Source: Thermoplasmata archaeon (GTDB lineage Archaea > Thermoplasmatota > Thermoplasmata > Thermoplasmatales > GCA-001856825). From it: 64,000 bases of DNA. The first letter of the stretch is position 1, and each line of letters opens with the position of its first letter. The translations under genes and the position numbers were made by a program. The DNA is taken from NCBI GenBank assembly GCA_021816725.1, contig JAKAXD010000001.1, positions 124,001 to 188,000 on the forward strand, written 5' to 3'. Below the pieces are notes generated by a model. That model ran no database searches, was not told the DNA's origin, and was given only the letters and a program-made list of their open reading frames with translations. Shown here piece after piece: positions 1 through 64,000 of the stretch.

Positions 1-137
1 CGATTATATCTACCAGCCATATATTCATTGTACCTGCCCTTCTCGCCACAACTGTCATCTTAAACGAACTAATCTATTTTATGACAGTATTCTTCAATGA
101 TGTGAGCTGGCAAAGACGATTGCGGTTCAGACATTGA
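1..137 (+). CDS. C-terminal end of a membrane protein (partial)
   Basis: A frame opens at base 3 and stays open to a TGA at 135-137, giving about 44 codons cut off by the window edge. It contains a hydrophobic stretch (HIFIVPALLATTVILNEL) followed by a basic tail (WQRRLRFRH), the usual look of a last transmembrane helix and cytoplasmic end. It converges on the next gene with a gap of about 60 bases. The family cannot be named from this fragment, and a chance open frame cannot be excluded. Confidence 0.4.
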   Translation, partial: IISTSHIFIVPALLATTVILNELIYFMTVFFNDVSWQRRLRFRH

Positions 138-196
138 AAAACCACTATGAGGCTATAGATCGGTATATGTATATGTGCTCTCCAACAGATGAGTTG

Positions 197-1672
197 TCAG
201 GACGATTCCACGGCATTTTCGGCTCTTTGAGTGCTGATTGAGAGATGGGGTTGAACTGATGAGAACAGGCTTTTCTGTGTTGATAGCCACATGAATGGAA
301 GCATTACTATCCACAGAACTATTGATAGGTCTGCCTGCTGTGGAGCTGTCCAAAAGGTCCATATTGATCTTTGAAGTGAGAAAACTAGATAATAAATGAC
401 GATGGGAATGATGCCAATCGATACTGCAAATGCCTCAATGAATGCAATGCCGATAGATGGTTCGGAAGAGAAGTAGACTATGGATATCAGGAAACCTGCT
501 AAGAAAGCAGCATAGGACATTGTGGAAAACCAGAGGGGGTTTGTTACAGCCTTCAGCGTGATATCAGGAATGAACCAGACAAGAACTGAAACTACAGATA
601 AGATGAGGAAGAGGGTCGAATACAGCGGCCCAATAGTCCTGCGTGGAAAGAGGAAATATACAAGATAGTAAGCAAGGAAACCGTTGAGGATCATTTCCAT
701 GGAAGTTCCAAAGAGGAATATCGGGACGTCCTGCAGACGGAAAAATATGCCCGCTACAACAAGTATCTGTGACAGCACTATAAGGAGCTCTATTAGCATC
801 ACCTTGCTGCGTTTCTTCAGTGAAAATACATGAGGAAATTTTGGCAAACGTCTTGGCTCGTAGTATCTTACAATCATAACGTATGTCAGTACGAGTAGAA
901 CGACACTGAGCAGGAGGAATGGAACAAGCAAGAAATTGAATACGAGCATGGTGGCAGCGGGAAAGATGCCAATTGCGCTCTCGCACTGGCAGCCGAGGGC
1001 GCTCACTGCCCCGTATCCGGCAGTCACCAGTCCCCTTCTCTTCTTTGTCAGAAGGAGAATGATGCGGTGGTAGTTTTCCACCAAGAGTGAAGATATGAAG
1101 AAGAACAGGAGGAATTCAAACGGTCCTGTTATGAAGTCAAGGTACCTTGTACTTATGAACAATCCGAGGTATTCCGTTATCGGAACTGGAAGACCAACAG
1201 TGGTCAGCCTGTCAGCAAGCAGTTGAATGGTCAAGGGCCCCGGTACCTGCTGGGGTGATATAACCAGGACCTTTCCTATGATGTCCATAAACACAAGTAC
1301 GGCAACCAAAGAAACTCCTTTCGTAACCTTGTAGCGGGTGCGGAGGGTAAAGAGTGCAAGGAAGGAAGCGCATATCGAGGGCACTATTAGAAGAGCCGTT
1401 GTCAAATTGCCAACAAAGATGACAAGTGCGATCAAGTATATGGTAACATAAAGTATGGAATAGAAAGACGCTCCATCTTTCTTCGTTACTAGGGGAAAGA
1501 TGAGGAACAGGTTTACAACCAATGCAGAAACGAAGAAGAGGAGTGTGGAATCTGAGGATGTGAAAACGAGTCCTACAAAGTATCCAAATAATATATAGAA
1601 GTCCAGAAAAAAGAGGGAAAGAATCAAGAAAATTGCTTTCAGTGGAATGCTCCTTCTACTCATTGTAAGCAT
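197..1672 (-). CDS. Polytopic membrane protein of the cytochrome b/Rieske cluster
   Basis: A 491-residue, very hydrophobic protein with about a dozen predicted membrane helices and short loops. One loop carries a Cys pair in GCQCE near residue 230, which could bind metal or form a disulfide. It is last in the leftward operon cupredoxin - Rieske - cytochrome b, and its start overlaps the 3' end of cytochrome b by 17 bases, so co-translation is likely. The start used is ATG with AGGT just upstream; an in-frame ATG three codons later (MSRRS) is also possible. In Sulfolobales, comparable clusters also contain an extra polytopic subunit beside cytochrome b. The role as a structural subunit of the quinol-oxidising complex is inferred from position only. 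Confidence 0.7.
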   Translation of the reverse strand: MLTMSRRSIPLKAIFLILSLFFLDFYILFGYFVGLVFTSSDSTLLFFVSALVVNLFLIFPLVTKKDGASFYSILYVTIYLIALVIFVGNLTTALLIVPSICASFLALFTLRTRYKVTKGVSLVAVLVFMDIIGKVLVISPQQVPGPLTIQLLADRLTTVGLPVPITEYLGLFISTRYLDFITGPFEFLLFFFISSLLVENYHRIILLLTKKRRGLVTAGYGAVSALGCQCESAIGIFPAATMLVFNFLLVPFLLLSVVLLVLTYVMIVRYYEPRRLPKFPHVFSLKKRSKVMLIELLIVLSQILVVAGIFFRLQDVPIFLFGTSMEMILNGFLAYYLVYFLFPRRTIGPLYSTLFLILSVVSVLVWFIPDITLKAVTNPLWFSTMSYAAFLAGFLISIVYFSSEPSIGIAFIEAFAVSIGIIPIVIYYLVFSLQRSIWTFWTAPQQADLSIVLWIVMLPFMWLSTQKSLFSSVQPHLSISTQRAENAVESS

Positions 1673-3254
1673 GAGACCTGTAAAGGGCTATGAATGCAGT
1701 CCCTAGAAGAAACAGCAGTCCCAGTCCGACTCCGTACAATGACTGGTTGAATGTTGTCGTAGGTGGAATTACCGAAATGATAGAAATAATTGCCAGTGCA
1801 AGGAATCCGTAGAGGCCACCAAACACAACATATCCCTTTCCAGAGAGCTTCTTTTGCTCACCGGTTCTCTTCACTCCGTATATGCTGGCGTAGAGGGCAG
1901 TTATCGATATCCCTAGAATTACAAGCAGGAATATCGTTGCGGTCGTGTAATATATCGTTCCCTGTTTAACTGCGGCATATATGGATATACCTGCCAGAAT
2001 TGCAATGAATCCTGCAAACGGTAACAGCGCATACATTTTCCACGCATTTTGAATCTTAACCTTTCCAGATTCCAGTCTCCCTGATATCAAGTAGACTAGG
2101 GCAATCACGACCACAAGGGGTATGACGAAGAACAGGAGTCCGACTACATTATTCACTGGTATACCTGGCATGGTCGCACCCCATGTCGAAAGACCGATCA
2201 GATAGATGATCCCAATGATTCCCGTAGCAACAACGACAGGTCTCCTGGTAGTCTTCAGCGTGCTGGATCTATCGATATAGGGTAGTAGCAGAAGGTATAT
2301 GAGTGGTAGTCCAGTGAATATGGTTGTTGCCCAGAACGGGCCCACGGTTGAAGAAATGCCGAAGTCAAGTTCTTTGTATACAAAAAGCAAGAACCAGGGT
2401 GGATACGGAGGTACCTGGGATGCGAGCGGGCTTGTTGCAGAAACCTGCGGGAAAGGTGAGAAAAGCGCTGGTACGTGAGGTATAAGGGCAAGGACGGAAG
2501 GGATGAGCAATATCAGAGCTATTGTGAAGAGTGCAATCTGTATCATGTAAAGGAGGTTGTATGGATACCATTGCTTGTACGAGCCGTCTTCCTTGTCTAT
2601 TGCGGGGACTCTGTAATTTGCCTTCTTTGGATCAGGCATTATTGTGTTGTACTCAGCTATGAAGAAGTGTGCTGCAAATGTGATGCCAATGAGACCGGCA
2701 AGTATTATGTGCCACCCCTCGAATCTGGTGAATAAAGATATGGACTGGCCATTGCCCATGAATATTTCCATGAGGTATGTTCCAATCACAGGAAATCCAC
2801 CTGCAATACCTCTTGCAACATCGGTGGCATCTGCTGATAGCACATCACCCGTAAGGGAATATCCAAAATAGGCCACTGCAACGGTGAGAATGAGAAGGAT
2901 TACTCCACTGAGCCATTGAATTTCCCTCGGCTTCTTGTAGGCTCCAACGAACAGGTTCCTGAGTAGATGGATGTATACAAGGGCTATCATTATGTATGCT
3001 CCGTAAAGGTGAGTGGTCAGGATGACCGAGCCGTATGCAATATTAAGCACGCCCTCAGTGCTTACATAAGCGTTTGATGGCTGATAGTAGATGAAAAGGA
3101 TCAATCCTGTGATTGCCTCGTAGAAGAAGGCGATCATTATCATTGCCCCTGTCCAGTACCACAACCCTCCCCTCTTTCTCATGTAATCTGGTACCTTCCT
3201 CGGAATTGGTTGTGGATCATTCATCACTTGTTCAATGATACTTTTATCAGGCAT
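1656..3254 (-). CDS. Cytochrome b subunit of a bc1-type quinol-oxidising complex
   Basis: Cytochrome b of a quinol:acceptor complex in the cytoplasmic membrane. Two helices each carry the heme-ligand pair H-x13-H: one around TTHLYGAYIM...YIHLL and one around GWHIILAGL...AAHFF, giving four ligands for two b hemes. The Qo-site PEWY motif of bacterial and mitochondrial proteins is read here as PPWF before LLFVYKE, a substitution seen in archaeal versions. The C-terminal part adds several helices, giving 532 residues, longer than the usual cytochrome b. The ORF track starts at a TTG five codons upstream; the ATG at 3254 follows GGAG and lies 4 bases after the Rieske stop, so it is preferred. Confidence 0.92.
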   Translation of the reverse strand: MPDKSIIEQVMNDPQPIPRKVPDYMRKRGGLWYWTGAMIMIAFFYEAITGLILFIYYQPSNAYVSTEGVLNIAYGSVILTTHLYGAYIMIALVYIHLLRNLFVGAYKKPREIQWLSGVILLILTVAVAYFGYSLTGDVLSADATDVARGIAGGFPVIGTYLMEIFMGNGQSISLFTRFEGWHIILAGLIGITFAAHFFIAEYNTIMPDPKKANYRVPAIDKEDGSYKQWYPYNLLYMIQIALFTIALILLIPSVLALIPHVPALFSPFPQVSATSPLASQVPPYPPWFLLFVYKELDFGISSTVGPFWATTIFTGLPLIYLLLLPYIDRSSTLKTTRRPVVVATGIIGIIYLIGLSTWGATMPGIPVNNVVGLLFFVIPLVVVIALVYLISGRLESGKVKIQNAWKMYALLPFAGFIAILAGISIYAAVKQGTIYYTTATIFLLVILGISITALYASIYGVKRTGEQKKLSGKGYVVFGGLYGFLALAIISIISVIPPTTTFNQSLYGVGLGLLFLLGTAFIALYRSHAYNE

Positions 3255-3258
3255 TATA

Positions 3259-3963
3259 TCACACTCCAAGGGTGGTTACTGTTGTACCAGAAGAAGATAC
3301 TGGATTCCCGCCAGAAAGATCGGTGGTATGGCCATATATTGTCGATCCTACAAGCATGGTTGCTGAATATGTATCGTCTTTTGAACTGTACGATAGCACT
3401 AGGCCTGGAAGGGGAGACTTGGTAGGTCCTGTCACCACGCTGAACCCTTTGTAAGGGTCGTAGGTGCTTCCGTGACAATCGCAGTGTATTTGCCCCGGGA
3501 AGTTGGTAGAGGAAGGAGGATGGAACCTGAGTTCAGGCGGTATGCAGCCAAGATGCTGGCATATTGCAGATGAGGAGACAACAGATCCATAGGGTCCTAC
3601 TCCGGCAGGTGAATGATATTTCCCGCCAGTTGCAGGAACATCCACCGTCGTAGATTCTATCTTCACATCGTTATTAGCCGCATCCCCTAACCTCAGAAGG
3701 AAATTAGGTTCGTTCTGAAGAGGATAGTCGAACGTAACGACGGACGGGTTGTTCACAACAAGATCGGACGTGTGTACAGGGTTTCCATTTGGCAAAAGGA
3801 GAAGGAGTGTTGGAAATGACGATTCGGCATTTGAAACGGGGGGAATGGCGTATTGAACGACGCTCCTGAGGGTCCCGACGAGTCCCGCACCTACGATCAT
3901 CACTCCAACCACTTTCAAGAAGTTCCTTCTTTGCTCATCTATGGGCTTTTCATCTTTAGGCAA
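3259..3963 (-). CDS. Rieske iron-sulfur protein
   Basis: A membrane-anchored Rieske protein carrying electrons from quinol at cytochrome b to the next acceptor. An N-terminal helix (residues 15-32, FLKVVGVMIVGAGLVGT, preceded by QRR) is the anchor and may be a Tat-type signal because of the twin arginine. The 2Fe-2S boxes are clear: box 1 CQHLGC and box 2 CDCHGS, holding two Cys and two His ligands plus the disulfide cysteines. The start is TTG, supported by AAGGGGATC four bases upstream. It sits between the cupredoxin and cytochrome b genes with gaps of about 4-10 bases, so one transcript is expected. Confidence 0.95.
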   Translation of the reverse strand: MPKDEKPIDEQRRNFLKVVGVMIVGAGLVGTLRSVVQYAIPPVSNAESSFPTLLLLLPNGNPVHTSDLVVNNPSVVTFDYPLQNEPNFLLRLGDAANNDVKIESTTVDVPATGGKYHSPAGVGPYGSVVSSSAICQHLGCIPPELRFHPPSSTNFPGQIHCDCHGSTYDPYKGFSVVTGPTKSPLPGLVLSYSSKDDTYSATMLVGSTIYGHTTDLSGGNPVSSSGTTVTTLGV

Positions 3964-3973
3964 TTGGATCCCC

Positions 3974-4723
3974 TTATGAAACGACTTCGACTTCTCCAGT
4001 CATCCATCCTGCGGTTGCCATTGCTCCTCCCCATCCATTGAGTTCATTACCACAAGGAACGAAACACTGCCATGTGAAGGAGCCAGTGTTGTTGAGGTAG
4101 AATTGAGTGACCGTTATCGATCCTCCAGATGGATTTGTCCCAGCATAGGTTGGCACATTAAGCAAAACCTGACCGTTTTGAACTATGGTGAAGGTGTGTG
4201 TTACCTCCCAGCCGCCTGATGCCCCACCAACCCATGGGAGTGATGAGACTGCCCATCCACTCCCTTTCTGTATAGTTATGTTGTTGGACGCATTTCCGGA
4301 AAGAGTTGCATTTATGTAAGATGTGCTTCCATTGTAGACATATTCCACATTGCCGACTGTTCCTATCACCTTTGCGTATGTTGAATTGTTGGATGTGCCA
4401 TTTTCCCCTATTATCGGGGTAACTCCAGAATCGTAATCTATTATCGTTAGTGTTATAAGCTTATGCGCAGGCAATTTTATCAGAGCGGATGATGACAGCT
4501 GTCCATTTGGCTCAACCACAAAGAATGCAGGCTGTCTGTGATGGATCGTCGAGTTATTGAACCAGTTGTTAGGTGATATGACCAGAGTCAGAGAAGTTGC
4601 TGCCTGTTCTGAAGTTGTACTATGAAGAGCAGAAACAGACTCGTAATACGCAACTCCTATTCCCAATCCACCTACAATGACAATTGCAGAAATTATTGCA
4701 TATATCGTCTTTTCAGAGACCAT
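3974..4723 (-). CDS. Membrane-anchored cupredoxin (oxidase subunit II-like / sulfocyanin-like)
   Basis: 249 residues: an N-terminal helix (about 7-27), then an extracytoplasmic Thr/Ser/Asn-rich domain with many N-x-S/T sequons, fitting a surface protein. The C-terminal beta domain has a candidate metal site: a His in VTHTFTI, then C-x3-C in WQCFVPCG, then Met in GGAM or GWM. This resembles a CuA or blue-copper site, but the CuA C-x3-C-x3-H-x2-M spacing is absent. As the first gene before Rieske and cytochrome b it probably accepts electrons from the Rieske centre and hands them to a terminal oxidase. The ORF track uses an upstream TTG; the ATG is preferred because a TATA box lies 26 bases before it (leaderless). 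Confidence 0.8.
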   Translation of the reverse strand: MVSEKTIYAIISAIVIVGGLGIGVAYYESVSALHSTTSEQAATSLTLVISPNNWFNNSTIHHRQPAFFVVEPNGQLSSSALIKLPAHKLITLTIIDYDSGVTPIIGENGTSNNSTYAKVIGTVGNVEYVYNGSTSYINATLSGNASNNITIQKGSGWAVSSLPWVGGASGGWEVTHTFTIVQNGQVLLNVPTYAGTNPSGGSITVTQFYLNNTGSFTWQCFVPCGNELNGWGGAMATAGWMTGEVEVVS

Positions 4724-4744
4724 TAAAACCAAAATTATACGTTG

Positions 4745-4753
4745 ATTATAAAG
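4745..4753 (-). promoter_or_regulatory. TATA box of the cupredoxin-Rieske-cytochrome b operon
   Basis: Read on the minus strand the sequence is CTTTATAAT, centred about 26 bases before the ATG at 4723. Archaeal TATA boxes lie about 25-27 bases before the transcript start, so the message should begin at or next to the start codon. Confidence 0.6.
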
Positions 4754-5003
4754 GTTATTTGAGTTTAAGTATAACTAATAAACTTAGGTAAATTTATGAA
4801 ATATTCATAAAATATCTTTGGTGCTAAATCATAACAATAAATGAAATCAGAGATATTGTAATAATTTAATTGTCCTTCTGTAGCGTGAAATATGCTCTCA
4901 ATAACTCTCCTGCGCCTGACATAGTCAATTTGGCTAGTTCTAATTCATTTTTTCACCACGCGAAATCGCTCTTTCACGCGGATGGTAATGCATTATAACA
5001 AAA

Positions 5004-5014
5004 TGTATAAATAA
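5004..5014 (+). promoter_or_regulatory. TATA box of the LigB-type dioxygenase gene
   Basis: TGTATAAATAA is centred about 25 bases before GTG 5034. This placement is the reason for starting the gene at 5034 rather than at the GTG at 5016, which lies only about 8 bases from the box. Confidence 0.6.
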
Positions 5015-5033
5015 CGTGGACATTTTTTTGGGG

Positions 5034-5822
5034 GTGATAGAGTCAGTCGCTTTCGTACCAAACTCCCCTACCCTCATAGGCAATCTTGGTATTAACCACT
5101 CTAAAACAGTGACTGCACTTCAATCCATTGGGGAGTCCTTGGCCGACAAGATTGATGCTGTCATTGTAATGACTCCACATTTCCAAACTTTTGGTTCATT
5201 TCACTTGGTCTCCTCGAAGAAGCTAAAGCAGATATACGATTTCTACGGATTCCCAAAAGAGCTATACACCGTGACGTATGAACCACCTGGAGATCCAGAT
5301 CTAGCCGGTCAAATAGTTAGTCTAGGAAAGGCTGCTGGAATCCCTGTTTCTGAAACCAATGACTGGGGCCTAGATCACGGGGCATGGTCACCGCTTTTTC
5401 ACGTATTCCGAGAGGCAAACGTTCCGGTAGTACCTGTTTCAATATCACCAGATTTAGGGAAGGGCGCTCACAAGTCACTGGGAGCAACGATGAAGTCTAA
5501 CTCCATCACCAAGCGACTCTTTCTCATTTCCTCTGGTTCCTTAATACATCGTCTCGATCTTTTCCAGGCGGGTAACAAATCTCTCCCCCTGGAGGCTAGA
5601 GAATACCTAAACCTCTGTCTGACCTCATTCGAAAGGGGGAACTGGGATACGATTAGAAATGCACCAAGCGAACTCTTCAATGCAGCTGCTCCAGAGGGTT
5701 ATAATCTTCCTCTTAACTTTATTGAGGGTGCTGTGGGAGAGAGGTTCAAGGCAAGGGTCATGAGTAATGAGATGGAATTCAATGCAGCCTCTCTTACCAC
5801 CGTGGTCTTCGAGAGTCTGTAG
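5034..5822 (+). CDS. LigB/DODA-type extradiol ring-cleavage dioxygenase
   Basis: A member of the class III extradiol dioxygenase family (LigB, 4,5-DOPA dioxygenase/YgiD type), cytosolic enzymes that open catechol-like rings using a divalent metal. Family marks visible are the early NSPTL, the metal-ligand region MTPHFQ, the signature GLDHGAWSPL, and SSGSLIHRL with a further His ligand. At 262 residues it matches the family's usual length. It is a single gene with its own promoter, divergent from the cytochrome operon. The substrate cannot be told; no aromatic-degradation genes are beside it. Confidence 0.85.
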   Translation: MIESVAFVPNSPTLIGNLGINHSKTVTALQSIGESLADKIDAVIVMTPHFQTFGSFHLVSSKKLKQIYDFYGFPKELYTVTYEPPGDPDLAGQIVSLGKAAGIPVSETNDWGLDHGAWSPLFHVFREANVPVVPVSISPDLGKGAHKSLGATMKSNSITKRLFLISSGSLIHRLDLFQAGNKSLPLEAREYLNLCLTSFERGNWDTIRNAPSELFNAAAPEGYNLPLNFIEGAVGERFKARVMSNEMEFNAASLTTVVFESL

Positions 5823-6052
5823 TTTATTCATAACCAAGAAAGGTGAATTTTGGATTGGCTGCGCATATTATTGGGGAAATCATTTCCTTGAGGAGGAAAG
5901 ATATAGGAAGGTGCTTCTCGCCATATTGAAGACACTATACCAATACTATCACGCATATAGATTTGACATTCATTTCCCCGATAATGAAAACTTCACTCCA
6001 CTACCTTTTGTATATATTTCACTACTCCACTGACAACGGAGCGTGCTCATTT

Positions 6053-7639
6053 TTATTGTTTGTCCACAGTGATCCTCAGGGCCTTCTTGTCTATTTTTCC
6101 TGTGCTAGTCATCGGCATGTTTTCGGCCATGATAAATCGGTCTGGTATCCACCATTCCTTGATTATGCCCTTTGATGCAAGATCCGCAAGATAGGATTTT
6201 ATTGTTTTATCTTGTGCAGGTTCTCCTGTTTTTGTACGGTATATCGCCACCGGCCTCTCAACCCATTTATCATCGTGCACACCTATGACGGCTACATCTA
6301 GTATCTCACCTATGCCTGAAATGTAATATTCCAGAAGCTCGCTAGGAATGAACTCTCCTCCGCTCTTGATTAGATCCTTTATTCTATCCCTTATTCTTAT
6401 TTTTCCATCCTCTGTAAATTCAGCGGAATCACCAGGGTAAAACCAGCCGTTCCTGTATGCATTTTCCTCTGGCAAATTGAAATACCCTTCAGGTATCCAT
6501 GGTGCCGTGAACTTCAGCTCGCTATTCTCTCCTTCAATTCCAAAATCCGTAAATACAAGTGGTGTGATGGAATTGACTGCATCGGCGTTCCTACGAGAAA
6601 AATGATCAGTGGTGTTTGATGTACCAATACCTGCTGCAAGGCCGTCGGTGAAACCATAGATTCCAGTCAGTTCTATTGCGTGGTCAGAAGCGAAGTTGAG
6701 TATTCCCGAAGGAATGGCCGATCCCCCTATAAGTATCTTCATATGGTCCAGTGAATTTTGCTCAGTAGCAGTTAGCGCATTGAACATGGTCGGAACCATG
6801 CTCATCCACGTCACCTCGTTTTTCCTTATGGTTTCAGCGGTAGACTTTGGATCAAACCTTCCACCCAAAATATAGTTTGAGCCAATCAATGTAGAGATAA
6901 AGATAGTTCCCCAGGACCACAGGTGGAAGAAAGGAATAAGAGAGAATACGGTGTCAGTTGAGGTAAGTCTTGCTGGTCCTGGGAATGCAGAGAGATTTGT
7001 CTCCATGGCCCACGTGGTCAGCACGATGTCCCTGTGCCTGTATTTGACACCCTTAGGTTTTCCCGTTGTACCACTGGAAAAAAGTACTGATGCGATACGA
7101 CCTTCTTCCAATACGGGTAGCTCGTTCCCTTCGTGGGAAGAGTGTTCATATTCACGAATCACCTTCCCAGATTCTCTAACATCCTCACCTTTCATAAGAC
7201 CGGAACTTGATATGGCCAAAGCTAGCTTCTCGAAATCGCCTGAATATAAAAGATGAGTGCTCCTGGCCTCTTTCATGGAGGAGATAATCTGGGCTGGTGG
7301 CTGTCTTACGTCCACGGGATGGAGGATGTTTCCAGAAAGAGGTATTGCAAATATAAGCAAGGCAGAGTCTATGGTATTCCAGTCCATAACTGATATGGTC
7401 CTGTTTTCCCCAAGCTCTTTATGTAGGCTATCAGCTATTCTGACAGCCCCTTCGTAAAATTCTCTGTAACTTATGCTTTCGTTCTTCTCTATTAGCTTAC
7501 CTGTTTTACTCGTCCGCATCGTTTTCAAGAATAGCTTATCTAGAGTTAAACCGTGATTGTTAAGTTTCGAATACGCCATGCCCACATATCCATCATTTCG
7601 TATATCACTTTTTGCTGAAGCGAGCATTAAGCCTATCAT
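6053..7639 (-). CDS. AMP-dependent acyl-CoA synthetase/ligase
   Basis: An ANL-superfamily enzyme that activates a carboxylate as acyl-AMP and transfers it to CoA. The phosphate-binding loop SSGTTGKPKG is near residue 190, the adenine-binding region reads YGFTDG in place of the common YGxTE, the hinge region reads PGDSAEFTEDG...RDRIKDLIKSGG, and the C-terminal catalytic lysine is in STGKIDKKAL. Length is typical. The acyl substrate is unknown. The track start is TTG; ATG 7639 and ATG 7627 are alternatives and no clear Shine-Dalgarno site decides. It is the last backbone gene before the island. Confidence 0.85.
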   Translation of the reverse strand: MIGLMLASAKSDIRNDGYVGMAYSKLNNHGLTLDKLFLKTMRTSKTGKLIEKNESISYREFYEGAVRIADSLHKELGENRTISVMDWNTIDSALLIFAIPLSGNILHPVDVRQPPAQIISSMKEARSTHLLYSGDFEKLALAISSSGLMKGEDVRESGKVIREYEHSSHEGNELPVLEEGRIASVLFSSGTTGKPKGVKYRHRDIVLTTWAMETNLSAFPGPARLTSTDTVFSLIPFFHLWSWGTIFISTLIGSNYILGGRFDPKSTAETIRKNEVTWMSMVPTMFNALTATEQNSLDHMKILIGGSAIPSGILNFASDHAIELTGIYGFTDGLAAGIGTSNTTDHFSRRNADAVNSITPLVFTDFGIEGENSELKFTAPWIPEGYFNLPEENAYRNGWFYPGDSAEFTEDGKIRIRDRIKDLIKSGGEFIPSELLEYYISGIGEILDVAVIGVHDDKWVERPVAIYRTKTGEPAQDKTIKSYLADLASKGIIKEWWIPDRFIMAENMPMTSTGKIDKKALRITVDKQ

Positions 7640-7648
7640 TTGAGGCAA

Positions 7649-8081
7649 GCCAATTCCGTATGGTTCTTGTCAGAAAGGAAGTAAATATCAGGATTGGTCC
7701 TTTACCGGTATTGCTCGAAACAGGGAACACCATTCTGCTTTTCTTCCTAAGGTAAATGCACCTCTACTACCCCCCGTCTCTTTACATTTGAAAAAGGGTT
7801 TACCCTAACTGGTTCTCAAGCACTTTCATTAATAAGATGTTTTTATAATTTCTTGGCTACGGGCTCGAGGGGAATCTACCCCTCTAGGAGTACGGGCTCA
7901 CCACTTAAATTTTAGGCGATGGATATTAAACATTTTTCTGATCGTAATGTCTAATAACCTCTTGCTTAATTTACTCTCTCACTGTGCTTTCAACTGAAGC
8001 AACGTCACATGCATTGCTAAACGTTCAGTCTCTATGAGATGTTGTTACACCAGGTGCGATGGTATGCAGGGTACAACAGTC
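7649..8081. other. Left edge of the integrated island, mostly non-coding
   Basis: No convincing gene is seen. The notable content is the degenerate tRNA-Lys 3' end at 7859. A second short ACGGGCTC copy lies at 7892-7899. Confidence 0.5.
7859..7884 (+). repeat. Degenerate tRNA-Lys 3'-end copy (old attachment site)
   Basis: ACGGGCTCGAGGGG matches 13 of 14 bases of the tRNA-Lys 3' end at 41067-41080, and the following AATCTACCCCT resembles the T-arm sequence ATTTGAACCCCT with small differences. It is in the same orientation as the intact tRNA, as an ancient attL would be. It cannot form a whole tRNA. Confidence 0.6.
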
Positions 8082-8243
8082 TTTTCCAATAGGCCGCGTC
8101 CACAGATATCTGGTTTCTACGATAGGGATAAGGAACTCAAGCAGATACAGGGCGTCATTGGAATAGATAGTTGGCTATTTATACCGGGGTCCAAGATGGT
8201 AGGAAGGACAAGCCACACCACGCAATCTTCGGCTTCTATGTGA
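8082..8243 (+). pseudogene. Fragment of an archaeal ATPase (P-loop family N-terminus)
   Basis: The frame reads FSNRPRPQ...FYDRDKELKQIQ and then a nucleotide-loop-like GSKMVGRTS. This resembles the start of the archaeal ATPase family (F-x-R-x2-EL, then G-x-R-x-x-GKTSL). The invariant Lys of the Walker A loop is Arg here, and the frame ends in TGA a few codons later. It is most likely a remnant of a longer gene. Confidence 0.4.
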
Positions 8244-8419
8244 CAAAACGATGGAACGTTCTCTAGGAAGCACCGCAAAAATTCTTCGGCTACAAGGCTC
8301 ATATTTTAACTGATGGCAATTTCGTCCTAGTTACTTGCATACCGATATATTCCACTTCAATTACTCACTATTACGAGGGTCGTCATCGAGGTCGCTGGAT
8401 GTAGAAAACTCCCTGTACT

Positions 8420-8602
8420 TTACACATTCATAGCAAAAGGTTGCAATTCCATGATCAGGCACAATTCCCGTTCGCCTGTAGAATACTTCCTCTTGCTATC
8501 TAGAGAATCCGCATCCCATGATAATATCCGGGTTATCTTACCGTCCTTGATTAGGAACCGTGTATGTTCTTTTCTCAGTTTTTCAAGTCGTTCATTGTCC
8601 AT
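8420..8602 (-). CDS. Small hypothetical protein (60 aa)
   Basis: A small charged protein beginning MDNERLEKLRKEH. The case for a real gene is the start: GAGGTGAG lies 3 bases before the ATG, one of the best Shine-Dalgarno sites in the window, with a TATA element about 40 bases upstream. The rest (FLIKDGKITRILSWDAD) has ordinary protein character. It may be the 5' part of a longer gene that lost its end. No family is recognised. Confidence 0.5.
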   Translation of the reverse strand: MDNERLEKLRKEHTRFLIKDGKITRILSWDADSLDSKRKYSTGERELCLIMELQPFAMNV

Positions 8603-8605
8603 GCT

Positions 8606-8649
8606 CTCACCTCGTGAACTGGAAGAGTTGGAATGCTTTTATAAAAAGC
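8606..8649 (-). promoter_or_regulatory. TATA box and Shine-Dalgarno site of the 60-aa gene
   Basis: On the minus strand GCTTTTTATAAAAGC (8635-8649) is followed by GAGGTGAG (8606-8613) and then the ATG at 8602. The layout predicts a short leader of about 15 bases with a strong ribosome site. Confidence 0.5.
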
Positions 8650-8929
8650 ATAACAAATCCAAATATGATAAGCGTGTTTCTCTCTATATTAATCACCCAT
8701 GCATCATGCCACGGGGCATGCTGTTTCGCTGGGTTATTACCAGCTCGTCAGTGGGTTTATAGATGGATGGTAACTGTGCCATCCGGTGCGCTTTGTTATT
8801 TCCTTTTCATCTGTTACATTTTCTCGCTTCTCTTAATCTTTTATTATAGGCCAACAAATAAGTCTTTACGTACAAATGAGTAGAATGAGCACTATTAGGA
8901 ATATGGATTAAGTCGAACTAAAGTGTGTA

Positions 8930-9136
8930 ATTAGGCCTCAAACCACCAGTAGGAATCTGAAGATTAAACCGCTTTGTGCAAAAGGAAAATACTATCTCGA
9001 CAGAGCACTGACGGTATTGCTGTTCGTCATTGCTGCTATTGGAATTCCAACATTGATCTGGGCAAATATGACAACGCAGAGGTGGATACCTGTTGTATTC
9101 AGAAAGAACTCTGAATCCCACGGGGCTTATCGGTAA
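8930..9136 (+). pseudogene. Possible gene remnant with one hydrophobic helix
   Basis: An open frame ending in TAA at 9134-9136 reads KIKPLCAKGKYYL followed by a hydrophobic stretch LTVLLFVIAAIGIPTLIWAN. It lacks a credible start codon and promoter, so it is listed only as a possible fragment of a decayed gene. Family unknown. Confidence 0.25.
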
Positions 9137-9583
9137 GTGGATGGTTCCAATCGGGTCTTGATCGACAGTATTGATAGGTAGACCTCTTCTATTGAAAGAT
9201 GCGAAAAATCCATTCGTGTTATAGTGAAGGAAAACCTCAAACAGTCAGATTCGTCTATAGATGTCTAACTACCTAAGTTATTATGTCATCTCATCCCACT
9301 CTGACCTTTCAGAATTACAGTCTTGCAAAGATATCAAACCTATCACCACCCTTTCATATTGGTACAACCACCGGCGACCTAGTAATGTTCAGGACTGCTT
9401 GGGAGAAGATGTGTAGCAGTAACACTACTACAAAGTTAGCCAAATCGGTTCAGTTTCACTCAAGATTTGAGTAATTTCATTTATCCCGTCGTACCAAAAT
9501 AGGGCAAACAAAGGATAGAAATGGAAGCTTATAAATGTCAGTAAAGAGTTTGATAGTCTTGAGGAGATTAAGTATCAGGACTG
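9137..9583. other. Intergenic region, nothing recognised
   Basis: About 450 bases without a supported gene. The 63-codon frame at 9283-9474 has no ribosome site or family resemblance. This fits the decayed left segment of the island. Confidence 0.4.
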
Positions 9584-10813
9584 TCAGTGTACTTTCCTAG
9601 CTTCTTCTAAACTTCTGATCGATTCTAATGCACGCGCTTTCATGCGATAGTTGAGTAGTTTCTCAGGTTCAAGGGTAATGGACCTATCAAATTCTACAAT
9701 AGATTCTTCATATCTTTTAAGCTCATAGAGGGAGAGACCTTTACGGTAAAAAAGGGTAGGGTTCTTGGGATCAAGAAATATTGCTTTATCATACTCTGAA
9801 ATAGATTCTTCATATCTTTTCAATTCATATAACGCATTACCTTTAAAAAGATGGTACTCTGAATTGCTGGGATCAAGTGCTATCGCTTTATCATACTCAG
9901 CAATGGCTTCTTCATACTGATCTTCAGCATATAACAAAGAACCTTTGGTGTAATGGTAATCTGGGTTATTAGGATTAAGAAAAATGGCTTTATCACACTC
10001 ATCAATGGCTTCCTCTCTACTTATATGTCCCCAGAATAATACCATACCTTTGTGGTGCAGACAATCAGAATTGTTAGGATCGATTGCAAGCGCTTTGTCA
10101 TACTCCGCTACCGCTTCCTCGTATCTTTTCTGTACATAAAGTGAGTCCCCCAGAATGAAGTGATAAACCGAGTTGTTGGGATCGGTCGTCATGGCCTTTT
10201 TAGATTCTTCAGAGGCATTTCCTAACATCTTTAGTTTATCTAGTGCAAGCCTCTTATTATCACGAAGAAACATGTTTTCGTGATTAAGAGACATGGCTTT
10301 ATCGTATTCGACAACAGACTCTTCATATCTTCCCTGTACATAGAGTAAGTTACCCTTATTGAAGTGATAAATCCAAGAGTTTGGATCGGTTGACATGGCT
10401 CTTTTAGTTTCAGGGAGAGGCATTCCATACTCATCGAGACCATACAGATGTTCTAATGCGTAGGCCTTTTCATTAATGTATAAAGGATTGCGTGGAGCAA
10501 GCGAAATCGCTTTATCGTTTTCAGTAATCGCTTCCTGATATCTCCCTAGCTCACTTAACATGACGGCCTTACCATAGTAATTATCTGGATTATGGGGATC
10601 AAGCAATATAGCTTTGTTATATTCAGCGATAGATTCTTCGTATCTAGCTGCTCCACCCAGCGCGTAGGCTTGATTGTTATGATAAAGTGGATTGTTTGGG
10701 TCGAGCAATATTGCCTTATCGTATTCACTGGTTGCTTCCTCGAACCTGTTCTGAGAGAAAAGCAAGTTTCCTCTCTGGTTATAGTAATTAGGGTCATTCC
10801 TATGAAATAGCAT
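9584..10813 (-). CDS. Tetratricopeptide repeat (TPR) protein
   Basis: About 409 residues made almost wholly of TPR units of about 34 residues. The recurring pattern is RYEESI-x-EYDKAI-x-LDPNNP, seen about ten times from residue 7 to the end. Such proteins are scaffolds for protein-protein contacts; no catalytic domain, signal peptide or membrane helix is seen. The repeats are close to one another, suggesting recent internal duplication. The track start TTG lies inside the TATA box, so the ATG at 10813 (MLFHRND) is used; GGGAGGAG just upstream may help initiation. It lies in the decayed left segment but is itself open. Confidence 0.85.
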   Translation of the reverse strand: MLFHRNDPNYYNQRGNLLFSQNRFEEATSEYDKAILLDPNNPLYHNNQAYALGGAARYEESIAEYNKAILLDPHNPDNYYGKAVMLSELGRYQEAITENDKAISLAPRNPLYINEKAYALEHLYGLDEYGMPLPETKRAMSTDPNSWIYHFNKGNLLYVQGRYEESVVEYDKAMSLNHENMFLRDNKRLALDKLKMLGNASEESKKAMTTDPNNSVYHFILGDSLYVQKRYEEAVAEYDKALAIDPNNSDCLHHKGMVLFWGHISREEAIDECDKAIFLNPNNPDYHYTKGSLLYAEDQYEEAIAEYDKAIALDPSNSEYHLFKGNALYELKRYEESISEYDKAIFLDPKNPTLFYRKGLSLYELKRYEESIVEFDRSITLEPEKLLNYRMKARALESIRSLEEARKVH

Positions 10814-10830
10814 TATTCTACACTCCTCCC

Positions 10831-10838
10831 TTTTATAC
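10831..10838 (-). promoter_or_regulatory. TATA box of the TPR gene
   Basis: On the minus strand TATAAAA lies about 21 bases before the ATG at 10813, just ahead of GGGAGGAG. It rules out the upstream TTG as the start. Confidence 0.5.
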
Positions 10839-10840
10839 AA

Positions 10841-11238
10841 AAATAACTCCTTTTCCTATTTAATCTTGACTCTGCAATTTTGATAGTATATGTACGAGTT
10901 GTATTTTTGTTGTGTGATGGGAAACAGGCATTTTACCGGGTCTTTTACCAATGGTTGTAAAGGAAATGTCAATATGCATATTGCAAGTATATATACGTTA
11001 TCGGGAGCCTCTAAAACCCCCTTTGTTTGATCGGGTCTTGTATAACATTATAAGACTCACAACATGAGTCTATGAATCAGGGAACGCGCACTCAGGTTTT
11101 GAGGATAAGGATGCCTCGATTATCAGCATGCGCCCCCCCTTTCATGCCCGTGTCACGTATGGTACGTTGTAATAAACGAATGTACAAGACTGCGAGGGCA
11201 TGATTGCGGGGTTTAGTTCACCTGATTCTGGAGGGCCC
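10841..11238. other. Non-coding left flank of the first IS110 element, candidate bridge-RNA region
   Basis: No gene is seen. Directly before the transposase are two small inverted repeats: GACTCA-CAACA-TGAGTC (11054-11070) and GAGG...CCTC near 11101-11117. In IS110 elements the non-coding end next to the transposase can encode a structured guide (bridge) RNA, and this region has the right position. No RNA fold was computed. Confidence 0.3.
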
Positions 11239-12364
11239 ATGATATACGTAGGCACGGATATCGGGAAAGAGAAGTTTGATGTGTGCAGCATGGACGGCAA
11301 TGGAGACCTTATTTCAACTGAGCAGTACACAAATGGCTCTAGAGGATTTGGGAAGTTCATTGAGTATCTGAAAACTATGACAGGCCTGACAGATAATGGT
11401 ACGAAAATTGGAGTGGAGAGCACTGGAGTATATCACATTCAGTCCTGCCAATATTTGAGTGACCACGGTTTTAGGGTGAAGGTGCTCAACGGAATAGAAA
11501 CAAAGGGCCTCAAGGACTCCAGGGTAAGGAAGGGCAAATCAGATAGGAGGGATGCAGAAGCAATAACCAGATATCTCATCATTGCATCAAATGTTGACAT
11601 GCCCTTTCCAAAGGAACTGGAGAATCCGAGAGAATATGCAGGAATATACGACAGGGTCAGGAAGAAGATCAGGATAACAAAGAACAACCTGACGAGGGAT
11701 ATAGATCTCGTATTTCCAGGTCTCACAACTTCAGTGAATATATTCTACGAAAAGATTCTGAATCTTCTTGAGAAGGACTGCACTCCTGAAGGCATTCTCA
11801 AAATGGAAGTATCTGAGCTGAAAGGATCATCAATCTGGCAAAAGAAAGCTCTTCCCCCAGGGAAGAAAGGAAGCAATAACATTAGAAGTCTGCTCTCTAA
11901 TCAGAACGCTCAGATTCCTCGAATCTGAGAAGGATGCAGCACTCCATGCTCTTGTCACGGAATTCCAGAACATTAAAACACCCCTGAAGAGCATTCCTGG
12001 CATAGCAGATGTGACAGGCGCAATAATAGTTTCCAGGATCGGAGACATAAGAAGATTCAGCACCCCTGAGAAGCTCGTTGCATTTTCTGGATTGGACCCT
12101 GTGATATACCAGTCGGGTAGGAGCAGGAAGGAGTCGAGGATATCTAAGAGGGGAGATTATCTGCTGAGATATGCGATATATAAGAGTGCACTTGCAGCAA
12201 CAAGATTGAATTCTGTAATTCAGGATTTCTATCAGAGAAAGGTCAGAAAGGGGATGCCAAACCAAAAGGCTATAGTAGCAGCGTCCAGGAAAATGTGTCA
12301 CATAATATGGTTCGTCTGGCACAACAGTAAACCATTTGAGGTGCCTGAGAGACCCGAGCCTTAA
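11239..12364 (+). pseudogene. IS110-family transposase, frameshifted
   Basis: The N-terminal DEDD-type domain starts at ATG 11239 (MIYVGTDIGKEKFDV) after GGAGGG and continues with the KSDRRDAEAI region. The frame ends early at 11928, while the C-terminal transposase domain (IPGIADVTGAIIVSRIGDIRRF... FSGLDP) continues in another frame to 12364. Reading back, the second frame is sensible from EAITLEVCSLIRTL, so one indel near the AAGAAAGG run at about 11868-11876 explains the break. Together the parts have the normal length of about 375 residues. Transposition would need the lost frame, so the copy is probably dead. Confidence 0.85.
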
Positions 12365-12365
12365 T

Positions 12366-12399
12366 AGCGGTGGGTAATGTGTGAAAATCCCACAACGCT
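12366..12399 (+). terminator. Hairpin just after the IS110 transposase
   Basis: AGCG-G-TGGG...CCCA-CAA-CGCT forms a two-part stem right after the transposase stop. It may be a terminator or part of the element's right end. There is no run of T after it. Confidence 0.3.
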
Positions 12400-12576
12400 T
12401 AACGATAGCCATCGCATACAAATGTTTGTGACTACCGATAGTAGCCTTATTATAGTATGCCATAGCAATTAAAAAAGGACGAAGTCAGGTAAGAAATGAG
12501 AGACAATGTAATTCAAACTGCTGTTTACTGTTTGAAAAAGTATTTTAAACGGTAAAGCTATTTTTTGAAATAGATT

Positions 12577-12915
12577 ATGAATAGATCCTTATCTACTGCC
12601 GAAATTAATTTAGCTGCATTACTTCGAGGAACCGGATTGAGTAATGCAACTGCGATGATCGGAGAGACTGGTGTGCCGTAAGCAATTGATTAGATGACTA
12701 TGTTGGTTGTCAATATAGAACTGGCGATCTTATTAGCTATTTTAAAGGAAAAGTCAACCGGCGTATACAAAACGGACAATCTCGATGAAACGCCCATGAT
12801 AAGTGGATAGGAGGTGAATATTGGAAGAATGACTATAGAGGAGAAAAATGTGAAAGTGAGAAAAGGAAGTGTGATGGCAGGTCCCACAACTAAATTTAAG
12901 CCGTTATTTGACTGA
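12577..12915 (+). pseudogene. Possible decayed gene with several in-frame stops
   Basis: One frame reads MNRSLSTAEINLAALL..., then continues through TAA, TAG and TAG codons into VNIELAILLAILKEKSTG... and MTIEEKNVKVRKG, ending at a TGA at about 12915. The protein-like stretches on both sides of the stops suggest a decayed gene, but no family is recognised and chance is possible. Confidence 0.25.
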
Positions 12916-12948
12916 GTAGTAAAATCTCCTGTCGGTCAGCCTTTCTAT

Positions 12949-12976
12949 GCTGCTCTCAGTCAGTATTAAGAGCAGC
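12949..12976 (+). other. Perfect hairpin before the second IS110 transposase, candidate bridge-RNA element
   Basis: GCTGCTCT and AGAGCAGC form an 8-base-pair stem with a 12-base loop, ending 13 bases before the transposase start. A further ACTGAG/CTCAGT pair lies around it (12910-12959). The position fits the structured RNA region of IS110 elements; it could instead be a transcription signal. Confidence 0.35.
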
Positions 12977-12989
12977 AGGGAGGGAAAAC

Positions 12990-14084
12990 GTGAATAAGAA
13001 AAGAAAGAATAATCAAAACATGAACAGCTTCGTGGTGGGAATTGACATAGGTGAAGAGAAGAGCGTTGCAACCTACCTCTCCCCTGATGGAGAAGTGAAG
13101 GACAACTTTGAATTCACAATGAACAACGATGGATACAATGAGTTTGCATCAAGGATACCAATGGAAACAAGGATTGCATTTGAGGCATCCGGATCTGCAT
13201 ACGTTGTCAACAGCACTCTCAGGAAACTTGGATACTGTGACATAACTGTAGCTCACCCCAAGGAACTTTCGTGGATCGTGAAATCCAAGAAGAAAAACGA
13301 TAAGGTGGATAGCTTAAAATTGGCGAAACTTCATCTCGTTAACATGCTTCCTGAATCCCACCTGCTGTCAGAGGAGGACAGGATATTCAGGGATCTCCTC
13401 ATACAGAGGGTGAGGCTATCTAATGATATCGCCTCCGTCAAGAACTCCATAATAGGCTATCTCAAGAGGGAGGGACTGTATTCCTCCCTGCCTGAATCAA
13501 ACGACAGCTTCTCCGAGAAAAGAAGGGAAGCCATCAAGGAGATCAGGTTCGACAACCAGAAGGACCTTGTTCTCTAAACTATGATTGACAGGCTTGAATT
13601 CCTGGAGAGAAAGAGGGAGCCTTTGGACGTGGAGATAAAGAAGATAGCAAGGGATAGTGAGGACGTCCGTCTCTTAATGACCATCCCTGGCATTGACTAC
13701 TATCTCGCTTCCCTCCTGTCATCTTACATAGGGGACGTGAACAGATTCCCAAATGCGGATAAGCTTGCTTCCTTCTTCGGCGTCATTCCTGAGACCAGGG
13801 ACTCATCAACAATAAAGAAAAGAGGCCACATGTCAAAGGAGGGTGCAGCAACAGCAAGATGGGCGTTGTCAATAGCAGTTGACACAATAACACTGAGAAA
13901 CAAGCCGCTGAAGGAATACTACGATTCAGTGAAAAGCAGGAAGGGATCCGGGAAGTATGCCCATGTATCAACGATGAGGAAGCTCATAAGGATGATATAT
14001 ACTATGCTCAAGGAGAGGAAAGAATGGAAGTACGAGAATACAGCGCTCACAGAAAGCAAACTCTCAAGACTTGATGATGACTGA
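12990..14084 (+). pseudogene. IS110-family transposase interrupted by one in-frame TAA
   Basis: The N-terminal part (GTG start after AGGGAGGG) has the DEDD-type opening VVGIDIGEEKSVATYL and the KNDKVDSLKLAKL region. It stops at TAA 13575-13577, and the next ORF begins 3 bases later in the same frame, continuing MIDRLEFLERKRE and then the C-terminal domain IPGIDYYLASLLSSYIGDVNRF...FFGVIPE. A single nonsense change therefore splits an otherwise whole protein of about 364 residues. It is a different IS110 lineage from the copy at 11239, judged by clearly different sequence. Confidence 0.85.
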
Positions 14085-14423
14085 ATCCGGACACTCTGGC
14101 AAATGGGAACTGCTGAATGGCTATTTGAGACATGAATCCAGAATTCTTCCTTTTGAGTGCTCATTATCTGCCGCCGCTTTATGGTCAGATTGCATGAAAA
14201 TGTTTATGCGTGTATGCGGAAAGGGCAGTGAAGGTGGTTTCCATCCAGGTCCAATGGATACGTTCATAAACGAGGTCTTCATCATGTAACGCAAGAAGGG
14301 CTGACCTGAGATTTTACATGCGTGTCTCATATTGGCATGAATGCCAGAGCCACTATTGCAGTGGTCTTTGATTTTTTGAATAAAGACTAAATATCCAAAC
14401 ATTATTTTAACGTGATTTATATC
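14085..14423. other. Intergenic region after IS110, nothing recognised
   Basis: The open frames on both strands here have no ribosome site or family resemblance. Part of it is probably the right end of the IS110 element. Confidence 0.4.
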
Positions 14424-16604
14424 ATGGAATCTCCAAACTACGAAGAGACTGGAGATAAACTATTGAAAGGCGGGAATTTCGAAGAAGCAATTAAAGTGTA
14501 TGAGGCTGCAATTAAACTAGCTCCAAATAACCCAGAGTACCATTTTAAAATTGGAATGGCCCTAGAAAGCATTGGCAATTTTCAAGAGGCTCTCAAGGAG
14601 TTTAAGATTGCTATAAGCATGGATTCTAACATTTCTAGATACCACGATGCCGTGGGAAGACTTTTATTTGACTTAAAGGAATTTGGGGACAGTCAAGTAG
14701 AAATTGATAGGGCAATAGCATTGGAACCTAAAAAGGCTGACTACCATTTAGAAAAGGCTAAATTACTCTCTAAAAACGAAAAATACCAAGAAGCTATGGC
14801 TGAAATTGAAACGGCTGAAAAGCTCGAACCAAACTCAGTTTCTTTGCACCTTTCAAAGAGTTCAATCTTTTTTGCTTTAAGGAGATATGAAAACGCCGTT
14901 CAGGAATTGGATGTTGCTATTTCCTTTGAGCCAAGTAACCCTCAAGCTCACGCGGATAAGGGTCAAAGCCTTGAGCGTCTAGGAAGATATGAGGATGCGG
15001 TCAGGGAATACGATACAGCGATCAAATTAAGTCCCAATAATCCTGAATTGTATGTTTCTAAAGCTACAGTATTAAGGGGGATGAAAAAATATGACGAAGC
15101 TGATGCCGAAGTTGAAAAAGCTATCAATCTAAAACCGAACGATCCCAGGTACCGCAGATTTAAGTTCGACATCTTAGAAGATAAAAGGAAGTTCGAGGAA
15201 TTAGAAAGGGTAAAGGAGAAGGGGGGAACAGGCGTTAATTACGAGAAAACCAATCAGTTATCTCCTCATGATAAAGGATACCAGTCGCTCCCTCACAATA
15301 CAGCTCTCATCCCGAGCTTCAAAGATTTGAGCAATTTTGAGTACCTAATAACAAAGAGCGTTCCAGAGAGAATCTTACTTAATGGTGAACATTATGTGGG
15401 GGTTGCCTTCTACATAACAAATTTAAGAGTGGGTGTGATGAATCTCGATGGCTCCAATGGCTACTGGATCTGGTATCATATGCTCAAAAATGCGGAAGTG
15501 GGAAAATTCAAATTGCCAAAAGTACCAACCGGTGCAACAACTATTTCTGGATACGTAGGGGCCAAAATCGGCCAGTCAGTCACGAGATCAATTATGTTGG
15601 GGGTAAGCCGAGATGCAATCTTTCTTCGAGATTCAAATGGGAATTGGTTGAGTATAAAAGACAAATCTGCCAATGACCTAGTTGACGTCGTTAGGAAGAC
15701 ATATACCATAGGCAATGAGGTTTCCTCAATGCTGATCCAAGCTCAAGAGAGGGAAGCCAATGATGACATAGCTGGAGTTCTTTCATTGTTTAGGAAAGCT
15801 GTCGAACTGGACCCCAGGATACCAAATGCAGAATATGTAGAAGGGAGCCTCGAGTTCGCAGTCGGGGAGTACGGAAGAGCCCTTTCCAAATTTAGAGCTG
15901 CGGTAAATAAGACGCCGACGGACAGTTCGGTTATTTATTTATTAGCAGAGTGCTATTATGCACTGCACGAATTTGACCAAGCTAGTGCAACTATAGAAGA
16001 ATATCTGTCCAAAGGGTTGACACCAACTGATGGAATTCTTTCAAGGAGGCCTCTATATGATTTATTTGCTGGCAAAATCAGTCACGCTCTTGAAGAGGCG
16101 AGAGAGCGCGTAAAGATGGAGCCCGCGGACTCTGAAACTGTAGCTATCTATGCAGCGTGTTGTGCCGCGGCAGGATATACCGAAGATGCACTGACCAACC
16201 TAAAACAGGCGATTAAATTTTCGCCAAGTAAGAGGACAAAATTTTCAATCAATGTAGCACGAGGGTTCATCATGGCAAACGATCACGACTCAGCTGAAAG
16301 AATTGTAAAGGAATCGCTTTCGTTCGACCCATACAATCAGGAACTGATTGATCTCAACAATCAGTTTGAGGGCAACAAACCCAACAAAATAAATGGAACG
16401 AAAACTTTAGCGAACTCTTATAGTATTCTTGGTTTGCAACCTGGAGTAAGTAAGGAGATAATCGAGGCAGTCTATCAAACCCTCGTAAAGCAGTATCATC
16501 CTGATTCAAACATAGGAGCAACTCCTGCGTTAAAAAAAATTGCAGAAGAAAAAATGAAGGAGATTACGGAAGCCTACAAGGAAATAATGAGTCATTCCAG
16601 TTAA
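14424..16604 (+). CDS. Multi-domain TPR protein with C-terminal J domain
   Basis: 726 residues in four parts. Residues about 1-260 are TPR units (EEAIKVYEAAIKLAPNNPEYH and similar). Residues about 295-430 form a non-TPR domain with a beta-rich look (VPERILLNGEHYVGVAFYIT...IFLRDSNGNWLSIKD), resembling a PH- or GRAM-like fold but not identifiable by eye. More TPR units follow to about 650. The last 65 residues are a J domain (YSILGLQPGVSKEII...YHPDSN) with the HPD that stimulates Hsp70 ATPase. It may deliver clients to DnaK. The GTG at 14412 is an alternative start. It sits between broken IS elements yet is intact. Confidence 0.8.
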   Translation: MESPNYEETGDKLLKGGNFEEAIKVYEAAIKLAPNNPEYHFKIGMALESIGNFQEALKEFKIAISMDSNISRYHDAVGRLLFDLKEFGDSQVEIDRAIALEPKKADYHLEKAKLLSKNEKYQEAMAEIETAEKLEPNSVSLHLSKSSIFFALRRYENAVQELDVAISFEPSNPQAHADKGQSLERLGRYEDAVREYDTAIKLSPNNPELYVSKATVLRGMKKYDEADAEVEKAINLKPNDPRYRRFKFDILEDKRKFEELERVKEKGGTGVNYEKTNQLSPHDKGYQSLPHNTALIPSFKDLSNFEYLITKSVPERILLNGEHYVGVAFYITNLRVGVMNLDGSNGYWIWYHMLKNAEVGKFKLPKVPTGATTISGYVGAKIGQSVTRSIMLGVSRDAIFLRDSNGNWLSIKDKSANDLVDVVRKTYTIGNEVSSMLIQAQEREANDDIAGVLSLFRKAVELDPRIPNAEYVEGSLEFAVGEYGRALSKFRAAVNKTPTDSSVIYLLAECYYALHEFDQASATIEEYLSKGLTPTDGILSRRPLYDLFAGKISHALEEARERVKMEPADSETVAIYAACCAAAGYTEDALTNLKQAIKFSPSKRTKFSINVARGFIMANDHDSAERIVKESLSFDPYNQELIDLNNQFEGNKPNKINGTKTLANSYSILGLQPGVSKEIIEAVYQTLVKQYHPDSNIGATPALKKIAEEKMKEITEAYKEIMSHSS

Positions 16605-16805
16605 GGTCACTAGCAATTTAGACAAATATATCCCCAACAAAGCAATACTAAAAGGTCCAGGAAACCATATTACAAAGGATGTTGACTCATGCACCTAATT
16701 CCACACTAATACTGTTTATTAGCATTCAGGAATGTTAAGTATTTTGATGACAAATAATGAATCTACCACTAACTCATTCATATTGCGATTAAATCTTGTA
16801 GTAAA
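16605..16805. other. Intergenic region, nothing recognised
   Basis: A-T-rich spacer between the TPR-J gene and the IS256 element. No gene or strong signal is seen. Confidence 0.4.
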
Positions 16806-17952
16806 TAGTGTCATGAATTATGTATAGAACATGTAAACCCTTCCTGTTACAGGAGACATGAATCTCATGTAACCAGGAAGGTATACCTCTGCTGTACAAC
16901 CAACGGAGGTACGAAGAAGTATGGAAGAGATTGATAAAAGAATAGTGGAAGTAGCACGAAGTGCTGTGAAGGAATACCTTGAGAGCCTCATGAACACGGA
17001 GAGGGATGTTTTCATAGAGGAGCATGGCGGATTGAGGAACGGGTTCTATGAGAGGAAGGTGAAGACGAAGTTCGGGGAGATAGAAGATCTCTCCGTTCCC
17101 AGGGACAGGGAAGGGAGATTCAGGTCTGCTGCTTTGGAGCCCTACAGCAGATCCATAGGGTTGGAGGAACTGAAGAGATTCCAGAGCAGGCCTCTTGAAT
17201 CCCGCTACATCGCCATATTCCTGGATGCACTCTTCTTCTTCCTGAGGAAGGATACAGTGGAGAAGGAGCCAATACTGTTCGCAATGGGCATCAGGGAATC
17301 GGGTGAATATGAATACTGGGATTCTATCTTGCCTCCAAGGAATCCCATCTGTCATATACAGCAGTGATAAATGATCTCTACAGCAGGGGAGTGAGGGAGC
17401 CTCTCCTCTTCATAGCTGATGGATTGCCCAAGCTTGACGAGGAGATTAGAAAGGTGTTCCCCAGAGCAGATTTCCAGCTCTGCACTATCCATGCTTCAAG
17501 GAACTTTGAATCTGAGGTTAGGGAATCTGACAAGATTACAATAGACAGGGAGCTGAAGAGGGTGTTTACAGCTGACACGAAGGAAGATGCACTGGCCAGG
17601 CTCAGCATGTTCAAGGTTCAGTGGAACAAGAAGTATCCGAGGCAGATATACAATCTGGAGAAGAAGGTGAACTACCTGTTCACCTATTTCTCATATCCAC
17701 AGGCAATAAGGAGATCAATACACAGCAACAACATCATAGAGAGGATGAACAAGGAGGTAAGAAGACGCATAAAGGTGATAGATTCCCTTCCAACAGAGGA
17801 ATCAGCGCTTAAGATCGTATATCTTAGGGTTGCGGAACTGAATGAGAAGTGGTCTCACAGAGTGTTAAACGGATATTTTAAATGCAGGGACGAGTTGAAG
17901 GAAATGTTCAGCAAGCGGTATCCGTAATTTACACTTACTTTGTGACATAGTC
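16806..17952 (+). mobile_element. Degenerate IS256-family element
   Basis: Boundaries are proposed from an imperfect inverted repeat. The left end AGTGTCATGAATTATGTATA and the reverse complement of the right end TATGTCACAAAGTAAGTGTA share about 13 of 20 bases. The element holds only the broken transposase. A hairpin around AACCCTTCCTG...CAGGAAGG lies between the left end and the gene. No clean target duplication was found by eye. Confidence 0.5.
16921..17927 (+). pseudogene. IS256 (mutator-type) transposase with deletion and frameshift
   Basis: The N-terminal part has the family mark LSVPRDREGRF and ends in a wrong frame (YWDSILPPRN); the +1 frame restores ILGFYLASKESHLSYTAVINDL and joins the second ORF at 17364. 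The second part has LLFIADGLPKLDEEI with a catalytic Asp, CTIHASRN, and NNIIERMNKEVRRR with the catalytic Glu. In addition RSIGLEELKRFQSRPLE looks too short: related proteins have several dozen residues between the GLEE and RPLE parts. So the copy carries both an internal deletion and a frameshift and is inactive. Confidence 0.85.
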
Positions 17953-18058
17953 ATTTTGTCTACGCATTATAATATTATTCGTTCAATTCACTGCCCTCAT
18001 GTTAAATAAATTCATTTAAAATGTGATTAGCCATTTACTTTCCAAGGTTTACTTTTAA

Positions 18059-18529
18059 TTATGGACTTTTTGGTTTATATTCCTTCTCTTTTTCCTCTAC
18101 ATTTCCTTCTATATAATTCCCATTCTGATCATAAGATTCTGGGTATTCTTGAAGCTCCTTTATGTCTAGAAGATTGCAGACCTCCTCCTCTTTCATAAAG
18201 AACTCTGGAGTATGTCCCAGTTTTGGTTGGTTTAAACTTCCATCCCAGGAAAGTATATGGCAATACTCATGTAAGAGATAGAATGCGTTTGCTTTAGGAT
18301 AGGGGGTCCTCTTAACTATAATTAATCGTAATACTGGTAAAGTCATACCAAAATACTTTTCCGCTTTGATTCCGTCGATTGTTTCCCTAACATCTTGATA
18401 CCTTTCTGCTAATTGAGCCGCCTCTCTGCTAGGGAAATAAACCAAAGAGTAGCCCCTTAGTTTGATAAAATCCATTAGCTCACGAACAACTATTCCGTAC
18501 TTGAAACCCTCACGGACAGATTTGAACAT
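18059..18529 (-). CDS. Putative zinc metallopeptidase with HExxH motif
   Basis: 156 residues. The motif LLHEYCHILSWD near residue 88 is an HExxH zinc site, with a Glu-rich stretch (KEEEVCNLLD) downstream that may give the third ligand. Size and layout resemble small ImmA/IrrE- or SprT-like metallopeptidases, but neither family is certain. No signal peptide is seen, so it should be cytosolic. ATG 18529 is preceded by AGGGGGT at a fitting distance. No repressor gene of the ImmA/ImmR type is next to it; the nearest neighbours are the dead IS256 element and an integrase remnant. Confidence 0.6.
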   Translation of the reverse strand: MFKSVREGFKYGIVVRELMDFIKLRGYSLVYFPSREAAQLAERYQDVRETIDGIKAEKYFGMTLPVLRLIIVKRTPYPKANAFYLLHEYCHILSWDGSLNQPKLGHTPEFFMKEEEVCNLLDIKELQEYPESYDQNGNYIEGNVEEKEKEYKPKSP

Positions 18530-19236
18530 TCATGTAACCCCCTAAATTGATGCTGCGTAGTATCCTGTCCCTGCTTAAGACGTCAAATTTCCTGAACATT
18601 TTATTATCGAACGTAATGATGACCAAGATGTTCTTTAGTCTATTAAAATGTAACTCAGACTTCAATTAAAACTATTCGGCATAGTAATTTGCCCTATCTA
18701 TACTATCTTCTAACAAACACGAAAATTTCGAGAGTGTAATGGAATTTAAATGATAATAACTGGTTATTTCTCAGCATCTTATGACAAGAAGTCCAGGAAG
18801 GTGCTTTAGAGTTTCAATTGTCACCGGCAATCCTGGTATTTTCACAGAACCTCACGCTGTATGATATTAGACGTCCTATGTGGGATTCGCTACCCATAAA
18901 ACTTCATCCCTTCCCCTACACATTCTTGTTCAAGGAAACATTTTTGGAATTATTCACTCTACTCTTTCCTATAATAAGTGCTTTCAATCGTACACCTCAG
19001 GCGCATAAGTGCCCATTTATCAGTTGCCCTCTGACCCGTGACCTGTCCAGAAAGAACAAATGGGATACTGATCTCATCTGTTAATTTTACATTGACTACA
19101 TCTGTCTGGCTTTCGCGTTCTGTCCGACCGTCATCCTTTAACTCTTCACCTTTCCTCTCTTGCTTATTTAGGTGATTTAATTTTTCTTCTATATAATGCG
19201 AAAGGTCTGAGCTATTGCATACAACCAGTGTCGGTC
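18530..19236. other. Intergenic region of about 700 bases, nothing recognised
   Basis: No supported gene on either strand. The 88-codon plus-strand frame at 18818-19084 has no start signal and unnatural composition. Probably decayed island DNA. Confidence 0.4.
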
Positions 19237-19536
19237 TTATAAGTTCAGAATCTCAGATAGATATGTCTTCCATCCTTGGTCTATGGCATCCTGCAGCTTA
19301 TCATCCGCTTCCTCTTTTCCTGCTTTCTTGCCTTTTGATAATAATTCAATCAGTTTTTCCTTACTGCCACTTTTTATAAGTACGGCATCAGTAAACTTGA
19401 TATTTGGGTCAATTTCTCTAAGATTCATACTGAATTTCATTTTGTCTATCTTGTTAACGGGACATTCATTGCATTCCTTATGAACGTCATTATTCCCTAC
19501 TGTGAACAGTCTAAAGTAGGGATACTTGGTTAACAA
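19237..19536 (-). CDS. Hypothetical protein, probably a fused remnant
   Basis: About 99 codons read from a TTG that overlaps the end of the broken integrase by 7 bases. It has a Cys pair in KECNECPVNK and a charged C-terminal half (KKAGKEEADDKLQDAIDQGWKTYLSEIL). The ending vaguely recalls the C-terminal part of the neighbouring integrases (IERGWEF), so it may be a scrambled tail of the same gene or the end of another gene joined by deletion. No family is recognised. Confidence 0.35.
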   Translation of the reverse strand: MLTKYPYFRLFTVGNNDVHKECNECPVNKIDKMKFSMNLREIDPNIKFTDAVLIKSGSKEKLIELLSKGKKAGKEEADDKLQDAIDQGWKTYLSEILNL

Positions 19537-20291
19537 GCAGTCGTAAGTGTGCCGCCATGTTGAAGGTGGTTAGCACGGTCGTCTGCCTTTATAACGAGGG
19601 AATTGCCATCAAGAGCTTCCCCCCTCTTCATTCTCCAGTTCAGGTAGTCGGCAATGTATCTGGCTCCCTCTGGAGGGACCATTGTGAGATACCTCCTCCT
19701 TGTATTGCTCAGCTCCTGTCTCACAGCAATCACTGCGGGCAGCTTCTCGAAAACAACTTCGTTATCCTTGATCTTCAGGTCCTTGATGTCCCTTATCCTC
19801 AGTCCGTCCGAACCGTCAACATTACCCATCACCTCCGGCCTTATGCCGCTGAATGCAGCCAGAGCAATCATTGCGCGTGTTCTCATTGGAGCTCTCCGGA
19901 GCATCATTGCCACCTCTTCCTGTGTGGGAGGTGATTCGTCTGCAACAGAATCAGCGAGGCTCGCATTCCTGATCTTTATACCCTGCATTACCCCCTTCGT
20001 CCCCTTCCACGCACATAGAGAGTTGAGAACCTTCTTGAACCTCGCTATGTAAGATCCCCGGTATCCCTTATTCTCCATCCTGGTCACGAAATCAACAAAG
20101 TCATCCCGAAGTTTCCTTGACTTCGCGTCCTCCAGTATCCTTTCAGGAGTGGTATGATTGAGCTCACAGTAGAGGCCCAGCCTTCTGACGTACACCTCCG
20201 CTGTGTTTTTGCTCCCCTGCAGCAGATTATGATACCAGCTCGCCGTTGGTTTTGCCGTTTTGATGTATGAATATTTGTCCGCGGATGCCAT
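19530..20291 (-). pseudogene. Tyrosine recombinase (integrase) truncated at its C-terminus
   Basis: The protein starts MASADKYSYIK and aligns by eye with the two intact integrases of the window: WYHNLLQGSKNTAEVYVRRLGLYCEL, then MIALAAFSGIRPEVMGN with the first catalytic Arg, then the beta hairpin VIAVRQELSNTRRRY (the usual Lys is Gln here). It ends at residue 253, before the box with the second Arg, His and the nucleophilic Tyr, so it cannot cut DNA. The promoter is still intact. It faces left, opposite to the other two integrases. Confidence 0.8.
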
Positions 20292-20308
20292 GAATTCAGG
20301 CAAAAATG

Positions 20309-20320
20309 GTATATTTAAGG
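20309..20320 (-). promoter_or_regulatory. TATA box of the integrase remnant
   Basis: CCTTAAATATACC on the minus strand is centred about 24 bases before ATG 20291, a leaderless layout. Confidence 0.5.
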
Positions 20321-20345
20321 ATTGAGATTCGACCACCCTAGGGAT

Positions 20346-20358
20346 ACGGGCCCGAGGG
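20346..20358 (+). repeat. Attachment-site core: copy of tRNA-Lys 3' end
   Basis: ACGGGCCCGAGGG is identical to the first 13 bases of the tRNA-Lys 3' end at 41067-41079 and in the same orientation. It lies 65 bases before the start of the 20423 integrase, the same arrangement as at 34049. Confidence 0.75.
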
Positions 20359-20422
20359 TTTCCGACCGTAATATAGTGTAGATAACTATATATCTGTCTA
20401 TGTATTTTGATAGTCGATAGAA

Positions 20423-21730
20423 ATGGGGAAGGAGAAGTACCAGGGTTTACGAGACAATAAGGAAATTGCAAGGTGGTATGGCGATGTTGGAAGAGGATCA
20501 AAGATAACTGCTGACGTTTACATGAGAAGATTAGGTGCTTTCTGTGAGAACGTGGGAAAGGATCCAATTAAATTGCTGAAGCTTAAGGATAAAACTCTAG
20601 CAGACCTGATGACTGATTACGTTTCAGACCAGGAAAGAAAAGGTAGAGCAGGAAGTTATGTTAAGTCCACTCTAAAGGCCGTAAGGTCTTGGCTAGCTTT
20701 CAATGGGATAAAACTCCCAAGGAGAGTAAAGATAATGGGAGTTGAAGATACCCCGACACTCAGAAATGAGAGGGTGCCGACACCGGAGGAATTGAAGCAG
20801 ATATTCCTAGCCGGAAATTCAAGGTCAAGGGTAGCCTGTGCTTTGATGGCATTTTCAGGATTGAGACCCCAGGTCCTTGGAAATTACCTAGGCACTGATG
20901 GACTGAAAGTTTCTGATATTCCCGATATGCGAATAGGGAGAGAGGAAATAAAGTTCGATAAAGTTCCGGCCAGGGTAATAGTCAGGAAAGAACTGAGCAA
21001 GGCCAGGATCGAGTATTTCTCCTTCATTGGTCCGGAGGGATGTTCATATCTGGAGGCGTACTTCAAGGAAAGGATAAGCCAGGGTGAGGACATAGGACCA
21101 GAAACCCCAATATTGACACCTTCAAAGTTTGCCCTGAGAAAGAGAAGGTTCATTCGCACTTCCAAGGTTGGGGAACTCATAAGAGAGACTATCAGAAAGG
21201 CTGGGCTGAATTCAAGGCCGTATGTACTGAGGGCATACTTTGACACCAGGTTGATGATGGCGCAGGATGAGAGACTGATAATCAGGGATTACAGAACGTT
21301 CTTCATGGGCCACAAGGGAGATATTGAGCATACTTACACAACTAATAAAGCCCTTTCAGGTGAAACAATAGAGAGCATGAGAGAAGCATACAAAAGGGCT
21401 ATGAAGCTAGTGGAGACGGAGAAGAAAGGCATTCCTGAGGAAGATCTCGCCAGGAAGCTGAGAGAGTTCGCCATAATGATGTTTGAATCTCAGTTTGGGG
21501 TCAGGCTTGACGATAACGAGAAGGAAAGGCTTTACAGTTTGGGCATTGAGGAATTCCAGGACGAATTGAGGAAAATGACAAGCAGCAAGAAGGCGGAGAT
21601 AATCAATAACGGACATAAGCAAAAGCCAATCGCTCTAAGCGAAGTTGAAAGCTATATAGAAAGGGGATGGGAGTTTGTAGCAGCTCTGCCAGGTGATAGG
21701 GCAATAGTTAAGCTGCCTGACCGTCTTTAG
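20423..21730 (+). CDS. Tyrosine recombinase / archaeal integrase A
   Basis: 435 residues. The N-terminal half is a core-binding SAM-like domain (ITADVYMRRLGAFCENVGKDP). Catalytic positions: Arg in FSGLRPQVLG (about 153), Lys in VIVRKELSKAR, the second Arg in PYVLRAYFDTR where the usual His is Tyr, His in FMGHKGDIEH, and the nucleophile Tyr in EHTYTTN. The C-terminal extension ends with HKQKPIALSEVESYIERGWEF, shared with integrase B at 34117. It should cut and join at the tRNA-Lys 3' core 65 bases upstream. Start ATG 20423 follows ACTATATATC by about 32 bases. It is intact, so the middle element may still excise. Confidence 0.92.
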   Translation: MGKEKYQGLRDNKEIARWYGDVGRGSKITADVYMRRLGAFCENVGKDPIKLLKLKDKTLADLMTDYVSDQERKGRAGSYVKSTLKAVRSWLAFNGIKLPRRVKIMGVEDTPTLRNERVPTPEELKQIFLAGNSRSRVACALMAFSGLRPQVLGNYLGTDGLKVSDIPDMRIGREEIKFDKVPARVIVRKELSKARIEYFSFIGPEGCSYLEAYFKERISQGEDIGPETPILTPSKFALRKRRFIRTSKVGELIRETIRKAGLNSRPYVLRAYFDTRLMMAQDERLIIRDYRTFFMGHKGDIEHTYTTNKALSGETIESMREAYKRAMKLVETEKKGIPEEDLARKLREFAIMMFESQFGVRLDDNEKERLYSLGIEEFQDELRKMTSSKKAEIINNGHKQKPIALSEVESYIERGWEFVAALPGDRAIVKLPDRL

Positions 21731-21739
21731 TCATAATTG

Positions 21740-21808
21740 AAAGAAAAGTGCCTTCAAAATTAGGCTTTTCAGGCATGATTAGCTTAAAAGATAGAATCTA
21801 TCCAGGCA
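21740..21808. repeat. 69-bp repeat, copy 1
   Basis: AAAGAAAAGTGCCTTC...ATCTATCCAGGCA. It matches the copy at 23152-23220 at about 57 of 69 positions with no gaps. Each copy carries GCCT-8-AGGC and a distal AGGCA that can pair with the proximal TGCCT, suggesting a folded RNA or a protein-binding site. Copy 1 begins 10 bases after the integrase A stop. Confidence 0.6.
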
Positions 21809-21856
21809 TAGCAGCAAAACGTGAAAATCCCAATAATTCAAGAACACTTCATTAGA

Positions 21857-22005
21857 TTACTTCTTATCCCACGGGTATCTTTGCATATACTCAGGGATGG
21901 CTAGCGATGTCTCCTTTCCAATTGTCCTAGTAGACCCTTTCGTATCAACTCGTATTTAGCCCATTCGGACCAGAGGTCTTTGTCTAGATTCATAGAAGTC
22001 TAGTG
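21857..22005 (-). pseudogene. Broken small RHH-like gene beside integrase A
   Basis: The sequence matches the intact 53-codon gene at 35503-35664. The parts MNLDKDLWSEWAKY and GSTRTIGKETSLAIPEYM...DKK are readable but lie in two frames separated by a missing base, and the upstream part contains a TAG. It keeps the same position and orientation relative to its integrase as the intact gene does beside integrase B. Confidence 0.6.
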
Positions 22006-22009
22006 TTTC

Positions 22010-22738
22010 TCAGGAATCCTCTATCATGTTCAGGCACCTCATTATAACTTGCCTTACATCACCCAAGTGTGGCTTTATTCCATCAATTTCGAAGTGCCCT
22101 GGATACCGTGCCGTTTCATAAGGTCTCAGAAACTCATAAAGGATGATTGAAACAATCATGGACTGGATTATAGGCAGTAAGCTTTTACCCCACGAAAGCA
22201 GTGCATCACCATTTATATTTTTTCCTGAAGGCTTAGTTAATTGCCTGATTCTATGTTTTAAAATTTTAAGCCTCTGGTTTAATTCGTCTTTGAGTGGACC
22301 CTTTCTAGTAGCTTCAAGTAAGCTATTTGCAATATTGATTAACTCATTCACTTCTTTGTCTGTAGGATTTAATTTGACCTTTACTTTTTTTGCCCTTTCT
22401 ATAGTTCTATCAAAATTTGTATATCCTAGGGCTTTAAAAAATATAGAAAATATAGGAGTATCTAAAATTGCTTTGAGCTGGTCTAAGAACTGGTCCTTGT
22501 ATAAGTGGCCATAATCCTTTGGGGTTTTTATCGGAATATTAATTTCCTTGTAAAGTGTGCTTCTTTTTTCACTCGATGCAAAGCCTATCTTTAGTGAGGC
22601 AGCTTTAAAGGCTTTCTCTGAAGCTTGTTGGAGAAAATAAAGAGACCGTGCATATTCTTGATTTTCATGATTGCTCTCTGAATCTCGTAAATCTAATCTA
22701 GCGCTTTTTATCCACTCTTTGTAGCTATCAACAGTCAT
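22010..22738 (-). CDS. HEPN-domain protein
   Basis: 242 residues. The N-terminus has the HEPN pattern: EWIKSARLDLRDSESN...YARSLYFLQQASEKAFKAASL. After a middle insert of about 100 residues the last helix has YETARYPGHFEID and a closing helix VRQVIMRCLNMI. HEPN proteins are often RNases of toxin-antitoxin or defence systems, and the R-x3-H in RYPGH may be the catalytic pair. No nucleotidyltransferase (MNT) partner is adjacent, so a classical HEPN-MNT pair is not shown. ATG 22738 follows GAGGGG; the track TTG is three codons upstream. It lies between the two 69-bp repeats, like an inserted cassette. Confidence 0.7.
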   Translation of the reverse strand: MTVDSYKEWIKSARLDLRDSESNHENQEYARSLYFLQQASEKAFKAASLKIGFASSEKRSTLYKEINIPIKTPKDYGHLYKDQFLDQLKAILDTPIFSIFFKALGYTNFDRTIERAKKVKVKLNPTDKEVNELINIANSLLEATRKGPLKDELNQRLKILKHRIRQLTKPSGKNINGDALLSWGKSLLPIIQSMIVSIILYEFLRPYETARYPGHFEIDGIKPHLGDVRQVIMRCLNMIEDS

Positions 22739-22786
22739 CTGGAGCAACCCCTCAGACCGAGATACAACAAACTCGATTTCCGTGCA

Positions 22787-22924
22787 TTAAGCCCTAATCT
22801 CCATCTGATTTTCTCTCACATCCTTAAAACCGACTTGTCTTATAATTACCATATGGACAGTTGTTCGCAAGGACCTGCCACTTCTAGGGGCTCTGGTTAT
22901 CGAAATTATTTCTCCCTTTGCCAT
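22787..22924 (-). CDS. Small AbrB-like protein (45 aa), possibly truncated
   Basis: Too short for the ORF track. It reads MAKGEIISITRAPRSGRSLRTTVHMVIIRQVGF..., which resembles the first half of AbrB/MazE-type swapped-hairpin DNA-binding proteins (the part up to VPxxIxxxLGL). The second half of the domain is missing, so it may be shortened by a frameshift. A TATA box about 27 bases before the ATG shows it is, or was, expressed from its own leaderless promoter. It lies just upstream of the HEPN gene on the same strand and may be its antitoxin or regulator; that is inference from position. Confidence 0.5.
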   Translation of the reverse strand: MAKGEIISITRAPRSGRSLRTTVHMVIIRQVGFKDVRENQMEIRA

Positions 22925-22945
22925 TTCTAAATATTAAGAAAGGGA

Positions 22946-22956
22946 GTATAAATAAT
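22946..22956 (-). promoter_or_regulatory. TATA box of the small AbrB-like gene
   Basis: On the minus strand ATTATTTATAC is centred about 27 bases before ATG 22924. Confidence 0.5.
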
Positions 22957-23151
22957 ACGTTAGACTTGGCAGCTTTTTCACTTAAGCGCATATATGCATG
23001 TGGGTACCCCTTAGTGTCACGAATTTTGTGTAAACTTCTGGAACAAGAGAAGTAAATCTCTTTCCCAAGGAGACATACCTCGCCTTAACGCAAAAAGGGT
23101 CATAACTGCGAAATTTCTCACCTCAAATAAATTTTAAATTGCTTTGATTCT

Positions 23152-23220
23152 AAAGAAAAGTGCCTTTACAATCAGGCTTTTTCGCAACGATTAGCTCGAA
23201 AGGTAGAATCTATCTAGGCA
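23152..23220. repeat. 69-bp repeat, copy 2
   Basis: Second copy of the repeat at 21740. Here the terminal GTGCCT and AGGCAC pair perfectly. The two copies bracket the RHH remnant, the HEPN gene and the AbrB-like gene. Confidence 0.6.
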
Positions 23221-23291
23221 CTATCTTAAAACTTTGATATCCACCTGGAAGAAATGCTTACGACTATTCTACTCGGTTAAGTTAGGGTTCT

Positions 23292-23345
23292 GTTAAGATA
23301 TCGGGACATAGTGGGAATCTGAAAATCCGTTAAGTGTCGGGACAT
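23292..23345. promoter_or_regulatory. Direct repeat before the 23413 gene
   Basis: GTTAAGATATCGGGACAT (23292-23309) and GTTAAGTGTCGGGACAT (23329-23345) lie 37 bases apart, upstream of the TATA-like AGTATTTAAAATA. They are a candidate operator for the 23413 gene. Confidence 0.4.
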
Positions 23346-23412
23346 GTAAGGAAAGAGGTAACGGGATAAGTATTTAAAATAGATAACCATTAATTTAAGG
23401 AGCCAATTTTTC

Positions 23413-23967
23413 ATGCCAATAGATAATAGAGAGAGAATATGGTTTGAATCAATTAAATCAAGTGGGACTTTCCCCGATGGAAGGATAAAATTGGATGTGT
23501 TGTTCAGAGGTAGCAATAATAGAGAACTAGTTTGGACACCACCATGGAATGCAGTAATTGAACTTTCAGCCACAGCGAAGTTTTTAGAGGAGACAAATAA
23601 GCCTAAAAGCGAGTGGAATCAACCACTTACAAATGCTTACTCTAAACTAGAGCAGTCGACCAAGCTCTTAGAAAATATAGCGAATGCGGCAAATTTGATC
23701 GCAGCCAATTTAGGCAATCTTTTTGGAGATAAAGCTATAGACAAATTATTTCCAGCTATTCCGCCTGATTTAAGTCACAAACCTGAACAGATACGATATA
23801 TACTGTCTGGTGCCGAGGACATCGACGATTTTATAGTGAGGCTTACTCCAATAATTTCAGTTCACGAGAAAAACTTCAATGATAAGGTTCTAAAACAAAA
23901 TTTCAATAGAATACTGAAACCTCTTAATTTGAAGCTAGATGATAACATGAATATCGTAAAATTATAG
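23413..23967 (+). CDS. Hypothetical protein upstream of the methyltransferase
   Basis: 184 residues, soluble, no signal peptide. The middle is helical (YSKLEQSTKLLENIANAANLIAANL) and the rest mixed. No family is recognised. The start ATG has AAGGAG 12 bases upstream and a TATA-like AGTATTTAAAATAG about 40 bases upstream. It ends 86 bases before the methyltransferase, which has its own TATA box, so the two may be separate units on the same strand. The position next to a methyltransferase-nuclease gene allows a role in the same system, but nothing in the sequence shows it. Confidence 0.7.
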   Translation: MPIDNRERIWFESIKSSGTFPDGRIKLDVLFRGSNNRELVWTPPWNAVIELSATAKFLEETNKPKSEWNQPLTNAYSKLEQSTKLLENIANAANLIAANLGNLFGDKAIDKLFPAIPPDLSHKPEQIRYILSGAEDIDDFIVRLTPIISVHEKNFNDKVLKQNFNRILKPLNLKLDDNMNIVKL

Positions 23968-24053
23968 CGTACTGAAATAGAATTAACCTGACCACAATTA
24001 TAGGAGGGGATTGGGATATATTTTAATCCTCAATGAAATTATCATTAGTTATT

Positions 24054-25358
24054 ATGGAGATTAATGCAATTTATGAAGGCGATAATTTAGGGATAATGAG
24101 TAAGTTTCCAGACAAGAGCGTTGATCTCATTTACGCTGACCCTCCCTTTTTCTCTAACAAACAGTACGAAGTGATATGGGATGACAAAGCAGAGATCAGA
24201 AGTTTCGAAGACAGGTGGGAAGGCGGCATCCTACACTATATCACCTGGATAGAACCTCGATTAAGGGAATGCCATAGATTACTGAAAGATGCGGGTGCTT
24301 TATATCTCCACTGTGACTGGCATGCAAGCCACTATCTGAAGGTTGAACTTGACAAGATATTCGGAAGAGAGAACTTCAGGAATGAGATCTCCGTGAAGAG
24401 AATCAGGAAGAACGTCCACGAACGTGAAAAGGTTAAGAGTCTAAACACTGCCTTCGATTCAATCCTATTTTACGCCAAGAGCGATAAGCATTTTATTACA
24501 CCACCGATGAAAGAAGAATACAGGCCGGCTAGATGGCACGCTTTCGATGCCAATGGTATTAGGACTGGAATGGATTATGAGCTGTTTGGTCACAAACCAA
24601 AGAGGGGTAACCACTGGAGATGGACTAAGGAAAGGGCAGAGCAGGCAATCAAGGAGGGGATACTAAGGCCAAACCCATCAAGCGGTAAGCCCGAATATCT
24701 CATTCCGGAAAGTGACCACACGATTATAACGAGTGTTTGGGATGATATTCCGGCCTATTCATTTGAAAGCGGTTATCCTACGGAGAAGAGCCCGGAATTG
24801 CTGGAACGGATTATAAATATGTCAAGCAAGAATGGAGATATAGTGCTAGACCCTTTTTGCGGTTGTGGCACGGCTATCGTGGCTTCGCAGAAACTGAAGA
24901 GAAACTGGGTTGGGATTGATATTAGCCCAACGGCCTGCAACCTGATGAGAAAGAGGATGATCCATGAATTTAGAATCAGTCCACAAGTGATCAGGGGAAC
25001 AGTTGATGTGAACTATGTTAAGAAATTGGAGCCTTTTGAATTCCAGAACTGGGTGGTCACGAACAAATTCTTTGGGACTGTGAGTAAGACGAAATCAGGT
25101 GACTTCGGCATAGACGGACTTACACCACAGGTTGCAGGCGGTTATCCAATTCAGGTCAAGCAGAGTGAAAATGTTGGTAGAAACGTCATAGACAACTTCG
25201 AAACGGCCATGAGAAGAATGAATAAGAAGAAGGGATATGTTGTAGCTTTCTCGTTCGGTAGAGGGGCAGTAGAAGAAGCAGCTAGGGCAAAGAATCAGGA
25301 AGGATTGGAGATCATCTTAAGAACTGTCAATGACCTGATTGACGGAAAAATAGAATGA
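24054..25358 (+). CDS. Beta-class DNA methyltransferase fused to an Mrr-like nuclease domain
   Basis: 434 residues. The catalytic motif IV is YADPPFFS near residue 30 and the SAM-binding motif I is LDPFCGCGT near 270; this order with the target-recognition region between them marks a beta-class amino-methyltransferase (N6-adenine or N4-cytosine). After residue about 325 comes a second domain: QNWVVTNKFFGT...GDFGIDG...YPIQVKQSENVGRNVIDNF. The D...QVKQ pattern fits a PD-(D/E)XK nuclease of the Mrr type. One chain may thus both modify and cut, or the nuclease may be silent. A TATA box at 24015-24024 favours ATG 24054 over the track start 24033. Confidence 0.8.
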   Translation: MEINAIYEGDNLGIMSKFPDKSVDLIYADPPFFSNKQYEVIWDDKAEIRSFEDRWEGGILHYITWIEPRLRECHRLLKDAGALYLHCDWHASHYLKVELDKIFGRENFRNEISVKRIRKNVHEREKVKSLNTAFDSILFYAKSDKHFITPPMKEEYRPARWHAFDANGIRTGMDYELFGHKPKRGNHWRWTKERAEQAIKEGILRPNPSSGKPEYLIPESDHTIITSVWDDIPAYSFESGYPTEKSPELLERIINMSSKNGDIVLDPFCGCGTAIVASQKLKRNWVGIDISPTACNLMRKRMIHEFRISPQVIRGTVDVNYVKKLEPFEFQNWVVTNKFFGTVSKTKSGDFGIDGLTPQVAGGYPIQVKQSENVGRNVIDNFETAMRRMNKKKGYVVAFSFGRGAVEEAARAKNQEGLEIILRTVNDLIDGKIE

Positions 25359-25486
25359 GAGCATCTCTATCGTTAAAACATACCCGCCCCCCAAAAACTT
25401 AGGAGGGGCCTTTGAAGGGCAGGCATAACCTAGATTTGGGGCTTAAATAAATAGACTGCCTGTAAGTTAGAAAGTAACTTAAATGC
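25359..25486. other. Spacer with GC-rich hairpin sequences
   Basis: Contains GCCCCCC...GGGGC and a copy of GAAGGGCAGGCA that recurs at 25504 inside the long repeat. A terminator for the methyltransferase gene is possible. Confidence 0.3.
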
Positions 25487-26220
25487 CTTAGGAGTAAGAA
25501 AATGAAGGGCAGGCAGCATGTCAATATTCAGAGGAATAAATAGTCATTTTGGTCAATTACACGCTGATAAAACTTGGAGTTCCAAACATTGCAAATATTT
25601 ATCTTTATATTCTGTTAAGCAGTGTTAAAAATTATGTGTAGAAGACAATCTGTAGAACACTGCTTCTCAAGTGATGCTCAAGTGATTCTCGGTGATGCTC
25701 TGATAACAGGGTCATGTTCTGAGAACTGATTACTATACGACTTAGTTAATAAAGTTAACAGGGCCGTCCTTAACCGATGCTCTGAGTGCTTCTCTAGCAC
25801 CTCAGAGAAGCACCCTGTTATCACTGAAAGCAAAACTTCTCTTTCCTATAGGTTCAAGACAAAGGATAGGAGCCATTATTTAACAAACTTAACAAGGGGA
25901 TATTTTCCATACATCACTGGGAACAGACTAGGACCGTGGTATGTGTCTAAGGACATAGAGCTGTCCTCAATATTTACTTACTTCACCTGAATAATCTTCT
26001 GCTGGATCCTTTGAGGCCTATAAGAACACGCCACGTTAACTGTTAAGAACACCGCACAATCCTTGTTGGCAATATAATTTATGTGCATGAAAGCTGATGT
26101 TTTTCCCCATGTATAGTTTTGCGGTGCCTGATGGAAGTGGTAAAAGCGACAGCGATAGCACAATGCGGACGGAGGGCGAATTTTGTCAGATGCCCCAATG
26201 ATTAACCCACATCAATAGAA
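25487..26220. repeat. Long imperfect repeat, copy A
   Basis: About 0.73 kb that matches copy B (27580-28245) in blocks: CCTTAGGAGTA-GAAAATGAAGGGCAGGCAG... to ACGCTGATAA (about 85 bases); AGAACACTGCTTCTCAAGTGATGCTCAAGTGATTCTCGGTGATGCTCT (identical); and a block around CCATGTATAGTTTTGCGGTGCC...AGCGATAGCACA near the end. Between the blocks the copies differ. No gene fits the conserved blocks as coding sequence. Confidence 0.75.
25661..25823. promoter_or_regulatory. Iteron-like 8-mers and nested inverted repeats, copy A
   Basis: Four 8-mers TGCTTCTC, TGATGCTC, TGATTCTC, TGATGCTC (25661-25700) are spaced 11, 11 and 10 bases, about one helical turn. They are followed by an outer inverted repeat TGATAACAGGG (25701) / CCCTGTTATCA (25813) enclosing a perfect 10-bp hairpin GTGCTTCTCT-8-AGAGAAGCAC (25786-25813). 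This looks like a replication origin, partition site or multi-site operator. Confidence 0.5.
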
Positions 26221-26338
26221 GTACCAATCCTCCTAGTGTCAAAGAGGTAGGAACGTAGGCGAGGATGTTCCTAGTTCGTTCTGCCCTGAGTCTCTCCCTT
26301 CTCCTAATCTCTAAAAGAAAAATTGAATAACTGGTAAA
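26186..26338 (-). pseudogene. 3' remnant of a paralogue of the 28224 HTH-membrane gene
   Basis: In the frame ending at TGA 26186 the sequence reads FLLEIRRRERLRAERTRNILAYVPTS...LVLLLMWVNHWGI. The gene at 28224 ends in the same style (EERDRSILESILV...LIFLLMWANHLNI). So repeat copy A is followed by the tail of the same operon end that follows copy B. The rest of the gene is gone; the 26352 gene begins on the other strand right beside it. Confidence 0.6.
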
Positions 26339-26351
26339 TCAATTTCATTAC

Positions 26352-26756
26352 ATGGAGAAGAGCAATGAATTCAGTGAACCTCCTATTCTACAGATTAAAA
26401 CGAATTTGGATATTCCTCTGACCGGCCGAGTAACAATTCAGATTTACAAGTTGATAGTTTCGGGAAGCGTCAGCCAAGCCAATATAAGAGCTCAGAAAGG
26501 GAGTTTGCAGGCCGTCTTCCTCGTTTACCTTCTTCTTCCAATGGAGGCTGCATTATTTGGTAATATTTTTGAGAAGTTATTCAGATACTTCTCAAGAATT
26601 CTACGGGATGAAACAAGGAAAGGGAGGGCACTTCCCCCAAGCATTGAAATAGAGTACGTAAGACCAGATGGAGAAAAAATGACAATAAAACTTACGGGGG
26701 AAATTGAAGACTTTGAAAATATTTTTTTATTCTTGACAAAATCTGGATTGAAATGA
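26352..26756 (+). CDS. Hypothetical small protein of a two-gene module
   Basis: 134 residues. A beta-rich N-terminus (LDIPLTGRVTIQIYKLIVSG), a hydrophobic helix (LQAVFLVYLLLPMEAALFG), an amphipathic helix, then a strand pair IEIEYVRPDGEKMTIKLTG. The order (strand, helix pair, strands with PDG, final helix) faintly resembles EACC1, a small component found next to conflict-system effectors; this is tentative. Its last codons overlap the next gene by 4 bases (ATGA), so the two are co-translated. The pair is bracketed by the long repeats A and B. Confidence 0.7.
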   Translation: MEKSNEFSEPPILQIKTNLDIPLTGRVTIQIYKLIVSGSVSQANIRAQKGSLQAVFLVYLLLPMEAALFGNIFEKLFRYFSRILRDETRKGRALPPSIEIEYVRPDGEKMTIKLTGEIEDFENIFLFLTKSGLK

Positions 26757-27511
26757 AAAATGAAGGAAAATTGAATAAGATATCCTCAATACTGATAGCC
26801 TGGTTTACCCTCAAGCGTGCCTGGCTGATATATGCTATTGCATTAGTTGCATACGTGGCATCAGTTCTGTTGAGTCATAATGCTCTTTTGGTTTCTTTGG
26901 GCACTACTGCAATGACAATTTTTGTTCTTTTCCTAATAATGATGCAAAGTAATAAAGAGGTGAGAATAGGACTGGAAAAGGAGGCCAAAACCTTCGAAGA
27001 GAGTCTGAAACTAGTAACGTCCGAACTGAAGAAAGTCTCAGAGGCTACCCTAAAGTCTGCTGAGAGCATTTCGAGGGTTGAGGTAGGTATCTCGTCGATG
27101 GCGGGCAAAACAACTGAATTAGTTAGCATTGAGCAGGATAAGGAAAATGAAAGAACTAGTCTATTGAAACCGAGAATTTTTGCATCTGTATTCATAGATA
27201 AATGGGGTTGGTTTGGACTTTACAAACATTATTACATCTCAATATCTAATATCGGTGGAGATGCAAGAGATTTAATCTTATATTTCCCCAGAGCGGGAAT
27301 TAAGATGCAAAGTTCGAATCAGTCGCTAAAACGAGGGTCCCCGTGGAATATTGACTATGGCGATATTGCCGTTTTTAAGATTTCTAATCCTTTGGATGTT
27401 GAGATTTCACTGTATGATATGGAAGGTAGAAACTACTATGGAAATGGTGCGATATATTCCGACAAGGGACAGATCACAGAAATTATTACGAAACGTCAGA
27501 AGGTGTTATAA
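26753..27511 (+). CDS. Two-helix membrane protein with coiled coil and C-terminal beta domain
   Basis: 252 residues. Two membrane helices (about 20-38 and 45-65), then a long heptad-like helix (EKEAKTFEESLKLVTSELKKVSEATLKSAESISRVEV, about 75-115) that should form a coiled coil, and then a soluble beta-rich domain from about 140 (KPRIFASVFIDKWGWFGLYKHYYISISNIGGDARDLILYF). No enzyme motif is seen. Coupled to the preceding gene through ATGA. The layout of a membrane anchor, coiled coil and sensor-like domain next to a small partner would suit a membrane-acting conflict module, but the function is unknown. Confidence 0.7.
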   Translation: MKNEGKLNKISSILIAWFTLKRAWLIYAIALVAYVASVLLSHNALLVSLGTTAMTIFVLFLIMMQSNKEVRIGLEKEAKTFEESLKLVTSELKKVSEATLKSAESISRVEVGISSMAGKTTELVSIEQDKENERTSLLKPRIFASVFIDKWGWFGLYKHYYISISNIGGDARDLILYFPRAGIKMQSSNQSLKRGSPWNIDYGDIAVFKISNPLDVEISLYDMEGRNYYGNGAIYSDKGQITEIITKRQKVL

Positions 27512-27579
27512 GTACCAAATGACGTATTCAAATTTTGCACTTGGTTATTGATTTAATGGACTTACTCGCCCTCCAAAGA

Positions 27580-28245
27580 CCTTAGGAGTATGAAAATGAA
27601 GGGCAGGCAGCAGGTCAACCTTCAGAGGAATAAATAGTCATTCCAGTCAATTACACGCTGATAATACTTCCTCTTATTTTGTTATAGAATATTTAAAGCA
27701 TTTTTATCAGTTACTTTCAAGAGCATAGACTAAAGCCAATCCGCAGAACACTGCTTCTCAAGTGATGCTCAAGTGATTCTCGGTGATGCTCTAAAATCAG
27801 GATTATGCTCTACAAACTACGGATAATTCATAGGCTTGACAGTACCTGATAGAATAGTCCCCTACTGATGCTCAGGTGATTCCCTGACGAGTCCGAGCAT
27901 CACTCTATGATTATTGTCAATACCCAAAGTTGAACTCTGTGTATTGAAACACTGTACTGTCCATAGGCTTGACAGTACTTGATAGAACTACTTTTAAGTA
28001 GTATTTTGGCCGATTATCTGGGCCAACTAAAGGTCATGCCCTCGGCTCTGTCAAGACATCGCACAGTCCAAATTGACGAATCAATTCATGTGCGTAGAAG
28101 TTAACGATTTATCCCATGTATAGTTTTGCGGTGCCTTATGTGAGTGGTATAAGCGATAGCGATAGCACAGCGGGCATATGTGTATATGTCTTGTCCGCCT
28201 CAAGTTTACATAGTTCCCTTCTGTCAGATGTTCAAATGATTGGCC
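27580..28245. repeat. Long imperfect repeat, copy B
   Basis: Second copy of the 25487 repeat, running into the 3' end of the 28224 gene. Blocks shared with copy A keep the same order and orientation. It also has its own direct repeat CATAGGCTTGACAGTAC-TGATAGAA at 27829-27854 and 27962-27987. Confidence 0.75.
27752..27901. promoter_or_regulatory. Iteron-like 8-mers and hairpin, copy B
   Basis: The same four 8-mers as in copy A (27752-27791), identical in sequence and spacing. About 75 bases further on, GATGCTC (27867) and GAGCATC (27895) form an inverted repeat whose left arm is again the iteron. Confidence 0.5.
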
Positions 28246-28637
28246 CACATCAGAAGAAAGATTAAACCTATTAACAATAATATGACTAAAATGCTTTCAA
28301 GAATGCTTCGGTCCCTTTCTTCCTTCCTGGTTCTTTCCATTTCCCTCTTGCTTCTCACATATAGATTGCGTGACTCTGCTTCATTTATCTTAATCACATC
28401 ACGGCCTTCCGGCAATACCCGATCGGCCTTGCTCTGATTCGGAATGTTAGCATTAGGACTTGAAATGGGTTCTGTCCTTTCTATTATGCTGCTCTGTATG
28501 GTTTTGAATATTTGACGAACCTTTTCATGCGTCATGATAATGGAATATGACTCTCTCAAAACGTTGGAGATTTCCCGATAGCTCAATCCCCTTGAACGAA
28601 GATCCTCGATTATTTCCTTGACCTGGTCCTTGTCCAC
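28224..28637 (-). CDS. HTH protein with C-terminal membrane anchor
   Basis: 137 residues. The N-terminus has a helix-turn-helix look (IIEDLRSRGLSYREISNVL...MTHEKVRQIF), the middle is charged and probably disordered, and the last 20 residues are one membrane helix (ILVILLLIGLIFLLMWA). A DNA-binding domain on a tail anchor could tether plasmid DNA to the membrane; this is inference. The track starts 16 codons earlier, but GTG 28637 follows GAGGTGAG by 3 bases and sits 4 bases after the previous stop, so it is preferred. It is the last gene of the leftward operon. Confidence 0.7.
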   Translation of the reverse strand: MDKDQVKEIIEDLRSRGLSYREISNVLRESYSIIMTHEKVRQIFKTIQSSIIERTEPISSPNANIPNQSKADRVLPEGRDVIKINEAESRNLYVRSKREMERTRKEERDRSILESILVILLLIGLIFLLMWANHLNI

Positions 28638-28641
28638 TCTC

Positions 28642-28944
28642 TCACCTCTTTGCTCCCAGGTCTCCTTGGACAGTGACGATTGCATGCTTCATCACCAGGA
28701 TGCTCTGGCCTGTCCTTGAATCCATCAGGATAATGTCATACTGCCCGAAGCTGACAAGCTTTCCCGTTATCGTCTTGTTGTTCACCAGCTCCAAAGTTAG
28801 GATCCTTCCTATAAGCTGCTTGCCGAAGTTGTCGATCTGCCCTGGATAGATAGTCTGATACCTAAAGTTTGGTACTGATTTTTCCGAATCGGTGCCATTC
28901 GAATTTGCAAATTCCTTTCTGGTTGCGTCTAAACTCTCAGTCAT
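28642..28944 (-). CDS. Hfq-like Sm-fold RNA-binding protein
   Basis: 100 residues. From about residue 36 the protein follows the Hfq/LSm fold: IDNFGKQLIGRILTLELVNN, then ITGKLVSFGQYDIILMD, then the Sm2 strand VMKHAIVTV. Bacterial Hfq has the same order LVNGIKLQGQIESFDQF...YKHAIST. The N-terminal 35 residues are an unrelated charged extension. Hfq-type rings bind U-rich and A-rich RNA and help sRNA pairing; Hfq is rare in archaea, which normally use SmAP proteins. It starts at ATG after GGAG and is coupled in the plasmid-type operon, overlapping the 43-aa gene by 8 bases. Confidence 0.75.
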   Translation of the reverse strand: MTESLDATRKEFANSNGTDSEKSVPNFRYQTIYPGQIDNFGKQLIGRILTLELVNNKTITGKLVSFGQYDIILMDSRTGQSILVMKHAIVTVQGDLGAKR

Positions 28945-29068
28945 TTTTCTCTCTCCATCTTTTAATCACTTTCCAAAATCGACTGAAATATTCCATCGAA
29001 TCAAGGGCCATTACAAGCAGTACGAACTGGGGTAAAAAAGCGAGAGCAAGGAGCTTAACGTATATCAT
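28937..29068 (-). CDS. Small membrane protein (43 aa)
   Basis: Missed by the ORF track because of its length. It reads MIYVKLLALAFLPQFVLLVM...KVIKRWREKND: one membrane helix followed by a basic tail. The ATG overlaps the stop of the preceding gene (ATGA) and its own end overlaps the Hfq-like gene start by 8 bases, so it is embedded in a chain of coupled genes, which is strong evidence that it is translated. Function unknown. Confidence 0.6.
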   Translation of the reverse strand: MIYVKLLALAFLPQFVLLVMALDSMEYFSRFWKVIKRWREKND

Positions 29069-29604
29069 TCTTCATTGCCTCCGTTATCTATTGATTTTAA
29101 AGGAGATTGAGGGCTAAGACTACTTACTACACCTTTTGAGTCCATCATCTCTTTAAAGTGAATAGCTGAAGACGTTTTCCGAATGGACTTCATAGGAAGA
29201 CGTCTCCTTTCTATCTCCTCACCGGAAAGTTGTTTTTTCTCCGGATGATTCAATATCCATTTCCTTTCCTTGTCTGAATACCACTTCTCAATATCCCTGA
29301 TGGTGTCAGGCGGTTCCGGTATTCCCTCTATGTCTGATCTCATCACGATATTGCGATTCAACATATTGAAAGAAAAGATGTCGTCTCTCCCACGCCTCTT
29401 ATTCCTGGTTGTCCTGGCTATCCTCTTCTGTGTCCTTTTGAATTGCAGGCCTGCAAATTCCCTATTCTTGCAGACATCGTCAAGCTCGCTTTCTTCAGGG
29501 CACCACAGCAGTTCTTTCAATCTAGGGTCCAGAGGGCACAAGTTAGCTGAGCAGCTATCAAAGAACTTGCAGCTCTCAGGTCCTATCATTTCATTTTCAT
29601 TCAT
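29065..29604 (-). CDS. Hypothetical Cys-rich protein of the plasmid operon
   Basis: 179 residues. The N-terminus carries clustered cysteines (SCKFFDSCSANLCPLD, then WCPEE and VCKN), a likely metal site. A basic patch (FKRTQKRIARTTRNKRRGRDD) could bind nucleic acid, and the C-terminal half is charged and poorly folded in appearance. It overlaps the previous gene by 8 bases and starts at ATG after GGAGAGCGAT. No family is recognised. A role in plasmid replication or regulation is suggested only by the operon. Confidence 0.65.
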   Translation of the reverse strand: MNENEMIGPESCKFFDSCSANLCPLDPRLKELLWCPEESELDDVCKNREFAGLQFKRTQKRIARTTRNKRRGRDDIFSFNMLNRNIVMRSDIEGIPEPPDTIRDIEKWYSDKERKWILNHPEKKQLSGEEIERRRLPMKSIRKTSSAIHFKEMMDSKGVVSSLSPQSPLKSIDNGGNEE

Positions 29605-29899
29605 GTTTATCGCTCTCCTTCTCGTTAGTCTGCAGAAAACTCACCTCAGGATAGAAGGCAAAACCTCCGAGCTGTGTGAGTGGGATCTTCCTCTTTTTGC
29701 CCGTGATATTCTCGGAATAGAGGGAATCGAAATCGTGGTAATCCCTAGGTTCCAGGATGGTGATCCCTGATGTGTCGTAACCTAGAAGGAATCCCTTGAC
29801 TGCCCCTCCAATAGGTCTATAGACCTTGATTCGTGACCCATAGGCAACCGTGACGATGCCGTTCTTGTAGGGCAGAACTATCATTGGTCTATCATTCAT
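29597..29899 (-). CDS. Hypothetical small beta-barrel-like protein
   Basis: 100 residues. The central part VAYGSRIKVYRPIGGAVKGFLLGYDTSGITILEP follows the strand pattern of small beta barrels (SH3- or Sm-like), with a G-F-x-x-G-Y-D turn. The resemblance is weaker than for the Hfq-like neighbour and no family is assigned. ATG 29899 has GGAGTGAT upstream. It lies between the 81-aa gene and the Cys-rich gene in the leftward operon. Confidence 0.65.
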   Translation of the reverse strand: MNDRPMIVLPYKNGIVTVAYGSRIKVYRPIGGAVKGFLLGYDTSGITILEPRDYHDFDSLYSENITGKKRKIPLTQLGGFAFYPEVSFLQTNEKESDKHE

Positions 29900-29901
29900 T
29901 C

Positions 29902-30147
29902 TTAATCACTCCTCGTCAAAAAATAAGGCACCATGAAAGAGAAGAAACTCTCATGGGCCTCCAAATATCTCGAAGGAACTGGAACAGCATGACCGGAAGG
30001 AGATTTTGATTCTTGGTTCGGCTTACTGCTCCTTGCCCTTCCATTCAGATTGAAACACTGAGCTGGGCCTAATAGCTCGTAATGGTAGAATCTGATGCGG
30101 CTTGAAGTGTCCTCATAATCGATGACTTTGACAAATTCAAGTGGCAT
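29902..30147 (-). CDS. Hypothetical protein directly after the replication ATPase
   Basis: 81 residues starting MPLEFVKVIDYEDTSSRIRFYHYELLGP. No motif is recognised. The track uses a start 10 codons upstream; the ATG at 30147 is chosen because AGGAGGGATC precedes it at the right distance and its A is the last base of the ATPase stop (TAATG), a coupled start. Confidence 0.65.
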   Translation of the reverse strand: MPLEFVKVIDYEDTSSRIRFYHYELLGPAQCFNLNGRARSSKPNQESKSPSGHAVPVPSRYLEAHESFFSFMVPYFLTRSD

Positions 30148-32144
30148 TATGATCCCTCCTGATTTGTTGGAATACACTCCTTTTCGTTAGGATCCCATGT
30201 TTGGCCATTAGGACATGGTAACTCAAGAAAACCTTTCTCAATGTACTTTTTAGCTTCTACTACTGGGAATTTTGATAAGTTGCCTTTTTGATAAGTGTAT
30301 TTTCTGAAACTGAAACTCTCCTTCACCTTGAAATATTGCCAATCATCTCCTTGTCTATTTTTTTGATTAGGTGTATTTTCTGGTGGTACATCCGGTACAT
30401 CTGGTACACTTTTCTTAGCCTTTGTACCACTTGTACCACTTGTACCGCTGTTATATACGTCTATGTCATTTTGTTTTTGATATATCTTCTCCAGCTGATA
30501 GGTTGCAGACACAACATACTTTTTAAATTCCCTGTCAAGTCTCTTAGGGTCGTGGATAAGGACCAGTCCCCTATACTTTTTCCCTTCAACTCTTTCTTGG
30601 TCCTTAACAGTTTGCCCCAACCCTCTCCAATATCGAGCTATTTCACTACTGGAATACGCATTTCCAAGGGCTTCCGATATAATCTTAAGAGTAAGTGGGT
30701 AGATAATTTCTTCTTTATCAACCTGCTTTTCAAGGTCAATGCGAAAATCTGTTCCATCCAGTATTAGTTCTTTGGCTTCAATTATTGCGCCGTAAATAAC
30801 GCTAAGGATCAATCCTGTAGGCGATGATGATCTTTCTTCAACCAGTCTCTTATCAATTTCCTTGGCAATCTCTAATATATCATCCAGAAGGCTTGGTTCT
30901 TCCTCACTCAATGCGGATAGAATCAGAAATGCTTCCTTCACCCTGAAAGACTGAATGTCCTTCATTGTGATTTTGGAAGGTATCTTGATTGTCCCTCCAT
31001 ATATCTTTGCTAGATGCCTCAATCTCCAGAGAAGAAGCTTCCTTTGAATCTGCCTCCCTCTTTCAATCCATTCTGGTGGTGGTATGAGGTCAATGTCCTT
31101 CGTGGTCTGCTCAGCTCGCATGGCAATAGTCCTAGAATTTACTCCGTCATCGTTGTATGCCTTTCTTGTTGCAACGATAGTATTCCCGAAATCTACCCAA
31201 AGCTCAACTTTGTCCTTTTCCGAAGAATATCTGGGAATCACTGTTCCCGTAGCCCTCGCATTGAGGTATTCAATGAACTCGCTTGAATCGCTGTCATTTG
31301 CTAAATCAGCTTCGTCAAGTATGAGCGTTCCTTGCCATGGTTCTATTGCCCTGAATATAGTGGGAACTTTCGTTGTTTTAAGAAAGAACATCCCCCTATA
31401 GACGAGCATTCTCATCACAGTCAAATTTCGTCTCTTACCAGATTCGCTAGTGCCGGTGATACGCAATATAGATGCGTACTTCTCAATGTTCCCTTCAAAA
31501 ATTTCTCTGTTTATATGAGTGGCAAGCGCAATACGTATCCATACTTTCATGATTGGTCCTTCGTTAACGTGGTCGTAAAGCTCTGAGAAACTTTCCATTT
31601 CTCTTATGAGGTCGGAAGTGCTGCCGTACTCTTCTACACCATCAGGTAACGTCAGTGTCTCAATGAGCTTACTATCAACTGCTCTGGGCTTTATTTTAAG
31701 CCCATTCTCATTGAGTTCCGCTTTAATTTCCCAAGCTTCCGGTTCGGGCGTGTATATCAAAAAGGCGGCTCCCTTATCAGAAATATAAATTTCCTCAGCA
31801 ATCCTTCCATCTTCGAATCTATGTGTTGTTTTGAAAATTTCGCTTTCTGAGCCTTTCTTATTTTTATCTATAATGTCTTTCGTCAGTTTTGTATTCCGGA
31901 TTTTGTCGTTATCCGATGGAGCAAAGAACTTGCCATGTTTTGTTAAAATTGACTTTGCTTTTCTAAGGTCTGCAGCTGTTTTAAATTCTTTTGTATTGAT
32001 ATAAGTTAACGTTTCTCGTTCCTCAGTTGGTAAGCCATTCCACTCAAGAAGATGCCGGATTGCTCCGATTACAATATCCCGATCAGATTTGATTCCAGGA
32101 TCAGAGAGAAATCCTTTATCGGGCCCTCCTGTGTCGTTTGTCAT
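30147..32144 (-). CDS. Putative plasmid replication AAA+ ATPase (helicase-like)
   Basis: 665 residues. The central domain has a nucleotide loop ITGTSESGKRRNL at about 230 (GxxxxGK with Arg where Ser/Thr is usual) and a Walker B LILDEADL at about 280, followed by RYSSEKDKVELWVDFGNTIVATRKAY, which fits the sensor-1 and arginine-finger region of superfamily 3-like helicases. The N-terminal third is unassigned. A low-complexity SGTSGTSGTKAKK...VPDVPDVPP linker precedes a C-terminal domain with Cys residues. It is the largest gene of the leftward operon and probably the replication protein of the middle element. ATG follows AGGGGG. Confidence 0.65.
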   Translation of the reverse strand: MTNDTGGPDKGFLSDPGIKSDRDIVIGAIRHLLEWNGLPTEERETLTYINTKEFKTAADLRKAKSILTKHGKFFAPSDNDKIRNTKLTKDIIDKNKKGSESEIFKTTHRFEDGRIAEEIYISDKGAAFLIYTPEPEAWEIKAELNENGLKIKPRAVDSKLIETLTLPDGVEEYGSTSDLIREMESFSELYDHVNEGPIMKVWIRIALATHINREIFEGNIEKYASILRITGTSESGKRRNLTVMRMLVYRGMFFLKTTKVPTIFRAIEPWQGTLILDEADLANDSDSSEFIEYLNARATGTVIPRYSSEKDKVELWVDFGNTIVATRKAYNDDGVNSRTIAMRAEQTTKDIDLIPPPEWIERGRQIQRKLLLWRLRHLAKIYGGTIKIPSKITMKDIQSFRVKEAFLILSALSEEEPSLLDDILEIAKEIDKRLVEERSSSPTGLILSVIYGAIIEAKELILDGTDFRIDLEKQVDKEEIIYPLTLKIISEALGNAYSSSEIARYWRGLGQTVKDQERVEGKKYRGLVLIHDPKRLDREFKKYVVSATYQLEKIYQKQNDIDVYNSGTSGTSGTKAKKSVPDVPDVPPENTPNQKNRQGDDWQYFKVKESFSFRKYTYQKGNLSKFPVVEAKKYIEKGFLELPCPNGQTWDPNEKECIPTNQEGS

Positions 32145-32156
32145 TTAAAATTCCCC

Positions 32157-32255
32157 CTAAAAATTTTCCAATGCCTTGTCCAACAGAAAAATATTTTTAG
32201 TCTGAAACTGATTACTATTTGTATTATTTCCCACATTCCCTTCCTTTTTAGGCAT
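32157..32255 (-). CDS. Very small protein (32 aa) before the replication ATPase
   Basis: Reads MPKKEGNVGNNTNSNQFQTKNIFLLDKALENF and stops 12 bases before the ATPase start. GGAGGT lies 10 bases before the ATG, and the stop is followed at once by the ATPase ribosome site. It could be a true microprotein or a leader peptide that couples translation. Too short for the track. Confidence 0.45.
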   Translation of the reverse strand: MPKKEGNVGNNTNSNQFQTKNIFLLDKALENF

Positions 32256-32423
32256 TTACCGCATTACCTCCTTATTTATTTTTAACAACCTCTCAAAAGT
32301 TCCAAGGTCCGTTACTAGTCTTTCCGGATCCGCAAAGTCGGGCTCCTGCATAATTAAACTCCGGACGGGCTCTGGAAACTCACCAGCATGGCCCTTAAGA
32401 GTCCTAGTAGATATTTCAGGCAA
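32256..32423 (-). CDS. Small hypothetical protein paired with an AbrB-like gene
   Basis: 55 residues beginning LPEISTRTLKGHAGEFPEPVRSLI. The track start (ATG 32459) lies far inside the AbrB-like gene; TTG 32423 is preferred because GGAGATGG precedes it. It overlaps the AbrB-like gene by 8 bases, as the second gene of a toxin-antitoxin pair often does, but the protein is not recognised as a toxin. Confidence 0.55.
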   Translation of the reverse strand: MPEISTRTLKGHAGEFPEPVRSLIMQEPDFADPERLVTDLGTFERLLKINKEVMR

Positions 32424-32604
32424 CGATCTCCATCTCCTTTCGTACATTGATCGAGCCATCAGACTCGATCCTGATTTCCATATATTGCCCCGGAGTGAGC
32501 CTTGAAGCTTCAGCGTAGATGGCTGGGATGCTCACATACAGTGAATCGCGGATCCTGAGTATTTTCCTCCTCCATTTCAGGTCTAAGTTGTTGCTCGTCT
32601 TCAA
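32416..32604 (-). CDS. AbrB/MazE-type DNA-binding protein
   Basis: 62 residues with the swapped-hairpin pattern RKILRIRDSLYVSIPAIYAEASRLTPGQYMEIRIESDGSINVR. Such proteins bind DNA as dimers and act as antitoxins or regulators. It is the first gene of the leftward plasmid operon, divergent from the winged-helix gene at 32710, so it may control both. The start is TTG, directly after AGGTGA; the exact start is uncertain. Confidence 0.75.
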   Translation of the reverse strand: MKTSNNLDLKWRRKILRIRDSLYVSIPAIYAEASRLTPGQYMEIRIESDGSINVRKEMEIVA

Positions 32605-32709
32605 TCACCTAATTAGTTGAATACATAGGAATTATTAGTTAAATTGTTGTCAAAAAGAGTTAGCCAAATACATTGATAGTGATAAATAATACTGTAGAAG
32701 ACAGTAAAA

Positions 32710-33903
32710 TTGCCAATAAATAGGAAAAGTTTATGTTTATGTTTAGGTTCTCCTATTACGTCAAAAGGAGATAGCAAATCAGAGAAAACATCAGAAGAGA
32801 ATAAGCCAAAACGCCTTCCATTGGAGACGAGGGCAAAGGTCCTCCTTGAGATAATGAAAGGTCCAATCTCCAGGGTCAAACTAAAGGAAAGATTCACCGA
32901 TGTCAGCACGAAAACGGTCGATTTTCACGTTCAACGAGCCGACAACTCATTGCTTAAACTAAAAATAATCAAAGAAAAAAACAATGTCCTGACAATGAAC
33001 CTGAGAGACCCTAAAAGTTTGGTGGAGATTTGTAATATTTTACGAGCCGATGAAGAAAAGGGGCCAGTCATTTCAAAAGCAATAGATTCGGCTTTTGTCA
33101 AGTGTTTCATAAGTAGTTTTGGAGACCATGCAGGCTCTATAAGGGGAGAAAGAGGAGAGGATAGTGACGCCATCGGTTCATACATGGAGAGCAGAAGACT
33201 GACGGATGATGTTATAAACACAGTTTTGGGCCTTGCTGCCAAAACCTATCAAAAAATAGATTTAGGTTTCAAGGTACACTATATAATCAAGGTGATGGGA
33301 AACGTGAGAGAAGCCCAGGAGTGTTATCTTGTAAACAGTTCCAAAGGTTACGGATACCTTGATTCTTCCAGCGCAGAAGAAGGTTTAAAGAGAGTCTATA
33401 GAAAATCAGGAACACGGCGATGCCGATTATGGGACTTTACTAACTCGATTTTGAGTTCTGAATATGTCGAGCTTATGGCAAGCGCAGTCACAGATTTGTT
33501 TCCTGAACTTTTACAGAATTTTTACAATAAGATTATCCTAGAACCACTCTCGAAGGGGGAAACAAGTTTCAAGGTCATTGATGAGGAAATCGTGAAGGAT
33601 ACAGGCACTTGGTGGGCCCTAATTTATACGGGCATGTTGCTAACCATGGTTGGTGGTGATCATTATAGAGACAATGATTATGACCCGTTTGAATCCGGAA
33701 TGATATTGCGGGGAGTTGAAAAGGTGAAAGCGTCAAAGATGGAGGGGGGAAACATTCAGGAAAGAGTTCTTAAATTAAAAAGTCCGTTAATGGAAGAATA
33801 TGTTGAATGGAAGTTAGAAAGACTAGAAGCCAATTTAAATCAAATGAAAGCGGAGCTAGTTAATGTCTCCCAAGTACCTGAAAAGTCAAAAACTTTCATC
33901 TGA
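32710..33903 (+). CDS. Hypothetical protein with N-terminal winged-helix domain
   Basis: 397 residues. Residues about 38-95 look like a winged helix (RAKVLLEIMKGPISRVKLKERF...STKTVDFHVQRADNSLLKLKII). The rest is helical with no recognised motif, ending in a coiled coil (EWKLERLEANLNQMKAELVNV). It is divergent from the AbrB-like gene. TTG 32710 is used because a TATA box GATAAATAATA is centred about 25 bases upstream (leaderless). It may be a regulator or an initiator protein of the middle element. Confidence 0.7.
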   Translation: MPINRKSLCLCLGSPITSKGDSKSEKTSEENKPKRLPLETRAKVLLEIMKGPISRVKLKERFTDVSTKTVDFHVQRADNSLLKLKIIKEKNNVLTMNLRDPKSLVEICNILRADEEKGPVISKAIDSAFVKCFISSFGDHAGSIRGERGEDSDAIGSYMESRRLTDDVINTVLGLAAKTYQKIDLGFKVHYIIKVMGNVREAQECYLVNSSKGYGYLDSSSAEEGLKRVYRKSGTRRCRLWDFTNSILSSEYVELMASAVTDLFPELLQNFYNKIILEPLSKGETSFKVIDEEIVKDTGTWWALIYTGMLLTMVGGDHYRDNDYDPFESGMILRGVEKVKASKMEGGNIQERVLKLKSPLMEEYVEWKLERLEANLNQMKAELVNVSQVPEKSKTFI

Positions 33904-34048
33904 TTTAATTTCCTATATTTTATATTATTAACTTAGTGCCTTGAGTATATAAATCCAATCGGTTTATCAACAAGATACATATACAATTATAATGATTAGC
34001 AAACCCATATTATCTGACATCTTGCATTCTATATATCCCTAATACAGA

Positions 34049-34061
34049 ACGGGCCCGAGGG
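34049..34061 (+). repeat. Attachment-site core: copy of tRNA-Lys 3' end
   Basis: ACGGGCCCGAGGG followed by TATT; the tRNA has the same 13 bases followed by GATT. Same orientation as the tRNA, 56 bases before integrase B. It marks the joint between the middle and right elements. Confidence 0.8.
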
Positions 34062-34088
34062 TATTGCCTTATGATGATAAGCGAATAC

Positions 34089-34097
34089 CTTATATTC
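34089..34097 (+). promoter_or_regulatory. TATA box of integrase B
   Basis: CTTATATTC centred about 24 bases before ATG 34117, predicting a leaderless message. Confidence 0.55.
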
Positions 34098-34116
34098 TAG
34101 TGTTTTATTATTATTT

Positions 34117-35409
34117 ATGACTGTCAAGGAGAAATATAATTTCCTTCTAGATAACGAAGACGTTAGGAGATGGTCCGATAACGTGAAAGCAGGGTCTCCC
34201 ATTACCGGAGAAGTCTATCTGAGAACACTAGGGCTATACTGTGAATTGCAGAATACCAGTCCGGAGAAGATAGTGCGTGATGCAAAAGAAGGAAAGCTGA
34301 AAAATGATTTCCTGGACTTCGTTAGGAAGATGGAGAAAGAAGGGAAAGCAGGTTCTTACATAGTGCGATTCAAGAAGGTATTGTCCTCGTGGATAAGATT
34401 CAATGACATTCCGTTAGACTTCAAGTCCGTTAAGATCAAGGATGCTTTCAGGAATCCAACTATCGAGAATGAGAGAGTTCCTAGCAAAGAGGAGCTGTCC
34501 AAGATAATAAGAGCATCCACATTGAGAGGGAGGTCCTCAATTTCACTGATAGCCTTCTCAGGATTGAGAATAGAGACGATAGGGAATTTCAAAGGTAATG
34601 ATGGACTGGTGATTTCTGACTTGCCAGAAATGAGGGTATCTGACGGAAAGATCGAATTTGAGAAAGTTCCGACAATCGTTAAAGTCAGGTCCACACTGAG
34701 CAAGGCAAGGCATGAATACATCACGTTCTTGCCAAAAGAGGGCACAACATACCTCAAAGAGTATCTTGAATCCAGGATGGCTAACGGTGAGAAGTTAACG
34801 GACAGTTCCCCACTGATCACACTCGAAGGACCTGAGAATATAGTCCATGAAAGAATGAGAACTCAGCTAGTATCCAGGGAGATAAGAAAGGCGACCAGGA
34901 AATCGAATTTCCAATGGAGACCATACGTATTGAGGGCATACTTCTCAAGTGCCCTGGATGTATGCGAAAATAAGGGCCTGGTATCTCACAACTGGAGGGA
35001 ATACTGGACAGGACACAAGGGAGACATTTCTGCTAGGTATTCAACAAACAAGAAACTAACGCCTGACAAGATTGAGGAAATGAGGTCAACTTACCTGAAG
35101 TGCGTTCCGTATATAGAGACGGAGAAGAAGGAGATAAGCGAAGAAGAAAAGGAGAAATGGAAAGTAGAGTTCAAGAGGGAATACCTGAAGCTATTCTTTG
35201 ACGACAAGGAGATAGACGACAACAAGCTGCTTGAATTACCCACTGAGGAAATGCAAAAGAAGATCAAAGAGAAAATGGGTATGTCACTAAATAACGGCCA
35301 TTCCCAGAAGGTGATTCCATTGAAAGAGGTCAGGGAATACATCGAGAAAGGATGGGAATTTGTCCAGGGGATAAGCTCTAAGGAAGCAATCGTAAGGATC
35401 CCAAAGTGA
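34117..35409 (+). CDS. Tyrosine recombinase / archaeal integrase B
   Basis: 430 residues, same family as integrase A. Catalytic positions: Arg in FSGLRIETIGN, Lys in VKVRSTLSKARHEY, second Arg in RPYVLRAYFSSA (His replaced by Tyr), His in WTGHKGDISARY and nucleophile Tyr in ARYSTNKK. The C-terminal NNGHSQKVIPLKEVREYIEKGWEF matches integrase A closely. It lies just inside the attachment core at 34049 and is followed by a small convergent RHH gene. With the intact tRNA at the other end, it defines a 7-kb element that could be functional. Confidence 0.92.
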   Translation: MTVKEKYNFLLDNEDVRRWSDNVKAGSPITGEVYLRTLGLYCELQNTSPEKIVRDAKEGKLKNDFLDFVRKMEKEGKAGSYIVRFKKVLSSWIRFNDIPLDFKSVKIKDAFRNPTIENERVPSKEELSKIIRASTLRGRSSISLIAFSGLRIETIGNFKGNDGLVISDLPEMRVSDGKIEFEKVPTIVKVRSTLSKARHEYITFLPKEGTTYLKEYLESRMANGEKLTDSSPLITLEGPENIVHERMRTQLVSREIRKATRKSNFQWRPYVLRAYFSSALDVCENKGLVSHNWREYWTGHKGDISARYSTNKKLTPDKIEEMRSTYLKCVPYIETEKKEISEEEKEKWKVEFKREYLKLFFDDKEIDDNKLLELPTEEMQKKIKEKMGMSLNNGHSQKVIPLKEVREYIEKGWEFVQGISSKEAIVRIPK

Positions 35410-35502
35410 GGTTAAAAGGTGAATCGATCTAACTAGGCTGGTAGTATATAGCCATAACCTTAAAACTCGGAATCCATAGCAATCGAGGCCTGTTTCATCA
35501 GA

Positions 35503-35664
35503 TTATTTCTTGTCCAATGGGTGCCTTTTCATATATTCACGAATGGCTAATGATGTTTCACTTCCAATTGTCCTGGTGGATCCCGTCTTATTGACAACAT
35601 ACCTGACCCATTCAGGCCACAGATCCTTATCGAGATTCATTGACGTTTTGTGCTTTTCTTCCAT
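35503..35664 (-). CDS. Small ribbon-helix-helix-like protein (53 aa) beside integrase B
   Basis: Missed by the track. It reads MEEKHKTSMNLDKDLWPEWVRYV...GSETSLAIREYMKRHP: a short strand, then two helices, as in RHH DNA-binding proteins. A TATA box (CTTAAATAGAC on the minus strand, 35683-35695) is centred 26 bases before the ATG. A broken copy sits at the same place beside integrase A, so the pair integrase plus RHH is conserved. It could be an excision factor or a repressor of the integrase; that is inference. Confidence 0.7.
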   Translation of the reverse strand: MEEKHKTSMNLDKDLWPEWVRYVVNKTGSTRTIGSETSLAIREYMKRHPLDKK

Positions 35665-35682
35665 TCAGCTAGACATACCTGG

Positions 35683-35760
35683 AGTCTATTTAAGTATAGT
35701 GGTATGCTGATACTTACCGCAATGTTATTATATCTCGTAATATTGTAATATCGTGGTAAT
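35683..35760. promoter_or_regulatory. Divergent control region between the RHH gene and the 35761 pair
   Basis: Holds the leaderless TATA box of the RHH gene, an inverted repeat AAGTAT (35692) / ATACTT (35710), and three GTAATAT repeats just before ATG 35761. The repeats are candidate operators for the small RHH protein. Confidence 0.45.
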
Positions 35761-35958
35761 ATGGACAGAGAAAGCATCGAGTTTTGGAATGGCGCATTGA
35801 AGTGTGCCATAAGGATGGAAAGGAATATTGGGGAGTGCAAGACGCTAGACCAGGCCAGAAAGGAGATCGCATATCTCAAGCAGAGAATAGAGAACGTCCA
35901 CACCAACAATTTCGATAAGGCCCTTGAATGGCTAGGGCCTGAGAAGGTGATGGAATGA
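35761..35958 (+). CDS. Small helical protein, first of a paralogous pair
   Basis: 65 residues: SIEFWNGALKCAIRMERNIGE...RKEIAYLKQRIENVHTNNFDKALEWL. It resembles the next protein in the opening (FW-x-G-x-LK) and the middle (LxxRIExVHT / LERRVKLLHT), so the two are probably paralogues. Its stop overlaps the next start (ATGA). No family is recognised. Confidence 0.65.
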   Translation: MDRESIEFWNGALKCAIRMERNIGECKTLDQARKEIAYLKQRIENVHTNNFDKALEWLGPEKVME

Positions 35959-36248
35959 ACGCTGAGGAACAGAGGTTTTGGGATGGGTTCCTGAAGGGAG
36001 TAATGGCAAGCGAGTTCGAGGCCTGGCATACGGAAGTTGAGGGGCCAGATCAATGGAAAATGAAAGAGAACATCATTAAGGCCCTGTCAATGTTGGAGAG
36101 GAGAGTCAAGCTCCTTCACACTGAAGACATCCTGGCATTTCTGAATACATACAGGCCAGACGAGGATGAGGGCTTGAGTTGGTCTGATCGCTCGGACCAT
36201 AAGGACCCCAAGATGAAGGTCAGTATTAGCGAGGAGCACGAATTATAA
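35955..36248 (+). CDS. Small helical protein, second of a paralogous pair
   Basis: 97 residues: EEQRFWDGFLKGVMASEFEAWH...ALSMLERRVKLLHTEDILAFLN, then a charged tail (DEDEGLSWSDRSDHKDPKM). Co-translated with the preceding gene through a 4-base overlap. Related to it by eye; function unknown. Confidence 0.65.
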   Translation: MNAEEQRFWDGFLKGVMASEFEAWHTEVEGPDQWKMKENIIKALSMLERRVKLLHTEDILAFLNTYRPDEDEGLSWSDRSDHKDPKMKVSISEEHEL

Positions 36249-36644
36249 CACCATTCCGAATCTGACCTCTCTCTAACTTCTTTTTTCTATCTTTCTTTTG
36301 AGTCTCGCTTTGTTTGTGTCTGGTAATCCCTATTATTCCTTACTCTCCAGACATAACTTACTTTCAGGATATCTCTCCGGGTCCTTCTTTCCTGGAGGGC
36401 AGCTGCTCTCAGGTCCTGGAGGCCTGTGATTGGAGATAATTTTAGCAATAGGAACTAATCATCATGGGTTCTCGACTTCAACACTTCTAACTGCCACTTC
36501 TCAAGCCTGAAAGAAAAGAAGCGAAGAAAAATAAATCATTCTCTCCATGCGTGCGTACATACTAGTATATAGGGAAAGGAAAGGGTATGGATAACGGATA
36601 ACAAGGCTTGGAGATAGCGTATTGTGCGATATCTCGAATGTTAT
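36249..36644. other. Convergent intergenic region
   Basis: Holds a T-rich stretch after the 35955 gene (CTTCTTTTTT near 36280), a CTGGAGG-rich patch near 36390-36420, and an inverted repeat GAGATA/TATCTC (36611-36635) after the ATPase operon that may be its terminator. No gene is seen. Confidence 0.4.
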
Positions 36645-37700
36645 TTAATCGTTATCCTTGTTATCGTCTCCATCCTGATATTCTCTTAGCGCTTTTTGAA
36701 TGGTATTTGGGGATATGCCTAACCTGTCCTGGATTTCCCTGTGCGTCATTCTCTCAGCGATCATCATCCTGATTTTGCCATAAAGCTCTTGTTGCGCATT
36801 TCTTTCTTCGATCTCCCTGAACTTCTTTTCAACTTTCTCATCAGTGATTATTGCCTCCGGTAGCGCTTCCTCCATCCTGTCCAGGGCTTTCAGTGGGGAA
36901 ACGCCTTCAAGTCTGCGATAGAGATACCGCATGTCAACGTTGGTCTCAAAGGGATAGGATCCATGAGAGGCATACGGAGGGATAAGCCCGTCTATGATGA
37001 GGTCCCAGGGCCTTGTGAACTCTGCGAGAAGGTATCTCTTGCCTTCATGGTATTCCAGGAATATGACTCTGGCCATGCCTCCATTCCTGAGATATGCCGG
37101 AATATGCTTTGCATAGTGGTAAACTAGGATAGGACCTTTCACGTAAAAATGCCTCTGGAATTGGGTGAATATCCTCCAGGATCTTGATTCCTCGCTCTGC
37201 CAGGAATATGAATCAATTTCTGCATCCATCTCGTCAAGTATTATTGCCGGATACCTGCCATTCCGTCTTGACCTTATGATTCCCCTGAGCATCTCTTCCA
37301 TGCTCCGGACAAGATAGACGTTGGGGAGAATTGCATCCGGCAATTGCTCAGGATAGTCAAACCAGAAAAACGGAACGTTGGTATAGAAATCCCAGTCCGG
37401 ATTGAGGACCACGGCCCTCAGTATGGACCATGCACAAGTGTATGTTTTTCCCTGGCCCTGGGCACCGTAGATGATCGTTGGCCTCATCGTGAAAAGGATT
37501 GAGTTCAGCCAGTATTTGGGATTTGTCTTGCCTGATTCAGATTCCAGATACGCTCTTCCCTGTTTTATTCCCTGCACGTAGTCTATGTGTGATTTCGCCC
37601 ACTCTGCGGCTTTCTGAAGGGATACGTTCAGGTCCTCCCTTATCAGCTGTGCGAGGAACCGAATCTGTTGATCCACTGCCGGATTACCATCTTCAGTCAT
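36645..37700 (-). CDS. P-loop ATPase of virus/plasmid type (Zot- or packaging-like)
   Basis: 351 residues. Walker A is IIYGAQGQGKTYT near residue 80 and Walker B is AIILDEMD near 155. The strand text between them (WDFYTNVPFFWFDYP) resembles Zot-like and FtsK/HerA-type ATPases that move DNA. The last 50 residues hold a helix-turn-helix (MTHREIQDRLGISPNTIQKAL). It ends a leftward chain of coupled genes and has GGAGG before its ATG, overlapping the preceding gene by 4 bases. It may serve DNA packaging or transfer of the right element; the exact family is uncertain. Confidence 0.65.
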   Translation of the reverse strand: MTEDGNPAVDQQIRFLAQLIREDLNVSLQKAAEWAKSHIDYVQGIKQGRAYLESESGKTNPKYWLNSILFTMRPTIIYGAQGQGKTYTCAWSILRAVVLNPDWDFYTNVPFFWFDYPEQLPDAILPNVYLVRSMEEMLRGIIRSRRNGRYPAIILDEMDAEIDSYSWQSEESRSWRIFTQFQRHFYVKGPILVYHYAKHIPAYLRNGGMARVIFLEYHEGKRYLLAEFTRPWDLIIDGLIPPYASHGSYPFETNVDMRYLYRRLEGVSPLKALDRMEEALPEAIITDEKVEKKFREIEERNAQQELYGKIRMMIAERMTHREIQDRLGISPNTIQKALREYQDGDDNKDND

Positions 37701-38161
37701 TTCAGCTCCTCCAGTCTCGCCTGGATCCTCTCATCCTGCCAGTTCTCCCCTCTTTCCCTCATCCTGGTCAGGCCCAAAGTATTGAGATAGGTCATGACGA
37801 GGAGATATCTGTCCGCATATTCACTAGTGAGTTTATCCCCTGCATTAGTGCCATGCCATCTCCTTTCTCCCCTCTCGAATTTCTCGCCATATTGATCGTT
37901 CAATGATTCCCACTTCTCTTTGAATTTTTTGACCTCCGGACCATTCGGATTGTTAGCATTGTGAGGGAATATGATTGAATTCAGTATTGCATTGAGGGAG
38001 GCTACGGCCCTTGGGTAAGTCTCGTACTCAAAGTGGAGCTGCTTCGATTGATAAAATGCTGTGTAGCTTTCTATTGCCGTTTCTATTACATCATGGGCCG
38101 TCTTGTAATATTCCGTCTCGCTCAGTCTAGGTTCTATTTCGTCACCGTCGTCATCGGTCAT
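37697..38161 (-). CDS. Hypothetical protein of the ATPase operon
   Basis: 154 residues, helical and soluble (TAHDVIETAIESYTAFYQSKQLHFEYETY). No motif is recognised. Coupled at both ends by short overlaps (ATGA with the ATPase gene, 11 bases with the preceding gene), so it probably works with the ATPase. Confidence 0.65.
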   Translation of the reverse strand: MTDDDGDEIEPRLSETEYYKTAHDVIETAIESYTAFYQSKQLHFEYETYPRAVASLNAILNSIIFPHNANNPNGPEVKKFKEKWESLNDQYGEKFERGERRWHGTNAGDKLTSEYADRYLLVMTYLNTLGLTRMRERGENWQDERIQARLEELK

Positions 38162-38426
38162 ATCCTTTCTCCCTCAGCAATTTCAAAGCGAGAATGTCCG
38201 ACTCATAACACATGTGGTTATAAGCTGAAAGCAGCTCTGCCCTTTTGATTCCTTCCATGTCTGCACCGTTTTTTATCAGATACTCAAGTTCTGCGTCCGA
38301 TCCTTCCATGCTGATACGTGCTAGCTCTGTATCATCCTCAAGTTTCTTGAGGGGGAGCTTGTAGGCCTTCCAGATTTGCACTAAATCTTTCGCTAAGTGT
38401 TCAGCAGCTGTGCTAAGATTCCTCAT
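38151..38426 (-). CDS. Hypothetical helical protein of the ATPase operon
   Basis: 91 residues, almost all helix (LSTAAEHLAKDLVQIWKAYKLPLKKLEDDTELARI). No family is recognised. It overlaps the 59-aa gene by 4 bases upstream and the 37697 gene by 11 bases downstream. Confidence 0.6.
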   Translation of the reverse strand: MRNLSTAAEHLAKDLVQIWKAYKLPLKKLEDDTELARISMEGSDAELEYLIKNGADMEGIKRAELLSAYNHMCYESDILALKLLREKGYDR

Positions 38427-38602
38427 TTCTTATTCTCTGTTTTGTCGTTTCTCTGAGATTCCTCTCCGTCTTCAGGGATTTCCCTGGTGAGCACGCCTTT
38501 GTTTTTCACTTCCTGATTCCTGGTGTGCCCTCTCACGTGCTCTGTCGTTCCCGTCTCTCCACGCCTCTCATGAGGTTTTACGTACACTTTTTTCTTAGTC
38601 AT
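38423..38602 (-). CDS. Small basic protein (59 aa) of the ATPase operon
   Basis: One residue too short for the track. Reads MTKKKVYVKPHERRGETGTTEHVRGHTRNQEV, a basic, His/Arg-rich start with an acidic tail. It starts at ATG inside the stop of the 30-aa gene and ends in ATGA with the next gene. Charge suggests contact with nucleic acid; function unknown. Confidence 0.6.
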   Translation of the reverse strand: MTKKKVYVKPHERRGETGTTEHVRGHTRNQEVKNKGVLTREIPEDGEESQRNDKTENKK

Positions 38603-38691
38603 TTTCTATCACTTCTTCCAGGAACTATAGCATCCTGGTCTCTGTCCTTAAAAATGGTGGACCTTGAATTAAAAATCGGCCTTTTTAGCAT
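38599..38691 (-). CDS. Very small protein (30 aa) of the ATPase operon
   Basis: Reads MLKRPIFNSRSTIFKDRDQDAIVPGRSDRK. A good ribosome site (AAGGAGGG) lies 8-9 bases before the ATG and its stop overlaps the next start (ATGA). These signals argue for translation despite the size. Confidence 0.5.
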   Translation of the reverse strand: MLKRPIFNSRSTIFKDRDQDAIVPGRSDRK

Positions 38692-38767
38692 TTCCAGATA
38701 CCCTCCTTGATTGTTTACACCTTTCGAGGGTCTTCCATTGAAATTAGGCCATGTTTTCGATGGGCAT

Positions 38768-39265
38768 CTAGGATACATCTTGGGTCTCTCCTTTTGGGCT
38801 AGGTCCGTTCTTGATGCTTTCAGGCCATAGCGATTGATCTAACATCGACCAATCCAATTTGTAAACGGCAACCTTCCAACTCTGCCTGATAGTCTCTTTG
38901 ATGAACCCAACCTCTTCAAGAGTCTTCTTCCATCCCTTAAGCGTTCTTGGGTCATGACCTCTTACCGTTCTAATGGCTTCCTCTATATCCGCCTGCGTTA
39001 TTTCATTGTCGAATCCTTTATTCTTGATTGTCTGTATGATCTCCTTAATGCCTGGAGTTAACCCTATGCCATTTAAATAGTCCGACTTGTGTGTGTGCGC
39101 TTTGGAAGAATGAAGGTCCAAGTACCTGGAGATTGCTTCATTGACAACATAACCTTTAGGCAAATGATATTCTGAAATGAACTTATCTAGCCTATTTCCC
39201 GTGTCTTTCTCGATCTTGATATGCAACTCTTTTTGAAGCGTTGATATCTTCTGATTCTTCTTCAT
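38768..39265 (-). CDS. DNA-binding protein with RHH-like and winged-helix parts
   Basis: 165 residues. The N-terminal 50 (LHIKIEKDTGNRLDKFISEYHLPKGYVVNEAISRYL) resemble a ribbon-helix-helix; the C-terminal half (ITQADIEEAIRTVRGHDPRTLKGWKKTLEEVGFIKE) looks like a winged helix. ATG follows AGGAGG. The presumed TATA box lies inside a palindrome GACATATTTATGTC, one of several related sites upstream, so the protein probably represses itself; it may also bind the sites as replication iterons. It heads the ATPase operon. Confidence 0.65.
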   Translation of the reverse strand: MKKNQKISTLQKELHIKIEKDTGNRLDKFISEYHLPKGYVVNEAISRYLDLHSSKAHTHKSDYLNGIGLTPGIKEIIQTIKNKGFDNEITQADIEEAIRTVRGHDPRTLKGWKKTLEEVGFIKETIRQSWKVAVYKLDWSMLDQSLWPESIKNGPSPKGETQDVS

Positions 39266-39291
39266 TGGGGTAATCCTCCTAGCCTAAACCA

Positions 39292-39561
39292 GACATATTT
39301 ATGTCTCAAACCATGCATATTCTTGTCTATTCTTGTCCATTTATGTCTCTGAATATGTATGTATATGGCAAAAAAACGACATATTCGTGTCCATAAATAT
39401 GTCGTTCTTACTCTATCCTTTAATTTCGCTAAAATTCGAGAACTCGAAAAATGGCCCATTTCTGAATTTTTGAATCCGGTCTGATCCTCAGAGGATATTT
39501 CTCCCCTCTGCACACACATACAAAACTTGCATATTCTTGTCTCTAAATATGCACACTTGGA
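39292..39561. promoter_or_regulatory. Cluster of palindromic TATTCTTGTC-type repeats (operator or iterons)
   Basis: At least six related sites: GACATATTTATGTC (39292), CATATTCTTGTC (39316), CTATTCTTGTC (39327), CATTTATGTC, the palindrome CGACATAT...ATATGTCG (39377-39404), and GCATATTCTTGTC with distal ATATGC (39529-39552). The first overlaps the presumed TATA box of the 38768 gene. The cluster occupies a region where the only open frame is a repeat-derived shadow. Confidence 0.6.
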
Positions 39562-39649
39562 AATCCTTAAACTCTGTGAATTGTTGACATATTGCTGCTT
39601 GTTGCTCCAGGGATCTGTCGGGATCCCTTCTTTTTTAATATGCATCTCA

Positions 39650-39805
39650 TTAATTCTCCTTCTTCGCATCAATAATTTTAAGGATAACGTCCATTTTGCT
39701 CACGAGGTCGGATTTTTCTATTTCGTCTGGCAGCGAGAGGATCAAGGTCCTTAAGGGCTCGTCTGCGTGTAATGCTTTTGCTTTTAGGTTTTTAATATCC
39801 GTCAT
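39650..39805 (-). CDS. Small protein (51 aa) coupled to an AbrB-like gene
   Basis: Missed by the track. Reads MTDIKNLKAKALHADEPLRTLILSLPDEIEKSDLVSKMDVILKII, a helical charged protein. The ATG overlaps the AbrB-like stop (ATGA). The AbrB plus small partner arrangement is the same as at 32256-32604, and both may be toxin-antitoxin-like or regulatory pairs. No toxin family is recognised. Confidence 0.6.
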   Translation of the reverse strand: MTDIKNLKAKALHADEPLRTLILSLPDEIEKSDLVSKMDVILKIIDAKKEN

Positions 39806-39990
39806 TGCTCTTTCACTGGGACCCGAATAATCAGCTCGTTTCTGCTGAGAAATTCTACTTCCACAGCGTCATTTTTCTGGAGCCCGACTTCCTCGGCCCA
39901 ATACTTTGGCAGGGCCACGTATAAGCTCGTGTCCATTCCCCTTACGTACCTCTTTACTTTCAGATGGTATGTGTCTTCCAGTTTTATCAC
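39802..39990 (-). CDS. AbrB/MazE-type DNA-binding protein
   Basis: 62 residues: LKVKRYVRGMDTSLYVALPKYWAEEVGLQKNDAVEVEFLSRNELIIRV, a full AbrB-type swapped hairpin. The start is GTG within AAGGTGATA, so the ribosome site and start overlap and the start is uncertain. It is divergent from the winged-helix gene at 40100 and probably controls the region. Confidence 0.8.
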   Translation of the reverse strand: MIKLEDTYHLKVKRYVRGMDTSLYVALPKYWAEEVGLQKNDAVEVEFLSRNELIIRVPVKEQ

Positions 39991-40099
39991 CTTCTAATTC
40001 CCGTATCACGTAAGAGACTATCATCACTTCTTTCTGGAATTGATGCACATTCTATAATATATACAAAATATTTAAGTAAAACTTAGGGATAACGTAAAT

Positions 40100-40963
40100 A
40101 TGGATAAAGGGAAGACCGGAGAGACAGTCATGACAGTGTTATCGGAGCTGCTAGCTGATTCCTTGACTGAAGTTAGTCCTGGTCTTCCCCTTGGGATCCT
40201 GGAAGCCAGAGTGAAGAGGAGACTGGAATATCTTAAAGACGGAAGATCAAGGTCCACAAAGAAAGCACTGGAGACTCTATCCAGGGAGAACCTGATATCG
40301 ATATCCAGAAATGGGTATGGAGAGAACGTTTATTCCCTGAATTTCGACAGTTATCGAGGTCTGTGGAGGCTGCTCTTATTCATTTATGATAATGCCCCCC
40401 CATTCAGTATGGAGGGCAATACAGTTAGGGTCATCTCACCCAAGGAGGATGACATGGCCTATCTACTGAAGGAAGACGGAACTTACTGGTTCGACATCGT
40501 TGTATCTCTCATAAATAACGGACTTTTGACGGATACCGTAGTCCAGGGCCTTCGAGGAAAAGGAGAGGACCCTATGAGGTATGAGCTTTTTTATTTAACC
40601 ACTAGAGATAGACGCAATAAGCATGAACTTGTGGAAAGAGCGTTCATAAATCTGATTGTAGGGAATTTACTCACCAAAGGGAAAGGCCCCGATTATGAAC
40701 TATTAACGAAATGGAGAGGTCAAGGGATCTCAGACTGGAAACCGGATAAATACTGGAATATTCGATTTGAAATTTGGATCGCTATCAATAAATGGCTTGG
40801 CCTAATTCAGGGTAGGGAAACGCCTTACAGCTTATTCACATACTTCGCAAGGAAATCATATAATTTTGCCAACTGGGATAAGGAGAACTGGCCTTCCGAC
40901 AAGGAAGTGGAAGAGAATATCGCTTCTACTCTTAACCTAATGTCAAAAGCTATAGACCTGTGA
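40100..40963 (+). CDS. Hypothetical protein with N-terminal winged-helix domain
   Basis: 287 residues. Residues about 10-80 have the helix pattern of a winged helix (ILEARVKRRLEYLKDGRSRSTKKALETLSRENLISISRNGYGENVY). The rest is unassigned and rich in Trp and Tyr (WRLLLFIYDNAPP; KYWNIRFEIWIAINKWLGL). It is the last gene before the tRNA and might be the initiator or a regulator of the right element. A TATA-like ATATTTAAG lies about 30 bases before the ATG. It parallels the 32710 gene in position: winged-helix gene divergent from an AbrB-like gene. Confidence 0.65.
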   Translation: MDKGKTGETVMTVLSELLADSLTEVSPGLPLGILEARVKRRLEYLKDGRSRSTKKALETLSRENLISISRNGYGENVYSLNFDSYRGLWRLLLFIYDNAPPFSMEGNTVRVISPKEDDMAYLLKEDGTYWFDIVVSLINNGLLTDTVVQGLRGKGEDPMRYELFYLTTRDRRNKHELVERAFINLIVGNLLTKGKGPDYELLTKWRGQGISDWKPDKYWNIRFEIWIAINKWLGLIQGRETPYSLFTYFARKSYNFANWDKENWPSDKEVEENIASTLNLMSKAIDL

Positions 40964-41067
40964 TAGATTTTTATTTTCCCGTATTCAGACAATTATATAT
41001 TATTCAAACCGTATTTTCTTTATATACTCTTGATACACTGAAATAAGGACTCGCTTATGAGCAAAAA

Positions 41068-41141
41068 CGGGCCCGAGGGGATTTGAACCCCTGACCTACT
41101 GGTTAAGAGCCGGTCGCTCTACCTGTCTAAGCTACGGGCCC
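41068..41141 (-). tRNA. tRNA-Lys (anticodon CUU)
   Basis: 74 bases. Acceptor stem GGGCCCG pairs with CGGGCCC, discriminator G, no encoded CCA. D-arm region TAGCTTAGACAGGTAGAGC; anticodon loop CTCTTAA giving CUU; T-arm AGGGG-TTCAAAT-CCCCT. The anticodon stem ACCGG/CCAGT has one C-A mismatch in the middle. The 3' end is the integration target copied at 34049, 20346 and 7859. The gene is intact at the right end of the island. Confidence 0.95.
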
Positions 41142-41164
41142 AGCGAAGGTTATTCGTTCCAAAG

Positions 41165-41175
41165 CATAAATATTT
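41165..41175 (-). promoter_or_regulatory. TATA box of tRNA-Lys
   Basis: AAATATTTATG on the minus strand, centred about 28 bases before the 5' end of the tRNA, so transcription starts at or near the mature 5' end. It lies outside the island and is unaffected by integrations. Confidence 0.5.
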
Positions 41176-41246
41176 CCGGCTTAAAAGACAAAAATCGTTA
41201 GTCTCCCTGAAGCTGAACTTTCACAGGGTTTGTTTCTGAAGGATGA

Positions 41247-42398
41247 TTACTCGTTCAATACATCCCCATTTTCAAGTATTTTAGCCACTTCCGGTCTAAT
41301 TATCTCCTGAGGGATTTCCTGTCCGCTTTTCAGCATCTCCCTTATCTTTGTTTGACTAATTATCATCCTATCTTCCATACCATGCGGGCATACGCTTTCG
41401 GACGTTATCCCCCTGCACTTCTTGCAGTAGAATGTTTCCTTGAACTTCAATGGGATGATGCCGATGTCCAATTCATCAAATATCCTCTGGGCTGCGTACG
41501 GGTCATAATAATTCCCAACGCCCGCTTGATCCCTTCCAATTATGTAGTGGGTTGCACCGTAGTTCCTCCTTACTATAGCAAGGAAGATTGATGCCCTGGG
41601 GCCTGCATATCTCATTGTTATTGAGAGGGAGCCCATTAGCGTCTTCTCTGGTCTGTGATAATTCTTGAGCAGCGCATCGTATGTATCCAATATAACATTC
41701 GCCTTGTAGTCACCCTTCTTCAGCCTCCCAATGACCAGGTGTATGAAGAGGCCGTCTATGCCAGGTAACTCGAGGGATACCTTCTGCAGGTATTCATGTG
41801 CTACATGCGGAGGGTTCCTTGCCTGATATGCAACTACATTCTTCCATCCTCTTCTCGCAAACTCTTCCCTTATTTCAGAGGGGTGCTTCTCGTAACCTCC
41901 TCCCGGAAGTTCCGGTACCCTGAAAATCCTCACCCTTCCTGAAATCGCATAATCCCCATACTTCTCGAAAATATCCTGAACGTTCGGGTGCCTGGGATCA
42001 AGTGTTCCGTAAACGTCCTGAGCCACCTGTTTCTTATTCAACACGAATTTCGTCTCAACGTCCATTATCCCGTAAGGTCTTTCATTCTGGTCGAGTAATG
42101 CGATCTGCTCTCCTGCCGTCACCTTATCATTAGCGGAAGCATCCAAAGTAAATATTATCGGTATTGTCCAAGGAAGGTCATTTGGCATGGCCTTCCTCTT
42201 TAGAACACCCTCCAATTCCTCCTCATTCATGAAGCCTTCCAGAGGACTGTATGATCCATCTGCAAGTTTTAGTGAGTCATAGTAGAAATCGATGAAGGGT
42301 TTCACTGGAGTCATGCCCTTGAGTGAAGCGATGTGCTTTTCCTCATTTCCCAAATCCATCGAAATCTTCAGACTTCCTCCGTACGGCGTGTTAACCAT
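41247..42398 (-). CDS. sat: Sulfate adenylyltransferase (ATP sulfurylase)
   Basis: 383 residues. Makes APS from sulfate and ATP (or the reverse). Signatures visible are QARNPPHVAHEY (the QxRNPxH substrate loop), GRDQAGVGNYYDPY, and near the end a zinc site CKKCRGITSESVCPHG. Length matches the homo-oligomeric archaeal and bacterial form without a fused kinase. No APS reductase or kinase is adjacent, so assimilation or dissimilation cannot be told. The track starts at GTG five codons upstream; ATG 42398 is preferred, without a clear ribosome site. It is the first backbone gene after the tRNA. Confidence 0.95.
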   Translation of the reverse strand: MVNTPYGGSLKISMDLGNEEKHIASLKGMTPVKPFIDFYYDSLKLADGSYSPLEGFMNEEELEGVLKRKAMPNDLPWTIPIIFTLDASANDKVTAGEQIALLDQNERPYGIMDVETKFVLNKKQVAQDVYGTLDPRHPNVQDIFEKYGDYAISGRVRIFRVPELPGGGYEKHPSEIREEFARRGWKNVVAYQARNPPHVAHEYLQKVSLELPGIDGLFIHLVIGRLKKGDYKANVILDTYDALLKNYHRPEKTLMGSLSITMRYAGPRASIFLAIVRRNYGATHYIIGRDQAGVGNYYDPYAAQRIFDELDIGIIPLKFKETFYCKKCRGITSESVCPHGMEDRMIISQTKIREMLKSGQEIPQEIIRPEVAKILENGDVLNE

Positions 42399-42505
42399 AC
42401 ACCAGTTAAACACTATTCTTACTTGTATGTTGCCGTAATGAAGTTTAATTACCCAATTCCAGAATGATACTCTACTTAATTTGTAATTTCAATGAAAGAA
42501 ACTTT

Positions 42506-43627
42506 ATGAGTGAGTTGAGGTTCCCAGCGAAAATGGATGCACTTTGGTGGGGCGTATTCTCACTGAACTTTCTCCTTGCCGCTGGCGTTATGCTCACATA
42601 TCTAGGCAGGAGAAATAGGGAAGTTCCCGATGGGCTAAATGGAGGGACATCCGATCCTGGCAAGAGGGCTCTTGTGATCCTGCCAATCAAGGGTGTGGAT
42701 TACGAGTTAGAGAAAAATCTTGCGTCTCTGAAAGACCAGGAATACGACCCGTACGACATAGTTGCTATAGTGGACAGCGAGAATGACGGATCAGTGCCGT
42801 ATCTTAGGAATCAGAGGATCAGGTTCTCCATCGCAAGGGCGAACTGCATGAAATGCAGCGGAAAAGTAAGGGCTATTTACTCTGCGCTCCTGGAATTTCC
42901 GGATTACGATTATTACGTGGTTGCGGACTCAGACTTAAGGGCAAGCACAAGGTGGCTGAGCAACCTCCTGATCAACTTAAATGATCCTGATGTGGGGGCA
43001 GCGACCACATTTCCAGTATTCTTTCCAAATGGGGGGTATTGGAGCAAGTTGAAGATGTTCTGGGGGTTGGTTGGGCAGTCCATGATGGAGTCTAGCCTGA
43101 CAAGGTTCGTGTGGGGTGGATCAATGGCCTTCAGGAAGGATCTCATGGACGAAGCTTCGCTGAAGTCTTTTTCAGAATCTCTTTCTGACGATATTGCTGT
43201 CCTGAGGATTGTAAAGGAGAAAGGGTTGAGGGTCTCGTATGTTCCTAGATCAAGGCCGGAAATTCATTCGGCTGACAACTTCGGAACATTCGTCGAATGG
43301 GCAAACAGGCAAACAGCTTTTTCAATATATTCAACGAACAAGACTTTCATTTTCGGGATGGTGTACTACGTGGCCACGATTTACCTCATTCTTTCATCCA
43401 TAATCCTCTCCATTTTTGTAAGCATACTGTTCCTCGTATTCCTATTTCCATTCTTCTACAATTCCATCAACAGTCAAATGAAGGTACCTGTCAAAACTTG
43501 GTACTTTTTATCACTCACATTCATACTTCCGTTCGTCTACGTCTGGAATCTCATTTCCGGATTTACGAGGAGGAGTGTTACTTGGAGGGGTAACACATAC
43601 TCGCTCTCAAAAATGAACGGAAAATAG
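42506..43627 (+). CDS. Membrane glycosyltransferase, family 2 type
   Basis: 373 residues. An N-terminal helix (WWGVFSLNFLLAAGVMLTYL), then a GT-A domain with ALVILPIKG, the DSD metal motif in YYVVADSDLRAS, a WGGSMAFRKDL acceptor-side motif, and SDDIAVLRIV giving the catalytic Asp. The final motif is ANRQTAFS in place of QxxRW. Three or so helices close the protein. This is the layout of ceramide glucosyltransferase-like enzymes that add sugars to membrane lipids or polyprenols; the acceptor is unknown. ATG 42506 is chosen over the track start 14 codons upstream, which is a plain leader with no family match. Confidence 0.8.
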   Translation: MSELRFPAKMDALWWGVFSLNFLLAAGVMLTYLGRRNREVPDGLNGGTSDPGKRALVILPIKGVDYELEKNLASLKDQEYDPYDIVAIVDSENDGSVPYLRNQRIRFSIARANCMKCSGKVRAIYSALLEFPDYDYYVVADSDLRASTRWLSNLLINLNDPDVGAATTFPVFFPNGGYWSKLKMFWGLVGQSMMESSLTRFVWGGSMAFRKDLMDEASLKSFSESLSDDIAVLRIVKEKGLRVSYVPRSRPEIHSADNFGTFVEWANRQTAFSIYSTNKTFIFGMVYYVATIYLILSSIILSIFVSILFLVFLFPFFYNSINSQMKVPVKTWYFLSLTFILPFVYVWNLISGFTRRSVTWRGNTYSLSKMNGK

Positions 43628-43677
43628 ATTCATAGCTATCTCCCGTCGGAACTTGTTAGTAGGGTCTCCAGGATATT

Positions 43678-45360
43678 TTAAGCGTGTGCGAGCGAGCTTA
43701 CTGAGGAAAACTCCCTTCTCTGCTCCAGTCCATATCTCTTTACCTTTGATATGTCCACCCCTCTCTTCCTTGCTATGTCCTCGACAACCTTCATCATGAG
43801 GTAACCTCCGAAGGATATTATGGCCCCAGTTCCAGCCTTCACCAATAGGTTTCCACTGCCTTCAGATTTCCTCCTTGACGCCATCTTTGCAAGATGTCTG
43901 TACGATGCATAATACACTGCAAGCTCAGCCTCATTTAGAAGATCGGTGTCGAACTTCTTCGATGTCATTCTTCCCATGGGCACGTTCTGGAGGGGCGTGA
44001 CTGTAAATTCAAACGGCCTTCCATCATCTATGTTGGAGTTGCTCAGCCTATTGACCATTGCAACAGTATCCCACAGGTCATCGTCCGTTTCACCTGGCTG
44101 GCCAACCTGGAGCGTGAATGCTGATCTCCAGTAGTACTTTGTCTCGTTGTAGACCCCTTGCCAGACAATCTCTTCCCAGCTACCGTCAACACCAATTTTC
44201 AGGGGCATCGTCTTGTTTGGCATGTGCTTCTTTGCCAGTGACTCGCTACCCGTCTCGAGTCCTGTCTGAATTCCAATCCAGTTGTCTGGTCCTGCCTTGA
44301 GTATTTTTGATAACTTGTCCATCAATTCGGGGAATCCAGAAGGTATCGATATCCTCCCGTGAGTGGGATTAGACCCTGAAACTCCCGGGGTATCCATCAC
44401 AAGCTTGAACATGTCTGTTAGAGCATCTTCATTTGGTCTGAAGAAATTGTCGTGCTTATAACCCCATATATCGTCAGAATGGAGCCACACATGGCTGTTC
44501 CCTCCCTTCCTTAGATTTACATCTATTTCCGCACTTATCATTTCAGGTGTGTAGTATCTCAATGGCCTGAGCGTGACTTCACAGAAATCGCAGCCAACGC
44601 CGCACCCCCTCATGACCTCGATCATCCCCTTCATTGCAGGGTTGACTATAGTTGGTATCTCCTCTAACCTAGGATATAGCTTTCCGGTCAGCGTCCTTGA
44701 CAGTATCTTGTTGTCCTGCCTGTAGCTTCTGCTGAATTTATCGTCATACTCCGTGTACCCCTTGTAGAAGAGTTTCGGGTCTATGTCGTCATGCGCGACC
44801 TGTTCGAAAAGGTCAGGAAGAATGTCGTCCGCCTCGCCGGAGAATGCATAATCTATCCCTTCATTGTCTAGCTCTGACCTCATCTGGAAGAATTCCAGGA
44901 CGCCAGGTCCTCCAACAAGCAGTTTTGCCTTCTTTCCCTTTCTTGCTGCATTTATCTTTGCAATAAGGGCTTCCCATTCCTTCCTTACCCATGCGTATGG
45001 GTCTCCTCCGAAGAGAACTAAGTAGGACATTGTCGTTGGCCCCAAGCCAAGTGGGTCCATGGTACTTACGCCGATGACCTCAGTGTCATCCTTTATTGCA
45101 TTTTCTATGCTTTCGTTCTGGGCAACGTAAATGTCTTCCCTCTTATTCTTCCTTAGCAGGGATGCTTCAATCTTTCTTACGGCGTAGGATGTATGGACCG
45201 GCTGTCCATCACTGAGCATTGGGTATGGAGGCCCCTTCAGAAAGTTGAATATCGGTGCAGGTACTTTTGAGACTGGCGCAGATGGTAAGAAATCAAGTAG
45301 AGGGAAGTCCCTATAACCGTACATCAAAGTGTTATCTGATATCAGTACATACTTAGCCAA
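43678..45360 (-). CDS. Radical SAM protein with B12-binding-like N-terminus
   Basis: 560 residues. The 4Fe-4S motif CGVGCDFC (CxxxCxxC) is near residue 255 in MRGCGVGCDFCEVTLRP. The N-terminal 200 residues look like a cobalamin-binding Rossmann domain (TEVIGVSTMDPLGLGP...LLVGGPGVLEF...YAFSGEADD). Such proteins catalyse methylations or rearrangements through a 5'-deoxyadenosyl radical. The reaction is unknown; the form with B12 domain plus radical SAM is common in archaea. TTG start supported by GAGGT seven bases upstream. It is a single gene, convergent with the glycosyltransferase. Confidence 0.85.
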   Translation of the reverse strand: MAKYVLISDNTLMYGYRDFPLLDFLPSAPVSKVPAPIFNFLKGPPYPMLSDGQPVHTSYAVRKIEASLLRKNKREDIYVAQNESIENAIKDDTEVIGVSTMDPLGLGPTTMSYLVLFGGDPYAWVRKEWEALIAKINAARKGKKAKLLVGGPGVLEFFQMRSELDNEGIDYAFSGEADDILPDLFEQVAHDDIDPKLFYKGYTEYDDKFSRSYRQDNKILSRTLTGKLYPRLEEIPTIVNPAMKGMIEVMRGCGVGCDFCEVTLRPLRYYTPEMISAEIDVNLRKGGNSHVWLHSDDIWGYKHDNFFRPNEDALTDMFKLVMDTPGVSGSNPTHGRISIPSGFPELMDKLSKILKAGPDNWIGIQTGLETGSESLAKKHMPNKTMPLKIGVDGSWEEIVWQGVYNETKYYWRSAFTLQVGQPGETDDDLWDTVAMVNRLSNSNIDDGRPFEFTVTPLQNVPMGRMTSKKFDTDLLNEAELAVYYASYRHLAKMASRRKSEGSGNLLVKAGTGAIISFGGYLMMKVVEDIARKRGVDISKVKRYGLEQRREFSSVSSLAHA

Positions 45361-45449
45361 TCTAATTACCTCTTGTTGCTGAAGAGATTTCGGGACCGTT
45401 TATTAATTTTTCTTACTGGTATATATAAAATAGGGGCTTCGGAACGGAG

Positions 45450-46463
45450 TCACGCCTTATTCGGTTCTATCACTATAACTGCATCCCAGTTCATTATTGT
45501 GTCACCTTTTGGTCTGATCTTCAAATCATTTTCTGACTTGAATGCAAGGACTGCACTGCCTTCCCTCTCTAACTCATCATAGACTTCCTTGCACTTCTTC
45601 CCCCTGAACTTTGATTCAAGGGCATACTCCCTAATCCTGTTGCCTTTGTCCCCTCTGAGCAGTTCATACATGAGCTTGCTCACTCCTGGTGACGTAACGG
45701 CATTTGCAAGAAGGAGGGTAGACATGGATCCCCTGACTACTACCTCGTTCACCCCCACCAGGAGAGCATGATCCCTGTTTTCTTCCTTCAGCAGCTCAGC
45801 CACTATGTACGCATCGCCTCGAACTTTCCTTATGACCATGGATGTAAGGATTGACTTCGCATCTGCTGAAGAAGGGTCATTAATGCCCTTCTCCGGAAGG
45901 ACGACTATCTTGGACGACTTTGATATGCCCGCCAGGTCCAGGTCTCTCTCAATTGAGCATTTACCTTTGAGGAAGCTGTAATTTACCTTATGAAGTTTTG
46001 GGTCTTCTGAATCAACAAGAACAACGTCCATCCCATTGTTGTTAATCTCCTCTATAAGTTCTGTCAGTCCTTCAACAGAGTTGCATATTATCACATGTTC
46101 TTTCATTCTAATCCTCCTTTCTCCGAGTTTAGCTGCCACGTTCATCTCCACAAGGTTAGCGCCGATAGAAGCAGTAAGTATTCCCAGGCTCCCGATACCT
46201 ACCAGCATAATGAACATGCCGTTGACTTTGCCCCAGAAGCTGACTATCGGCACATCACCGTAACCAACCGTGGTTATAGTTTGCACAACCCACCATAAGC
46301 TTTCGAAAAGTGAGTGAATGCCGGAAGCATTGAACGGATTCTCTATGTAGAACTCTGATATCGTTCCATAAATCACCACAATGAACGTTGAAGCTATGGC
46401 ACCATAGAAGGCACCCTCCAGCTTCTTCCTTAGTTTTCTGAAAAGTAAGACGAATGGAAACAT
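45450..46463 (-). CDS. Potassium channel with RCK domain
   Basis: 337 residues: a first membrane helix (YGAIASTFIVVIYGTISEF), pore helix and selectivity filter TVGYGDV, second helix (GMFIMLVGIGSLGILTASIGANL), then a cytosolic RCK/TrkA-N Rossmann domain (HVIICNSVEGLTELIEEI) and a C-terminal TrkA-C-like part (LKIRPKGDTIMNWDAVIVI). The architecture is that of MthK-like ligand-gated K+ channels. In an acidophile K+ flow would help set membrane potential. The gene stands alone between divergent neighbours. Confidence 0.9.
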   Translation of the reverse strand: MFPFVLLFRKLRKKLEGAFYGAIASTFIVVIYGTISEFYIENPFNASGIHSLFESLWWVVQTITTVGYGDVPIVSFWGKVNGMFIMLVGIGSLGILTASIGANLVEMNVAAKLGERRIRMKEHVIICNSVEGLTELIEEINNNGMDVVLVDSEDPKLHKVNYSFLKGKCSIERDLDLAGISKSSKIVVLPEKGINDPSSADAKSILTSMVIRKVRGDAYIVAELLKEENRDHALLVGVNEVVVRGSMSTLLLANAVTSPGVSKLMYELLRGDKGNRIREYALESKFRGKKCKEVYDELEREGSAVLAFKSENDLKIRPKGDTIMNWDAVIVIEPNKA

Positions 46464-46639
46464 GGCGTAGAAAATCTAACTGTTGCAGATATTTCTAAAT
46501 TTCGGTGCGTTTTCAATCACATAGTAACATTTCATTCTCCCAAAAGTTCAGTGAATCGTGAAATATTGATGTACTTGCTATAAGAAATAATGGAAATATA
46601 TTGGCAAAGACTAAAAAGTCTATTTTTATCTATTATCAA

Positions 46640-47347
46640 ATGAAGGTCCTGATTTTCAGCGATATTCACTCAAACCTATATGCGCTGAACGAGATTGTGA
46701 GGAGGGAAAGGTTCGACGAAGCTGTATTCCTCGGGGATATTGTTGATTATGGGAGTATGCCGCTGGAAACTGTTGACGAGGTGAGGAGGTTATCCAAATA
46801 TATCGTTTCGGGGAACCACGACTATGCTGCAGCATTCAACAAGGATTGCCTCTGCTCCCAGGAAAATCACGAACTTTCGGTTTACACAAGGGAGAATATC
46901 ACCATGAAGGACCTTGGGAAGAAGGAGGTTGATTTCCTCCAGTCTCTGCCAACGTCACTTGACATCGAGTTGGATGGATCACCTTTCCATCTAGTCCATG
47001 GGGCACCTTCCGACCCCCTCTACGGCTACCTTTTCCCATGGAAGGTTTCAAACGATATGCTGAAGGGTCCTATGAGCTTCACGAATGAACCTGGAAATTT
47101 CCTCGTGGGGCATACTCACTACCAGTTTCTCTTGAATTTCGGAGGCAACCTAATAGTGAATCCAGGCTCCTCAGGACAACCGAGGGACGGGAACCCAAAA
47201 CCGTCCTATGCGATATATGATACAGACAACAATTCATTCGAGATGAAACGCTTCAGCTATGACAGGTCTCGACTGAAGTCAGACCTCAAGAGGAGGGTGA
47301 ATGACCAAAAGCAACTTGAAAAGCTTTACAAGCTATTCAAGCTCTAA
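46640..47347 (+). CDS. Metallophosphoesterase (YfcE/MJ0936 type)
   Basis: 235 residues with the calcineurin-like set in order: FSDIHSN (DxH), GDIVDYG (GDxxDxG), SGNHDY (GNHD), VHGAPSDP, and GHTHYQF (GHTH). These bind two metals and cleave phosphodiesters; the natural substrate is unknown. The canonical family start is MKVLIFSDIHSN, so ATG 46640 is used rather than the TTG 13 codons upstream. Convergent with the ArcS gene, with 3 bases between stops. Confidence 0.9.
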   Translation: MKVLIFSDIHSNLYALNEIVRRERFDEAVFLGDIVDYGSMPLETVDEVRRLSKYIVSGNHDYAAAFNKDCLCSQENHELSVYTRENITMKDLGKKEVDFLQSLPTSLDIELDGSPFHLVHGAPSDPLYGYLFPWKVSNDMLKGPMSFTNEPGNFLVGHTHYQFLLNFGGNLIVNPGSSGQPRDGNPKPSYAIYDTDNNSFEMKRFSYDRSRLKSDLKRRVNDQKQLEKLYKLFKL

Positions 47348-47350
47348 TTC

Positions 47351-48814
47351 TCAGTCGTCAGTGTCGAAATAGGAAACGTCGCTCACTCCTATACCCTTAC
47401 TCTCAAATGCAAGGTCAAAACCGGATATCTGTGAAACGCCTCTACCCACCGGTGAACCATCCTTCACAAGGACAACTTCCATCCCAGGTTTCACGTCATC
47501 TGAGACCCCCTTTATCCCTGGTATGAAAAGGTTGTCCCCCTTGAATATCCCCTCAGTTTCCACCATCCTCTTCCCCTCCTTGAGAAGAATTTCAGCAAGG
47601 CCCCTCATCATCCTTATCCCAGAAACAGTCCTTATAAGAATGGGCGAATCGTTCATGAGGACGAACCTCCTGTTCCCCTCCTTCCTCTGGCCCAACGATT
47701 CAGGCTCAATGTCCAAACCATAAAGAAATTTAAGGACGTTCGAATATTCTGCAGCCTCTTTTCTTTTCCTGTTCCCGGACACTCTGTGAGAAAGCATGAT
47801 CTTTGAAAGTTTCTCCGAATTCTCAAAATTTATGCTGCCAGTGATCCCTTCAGCGCCCTCGAACAGTTCAAGTATTTCTCCCTCCTCCTTCGGGAGGATG
47901 TAGAATATGGAAGAATATTTCTTGTCCCTGAAATAATCATTTGAAAGGTTGTACAGCACTCTCTTTTCCTCTTCAAACCAGTGTCCGGTGACGGGTATAT
48001 CGTAGTACATAGCTGGGAAGAAAGATTCAATCTCTCGTGGAACCAGGCCTAGAGGGCTTGTAACTATGACCTCCTGAATCCCGCTGATGTACGGGCCGAT
48101 GAAGGAGTGGAGGATCCTGTGCGTCTTCGACCTTGAATAGGGTTTTATCGCGGAACACGGTATCAGGAGCAGTTTGTCTGCGGTCTGCCTGAGTGCCTGG
48201 ACCCTTGTCCTGTAATCTACAATCTCTGGCCTGTATATGCCCTCTACGCTCGTCGCCATGATCTTTTTCGGCCTGTAGTCCATATATCTGTCCATGAAGC
48301 CGTAGAATTCCATGTCAAAAATCCTGAGGACCTCCTTGGAGAAGTTGGAGAAGCTGTGATTTTCCACGAGTTCCCTGAACTTCCCATTCTCAAGGGAAAG
48401 ATGAATGAGGTCCAGGACCCTCGTCCTTTCTGCGTTGTTCTTGTCATTACATCCTTCTCCTTCGTAAGTGCCGAATTCGCTAACGCACTTTCCATCACCG
48501 AGCAATCTGATGGGTGAATCGTCAAGTAAATCTATCCCTGCGTAAAATAGAACGGGATAGTCGTTCGGGAGACCAAAACCTGGAAGATATACCAGCTTGT
48601 CGGGGAAGCTAGCTTTTATTTCTGTTACAGTCTTCACGAGTTCCCGGGCGTTAAGCCTGTTGATGCGGTTGATTGTCACAACATTCCCGCTCACATAAAC
48701 TCGATCCTTCCGCGTTACCAGGTCCTGTCTCTTGAACGGTAGTTTGTCTGCGCTTAGAACGTCAGGGATTTTGAAGCCAAAGAATTCACCGTATCTCCTA
48801 GCAAGATACCTCAT
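47351..48814 (-). CDS. arcS: Archaeosine synthase, ArcS-type
   Basis: 487 residues. Archaeosine is made at tRNA position 15 by TGT and an ArcS-type enzyme that converts the nitrile of preQ0. The N-terminal half is a TGT-like barrel (VYLPGFGLPNDYPVLFYAGIDLLDDS), the middle holds LLIPCSAIKPYSRSKTH, typical of the ArcS core, and the C-terminal 75 residues are a PUA domain (IKGVSDDVKPGMEVVLVKDGSPVGRG). Euryarchaeal ArcS can be split; here it is one chain. ATG 48814 lies far from any TATA box seen. No queuosine or preQ0 gene is next to it. Confidence 0.85.
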   Translation of the reverse strand: MRYLARRYGEFFGFKIPDVLSADKLPFKRQDLVTRKDRVYVSGNVVTINRINRLNARELVKTVTEIKASFPDKLVYLPGFGLPNDYPVLFYAGIDLLDDSPIRLLGDGKCVSEFGTYEGEGCNDKNNAERTRVLDLIHLSLENGKFRELVENHSFSNFSKEVLRIFDMEFYGFMDRYMDYRPKKIMATSVEGIYRPEIVDYRTRVQALRQTADKLLLIPCSAIKPYSRSKTHRILHSFIGPYISGIQEVIVTSPLGLVPREIESFFPAMYYDIPVTGHWFEEEKRVLYNLSNDYFRDKKYSSIFYILPKEEGEILELFEGAEGITGSINFENSEKLSKIMLSHRVSGNRKRKEAAEYSNVLKFLYGLDIEPESLGQRKEGNRRFVLMNDSPILIRTVSGIRMMRGLAEILLKEGKRMVETEGIFKGDNLFIPGIKGVSDDVKPGMEVVLVKDGSPVGRGVSQISGFDLAFESKGIGVSDVSYFDTDD

Positions 48815-48887
48815 ACGCAGAACCTTAGTCCAAAAAACTTACCGGCTAATTAACCTTCACTGTGATTATTTTGTAACAGAGGGCTGT

Positions 48888-49757
48888 TCAGAATGAACCG
48901 AAATTCAGGATAATGAGGCCGAATTCCCCCTGGGAGTGGATGAACCCCTGCCTGAAGTCTATGTTCCCCAACCTGTTCTTCACCTTCTTGACGAACTGGA
49001 TCACGTCGTTTGAATCCACGTCGCTCCCTATCTCAAGTACCATGTAAATCCTCTTTATCTTCTCCCTGGGAAGCTTGTTGACTTCTTCAAAAAGGTCCCT
49101 CTCTGCTATGCTGAAGTTGACGAACGGGTAAGTGAAACTGGATACCTTCACCGGTCCGTAAAGGTTGGTAAGCATCTTAATGTCGTGAAGTGATATCCCA
49201 AGAGCAGTTGAATTATCCACCACCTTGGCGATGCTGACAACTTTCTGCCAGATGTGTTTGTAATATCTGTTGTTTATGTCAAGTAGCCTCTGATTTTTGG
49301 AATCTGAAAGAAGGTACTCAGAATCCACGAATTCCAGCATGTCAAGGTCCCCCCTGAACCGCTGAACCTTTTCCAGCTCCCTCTTCCTGTCCGCGCCTAT
49401 CGGAATGATCGGGAAGAATCCCATGAATGCGCCCGTTGACCTCAGTATCTTCAAGAGCGGCGGTATTACGGCTTCCTGAAATCGTCCCTCCGCCTGGGCG
49501 ACAATGAATACAATGTTCGCTGAAAAATTGTCAAGAATAGTTTTCCTTTCCATTCCTAGAAGATCTGACACTGCAGGACCGAACCCGCCGTCAAACTCCT
49601 TCATCTGGAGGGCGTTATCTACCTTGCATTCCATCACGCTCTCCGGATTGTAGTCTAATCCTGATGTGAGCGTGTCCCCATTGAAATATGCAGCAATTGC
49701 AATTCCCAGGTGCCCAACCCCAAGAACCCTAACGTTGCCAAGCTTGACGTCAGCCAT
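48888..49757 (-). CDS. Divergent FtsZ/tubulin-like protein
   Basis: 289 residues. Starts with a Rossmann-type GVGHLGIAIAAYF and keeps the FtsZ order: a loop KEFDGGFGPAVSDLL, then ANIVFIVAQAEGRFQEAVIPPLLKILRSTGAFMGFFPIIP, then LEFVDSEYLLSDS, and a C-terminal domain ending FGLIILNF. The tubulin signature GGGTGTG should fall at AQAEGRFQ and is absent, so GTP hydrolysis of the usual type is doubtful. It is short, lacking the usual C-terminal tail. Its start overlaps the double-RHH gene by 8 bases. RHH genes next to ftsZ are known in euryarchaea (CdrS-ftsZ2 in haloarchaea), supporting a cell-division role. Confidence 0.6.
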   Translation of the reverse strand: MADVKLGNVRVLGVGHLGIAIAAYFNGDTLTSGLDYNPESVMECKVDNALQMKEFDGGFGPAVSDLLGMERKTILDNFSANIVFIVAQAEGRFQEAVIPPLLKILRSTGAFMGFFPIIPIGADRKRELEKVQRFRGDLDMLEFVDSEYLLSDSKNQRLLDINNRYYKHIWQKVVSIAKVVDNSTALGISLHDIKMLTNLYGPVKVSSFTYPFVNFSIAERDLFEEVNKLPREKIKRIYMVLEIGSDVDSNDVIQFVKKVKNRLGNIDFRQGFIHSQGEFGLIILNFGSF

Positions 49758-50091
49758 TATTCGCAGCTCTGGATAGCTGTTCCTTCTCGAGCTCTCTAAT
49801 CTTGTCCCTAATGTAGTCCCTTACGGCTGTCCTTATCAGGTCTTCTCCGTCTACTGCCATTCCCTTGTTGACTATGACGTCTATGTTTTCCACTTCATTC
49901 CTTGGAAGTCTCAGTGTCATCTTCTTGGATGGACCAGTGCTTGTCAGCTCGTCAAGGTGGGACTCTATCGCTTCTCTTATGAACTCGGAAATATTCTTGA
50001 ACTTACCTTCTTCTATCAGCTCGTTGATCTTGTTGACGGCACCGAGCGAGAGACGTACAGTAATTCGAGACTGGTCTGGTAGATCAGACAT
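49750..50091 (-). CDS. Double ribbon-helix-helix regulator
   Basis: 113 residues with two RHH units: RITVRLSLGAVNKINELIEEGKFKNISEFIREAIESHL and MTLRLPRNEVENIDVIVNKGMAVDGEDLIRTAVRDYI. Two tandem units in one chain make a pseudo-dimer able to bind one operator half. It overlaps the FtsZ-like gene and probably controls its own operon. It may correspond to the CdrS/CdrL group of division regulators; this is inference from context. Confidence 0.8.
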   Translation of the reverse strand: MSDLPDQSRITVRLSLGAVNKINELIEEGKFKNISEFIREAIESHLDELTSTGPSKKMTLRLPRNEVENIDVIVNKGMAVDGEDLIRTAVRDYIRDKIRELEKEQLSRAANNG

Positions 50092-50242
50092 TTAACATCC
50101 TACTCCTGACTTTCTGTCAGACATATATCATTTTCTAAATATTTAACCTTTAAATTAATTCTCATTGTAATATTTATATTTATATATTTTTAAATGAGGC
50201 TAATGAGCAAAGGTATTATCGGAATAAGCAATTATAATTGCA

Positions 50243-50611
50243 ATGATGGGCGGGCGGATGAATGATAGGCAGATCAGGCGGATGATGCAGCAGGCAGGCA
50301 TTAAATCAAGTGAAATGGATGGAGTCATTCAGGTGGACTTCATATTTAGCGACAGGAAAATTTCTGTGAAAGGCCCTCAGGTGACAATCCTGGACATACA
50401 GGGTACAAGGACGTACCAGGTTGTAGGGGGTGAGGAGGTCACTGGTGATGTCGGAGTAGCAGCAAAATCAAAGGATACAGACATCAACGAGGATGACCTA
50501 AACCTGGTTATGCAGAAGACGGGCGTTGACAGGGAGAAGGGGATAGAGGCTCTTAGGAAGAATGGCTATAAGCCCGCCGAAGCCATTATCGCCCTGATGA
50601 CTGGCAAATGA
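50243..50611 (+). CDS. nac: Archaeal nascent polypeptide-associated complex protein (NAC)
   Basis: 122 residues. A NAC domain (ISVKGPQVTILDIQGTRTYQVVG) with an N-terminal basic ribosome-binding segment (RQIRRMMQQAGIKS), and a C-terminal UBA domain (NEDDLNLVMQKTGVDREKGIEALRKNGYKPAEAIIALM). Archaeal NAC is a homodimer of this alpha-type chain that binds nascent chains at the ribosome. An ATG 3 bases later could also start it. Its stop overlaps the CCA enzyme gene by 4 bases. Divergent from the RHH gene across an A-T-rich spacer. Confidence 0.95.
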   Translation: MMGGRMNDRQIRRMMQQAGIKSSEMDGVIQVDFIFSDRKISVKGPQVTILDIQGTRTYQVVGGEEVTGDVGVAAKSKDTDINEDDLNLVMQKTGVDREKGIEALRKNGYKPAEAIIALMTGK

Positions 50612-51915
50612 CAGACATAAACTCCAGTAACCGCATGGCTGTTCTTGAAGCGATAATGGAGAAACCTAACGCAAGGAAGAAGGTACTCGCAAGGATAGAA
50701 GAGGTAGAGGCCCGCCTTCTGGACATAGGGAAGGAGGAGGGCTTGAAATTCGAAATTTTTCTTGGCGGATCATATGCGAAGGGTACCGATATCAAGGGTT
50801 CGGATGCAGACATATTCATGCTCTTTCCTGACGATTTCGATGCAATCAAGGTGCTGAAAGTACTCAAGAAGGAATTCCCCGAAGGTAGGGAGGAATATTC
50901 GGACCATCCGTACCTAATGCTGCCACAGAAATCATTCTCAATAGACATAGTTCCAGGCTATAAGGCAACTTCAGGAAGGGACCTGAAGACCGCGGTCGAC
51001 AGGACACCGTTCCACGTTAAGTTCGTTCAGGAGAACTTCTCAAATGATATGAAGGACGAAGTGAGGATACTGAAGCAGTTCCTCAAGGGAATAGGATCCT
51101 ATGGTGCCGAATCATCTGTCCAGGGTTTTTCAGGATACTTAGCGGAACTGCTGATATACCGCTTCAAGACATTTGATGATGTGATTTCAAATGCGAGGAA
51201 GTGGAAAATACCCTGCATACTGGATAAAGGGAAGAAGGATTTCAACGGCGCAAGCCTTGTTATCATAGACCCGGTGGATTCAGACAGGAACGTTGCTGCC
51301 AACGTTTCAATAGAAAATCTCTCTACGTTCATTCTTGCTTCTGGACTTTTTACTTGGGAGAAATGGAAGGATTTCTTTTTCCCTGAGAAGAAGGAATTTT
51401 CATTTCCAAAGGAAGCGGTTGTTGTATTCATCCCATGCAGGAAGTGCAACGAGGAGGTGCTCATCCCAAATCTAAGGAGGATCAGTTCAGTACTGAGGGG
51501 GGAACTGGAAAGCATTGGCTTCAGGGTGATCTTTTCGTCAGTGTTCGTAGAAAAGGGAGGCTACATAGTAGTTGTACCTGATGCGGTGAAGCTTGGGCAG
51601 GCATCTCTCCACATCGGACCGCCAGTTACAAGCCAAAATATCCGTTCTTTCCTCAAGAAGTGGAAGGATGGGACTCCCTTTGGAATGCCATTCATGGTCG
51701 GGGACAGGGTGTGTGTTCTCCGTGAGAGAGAGGTAGACGATATCTCACATGCAATTGCAGGGATTCTGCCCAAGATAAAGCTTTCCAGCGATTTCGACCA
51801 GAACAGGATGATCGTTATTTCTGGGAAGGATCTAGGAAAAGTTCCTGCATCTGTCAGGAACGGATTCCTTTTCCCGTCTCTAGGAAAATGGGTCGGCAAT
51901 CTAGGGGATGTTTAA
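50608..51915 (+). CDS. cca: CCA-adding tRNA nucleotidyltransferase, archaeal class I
   Basis: 435 residues. The nucleotidyltransferase motif GGSYAKGTDIKGSDADIF near residue 50 holds the two catalytic Asp; a third is in FSIDIVPGYK. Central and C-terminal parts follow the archaeal class I CCA enzyme. It builds or repairs the CCA end, needed here because the tRNA-Lys gene lacks CCA. Coupled with NAC by ATGA, so both are made together. Its 3' end overlaps a small gene on the other strand by 15 bases. Confidence 0.95.
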   Translation: MTDINSSNRMAVLEAIMEKPNARKKVLARIEEVEARLLDIGKEEGLKFEIFLGGSYAKGTDIKGSDADIFMLFPDDFDAIKVLKVLKKEFPEGREEYSDHPYLMLPQKSFSIDIVPGYKATSGRDLKTAVDRTPFHVKFVQENFSNDMKDEVRILKQFLKGIGSYGAESSVQGFSGYLAELLIYRFKTFDDVISNARKWKIPCILDKGKKDFNGASLVIIDPVDSDRNVAANVSIENLSTFILASGLFTWEKWKDFFFPEKKEFSFPKEAVVVFIPCRKCNEEVLIPNLRRISSVLRGELESIGFRVIFSSVFVEKGGYIVVVPDAVKLGQASLHIGPPVTSQNIRSFLKKWKDGTPFGMPFMVGDRVCVLREREVDDISHAIAGILPKIKLSSDFDQNRMIVISGKDLGKVPASVRNGFLFPSLGKWVGNLGDV

Positions 51916-52188
51916 GGATATTATCCAGAATCCAATGAACGTTAGCAAAGTCACGAAGAATGCTATTGCATAATCACTTCTCTTCTTTGTCTCGTGCCTA
52001 GCCTTGCGCATGATATATATCGCGATGAACAGTACTACGATTAACAGCAGAAACCCTATGTACCCCTGAGATGACGGGAACAGTCCCGACAGGAATCCAA
52101 GGAATGCCGAAATGAAGAACGATGCTAGCATCGCCTTCCCCCTCGTGAAATCTGCAACAACGTATTTTCCCCTGTCAAATGTCTCCAT
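51901..52188 (-). CDS. Small membrane protein with three helices
   Basis: 95 residues: AMLASFFISAFLGFLSGLF, GFLLLIVVLFIAIYIM and YAIAFFVTLLTFIGFWIISL are three membrane helices, with a basic cytosolic loop (RKARHETKKRS). No family is recognised. It follows the triosephosphate isomerase gene with no gap, so it should be on the same message, and it overlaps the end of cca on the opposite strand. Confidence 0.7.
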   Translation of the reverse strand: METFDRGKYVVADFTRGKAMLASFFISAFLGFLSGLFPSSQGYIGFLLLIVVLFIAIYIMRKARHETKKRSDYAIAFFVTLLTFIGFWIISLNIP

Positions 52189-52833
52189 TCAAACAACCTC
52201 TTCCATCATTTCTACTATCACCTTGATGGGCTCCGGGGATTTAACAACTCCTGAAGATACAAGTATACCCTCTGCGCCAAGCTTCCTGCTCATTCGCACA
52301 TCAAGCTTATTCTTTATCCCCGCACCTACGATCAGCTTTGATTTCGTCCCCTTGAGCAACTTGACTGCCTCCTCTATAATTCCAGGTTTTGCAGTTGATA
52401 CAGATATATTTCCGCCTATGAGTTCAGGTGGCTCGTAGGCTATGAAATCTGGCTTGAAAGGCATGACTTCCTTGATCTTTTCCAACCCATCAGCGCACAC
52501 CAGAGACTTCAGCCCCAGATTTGAGGCCATGGCAACAGATTCTCCAATCTTGTCCGTGCTTATTCTGCATTCTGAGTGGTTGAGCATGACACCTGAGTAG
52601 TTGTACTTCCTGACGACACCAATTGGAACGTGGCCAGTGAACGGTCCAGCAGCCAACGGCTCTGCCGTCTGTATGTATTTCTGCAATGTCGTATCAATCA
52701 TTGAATCCAGCGGATTCAGGACGACTATCATGGAAGAATTGCCGGAGAATTTCTTCTCTATGGTCCTGATAAGCTCTGCCGCATTCTTCCCTGTTGATTC
52801 ATCGTAAGTCTTGAAATTAATAAAAAATAACAA
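52189..52833 (-). CDS. tpiA: Triosephosphate isomerase (archaeal type)
   Basis: 214 residues, the short archaeal form (bacterial ones are near 250). Interconverts DHAP and glyceraldehyde 3-phosphate. Catalytic Lys in FINFKTY, electrophilic His in MLNHSECR, and catalytic Glu in AYEPPELIGG; phosphate loop IVGAGIKN and VSSG. TTG start with GGTGA 4 bases upstream, where that site also contains the stop of the peroxiredoxin gene, so translation is coupled. Confidence 0.95.
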   Translation of the reverse strand: MLFFINFKTYDESTGKNAAELIRTIEKKFSGNSSMIVVLNPLDSMIDTTLQKYIQTAEPLAAGPFTGHVPIGVVRKYNYSGVMLNHSECRISTDKIGESVAMASNLGLKSLVCADGLEKIKEVMPFKPDFIAYEPPELIGGNISVSTAKPGIIEEAVKLLKGTKSKLIVGAGIKNKLDVRMSRKLGAEGILVSSGVVKSPEPIKVIVEMMEEVV

Positions 52834-52837
52834 CTAT

Positions 52838-53305
52838 TCACCTGAGTTTTGCTACCGCTTCCTGCACTTCCTTGTAGTCAGGCTCCTTTCCCGGGTTTTC
52901 GCTTACCCATCTGTATGCTACCTTTCCTTCCTTGTCGAGAACGAAGACTGCCCTCTTGGAAACGTTCAGTCCCTTCACGTTGAAGGCATTTTCATGCACT
53001 CCTCCGAATGCCCTGCTTACAGATTCCGTGAAGTCGCTTAGAAGCGGGAAATTCAAATTGTTCTCCTTCTTGAACTGTGCAAGTGAAAATGGCTGGTCTA
53101 CGCTTACACCCAGGACTGCAGCATTTATCTTGTTGAAGTTTGCCATTGAGTCCCTGAATGTGCAGAGTTCCTTCGTGCACACAGACGTAAATGCCCCCGG
53201 GAAGAATACAAGGACTGACGGACGTCCTGTCAGGCTTGAAGACTTTACCGGTTTCAGATCAGTATCTACCAATTCAAATTCTGGTGCTTTGTCACCTATG
53301 TTCAT
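52838..53305 (-). CDS. Peroxiredoxin (AhpC/TSA family)
   Basis: 155 residues. Reduces peroxides with the peroxidatic Cys in PGAFTSVCTKELC, the universal PxxxTxxC. A second Cys lies four residues on (ELC), as in several thiol peroxidases of archaea. The length suggests the AhpE or one-Cys-like group rather than a long 2-Cys Prx6. Its TATA box 26 bases upstream shows a leaderless start. First gene of a coupled run with tpiA. Confidence 0.92.
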   Translation of the reverse strand: MNIGDKAPEFELVDTDLKPVKSSSLTGRPSVLVFFPGAFTSVCTKELCTFRDSMANFNKINAAVLGVSVDQPFSLAQFKKENNLNFPLLSDFTESVSRAFGGVHENAFNVKGLNVSKRAVFVLDKEGKVAYRWVSENPGKEPDYKEVQEAVAKLR

Positions 53306-53324
53306 GGTTGGTCTATCAGATTAT

Positions 53325-53335
53325 GATATATAAAA
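53325..53335 (-). promoter_or_regulatory. TATA box of the peroxiredoxin-tpiA operon
   Basis: TTTATATATCA on the minus strand, centred 26 bases before ATG 53305. Confidence 0.6.
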
Positions 53336-53384
53336 AATTTAGTCAGTAGGTCCCACAGTGCATTCCTTTTACTTTCAGGGCATT

Positions 53385-53879
53385 TTATGCCTGCTTCTTC
53401 CTGAGTCTCTTGGTCACCTTCAGCCTCTTGACCCTCTCGTTGTACCTCTTCAAACCTGCATTGTAGAGCTGCTTGTCCTCATCGGTTACCAGCTTGAGTT
53501 TTGGAACCTCTATCGGCTTTCCATTCCCGTCAAGTGCAACCATCGTTACTGTCGCTCTTCCCGCAAAGTTTATGTCTCCAGTCTCGAGATTTTCTGCGAA
53601 CACCTCAACGCCCACCTCCATGGACGACTTCCCGACAAAATTCAGCCTTCCCCTGAGCTCGAGAAGATCACCGATATGGACGGGATAGATGAAGTCTATA
53701 TGCTCTATATTGGCTGTAACAGAATTCTTTCTGCAGTGCTTTATTGCTACAATCCCAGCAATCTCATCTATCATCTTCAGTATCGTTCCACCAAATACGT
53801 TCCCAGCAACGTTAGCATCCGGTGGAAGCATCACCCTAGAAATGATCGCCTCACTTTCCTTCGCAGTTTTTTCTTCCAT
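53385..53879 (-). CDS. Acyl-CoA thioesterase (hotdog fold, YciA/BFIT type)
   Basis: 164 residues. The hotdog signature MLPPDANVAGNVFGGTILKMIDEIAGIVA has the Asn and Asp positions typical of YciA-like acyl-CoA hydrolases, and ENLETGDINFAGRATVTMVAL is the second half. Frees CoA from acyl-CoA, which suits the neighbouring fatty-acid genes. ATG 53879 follows GGGGAATGAT; the track uses the TTG one codon earlier. The C-terminus is basic (RVKRLKVTKRLRKK). Confidence 0.88.
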   Translation of the reverse strand: MEEKTAKESEAIISRVMLPPDANVAGNVFGGTILKMIDEIAGIVAIKHCRKNSVTANIEHIDFIYPVHIGDLLELRGRLNFVGKSSMEVGVEVFAENLETGDINFAGRATVTMVALDGNGKPIEVPKLKLVTDEDKQLYNAGLKRYNERVKRLKVTKRLRKKQA

Positions 53880-54154
53880 CAAATCATTCCCCTTGCCTTC
53901 TTTATGTGCACTAACCGCACAATTGTAATATGAGTATTAAGCATATTTGTGTCTGGACAGCCTTCAAATTCTCGAAGAGCATCCGCATTTACCGTCGATA
54001 TTCCCTGGGAGTCATTTCGGCAACATTAATTATGGAGTAACAAATCATAAACGAATTCAATGCCAAATGATCTGAATCTGGTGGCTAGTGAAAGGGGCAA
54101 GGAAGCTGTTTGCTGGAATGCTGGCAGTTTGATAATGTTGTATATGGTGATCTA

Positions 54155-55336
54155 ATGAAATCTGATGACGAGAGGGTGGCAATAGTTGGGGTTGGGCACT
54201 CAAAATTCGGGAAAAGGCTTGACGTGAGCATGAATGAGCTCGGCTGGGAGGCAATCAAGCCTGCACTTCAGGATGCAGGCATTGTTCAGAAGGATATTGA
54301 TTTCTATTCCGTCGGCAATTTCGGCTACTGGAGCGAGGAAATACTCCCTGCCGTCACCATTGGGGAATACGCAGGTCTAGCGTGCGGCAGCCTGAAGACA
54401 GAGGCAGCATGCGCATCTGGCAGCGCATCCCTGAAGATCGCAATGGATAGCATACTTTCAGGCACTGCCAAGATTGCTATGGCAATGGGAATAGAGAAGA
54501 TGTACAATTCACCAAATGGTACTATTATAGAGCTGATAGGAAGGGCAGGCAATTATTTCTGGGAATTCGAGAACTTTGGGATGACGTTCCCTGGTTATTA
54601 TGCCCTTTACGCAACGAAATATCTAGCCGCTTACAACGCGAGAGAAGAGGACCTGTGCGAGGCAGCAGTGAAGGCGCACCACTACGGCAGCCTGAACCCA
54701 TATGCTCAGTTCCAGAAAGAGACGACTGTTGAAGAATGCATGAAGTCGAAATACGTTTCCCGTCCCCTGAAACTAATGGACTCGTCACCCATCACCGATG
54801 GTGCAGCTGCAGTAATACTCGCCAGGGGGGATATAGCGAAGAAGATGACCGATACTCCTATATATATCGAAAGCCAGGGGACAGCTACAGGCACTGCATA
54901 CATAGGAAGGAGGGACGAATATACTGGCCTTGAGGCTAGCAGGAGGGCTGCGGATATTGCATTCAGAGGTGCAGGGTTGGAAGGGGTAGGAAGCAATTTC
55001 GATCTGTTCGAAGTGCACGACTGTTTCACTATAGCAGAGGTCATGGCGTATGAAGACATCGGTATTGCGAAGAAGGGGGAGGGAATTAAGCTGCTCAAGG
55101 AAAAGCAGACATACAGGGACGGAAAATACCCTGCGAATCTAGATGGTGGCCTCAAGTCAAAAGGGCATCCCATTGGTGCAACAGGCATAAGCCAGGCGGT
55201 TGAGATAACGAAGCAGCTGAGGGGGGATGCGGGGAAAGGCAGGCAGGCTGATATAAAGAGGGGAAGGGCACTACAGCACAATGTCGGGGGAACAGGACAC
55301 TACGCTTATGTAACGATATACTCGAGAGGTGACTGA
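54155..55336 (+). CDS. Thiolase, SCP2/acetyl-CoA acetyltransferase type
   Basis: 393 residues. The nucleophile Cys is in TEAACASGSASL; the C-terminal catalytic site is seen as FEVHDCFTIAE and KGHPIGATG. The HDCF in place of NEAF places it in the SCP2-like thiolase group common in archaea. These condense or cleave acetyl-CoA and, in archaea, often feed mevalonate synthesis together with a DUF35 protein, which is the next gene. Either that or beta-oxidation is possible. ATG 54155 follows GGTGATC; the track start 15 codons upstream has no support. Confidence 0.88.
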   Translation: MKSDDERVAIVGVGHSKFGKRLDVSMNELGWEAIKPALQDAGIVQKDIDFYSVGNFGYWSEEILPAVTIGEYAGLACGSLKTEAACASGSASLKIAMDSILSGTAKIAMAMGIEKMYNSPNGTIIELIGRAGNYFWEFENFGMTFPGYYALYATKYLAAYNAREEDLCEAAVKAHHYGSLNPYAQFQKETTVEECMKSKYVSRPLKLMDSSPITDGAAAVILARGDIAKKMTDTPIYIESQGTATGTAYIGRRDEYTGLEASRRAADIAFRGAGLEGVGSNFDLFEVHDCFTIAEVMAYEDIGIAKKGEGIKLLKEKQTYRDGKYPANLDGGLKSKGHPIGATGISQAVEITKQLRGDAGKGRQADIKRGRALQHNVGGTGHYAYVTIYSRGD

Positions 55337-55768
55337 ATGCCGGACGAACCGATTTTGGAGGACAGGAGAATCCTGGAACTGAGATACAGGATGCCAATAC
55401 TGCAAATAAGGGAATTCTTCACCGGTCTTGAGGAAGGGAAGGTGAGGGGCACGAAGTGCAGGGATTGCGGAAAGATCTATTTCCCACCGCAGTCAGAGTG
55501 CAGTTCCTGCATGACGAAGAACATGGAATGGATTGATTTCGGCGGAGATGCAACACTGGAAACTTTTACCACCGTCGAGGTCGCTCCAACCTCTTTTGCC
55601 GCCGAAGGGAAGTACGTTGTTGCTGTTGGAAAACTTGATGAGGGAATAAACGTCCTTTCGTGGCTCAACTTAAATGGTACCAAGGACATTAAAATAGGGA
55701 TGAAGATGAAGCTGAAGTCCTTAAGGAAGAAAGAGGGCTATTACAGCTACGAGTTTTTCCAGGAATAG
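55337..55768 (+). CDS. DUF35 zinc-ribbon/OB-fold partner of thiolase
   Basis: 143 residues. A zinc ribbon (CRDCGKIYFPPQSECSSC, CxxC-x10-CxxC) is followed by an OB fold (LETFTTVEVAPTSFAAEGKYVVAVGKL). In archaea this family bridges thiolase and HMG-CoA synthase and channels the intermediate. The ATG comes right after the thiolase stop and uses GAGGTGA located over that stop. No HMG-CoA synthase is in the window. Confidence 0.88.
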   Translation: MPDEPILEDRRILELRYRMPILQIREFFTGLEEGKVRGTKCRDCGKIYFPPQSECSSCMTKNMEWIDFGGDATLETFTTVEVAPTSFAAEGKYVVAVGKLDEGINVLSWLNLNGTKDIKIGMKMKLKSLRKKEGYYSYEFFQE

Positions 55769-55814
55769 AATTCGATCTACATTCGTGGAAATTTGCTGAC
55801 TTAAAAGGCGGATG

Positions 55815-57077
55815 TCAGTTGAAGACCTTCTCCTCCTCCAACTTGAAATCGAGGGCATCCTTCTCCACGTCCCTCTTGGTATCGGAGTAGCCTCTGGATG
55901 TGAATTCCCTTACAAATTCGTGCTGTATTATCAGCTTCATGACCTCGCTGCTTCCTGTCCATATGAGTCCAAGCCTTGAATCCCTCAGCAGTCTCTCAAC
56001 AGGGTAGACAGTTGTGTATCCAATGCCTCCAAGCATCTGCATTGAATCGTTGACGATCTTCCACATCGCCTCTGTGGAATGGAGTTTTGCAATCGAGACC
56101 AGCTTTCTCACGTATGGAAGGTCGGCCTTCCCCTGTTCAAGCTGATCCGCAGCCCTGCTTGCAACATAGACCATTGAGGATGCACTCTGGAGTAGTGCGA
56201 TGCTCTCTGCAAGCTTGAAGTTGATGCCCTCATGGTCGATGAGTTTCTTGCCGAACGATTCCCTCCTCAATGCGTAAGAAGTAGCAACCTCAAGCGCTGC
56301 CGTGGCAACACCTATCGACCCTGAAGCCGTGGTGAGCCTCTCAGGTACCATCATCCTGTTGAATATCTCATAGCCCCCGTTCATCTCCCCTATGAGATTC
56401 TCCTCCGGCACCTCAGCATCCTTGAAGACTATCCTGGCCGTCCCTCCACCCTTGTTTCCCATTAAGCCGTACATGGTTTCAACCTTCAGACCCGGAGTGT
56501 CCCTGTCAACTACGAAAGCGCTTATTCCTCTTGTCCTGGATTTTGCATTCTTATCCGTTATTGCATATGTGACAAAGAAGTCTGCTCCCTTCCCTCCAAC
56601 TATGAATCTCTTCTGCCCGTTCAGGACAAACTTTTCACCCTTCTTCTCGGCAGTTGAATGCATCATTCCGAACAAGTCAGATCCACCAGAAGGTTCAGTG
56701 ATGGCTTCGGCTCCGTATTTGTTTCCATTTGTTATTCCTTTCAGATAAATTTCCTTCTGCTGGTCCGTGCCAAACCGCAGTATCGGCTCCCCTACTATTG
56801 TACCAAGAGAATACATGCAGCTCAGGGTGAATCCAAGATACCCCATTTCTTCTACTGCCGCGGCCTCGGCAGTCCAGGTACTTCCCCTTCCGCCGTACTT
56901 CTCTGGATATCTCAACCCAACCGTGTTGTTTTTCGTTATTATATCAATGAACTCCCTCGGGAAAATGACCGTTTCATTCTCTATGTCCCTGATCAGTTCG
57001 TGCGGAACGGATTTCACCACCCTTCTCACGTCATACTTTATTTTCTTTTCACTTTCACTCAAAAGGAAGTCTTCCAT
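55815..57077 (-). CDS. Acyl-CoA dehydrogenase
   Basis: 420 residues. FAD-dependent dehydrogenation of acyl-CoA to enoyl-CoA. Family marks: GAEAITEPSGGSDLFG, RGISAFVVDRDTPGL, RRESFGKKLIDHEGINFKLAE, and QMLGGIGYTTVYPVERLLRD. The position that holds the catalytic Glu in most members (YEGTSE) reads WTGSSE, so the base is probably on another helix, as in isovaleryl-CoA or long-chain dehydrogenases. ATG 57077 follows AAGGTGG by 5 bases; the track's GTG is 6 codons upstream. Confidence 0.9.
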   Translation of the reverse strand: MEDFLLSESEKKIKYDVRRVVKSVPHELIRDIENETVIFPREFIDIITKNNTVGLRYPEKYGGRGSTWTAEAAAVEEMGYLGFTLSCMYSLGTIVGEPILRFGTDQQKEIYLKGITNGNKYGAEAITEPSGGSDLFGMMHSTAEKKGEKFVLNGQKRFIVGGKGADFFVTYAITDKNAKSRTRGISAFVVDRDTPGLKVETMYGLMGNKGGGTARIVFKDAEVPEENLIGEMNGGYEIFNRMMVPERLTTASGSIGVATAALEVATSYALRRESFGKKLIDHEGINFKLAESIALLQSASSMVYVASRAADQLEQGKADLPYVRKLVSIAKLHSTEAMWKIVNDSMQMLGGIGYTTVYPVERLLRDSRLGLIWTGSSEVMKLIIQHEFVREFTSRGYSDTKRDVEKDALDFKLEEEKVFN

Positions 57078-57301
57078 CAATTCCACCTTCCACAAACGTT
57101 AATGCACACAATATTGCTAATCAATACTTGGATAAAAAACGTGGCCATCTTTGCAAGGTCGATCTCAAAGGCAATCAATTGCAACTGCGGAATAAAGTGA
57201 ATGTTGATTGAGGAAGGCGAAGAATATGGAGTTGAAGTTTAGTGCGAGTTTATGTTAGGCAGGCCTAAGAATATTTAGGATTTTATGTGCCTGATATCGA
57301 T

Positions 57302-58990
57302 ATGTTTAATTACGGGACTACTTTTAATATTGTGCAGCAGTCATCAGATAATGGCAGGATATGGTTGAAAGTTTATGATAAGGGCGTACCGGCGGATGTT
57401 GAATGCAACGAGGGCAAGCCGTACGACTTCCTGAAGAATACAGCGTCAAAGATACCGAGGAAGCTTGCGATCGTCTTCTTCAATTACAAGATTGATTATG
57501 GCAGGCTGATGGAGAAGGTTGACTCATTTGCCTCATACCTGAAATCACTGGGTGTGGCGAAGGGGGACAGGGTTGCTCTTGACCTTCCAAACTGCCCGCA
57601 GTACATCATAGCGTACTATGCAATCAACAAGATAGGCGCTGTCATAACGCAGATTTCACCGACTTACTTCAAGGTCGAAATAAATAGAATTATAGAAGAT
57701 TCTGGTGCCAAGGTCCTGATAATATACGACGACCTTCTTCCAAGGATAGAGGAAACAGTCAGGGCATTCCCGAACATGACAGTTGTCGCTACGAGAATAG
57801 AGGACTACCTTGCCTTCCCGCTCAATTTCCTTTACGGACTGCAGAGGAGGGCAGGCAAGAAATTTGTGAAGATTCCTGACAAATACAGGAAGTTCAAGGA
57901 GTTCGAATCATTCAAATCAGATCAGGAAGAAAACAACGACAACCAATCACTTGCAGTCCTGCAGTATACCGGCGGGACAACTGGGGTACCAAAGGGGGCA
58001 ATGCTCACAAACAGGAATCTTGTGTGCAACACGATCCAGTCAATTTCAACCATGCCTAATCCGAAATTTGGGGAAGACACGATGCTGAGCGTGATACCAT
58101 TCTTCCACGTGTTTGGGATGACAGTTGCCATGAATTTCCCAGTGAAGATTGGTGCCACCATGGTGCTACAACCCAAGCCTGACGTTGAAGGCATCTTCAA
58201 ACTTATCAAAAAATACCGCCCGTCCTTCTTCCCGGGGGTACCTACACTTTATTCAGGCCTTCTTTCAAACGAAAAGATAAAGGACGTTGACATGAAATCT
58301 GTGCAATACTGCCTCTCAGGTTCAGCTTCCCTTCCAGTAGAGATAATAGATCAGTGGGACAGGATAACTGGAGGGCATCTTGTTGAAGGCTACGGACTGA
58401 CGGAAGCTTCGCCCGTCACTCATGTCAATCCTCTTTTTGGAAGGATAAAGCCCGGCTCCATAGGAATACCAATCCCTTCCACTTATGCGAAGGTCGTCGA
58501 TCTTGAGACAGGGACGAAAGAAGTGCCAATAAATGCTGAGGGGGAATTGATAATAAAGGGGCCACAGGTGATGCAGGGCTATTACAAGAATCCTGAGGAG
58601 ACCGCGGGCGTATTGAAGAATGGATGGCTCTACACCGGTGACATAGCCAAGATGGATGAGGAAGGATACTTCTACGTAGTTGACAGGAAGAAGGACGTTA
58701 TCATCGTAGGTGGGTTCAACGTTTACCCCAGAGAAATAGAGGAGATACTCTACCAGAACCCGAAGGTGAAAGAGGCAGCTGCCGTTGGCGTCAAGGAAGC
58801 GGAACATGGGGAAGTGGTAAAGGCATTTGTCGTGCTCAAGGAAGGGCAGACCGCTACGGAAGAGGAGATTAAGCAATTCTTCCAGGGAAAGATTGCGAAG
58901 TTCAAGATTCCGAGATATGTCGAATTCAGGCAGGAACTGCCGAAGACGCTTGTGGGGAAGATACTGAGAAGGGAACTGAGGGAGAAATAG
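57302..58990 (+). CDS. fadD: Long-chain acyl-CoA synthetase (FadD type)
   Basis: 562 residues. Activates fatty acids with ATP and CoA. Visible motifs: phosphate loop QYTGGTTGVPKGAMLTNRN, YGLTEASPVTH, GWLYTGDIAKMDEEGYFYVVDRKKD, and the C-terminal lysine in KTLVGKILRRELREK. The TATA-like AATATTTAGG lies about 29 bases before ATG 57302 (MFNYGTTF), so this is preferred to the GTG at 57287. It is divergent from the acyl-CoA dehydrogenase and supplies its substrates. Confidence 0.92.
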   Translation: MFNYGTTFNIVQQSSDNGRIWLKVYDKGVPADVECNEGKPYDFLKNTASKIPRKLAIVFFNYKIDYGRLMEKVDSFASYLKSLGVAKGDRVALDLPNCPQYIIAYYAINKIGAVITQISPTYFKVEINRIIEDSGAKVLIIYDDLLPRIEETVRAFPNMTVVATRIEDYLAFPLNFLYGLQRRAGKKFVKIPDKYRKFKEFESFKSDQEENNDNQSLAVLQYTGGTTGVPKGAMLTNRNLVCNTIQSISTMPNPKFGEDTMLSVIPFFHVFGMTVAMNFPVKIGATMVLQPKPDVEGIFKLIKKYRPSFFPGVPTLYSGLLSNEKIKDVDMKSVQYCLSGSASLPVEIIDQWDRITGGHLVEGYGLTEASPVTHVNPLFGRIKPGSIGIPIPSTYAKVVDLETGTKEVPINAEGELIIKGPQVMQGYYKNPEETAGVLKNGWLYTGDIAKMDEEGYFYVVDRKKDVIIVGGFNVYPREIEEILYQNPKVKEAAAVGVKEAEHGEVVKAFVVLKEGQTATEEEIKQFFQGKIAKFKIPRYVEFRQELPKTLVGKILRRELREK

Positions 58991-59202
58991 GGCAGCGCTT
59001 AAAACTGTTTAAGCCAGAGAAGAAAACGGTTGGAATAGGGCTTATGGTACAGGGTAAATTTTGGAATAAGTTGAGTTACATCGGTGCAAGTGGATGTTGA
59101 AATTCGACCTTGTAGTTCAGGCACTGGCTCTATGAACCCTATTAGAAATAAAGGAGAAAAAATAAGGGCAGGGCTCCATCCTTCCGCCCCCATTTCAATG
59201 GA

Positions 59203-60240
59203 TCAGACGAATCCAGCCCTTGAATCAAACACAAGTCCTGCGAGTTTCTCCATGTCCTTCTCCTCGTTATGGAAGAGGACAGAAAGGGCCATTGCATCGC
59301 GATAGAATTTTTCAATCCCGAAGTCCTCCAGATAGCCGTATCCGCCGTGTATCTGAAGTGACGTCCTGCTGATGTCTTTTGCAAGGACTAGTGCCTTGTG
59401 CTTTAGGAACAGCGCCTCCTTATCGCTGGGTGTGCCCCCTAGCAAGTCATGGAAATACCTCTTCAGTATGTCCATCTCTGCAACCAGGGATGCAATATCA
59501 AATGCCAGTGGCTGGAAGTCCTTTAGGTAATGGCCGAATGCAGTCCTGACCTTGGCATAGTCGAGAGCCTTCTGCGAAACTCCCTCGCTCATTCCCAGTG
59601 CAATTGCTGCGACTGGTATGGACAGTTCCTCATACATCCTCTCGAGTACCTTTCTCCCTTCCTTGCTTAGAATCAAGAAGTCAGCCGAATCCACCGTGAT
59701 GCTCGAGAAGCCGATGCTCCTGAAACCAAGTTTCTTGTGTTTCTTACCCGTCGTAAAGCCGGATTTAATTAGGGCAAGTTCCCCGGAATCAAGGAGAGTG
59801 ATGACGAAATTTGAGTCACTGCCAAAGACAAACTCCTTTCCTCCCTTGACCTTCCCCCCCTCCATCCTGAGGCTACCGTTCTGATCCTTTCCTACAAGCA
59901 GGTCAGAAAAAGTGACAGTTCCCGATTTCGAGCCGTTGGATATGGAATCTATTATCTCCTTCTCTTTCACCGCTGCTGAAAATGAATTCATCATGAGCGT
60001 CTTAACCGCTACTGCGGGAGCTGATTTGGCAAGATTTTCAAGAACTACAGAGAGCGCCTTGACGTCCGTGCCCTTCCCATCTTCTCCCTGACCTGCCATG
60101 GAGAAGAAGCCCTGGTCTGCGAGAATCTTAACGAACTCCTTGCCCATAGCTTCATTCTCAAGTTTAAGAGAATTGTTATCCACGTACTTGGAGTTGAAAT
60201 CCTTTACAGTGCTCTCTAAAATCTCATATTCCTCTTCCAT
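59203..60240 (-). CDS. Acyl-CoA dehydrogenase-like protein without the catalytic EGT motif
   Basis: 345 residues. Clear family marks: KVRTAFGHYLKDFQPLAFDIASLVAEMD, HGGYGYLEDFGIEKFYRDAM. The N-terminal half is poorly conserved, and the end reads DAMALSVLFHNEEKD instead of the usual (Y/W)EGTxE, so the catalytic base is missing. It is coupled to the 60246 gene (overlapping start), which has the full motif. The two may form a heteromer, as known for alpha2beta2 acyl-CoA dehydrogenases of mycobacteria. ATG 60240 is preferred; GTG 60249 overlaps the previous stop. Confidence 0.8.
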   Translation of the reverse strand: MEEEYEILESTVKDFNSKYVDNNSLKLENEAMGKEFVKILADQGFFSMAGQGEDGKGTDVKALSVVLENLAKSAPAVAVKTLMMNSFSAAVKEKEIIDSISNGSKSGTVTFSDLLVGKDQNGSLRMEGGKVKGGKEFVFGSDSNFVITLLDSGELALIKSGFTTGKKHKKLGFRSIGFSSITVDSADFLILSKEGRKVLERMYEELSIPVAAIALGMSEGVSQKALDYAKVRTAFGHYLKDFQPLAFDIASLVAEMDILKRYFHDLLGGTPSDKEALFLKHKALVLAKDISRTSLQIHGGYGYLEDFGIEKFYRDAMALSVLFHNEEKDMEKLAGLVFDSRAGFV

Positions 60241-60245
60241 CTCTT

Positions 60246-61373
60246 TCACGCTCCCTCTTCCTTCAGCATCATCCTCGTGATTATAAGTTTCTCCACTTCC
60301 GTCGTCCCTTCCCATATGTCCAGTATCTTTGCGTCCCTGAAGAACCTCTCAAGGTCTGTCGTCAGTCCGTGCAATGACATGAGCTCCATTGCTCTCCTTG
60401 TTGAAAAGACCGCCGTATCTGCGGCATAATATTTCGACATGCTTGTAATTATGGGGTTGGGGGTGAACTTGAATAGGTAGGAAGCCGCCTTGTAAGTTAG
60501 GTTCCTTGCCGCCTCAACCCTTGTTGCTATTTCCGCAATTGCAAGCTGCAGATTTTCATTCAGCTCCCCTGTCTCTGACATTTCGCCGTATTTCTTTGAG
60601 TATTCTACAAGTCTGTCGAGTGCCCCATGGGCAATACCCAGACCCTGGGCTGCAACATATATCCTGCTTATGTTGAAGAACGTCATGATGTAATAGAATC
60701 CCTTTCCCTCTTCTCCCACAATATTCTCCTTCGGTACGCGAACGTTGTTGAATATGAGTTCAGCAGTATTCGTTGCCCTCACCCCCAGTTTACCGTGAAG
60801 CTTGTTCACCGCAAATCCTGGGCTCTTTGCATCTACCACAAAGACGCTCAACCCCCTGTGTTTCTTCTCCGAGGATGGTGGAGGGCTAGTCCTTGCAAGG
60901 ACAAGGAAGTAATCTGCGATCTGGCCGTTGCTGATGAACATCTTCCCTCCGTTCAGGATGTAGGTATCTCCATCCAGTCTAGCCTCAGTCTTGATGTTTG
61001 CAACGTCCGACCCTCCTCCAGGCTCAGTAACGCCCAGTCCTAGCGTCTTCTGGCCGGCGAACACGGGATTCATGTACTTCTCCTTCTGTTCATCATTTCC
61101 AAAGAGCATGAATATCTCTGACCCGAAGGCCGATATTGTCACGGAAATACCGAGACCCGGGTCCCTGCGCACAAGTTCCTCTATCGTAACAAGGACTTTC
61201 CACGGGTTGGAAAAGTCAAGTATTTTCTCCTTTTTCGATATTGCAACTATGTCAGTTGGAAACTGTTCTTCCCTGTCTGACCTTTCAGCTACTTCCTCCG
61301 TGAAATGTGTTCTTGCAAATTCCTTTGCCTTTCCTATTGCTTCCTTAGCCTCATCACTCAGTTCGAAATCCAT
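60246..61373 (-). CDS. Acyl-CoA dehydrogenase, catalytic
   Basis: 375 residues. All main marks are seen: GLGVTEPGGGSDVANI, RGLSVFVVDAKSPGF, LGVRATNTAELIFNNVRVP, and the catalytic Glu in LDIWEGTTEVEK. FAD-bound, cytosolic, reducing ETF. ATG 61373 follows AAGGTGTAA which spans the thiolase stop, so thiolase, this gene and the 59203 gene form one coupled operon. Confidence 0.93.
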   Translation of the reverse strand: MDFELSDEAKEAIGKAKEFARTHFTEEVAERSDREEQFPTDIVAISKKEKILDFSNPWKVLVTIEELVRRDPGLGISVTISAFGSEIFMLFGNDEQKEKYMNPVFAGQKTLGLGVTEPGGGSDVANIKTEARLDGDTYILNGGKMFISNGQIADYFLVLARTSPPPSSEKKHRGLSVFVVDAKSPGFAVNKLHGKLGVRATNTAELIFNNVRVPKENIVGEEGKGFYYIMTFFNISRIYVAAQGLGIAHGALDRLVEYSKKYGEMSETGELNENLQLAIAEIATRVEAARNLTYKAASYLFKFTPNPIITSMSKYYAADTAVFSTRRAMELMSLHGLTTDLERFFRDAKILDIWEGTTEVEKLIITRMMLKEEGA

Positions 61374-61376
61374 TTT

Positions 61377-62573
61377 TTACACCTTCTCTATTAAGGCAGA
61401 ATAACCCTGCCCTCCTCCCACGCAAAGTGTCGCCATTCCCTTCTCCTTCCCCTTTAAATTCAGCAGTCTTGAGAGCGTTCCTGCGAGCCTCGCCCCGGAT
61501 GCTCCTAGAGGATGCCCGATAGCGATTGCGCCTCCATTGATATTTACCTTCTCTCTTGGTATATTCAGCTCCTTCATTGCGTTGAGCACTACGACTGCAA
61601 ATGCCTCGTTTATCTCCCACAGGTCAATATCGTCAGCTGTGAGGCCAGCACTAGCCAGTGCTTTCTTTGATGCCGGAACTGGGCCTTCTCCCATAATTGA
61701 CGGGTCCACAGCAGCCCATCCAAATGCGCTCACCTTCGAAATTGGCTTGAGTCCATACTCCTTCACCTTCTTCTCTGAGGCAAGCATGACGAGGGATGCT
61801 CCTGCATTTAGGGGTGAAGAGTTGCCCGCAGTAATAACGCCACCTTCCTTGAATGCTGGAGGAAGCTTCTTCATCTGCTCAACCGTGCCATCCTTCCTTA
61901 TTGACTGATCCTTGTCCACAACCTTCACTTCACCTTCTATTTCCACCTCTATGGGGAGAATTTCTCCCTTGAAGTAGCCTTCATCCTGAGCCTTAGAAGC
62001 TCGCATCTGGCTCTCGTATGCAAACTGGTCCATCACGTCCCTCTTAATGCCCTTTAGGGCAGCAAGCTTTTCAGCCGTCAACCCCATGTAAAATCCTGTC
62101 TTCATGTCATATTTCATGTATTCAGGCCTGAGGAGCAGCTTGAGATTTGGGCTTACCATCGGGTTGTCGCCCAACGGCACATGTGTCATATGCTCCATTC
62201 CGCCAGCCAGGACAATTTCAGAATTTCCAGTCATTATTTCCATCGTTCCTATCGTCACTGCGTTAAGAGAAGATGAACATGCCCTGTCTATTGCCATTGC
62301 CGGCACCTCCACTGGGAATCCCGCAAGTAGAAGTGGCTGCCTGCCACCGTACATCCAGTTCTCCCCAACCTGCAGGGCGGAGCCAAGTATCACATCGTTT
62401 ATCTCCTTGGGTTTCACGCCCGTCTCCTTCACAGAATCCTTCATTAATTCGGCAAGTGCTTCGTCCATCCTGATGTTGTTGAATACATCTTTTGACGGGT
62501 CGTTTGGCCTTGACCGAGAGAAAGCTGTTCTCTTGTAATATACAATATAAACTTCGTTTTCCTTTTCGCGCAT
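61377..62573 (-). CDS. Thiolase (3-ketoacyl-CoA thiolase / acetyl-CoA acyltransferase)
   Basis: 398 residues, the classical form. Nucleophile Cys in DRACSSSLNAV, NEAFAVV, GHPLGASGARL, and the second Cys in CVGGGQGYS. Last step of beta-oxidation, releasing acetyl-CoA. First gene of the operon with the two acyl-CoA dehydrogenases. ATG 62573 is used; TTG three codons upstream is the track start. TATA-like stretches (TTGTATAAATG and GAATTAAATAG) lie upstream. Confidence 0.93.
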   Translation of the reverse strand: MREKENEVYIVYYKRTAFSRSRPNDPSKDVFNNIRMDEALAELMKDSVKETGVKPKEINDVILGSALQVGENWMYGGRQPLLLAGFPVEVPAMAIDRACSSSLNAVTIGTMEIMTGNSEIVLAGGMEHMTHVPLGDNPMVSPNLKLLLRPEYMKYDMKTGFYMGLTAEKLAALKGIKRDVMDQFAYESQMRASKAQDEGYFKGEILPIEVEIEGEVKVVDKDQSIRKDGTVEQMKKLPPAFKEGGVITAGNSSPLNAGASLVMLASEKKVKEYGLKPISKVSAFGWAAVDPSIMGEGPVPASKKALASAGLTADDIDLWEINEAFAVVVLNAMKELNIPREKVNINGGAIAIGHPLGASGARLAGTLSRLLNLKGKEKGMATLCVGGGQGYSALIEKV

Positions 62574-62636
62574 CGGAACCAATCATTTATACAATTCTTC
62601 TATTTAATTCGTGGCGCTACTGTGGATAAAAAATTT

Positions 62637-63098
62637 TTACGAGGCTAAAATATTGATTACAACAGAACCAGCGTAACCATGATTTGGCGTCTTGATCGTG
62701 AGGGTGATAGTTTGCGTTGAGTGTGCCCCCATCTGGGCTGGAAGAGGGGCGCTTGTTCCCAAAAGGGTGAAGCCTCCTGTGGATATGGAAAATGATTCAA
62801 TCATCCTGGTTGAGTTTGCAGAATTTGATATTGGGAGAGTGAAATGGAACGTCTCCCCTGCATTGAGCGTCTTTACGTTCCAAGTAAAATTCTGGTACAT
62901 GTTTCCGAAGTATCCCTGCTGCGTTCCCGCATAGTCGATATGCACCTGAATTCCCATGACGTTCACGGTACCAACAGTGTTGAGCGAAAGACCCAAAAAG
63001 ACTGATACAGTAATGATGGAGACAACCACGCTGACTATGACGACTCTCCTCCTGTTCTTGTGCAACTCCTCAGTGACCGGAATCCTAACAGGTTCCAT
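62637..63098 (-). CDS. Membrane-anchored extracytoplasmic protein
   Basis: 153 residues: a short cytosolic start, one membrane helix (VVIVSVVVSIITVSVFLGLSL, about 20-40), then an outer domain with a beta-sandwich look (NVKTLNAGETFHFTLPISNSANST...HSTQTITLTIKTPNHGYAGSVVINIL). No metal or catalytic motif is seen. Proteins of this build are frequent in Thermoplasmatales and are of unknown role. The ATG is one codon after the track's TTG. It lies between the thiolase and the EMO-like gene. Confidence 0.7.
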   Translation of the reverse strand: MEPVRIPVTEELHKNRRRVVIVSVVVSIITVSVFLGLSLNTVGTVNVMGIQVHIDYAGTQQGYFGNMYQNFTWNVKTLNAGETFHFTLPISNSANSTRMIESFSISTGGFTLLGTSAPLPAQMGAHSTQTITLTIKTPNHGYAGSVVINILAS

Positions 63099-63228
63099 CA
63101 AGATTCAGCAGTTCAGTCTTTCTTCATTTAAAAATTGAGTGGTAGTTTGACTCGCCTTAGGAAGAAAGAACAGTTAAGGTACCGGAAAAGAGTTATAATA
63201 ATGAAGACATTTTTGAATTAGACCTATA

Positions 63229-64000
63229 ATGGCTGCTGGAATAGTTAGTCCAACCCTTGTTTTTATACCAGAATTAGAACTCATAATCCTCTACGTGACC
63301 TCGTTCTCTGCAGCCATTTTCGTGCTCTACTGGTGGTACAGGTCATACAGATGTCTTGGCATTAGCATCACTGCAATACTTGACTACATAAGAAAGAACT
63401 GGAAGGCGATGATATCTCAGGCCCTCAGCTATGGTGCATTCCACAAGAAGACAGCCAAGAATGCTTATGCTGGGGTCATGCACCTGCTCATTTTCTACGG
63501 CATGCTCATCCTCTTCATCAGCACTTCCCTCATTGCACTTTCGCACGACATATTGAAGCCACTCTTCCATTTCGGGATACTGACAGGAACTTTCTACCTG
63601 AATTTTGAGGTATGGGCAAATACAGGCGGGCTCATGCTCATTGCCGGTCTCTGCATGGCGCTATATCGGAGGCTAGCTAAGAAGATAAAGCTGGAATCCG
63701 TGTTTGATGACTACATCCTGATCTCTGGGCTGATCATACTGTCCATAGAAGGTTTCTTCCTTGGGGCACTGAAGATAGCGCTCTTCAGGAACGGGTTCGA
63801 CATATACAGGTACATAGAATGGTATCTTTCCTACATCTTTCCGGCAGGCATGAACGTCAATACTGCCATACAGGTCTACAGGGAGTTGTGGCTTGTGCAC
63901 ATCCTGACGGCATTCGCCCTTGTCATATACCTTCCATTCTCGAAATTCTCCCACATAGCACTTTCATGGACTAATGTGGCTATCAAGAAATTCCATCCAA
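63229..64000 (+). CDS. N-terminal part of an EMO/FadF-like membrane oxidoreductase (partial)
   Basis: Not in the track because no stop occurs before the window end. The frame from ATG 63229 is open for 257 codons. It starts with five or so membrane helices that match the NarI-type cytochrome b domain: MHLLIFYGMLILFISTS and LWLVHILTAFALVIYLPFSKFSHIA carry the His residues expected for heme. In FadF/EMO proteins this domain is followed by an iron-sulfur reductase; they take electrons from ETF and reduce quinone. The position beside acyl-CoA dehydrogenases fits. A TATA-like AGTTATAAT lies about 35 bases upstream. Confidence 0.75.
   Translation, partial: MAAGIVSPTLVFIPELELIILYVTSFSAAIFVLYWWYRSYRCLGISITAILDYIRKNWKAMISQALSYGAFHKKTAKNAYAGVMHLLIFYGMLILFISTSLIALSHDILKPLFHFGILTGTFYLNFEVWANTGGLMLIAGLCMALYRRLAKKIKLESVFDDYILISGLIILSIEGFFLGALKIALFRNGFDIYRYIEWYLSYIFPAGMNVNTAIQVYRELWLVHILTAFALVIYLPFSKFSHIALSWTNVAIKKFHP

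Follow-up and report, generated by a model that had tools for sequence, protein, structure and literature searches.

The locus analysed here raises the question of what an FtsZ-like protein without the GTP signature is, where it came from, and what it might do behind a ribbon-helix-helix (RHH) regulator. To our knowledge, few pseudo-GTPases of the FtsZ-tubulin superfamily have been documented, and their origin and function are usually unclear. An earlier note on the window (the whole 64,000-nt stretch of DNA under analysis) had proposed that a 289-residue protein follows the plan of FtsZ with AQAEGRFQ in place of GGGTGTG, and that its gene overlaps a two-unit RHH gene, recalling the RHH-ftsZ linkage of haloarchaea. 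Here we examine that proposal by structure prediction, profile comparison, and a survey of related genomes.

The gene pair and its setting

The host belongs to a small family (f1) of acid-loving archaea related to I-plasma; its genome assembly comprises 1.31 Mb and is 79% complete. Thermoplasmatales archaeon I-plasma is a close relative, with an orthologue 96% identical to the 289-residue protein. Both open reading frames of the proposed pair are present on the minus strand: the gene for the 289-residue protein at 48888–49757, and, directly upstream, the gene for a 113-residue CdrS-like regulator with two RHH units per chain at 49750–50091. The two share 8 nt (ATGGCTGA, 49750–49757, minus strand), an overlap that suggests translational coupling. 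A NAC gene lies divergently upstream of the RHH gene, and an archaeosine synthase subunit gene lies downstream of the FtsZ-like gene in the window's genus.

The 113-residue protein matches Pfam families RHH_1 (1.4e-11) and RHH_8 (4.6e-11). Both RHH units are also matched by the CdrS model of NCBIfam (NF058555; 1.7e-14); the score, 53.5 bits, is below the cut-off of 100, and equivalog level is thus not reached. A monomer model of the double-RHH protein has a pLDDT of 69, too weak for use, as is expected because the fold normally dimerises.

The 289-residue protein has a predicted FtsZ fold

The 289-residue protein matches no family in Pfam or NCBIfam. In particular, PF00091 gave no match up to E = 1 in any of the 13 family members, and a PF00091 search of the window's genome misses the protein. 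Matches to KwaB (0.02–0.05), dynein, and CCT delta, encountered in Pfam, NCBIfam, and a single-sequence search of the PDB, were rejected as chance matches, being below cut-off and inconsistent with the fold.

An AlphaFold2 model, built from only the 13 family sequences, has a pLDDT of 89.5 and a pTM of 0.88, and is predicted to adopt the two-subdomain fold of FtsZ. The best 50 Foldseek matches of this model in the PDB are all FtsZ (E = 2e-16 to 1e-13), in favour of the earlier note's reading, and no other Rossmann-like family is found among the best structural matches. The matches span ~300 columns, that is, the full length including the C-terminal subdomain, with a TM score of about 0.7–0.78 to most of them.

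Profile comparisons point to the same family and to one group within it. A profile search of PDB sequences placed FtsZ first (E = 4e-4), with residues 7–197 aligned to FtsZ residues 18–224. Alignment of the 289-residue family with canonical FtsZs that are themselves RHH-linked, using hhalign, gave a probability of 94% and a score of 59.1; column-shuffled versions of the family gave a mean of 16 and a maximum of 27 (60 shuffles), and at most 31 in further runs. Two other canonical FtsZ groups of the class scored only 22 and 28, about the level of the shuffles. The hhalign match covers residues 1–196 only; for the C-terminal third, the FtsZ likeness comes from the structural model. Taken alone, the most distant members (g3) give no significant profile match. 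In trees, the 289-residue protein sits on a branch of some 6.5 changes per site. The data accommodate equally well a topology that joins it to RHH-linked FtsZ (p-AU 0.56) and one that joins it to other FtsZ; phylogenetic placement is uninformative because of these long branches. That an unrelated Rossmann-like protein took the slot behind the RHH gene, as the missing Pfam and NCBIfam matches of the protein and the missing Pfam matches of its relatives might suggest, is hardly credible, given a structural match that is full-length and extends through the C-terminal subdomain, a profile match specific to those FtsZs that occupy this slot in other families, and FtsZ as the top sequence family in the PDB.

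The nucleotide-binding loops have been lost

Alignment with canonical FtsZ reveals changes throughout the nucleotide pocket. Specifically, residues 87–94 (AQAEGRFQ; 49476–49499, minus strand) align with the T4 loop, with QAEGRFQ in place of GGGTGTG, and the signature is lost in all orthologues. The T1 loop remains as GVGHLGIA (49698–49721, minus strand; canonical GVGGAGCN), the T2 region is deleted, NTD in T3 has become DYN (LDYN), and the nucleotide contacts of T5 and T6 are deleted or changed. The T7 catalytic loop, canonically NxDxxD, remains as GISLHD (49182–49199, minus strand), in which the last Asp alone is kept and is invariant in the family. The protein thus lacks, in canonical form, both the tubulin signature with nucleotide loops T1, T3, T5, and T6, and the catalytic loop T7. 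Judged from its sequence, it very probably neither binds nor hydrolyses GTP.

The C-terminal tail of archaeal FtsZ carries the SepF-binding motif, GID (PMC8178401). The 289-residue protein ends right past the last core strand and has no tail, and therefore has no such motif.

The FtsZ-like gene is conserved under purifying selection

Orthologues of the 289-residue protein are present in 13 genomes of one family (f1), with identity down to 24%. The dN/dS ratio is 0.037 in comparison with I-plasma and 0.05–0.10 in other close pairs, and the gene is under strong purifying selection. The open reading frame is not a chance one, because it is kept in 13 f1 genomes with dN/dS of 0.04–0.10, and with the RHH gene directly upstream in every genome whose contig permits the check. 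The same values disfavour a relict ftsZ heading for loss, a reading that could draw on the extreme divergence within one family and on the disappearance of the RHH-linked ftsZ from the slot in family f6, but that is very improbable, since the frame is open in all 13 genomes, the fold is modelled with confidence, and the candidate operator and the gene overlap are retained.

In related families the same slot holds a canonical FtsZ

The linkage between RHH gene and ftsZ goes beyond the resemblance to haloarchaea that had been remarked on: in most other families of the class, the orthologue of the RHH gene directly abuts a canonical ftsZ. The RHH gene was matched in 139 of 151 genomes searched. 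A canonical ftsZ lies directly behind it in 17 of the 18 genomes surveyed outside f6 and f11 (7/7 in f3, f4, and f5; 10/11 elsewhere in the class), for example at loci L038–L054 and L107. In f6, an apparent pheT (identified by eye) comes after the RHH gene, and the RHH-linked ftsZ is gone from the slot. In f1, the slot holds the 289-residue protein, with the RHH gene directly upstream, in 12/12 genomes with a checkable contig. Compared with the RHH-linked canonical FtsZs (L038–L054, L107), the protein shares the slot, the specific profile match, and, in genera g2–g4 of f1 as in f4, a next gene that encodes a homologous coiled-coil protein; it differs in that GGGTGTG is kept there. We read the 289-residue protein as a degenerate descendant of the RHH-linked FtsZ.

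The coiled-coil gene of g2–g4 is a very long open frame of 1058–1342 codons behind the degenerate FtsZ (L014:2510 onward, L015, L016, and L017), and its homologue in f4 lies behind the canonical RHH-linked ftsZ; no match to it was found in the window's own genus. In f3, three of four RHH-linked FtsZ sequences (L039, L040, and L047) have an intact GGGTGTG and HISxSE in place of the T7 motif NxDxxD; loss of T7 therefore occurred there with the pocket intact, and these proteins may bind GTP without hydrolysing it.

A palindrome upstream of the RHH gene is a candidate operator

Shortly upstream of the RHH start codon lies a candidate RHH operator, TGTCTGACAGAAAGTCAGGA (50104–50123, minus strand), with a core palindrome, TGTCNGACA, at 50115–50123. 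The 20-mer occurs once in the window and in none of 100 shuffles. In f1, the palindrome is kept down to members with FtsZ-like proteins only 24% identical. Across the class, 34 of 46 loci have the strict palindrome no more than 160 nt ahead of the RHH gene, a number that rises to 41 of 46 once YGTCNGACR is admitted; the 194 kb searched contain only 36 strict copies in total, nearly all at these sites.

Two families (f12 and f19) have two copies of the palindrome ~22 bp apart, corresponding to two helical turns. In f4, the palindrome is located roughly 27 nt past a TATA-like box, near the expected transcription start, a position that suggests autorepression. The palindrome is probably the operator of the RHH gene. 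Among its copies elsewhere in the genome, the one at L170 falls on the start codons (ATG-TCA-GAC) of another FtsZ-like gene, and the others are inside open reading frames; a wider regulon is thus unsupported by linkage to other genes in this incomplete assembly.

The genome encodes canonical FtsZ elsewhere

A canonical FtsZ was sought elsewhere in the genome, as the earlier note had advised, and three were found (L001–L003), together with a short divergent FtsZ (L004), further divergent ones, and one SepF. With three canonical FtsZs and SepF in the genome, division need not depend on GTPase activity of the 289-residue protein. In a tree, all three canonical FtsZs fall outside the RHH-linked group, and by this measure no canonical RHH-linked FtsZ was found in f1.

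The survey also turned up other unusual members of the superfamily. A second cassette of double-RHH and FtsZ-like genes, adjoining an aIF2-beta-like gene, is present at L004:1011–2184 (plus strand) and also at L104 and L157 (f6); its FtsZ is short and without C-terminal subdomain, with GGGTGSGG kept in f1 and lost in f6 (GFGGNFSQ). A second degenerate FtsZ-like group, seemingly widespread in the class, occurs in other families (L145, L024, L146, L147, L150–L153, and L155); it has a core of about 260–310 residues, broken signatures (e.g. GLGGVLG and GLGGRTTS), no clear T7 motif, and an apparent C-terminal subdomain. A third degenerate group, in f1 (L018:1348–1899, L158–L163, and L170:959–1510), comprises proteins of 183–260 residues that retain GVGGAGVN or similar and have SSPAGxFSS at the T4 loop. 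One genome of f6 (G022, genus g11), a single contig of 1.83 Mb, has no FtsZ/tubulin family match; the other surveyed genomes have one to seven.

Discussion

Our reading, which we hold with a probability of about 0.6, is that the gene pair is a derived archaeal RHH-ftsZ (cdrS-ftsZ2-like) operon in which the FtsZ is now GTP-independent and likely caps or modulates canonical filaments. The closest known system is the haloarchaeal cdrS-ftsZ2 locus of Halobacterium salinarum and Haloferax volcanii, in which CdrS is a single RHH unit (55 residues in H. salinarum) that binds a symmetric motif (PMC7439475, PMC8406309). In both loci, the gene for the RHH regulator immediately precedes one of the tubulin superfamily, and the two are likely cotranscribed. 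The loci differ in three respects: the regulator here has two RHH units and haloarchaeal CdrS one; the CdrS model scores here under its family cut-off; and FtsZ2 has a tubulin/FtsZ GTPase domain, whereas the 289-residue protein is without the GTP signature. Proteins of the RHH type include ParD. In an independent study, ftsZ2 was found often to adjoin parD in archaea (PMC8178401).

Divergent members of the superfamily in new gene contexts, as here, have been described as FtsZl-1 and FtsZl-2 (Makarova and Koonin 2010, PMC2875224), and the same study mentions, in general terms, archaeal FtsZ paralogues without key motifs. FtsZl-1 has coiled-coil and helical extensions and a vWA/GTPase/OmpA context; the 289-residue protein, in contrast, consists of the FtsZ core alone and is partnered by RHH rather than vWA, with no coiled-coil or helical extension and no Pfam match to Tubulin_2. 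A literature search, which covered papers outside subscription, found no description of a signature-less FtsZ at this locus. What is new here is an apparently dead FtsZ within an otherwise conserved FtsZ operon.

Most likely, the 289-residue protein would regulate or cap canonical FtsZ filaments, in an amount that the RHH repressor sets; we infer both its binding to FtsZ and its effect on filaments. In the ancestor, a double-RHH protein bound to the TGTCNGACA palindrome at its own promoter would have controlled how much canonical FtsZ was made from the gene directly behind it. In f1, the FtsZ in the slot would have lost nucleotide binding and most of the T7 loop, keeping its two-subdomain fold under purifying selection, and three canonical FtsZs would have stayed to drive division. 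Unable to cycle GTP, the 289-residue protein would dock on canonical FtsZ subunits via its remaining polymer faces, and would thereby cap, limit, or tune canonical filaments, with RHH autoregulation fixing the stoichiometry. Since the last T7 Asp and both subdomains are retained, it is conceivable that the protein docks onto a neighbouring subunit. The logic would resemble that of chloroplast ARC3, which derives from FtsZ and negatively regulates assembly of the FtsZ ring (PMC5877594). The analogy is a working one only, between FtsZ-derived proteins that regulate rather than drive assembly; in ARC3 other domains are fused to the FtsZ part, and it is no specific relative. The fuller proposal is that f1, at an RHH-ftsZ locus conserved class-wide, made an FtsZ GTPase into a nucleotide-free subunit, held under strong purifying selection, that regulates or caps its three canonical paralogues. 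Such a prokaryotic pseudo-GTPase regulator would have arisen at the locus itself, alongside its retained transcription factor and operator. This proposal is tentative and in our estimate falls somewhat short of even odds.

A role as division accessory or scaffold, as the earlier note had suggested, is plausible in general terms. The main rival to a cap or modulator is a nucleotide-independent scaffold, one that could do without canonical FtsZ: it would assemble with itself or serve as a static layer or adaptor, for instance in shaping the cell or organising its membrane. Such a scaffold would account for a fold retained under purifying selection though GTP pocket and T7 are both lost, and these organisms have several other divergent FtsZ-like proteins, maybe with roles outside division. 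However, the RHH regulator of a division-type ftsZ still accompanies the gene, the classical longitudinal interface of FtsZ misses its key contact without nucleotide, and the protein has no repeat, membrane anchor, or tail; we therefore regard a scaffold as unlikely. Less probable still is a sensor or co-regulator, in which the degenerate FtsZ, by binding its RHH partner or by using the old pocket for a different ligand, would report division status back to transcription. Overlapping genes with probably coupled translation and a palindrome conserved class-wide would suit a partnership of this kind, but the RHH-ftsZ arrangement exists also with canonical FtsZ, so that the linkage needs no partnership, and no conserved new pocket motif was identified.

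The origin of the 289-residue protein is legible from the locus: the regulator, the candidate operator, and the neighbours are the same, and the FtsZ is intact in related families and signature-less in f1. The locus makes testable which functions of FtsZ need GTP, and how labour is divided among archaeal FtsZ paralogues. The TGTCNGACA palindrome provides a concrete candidate binding site for archaeal cell-division regulators of this kind.
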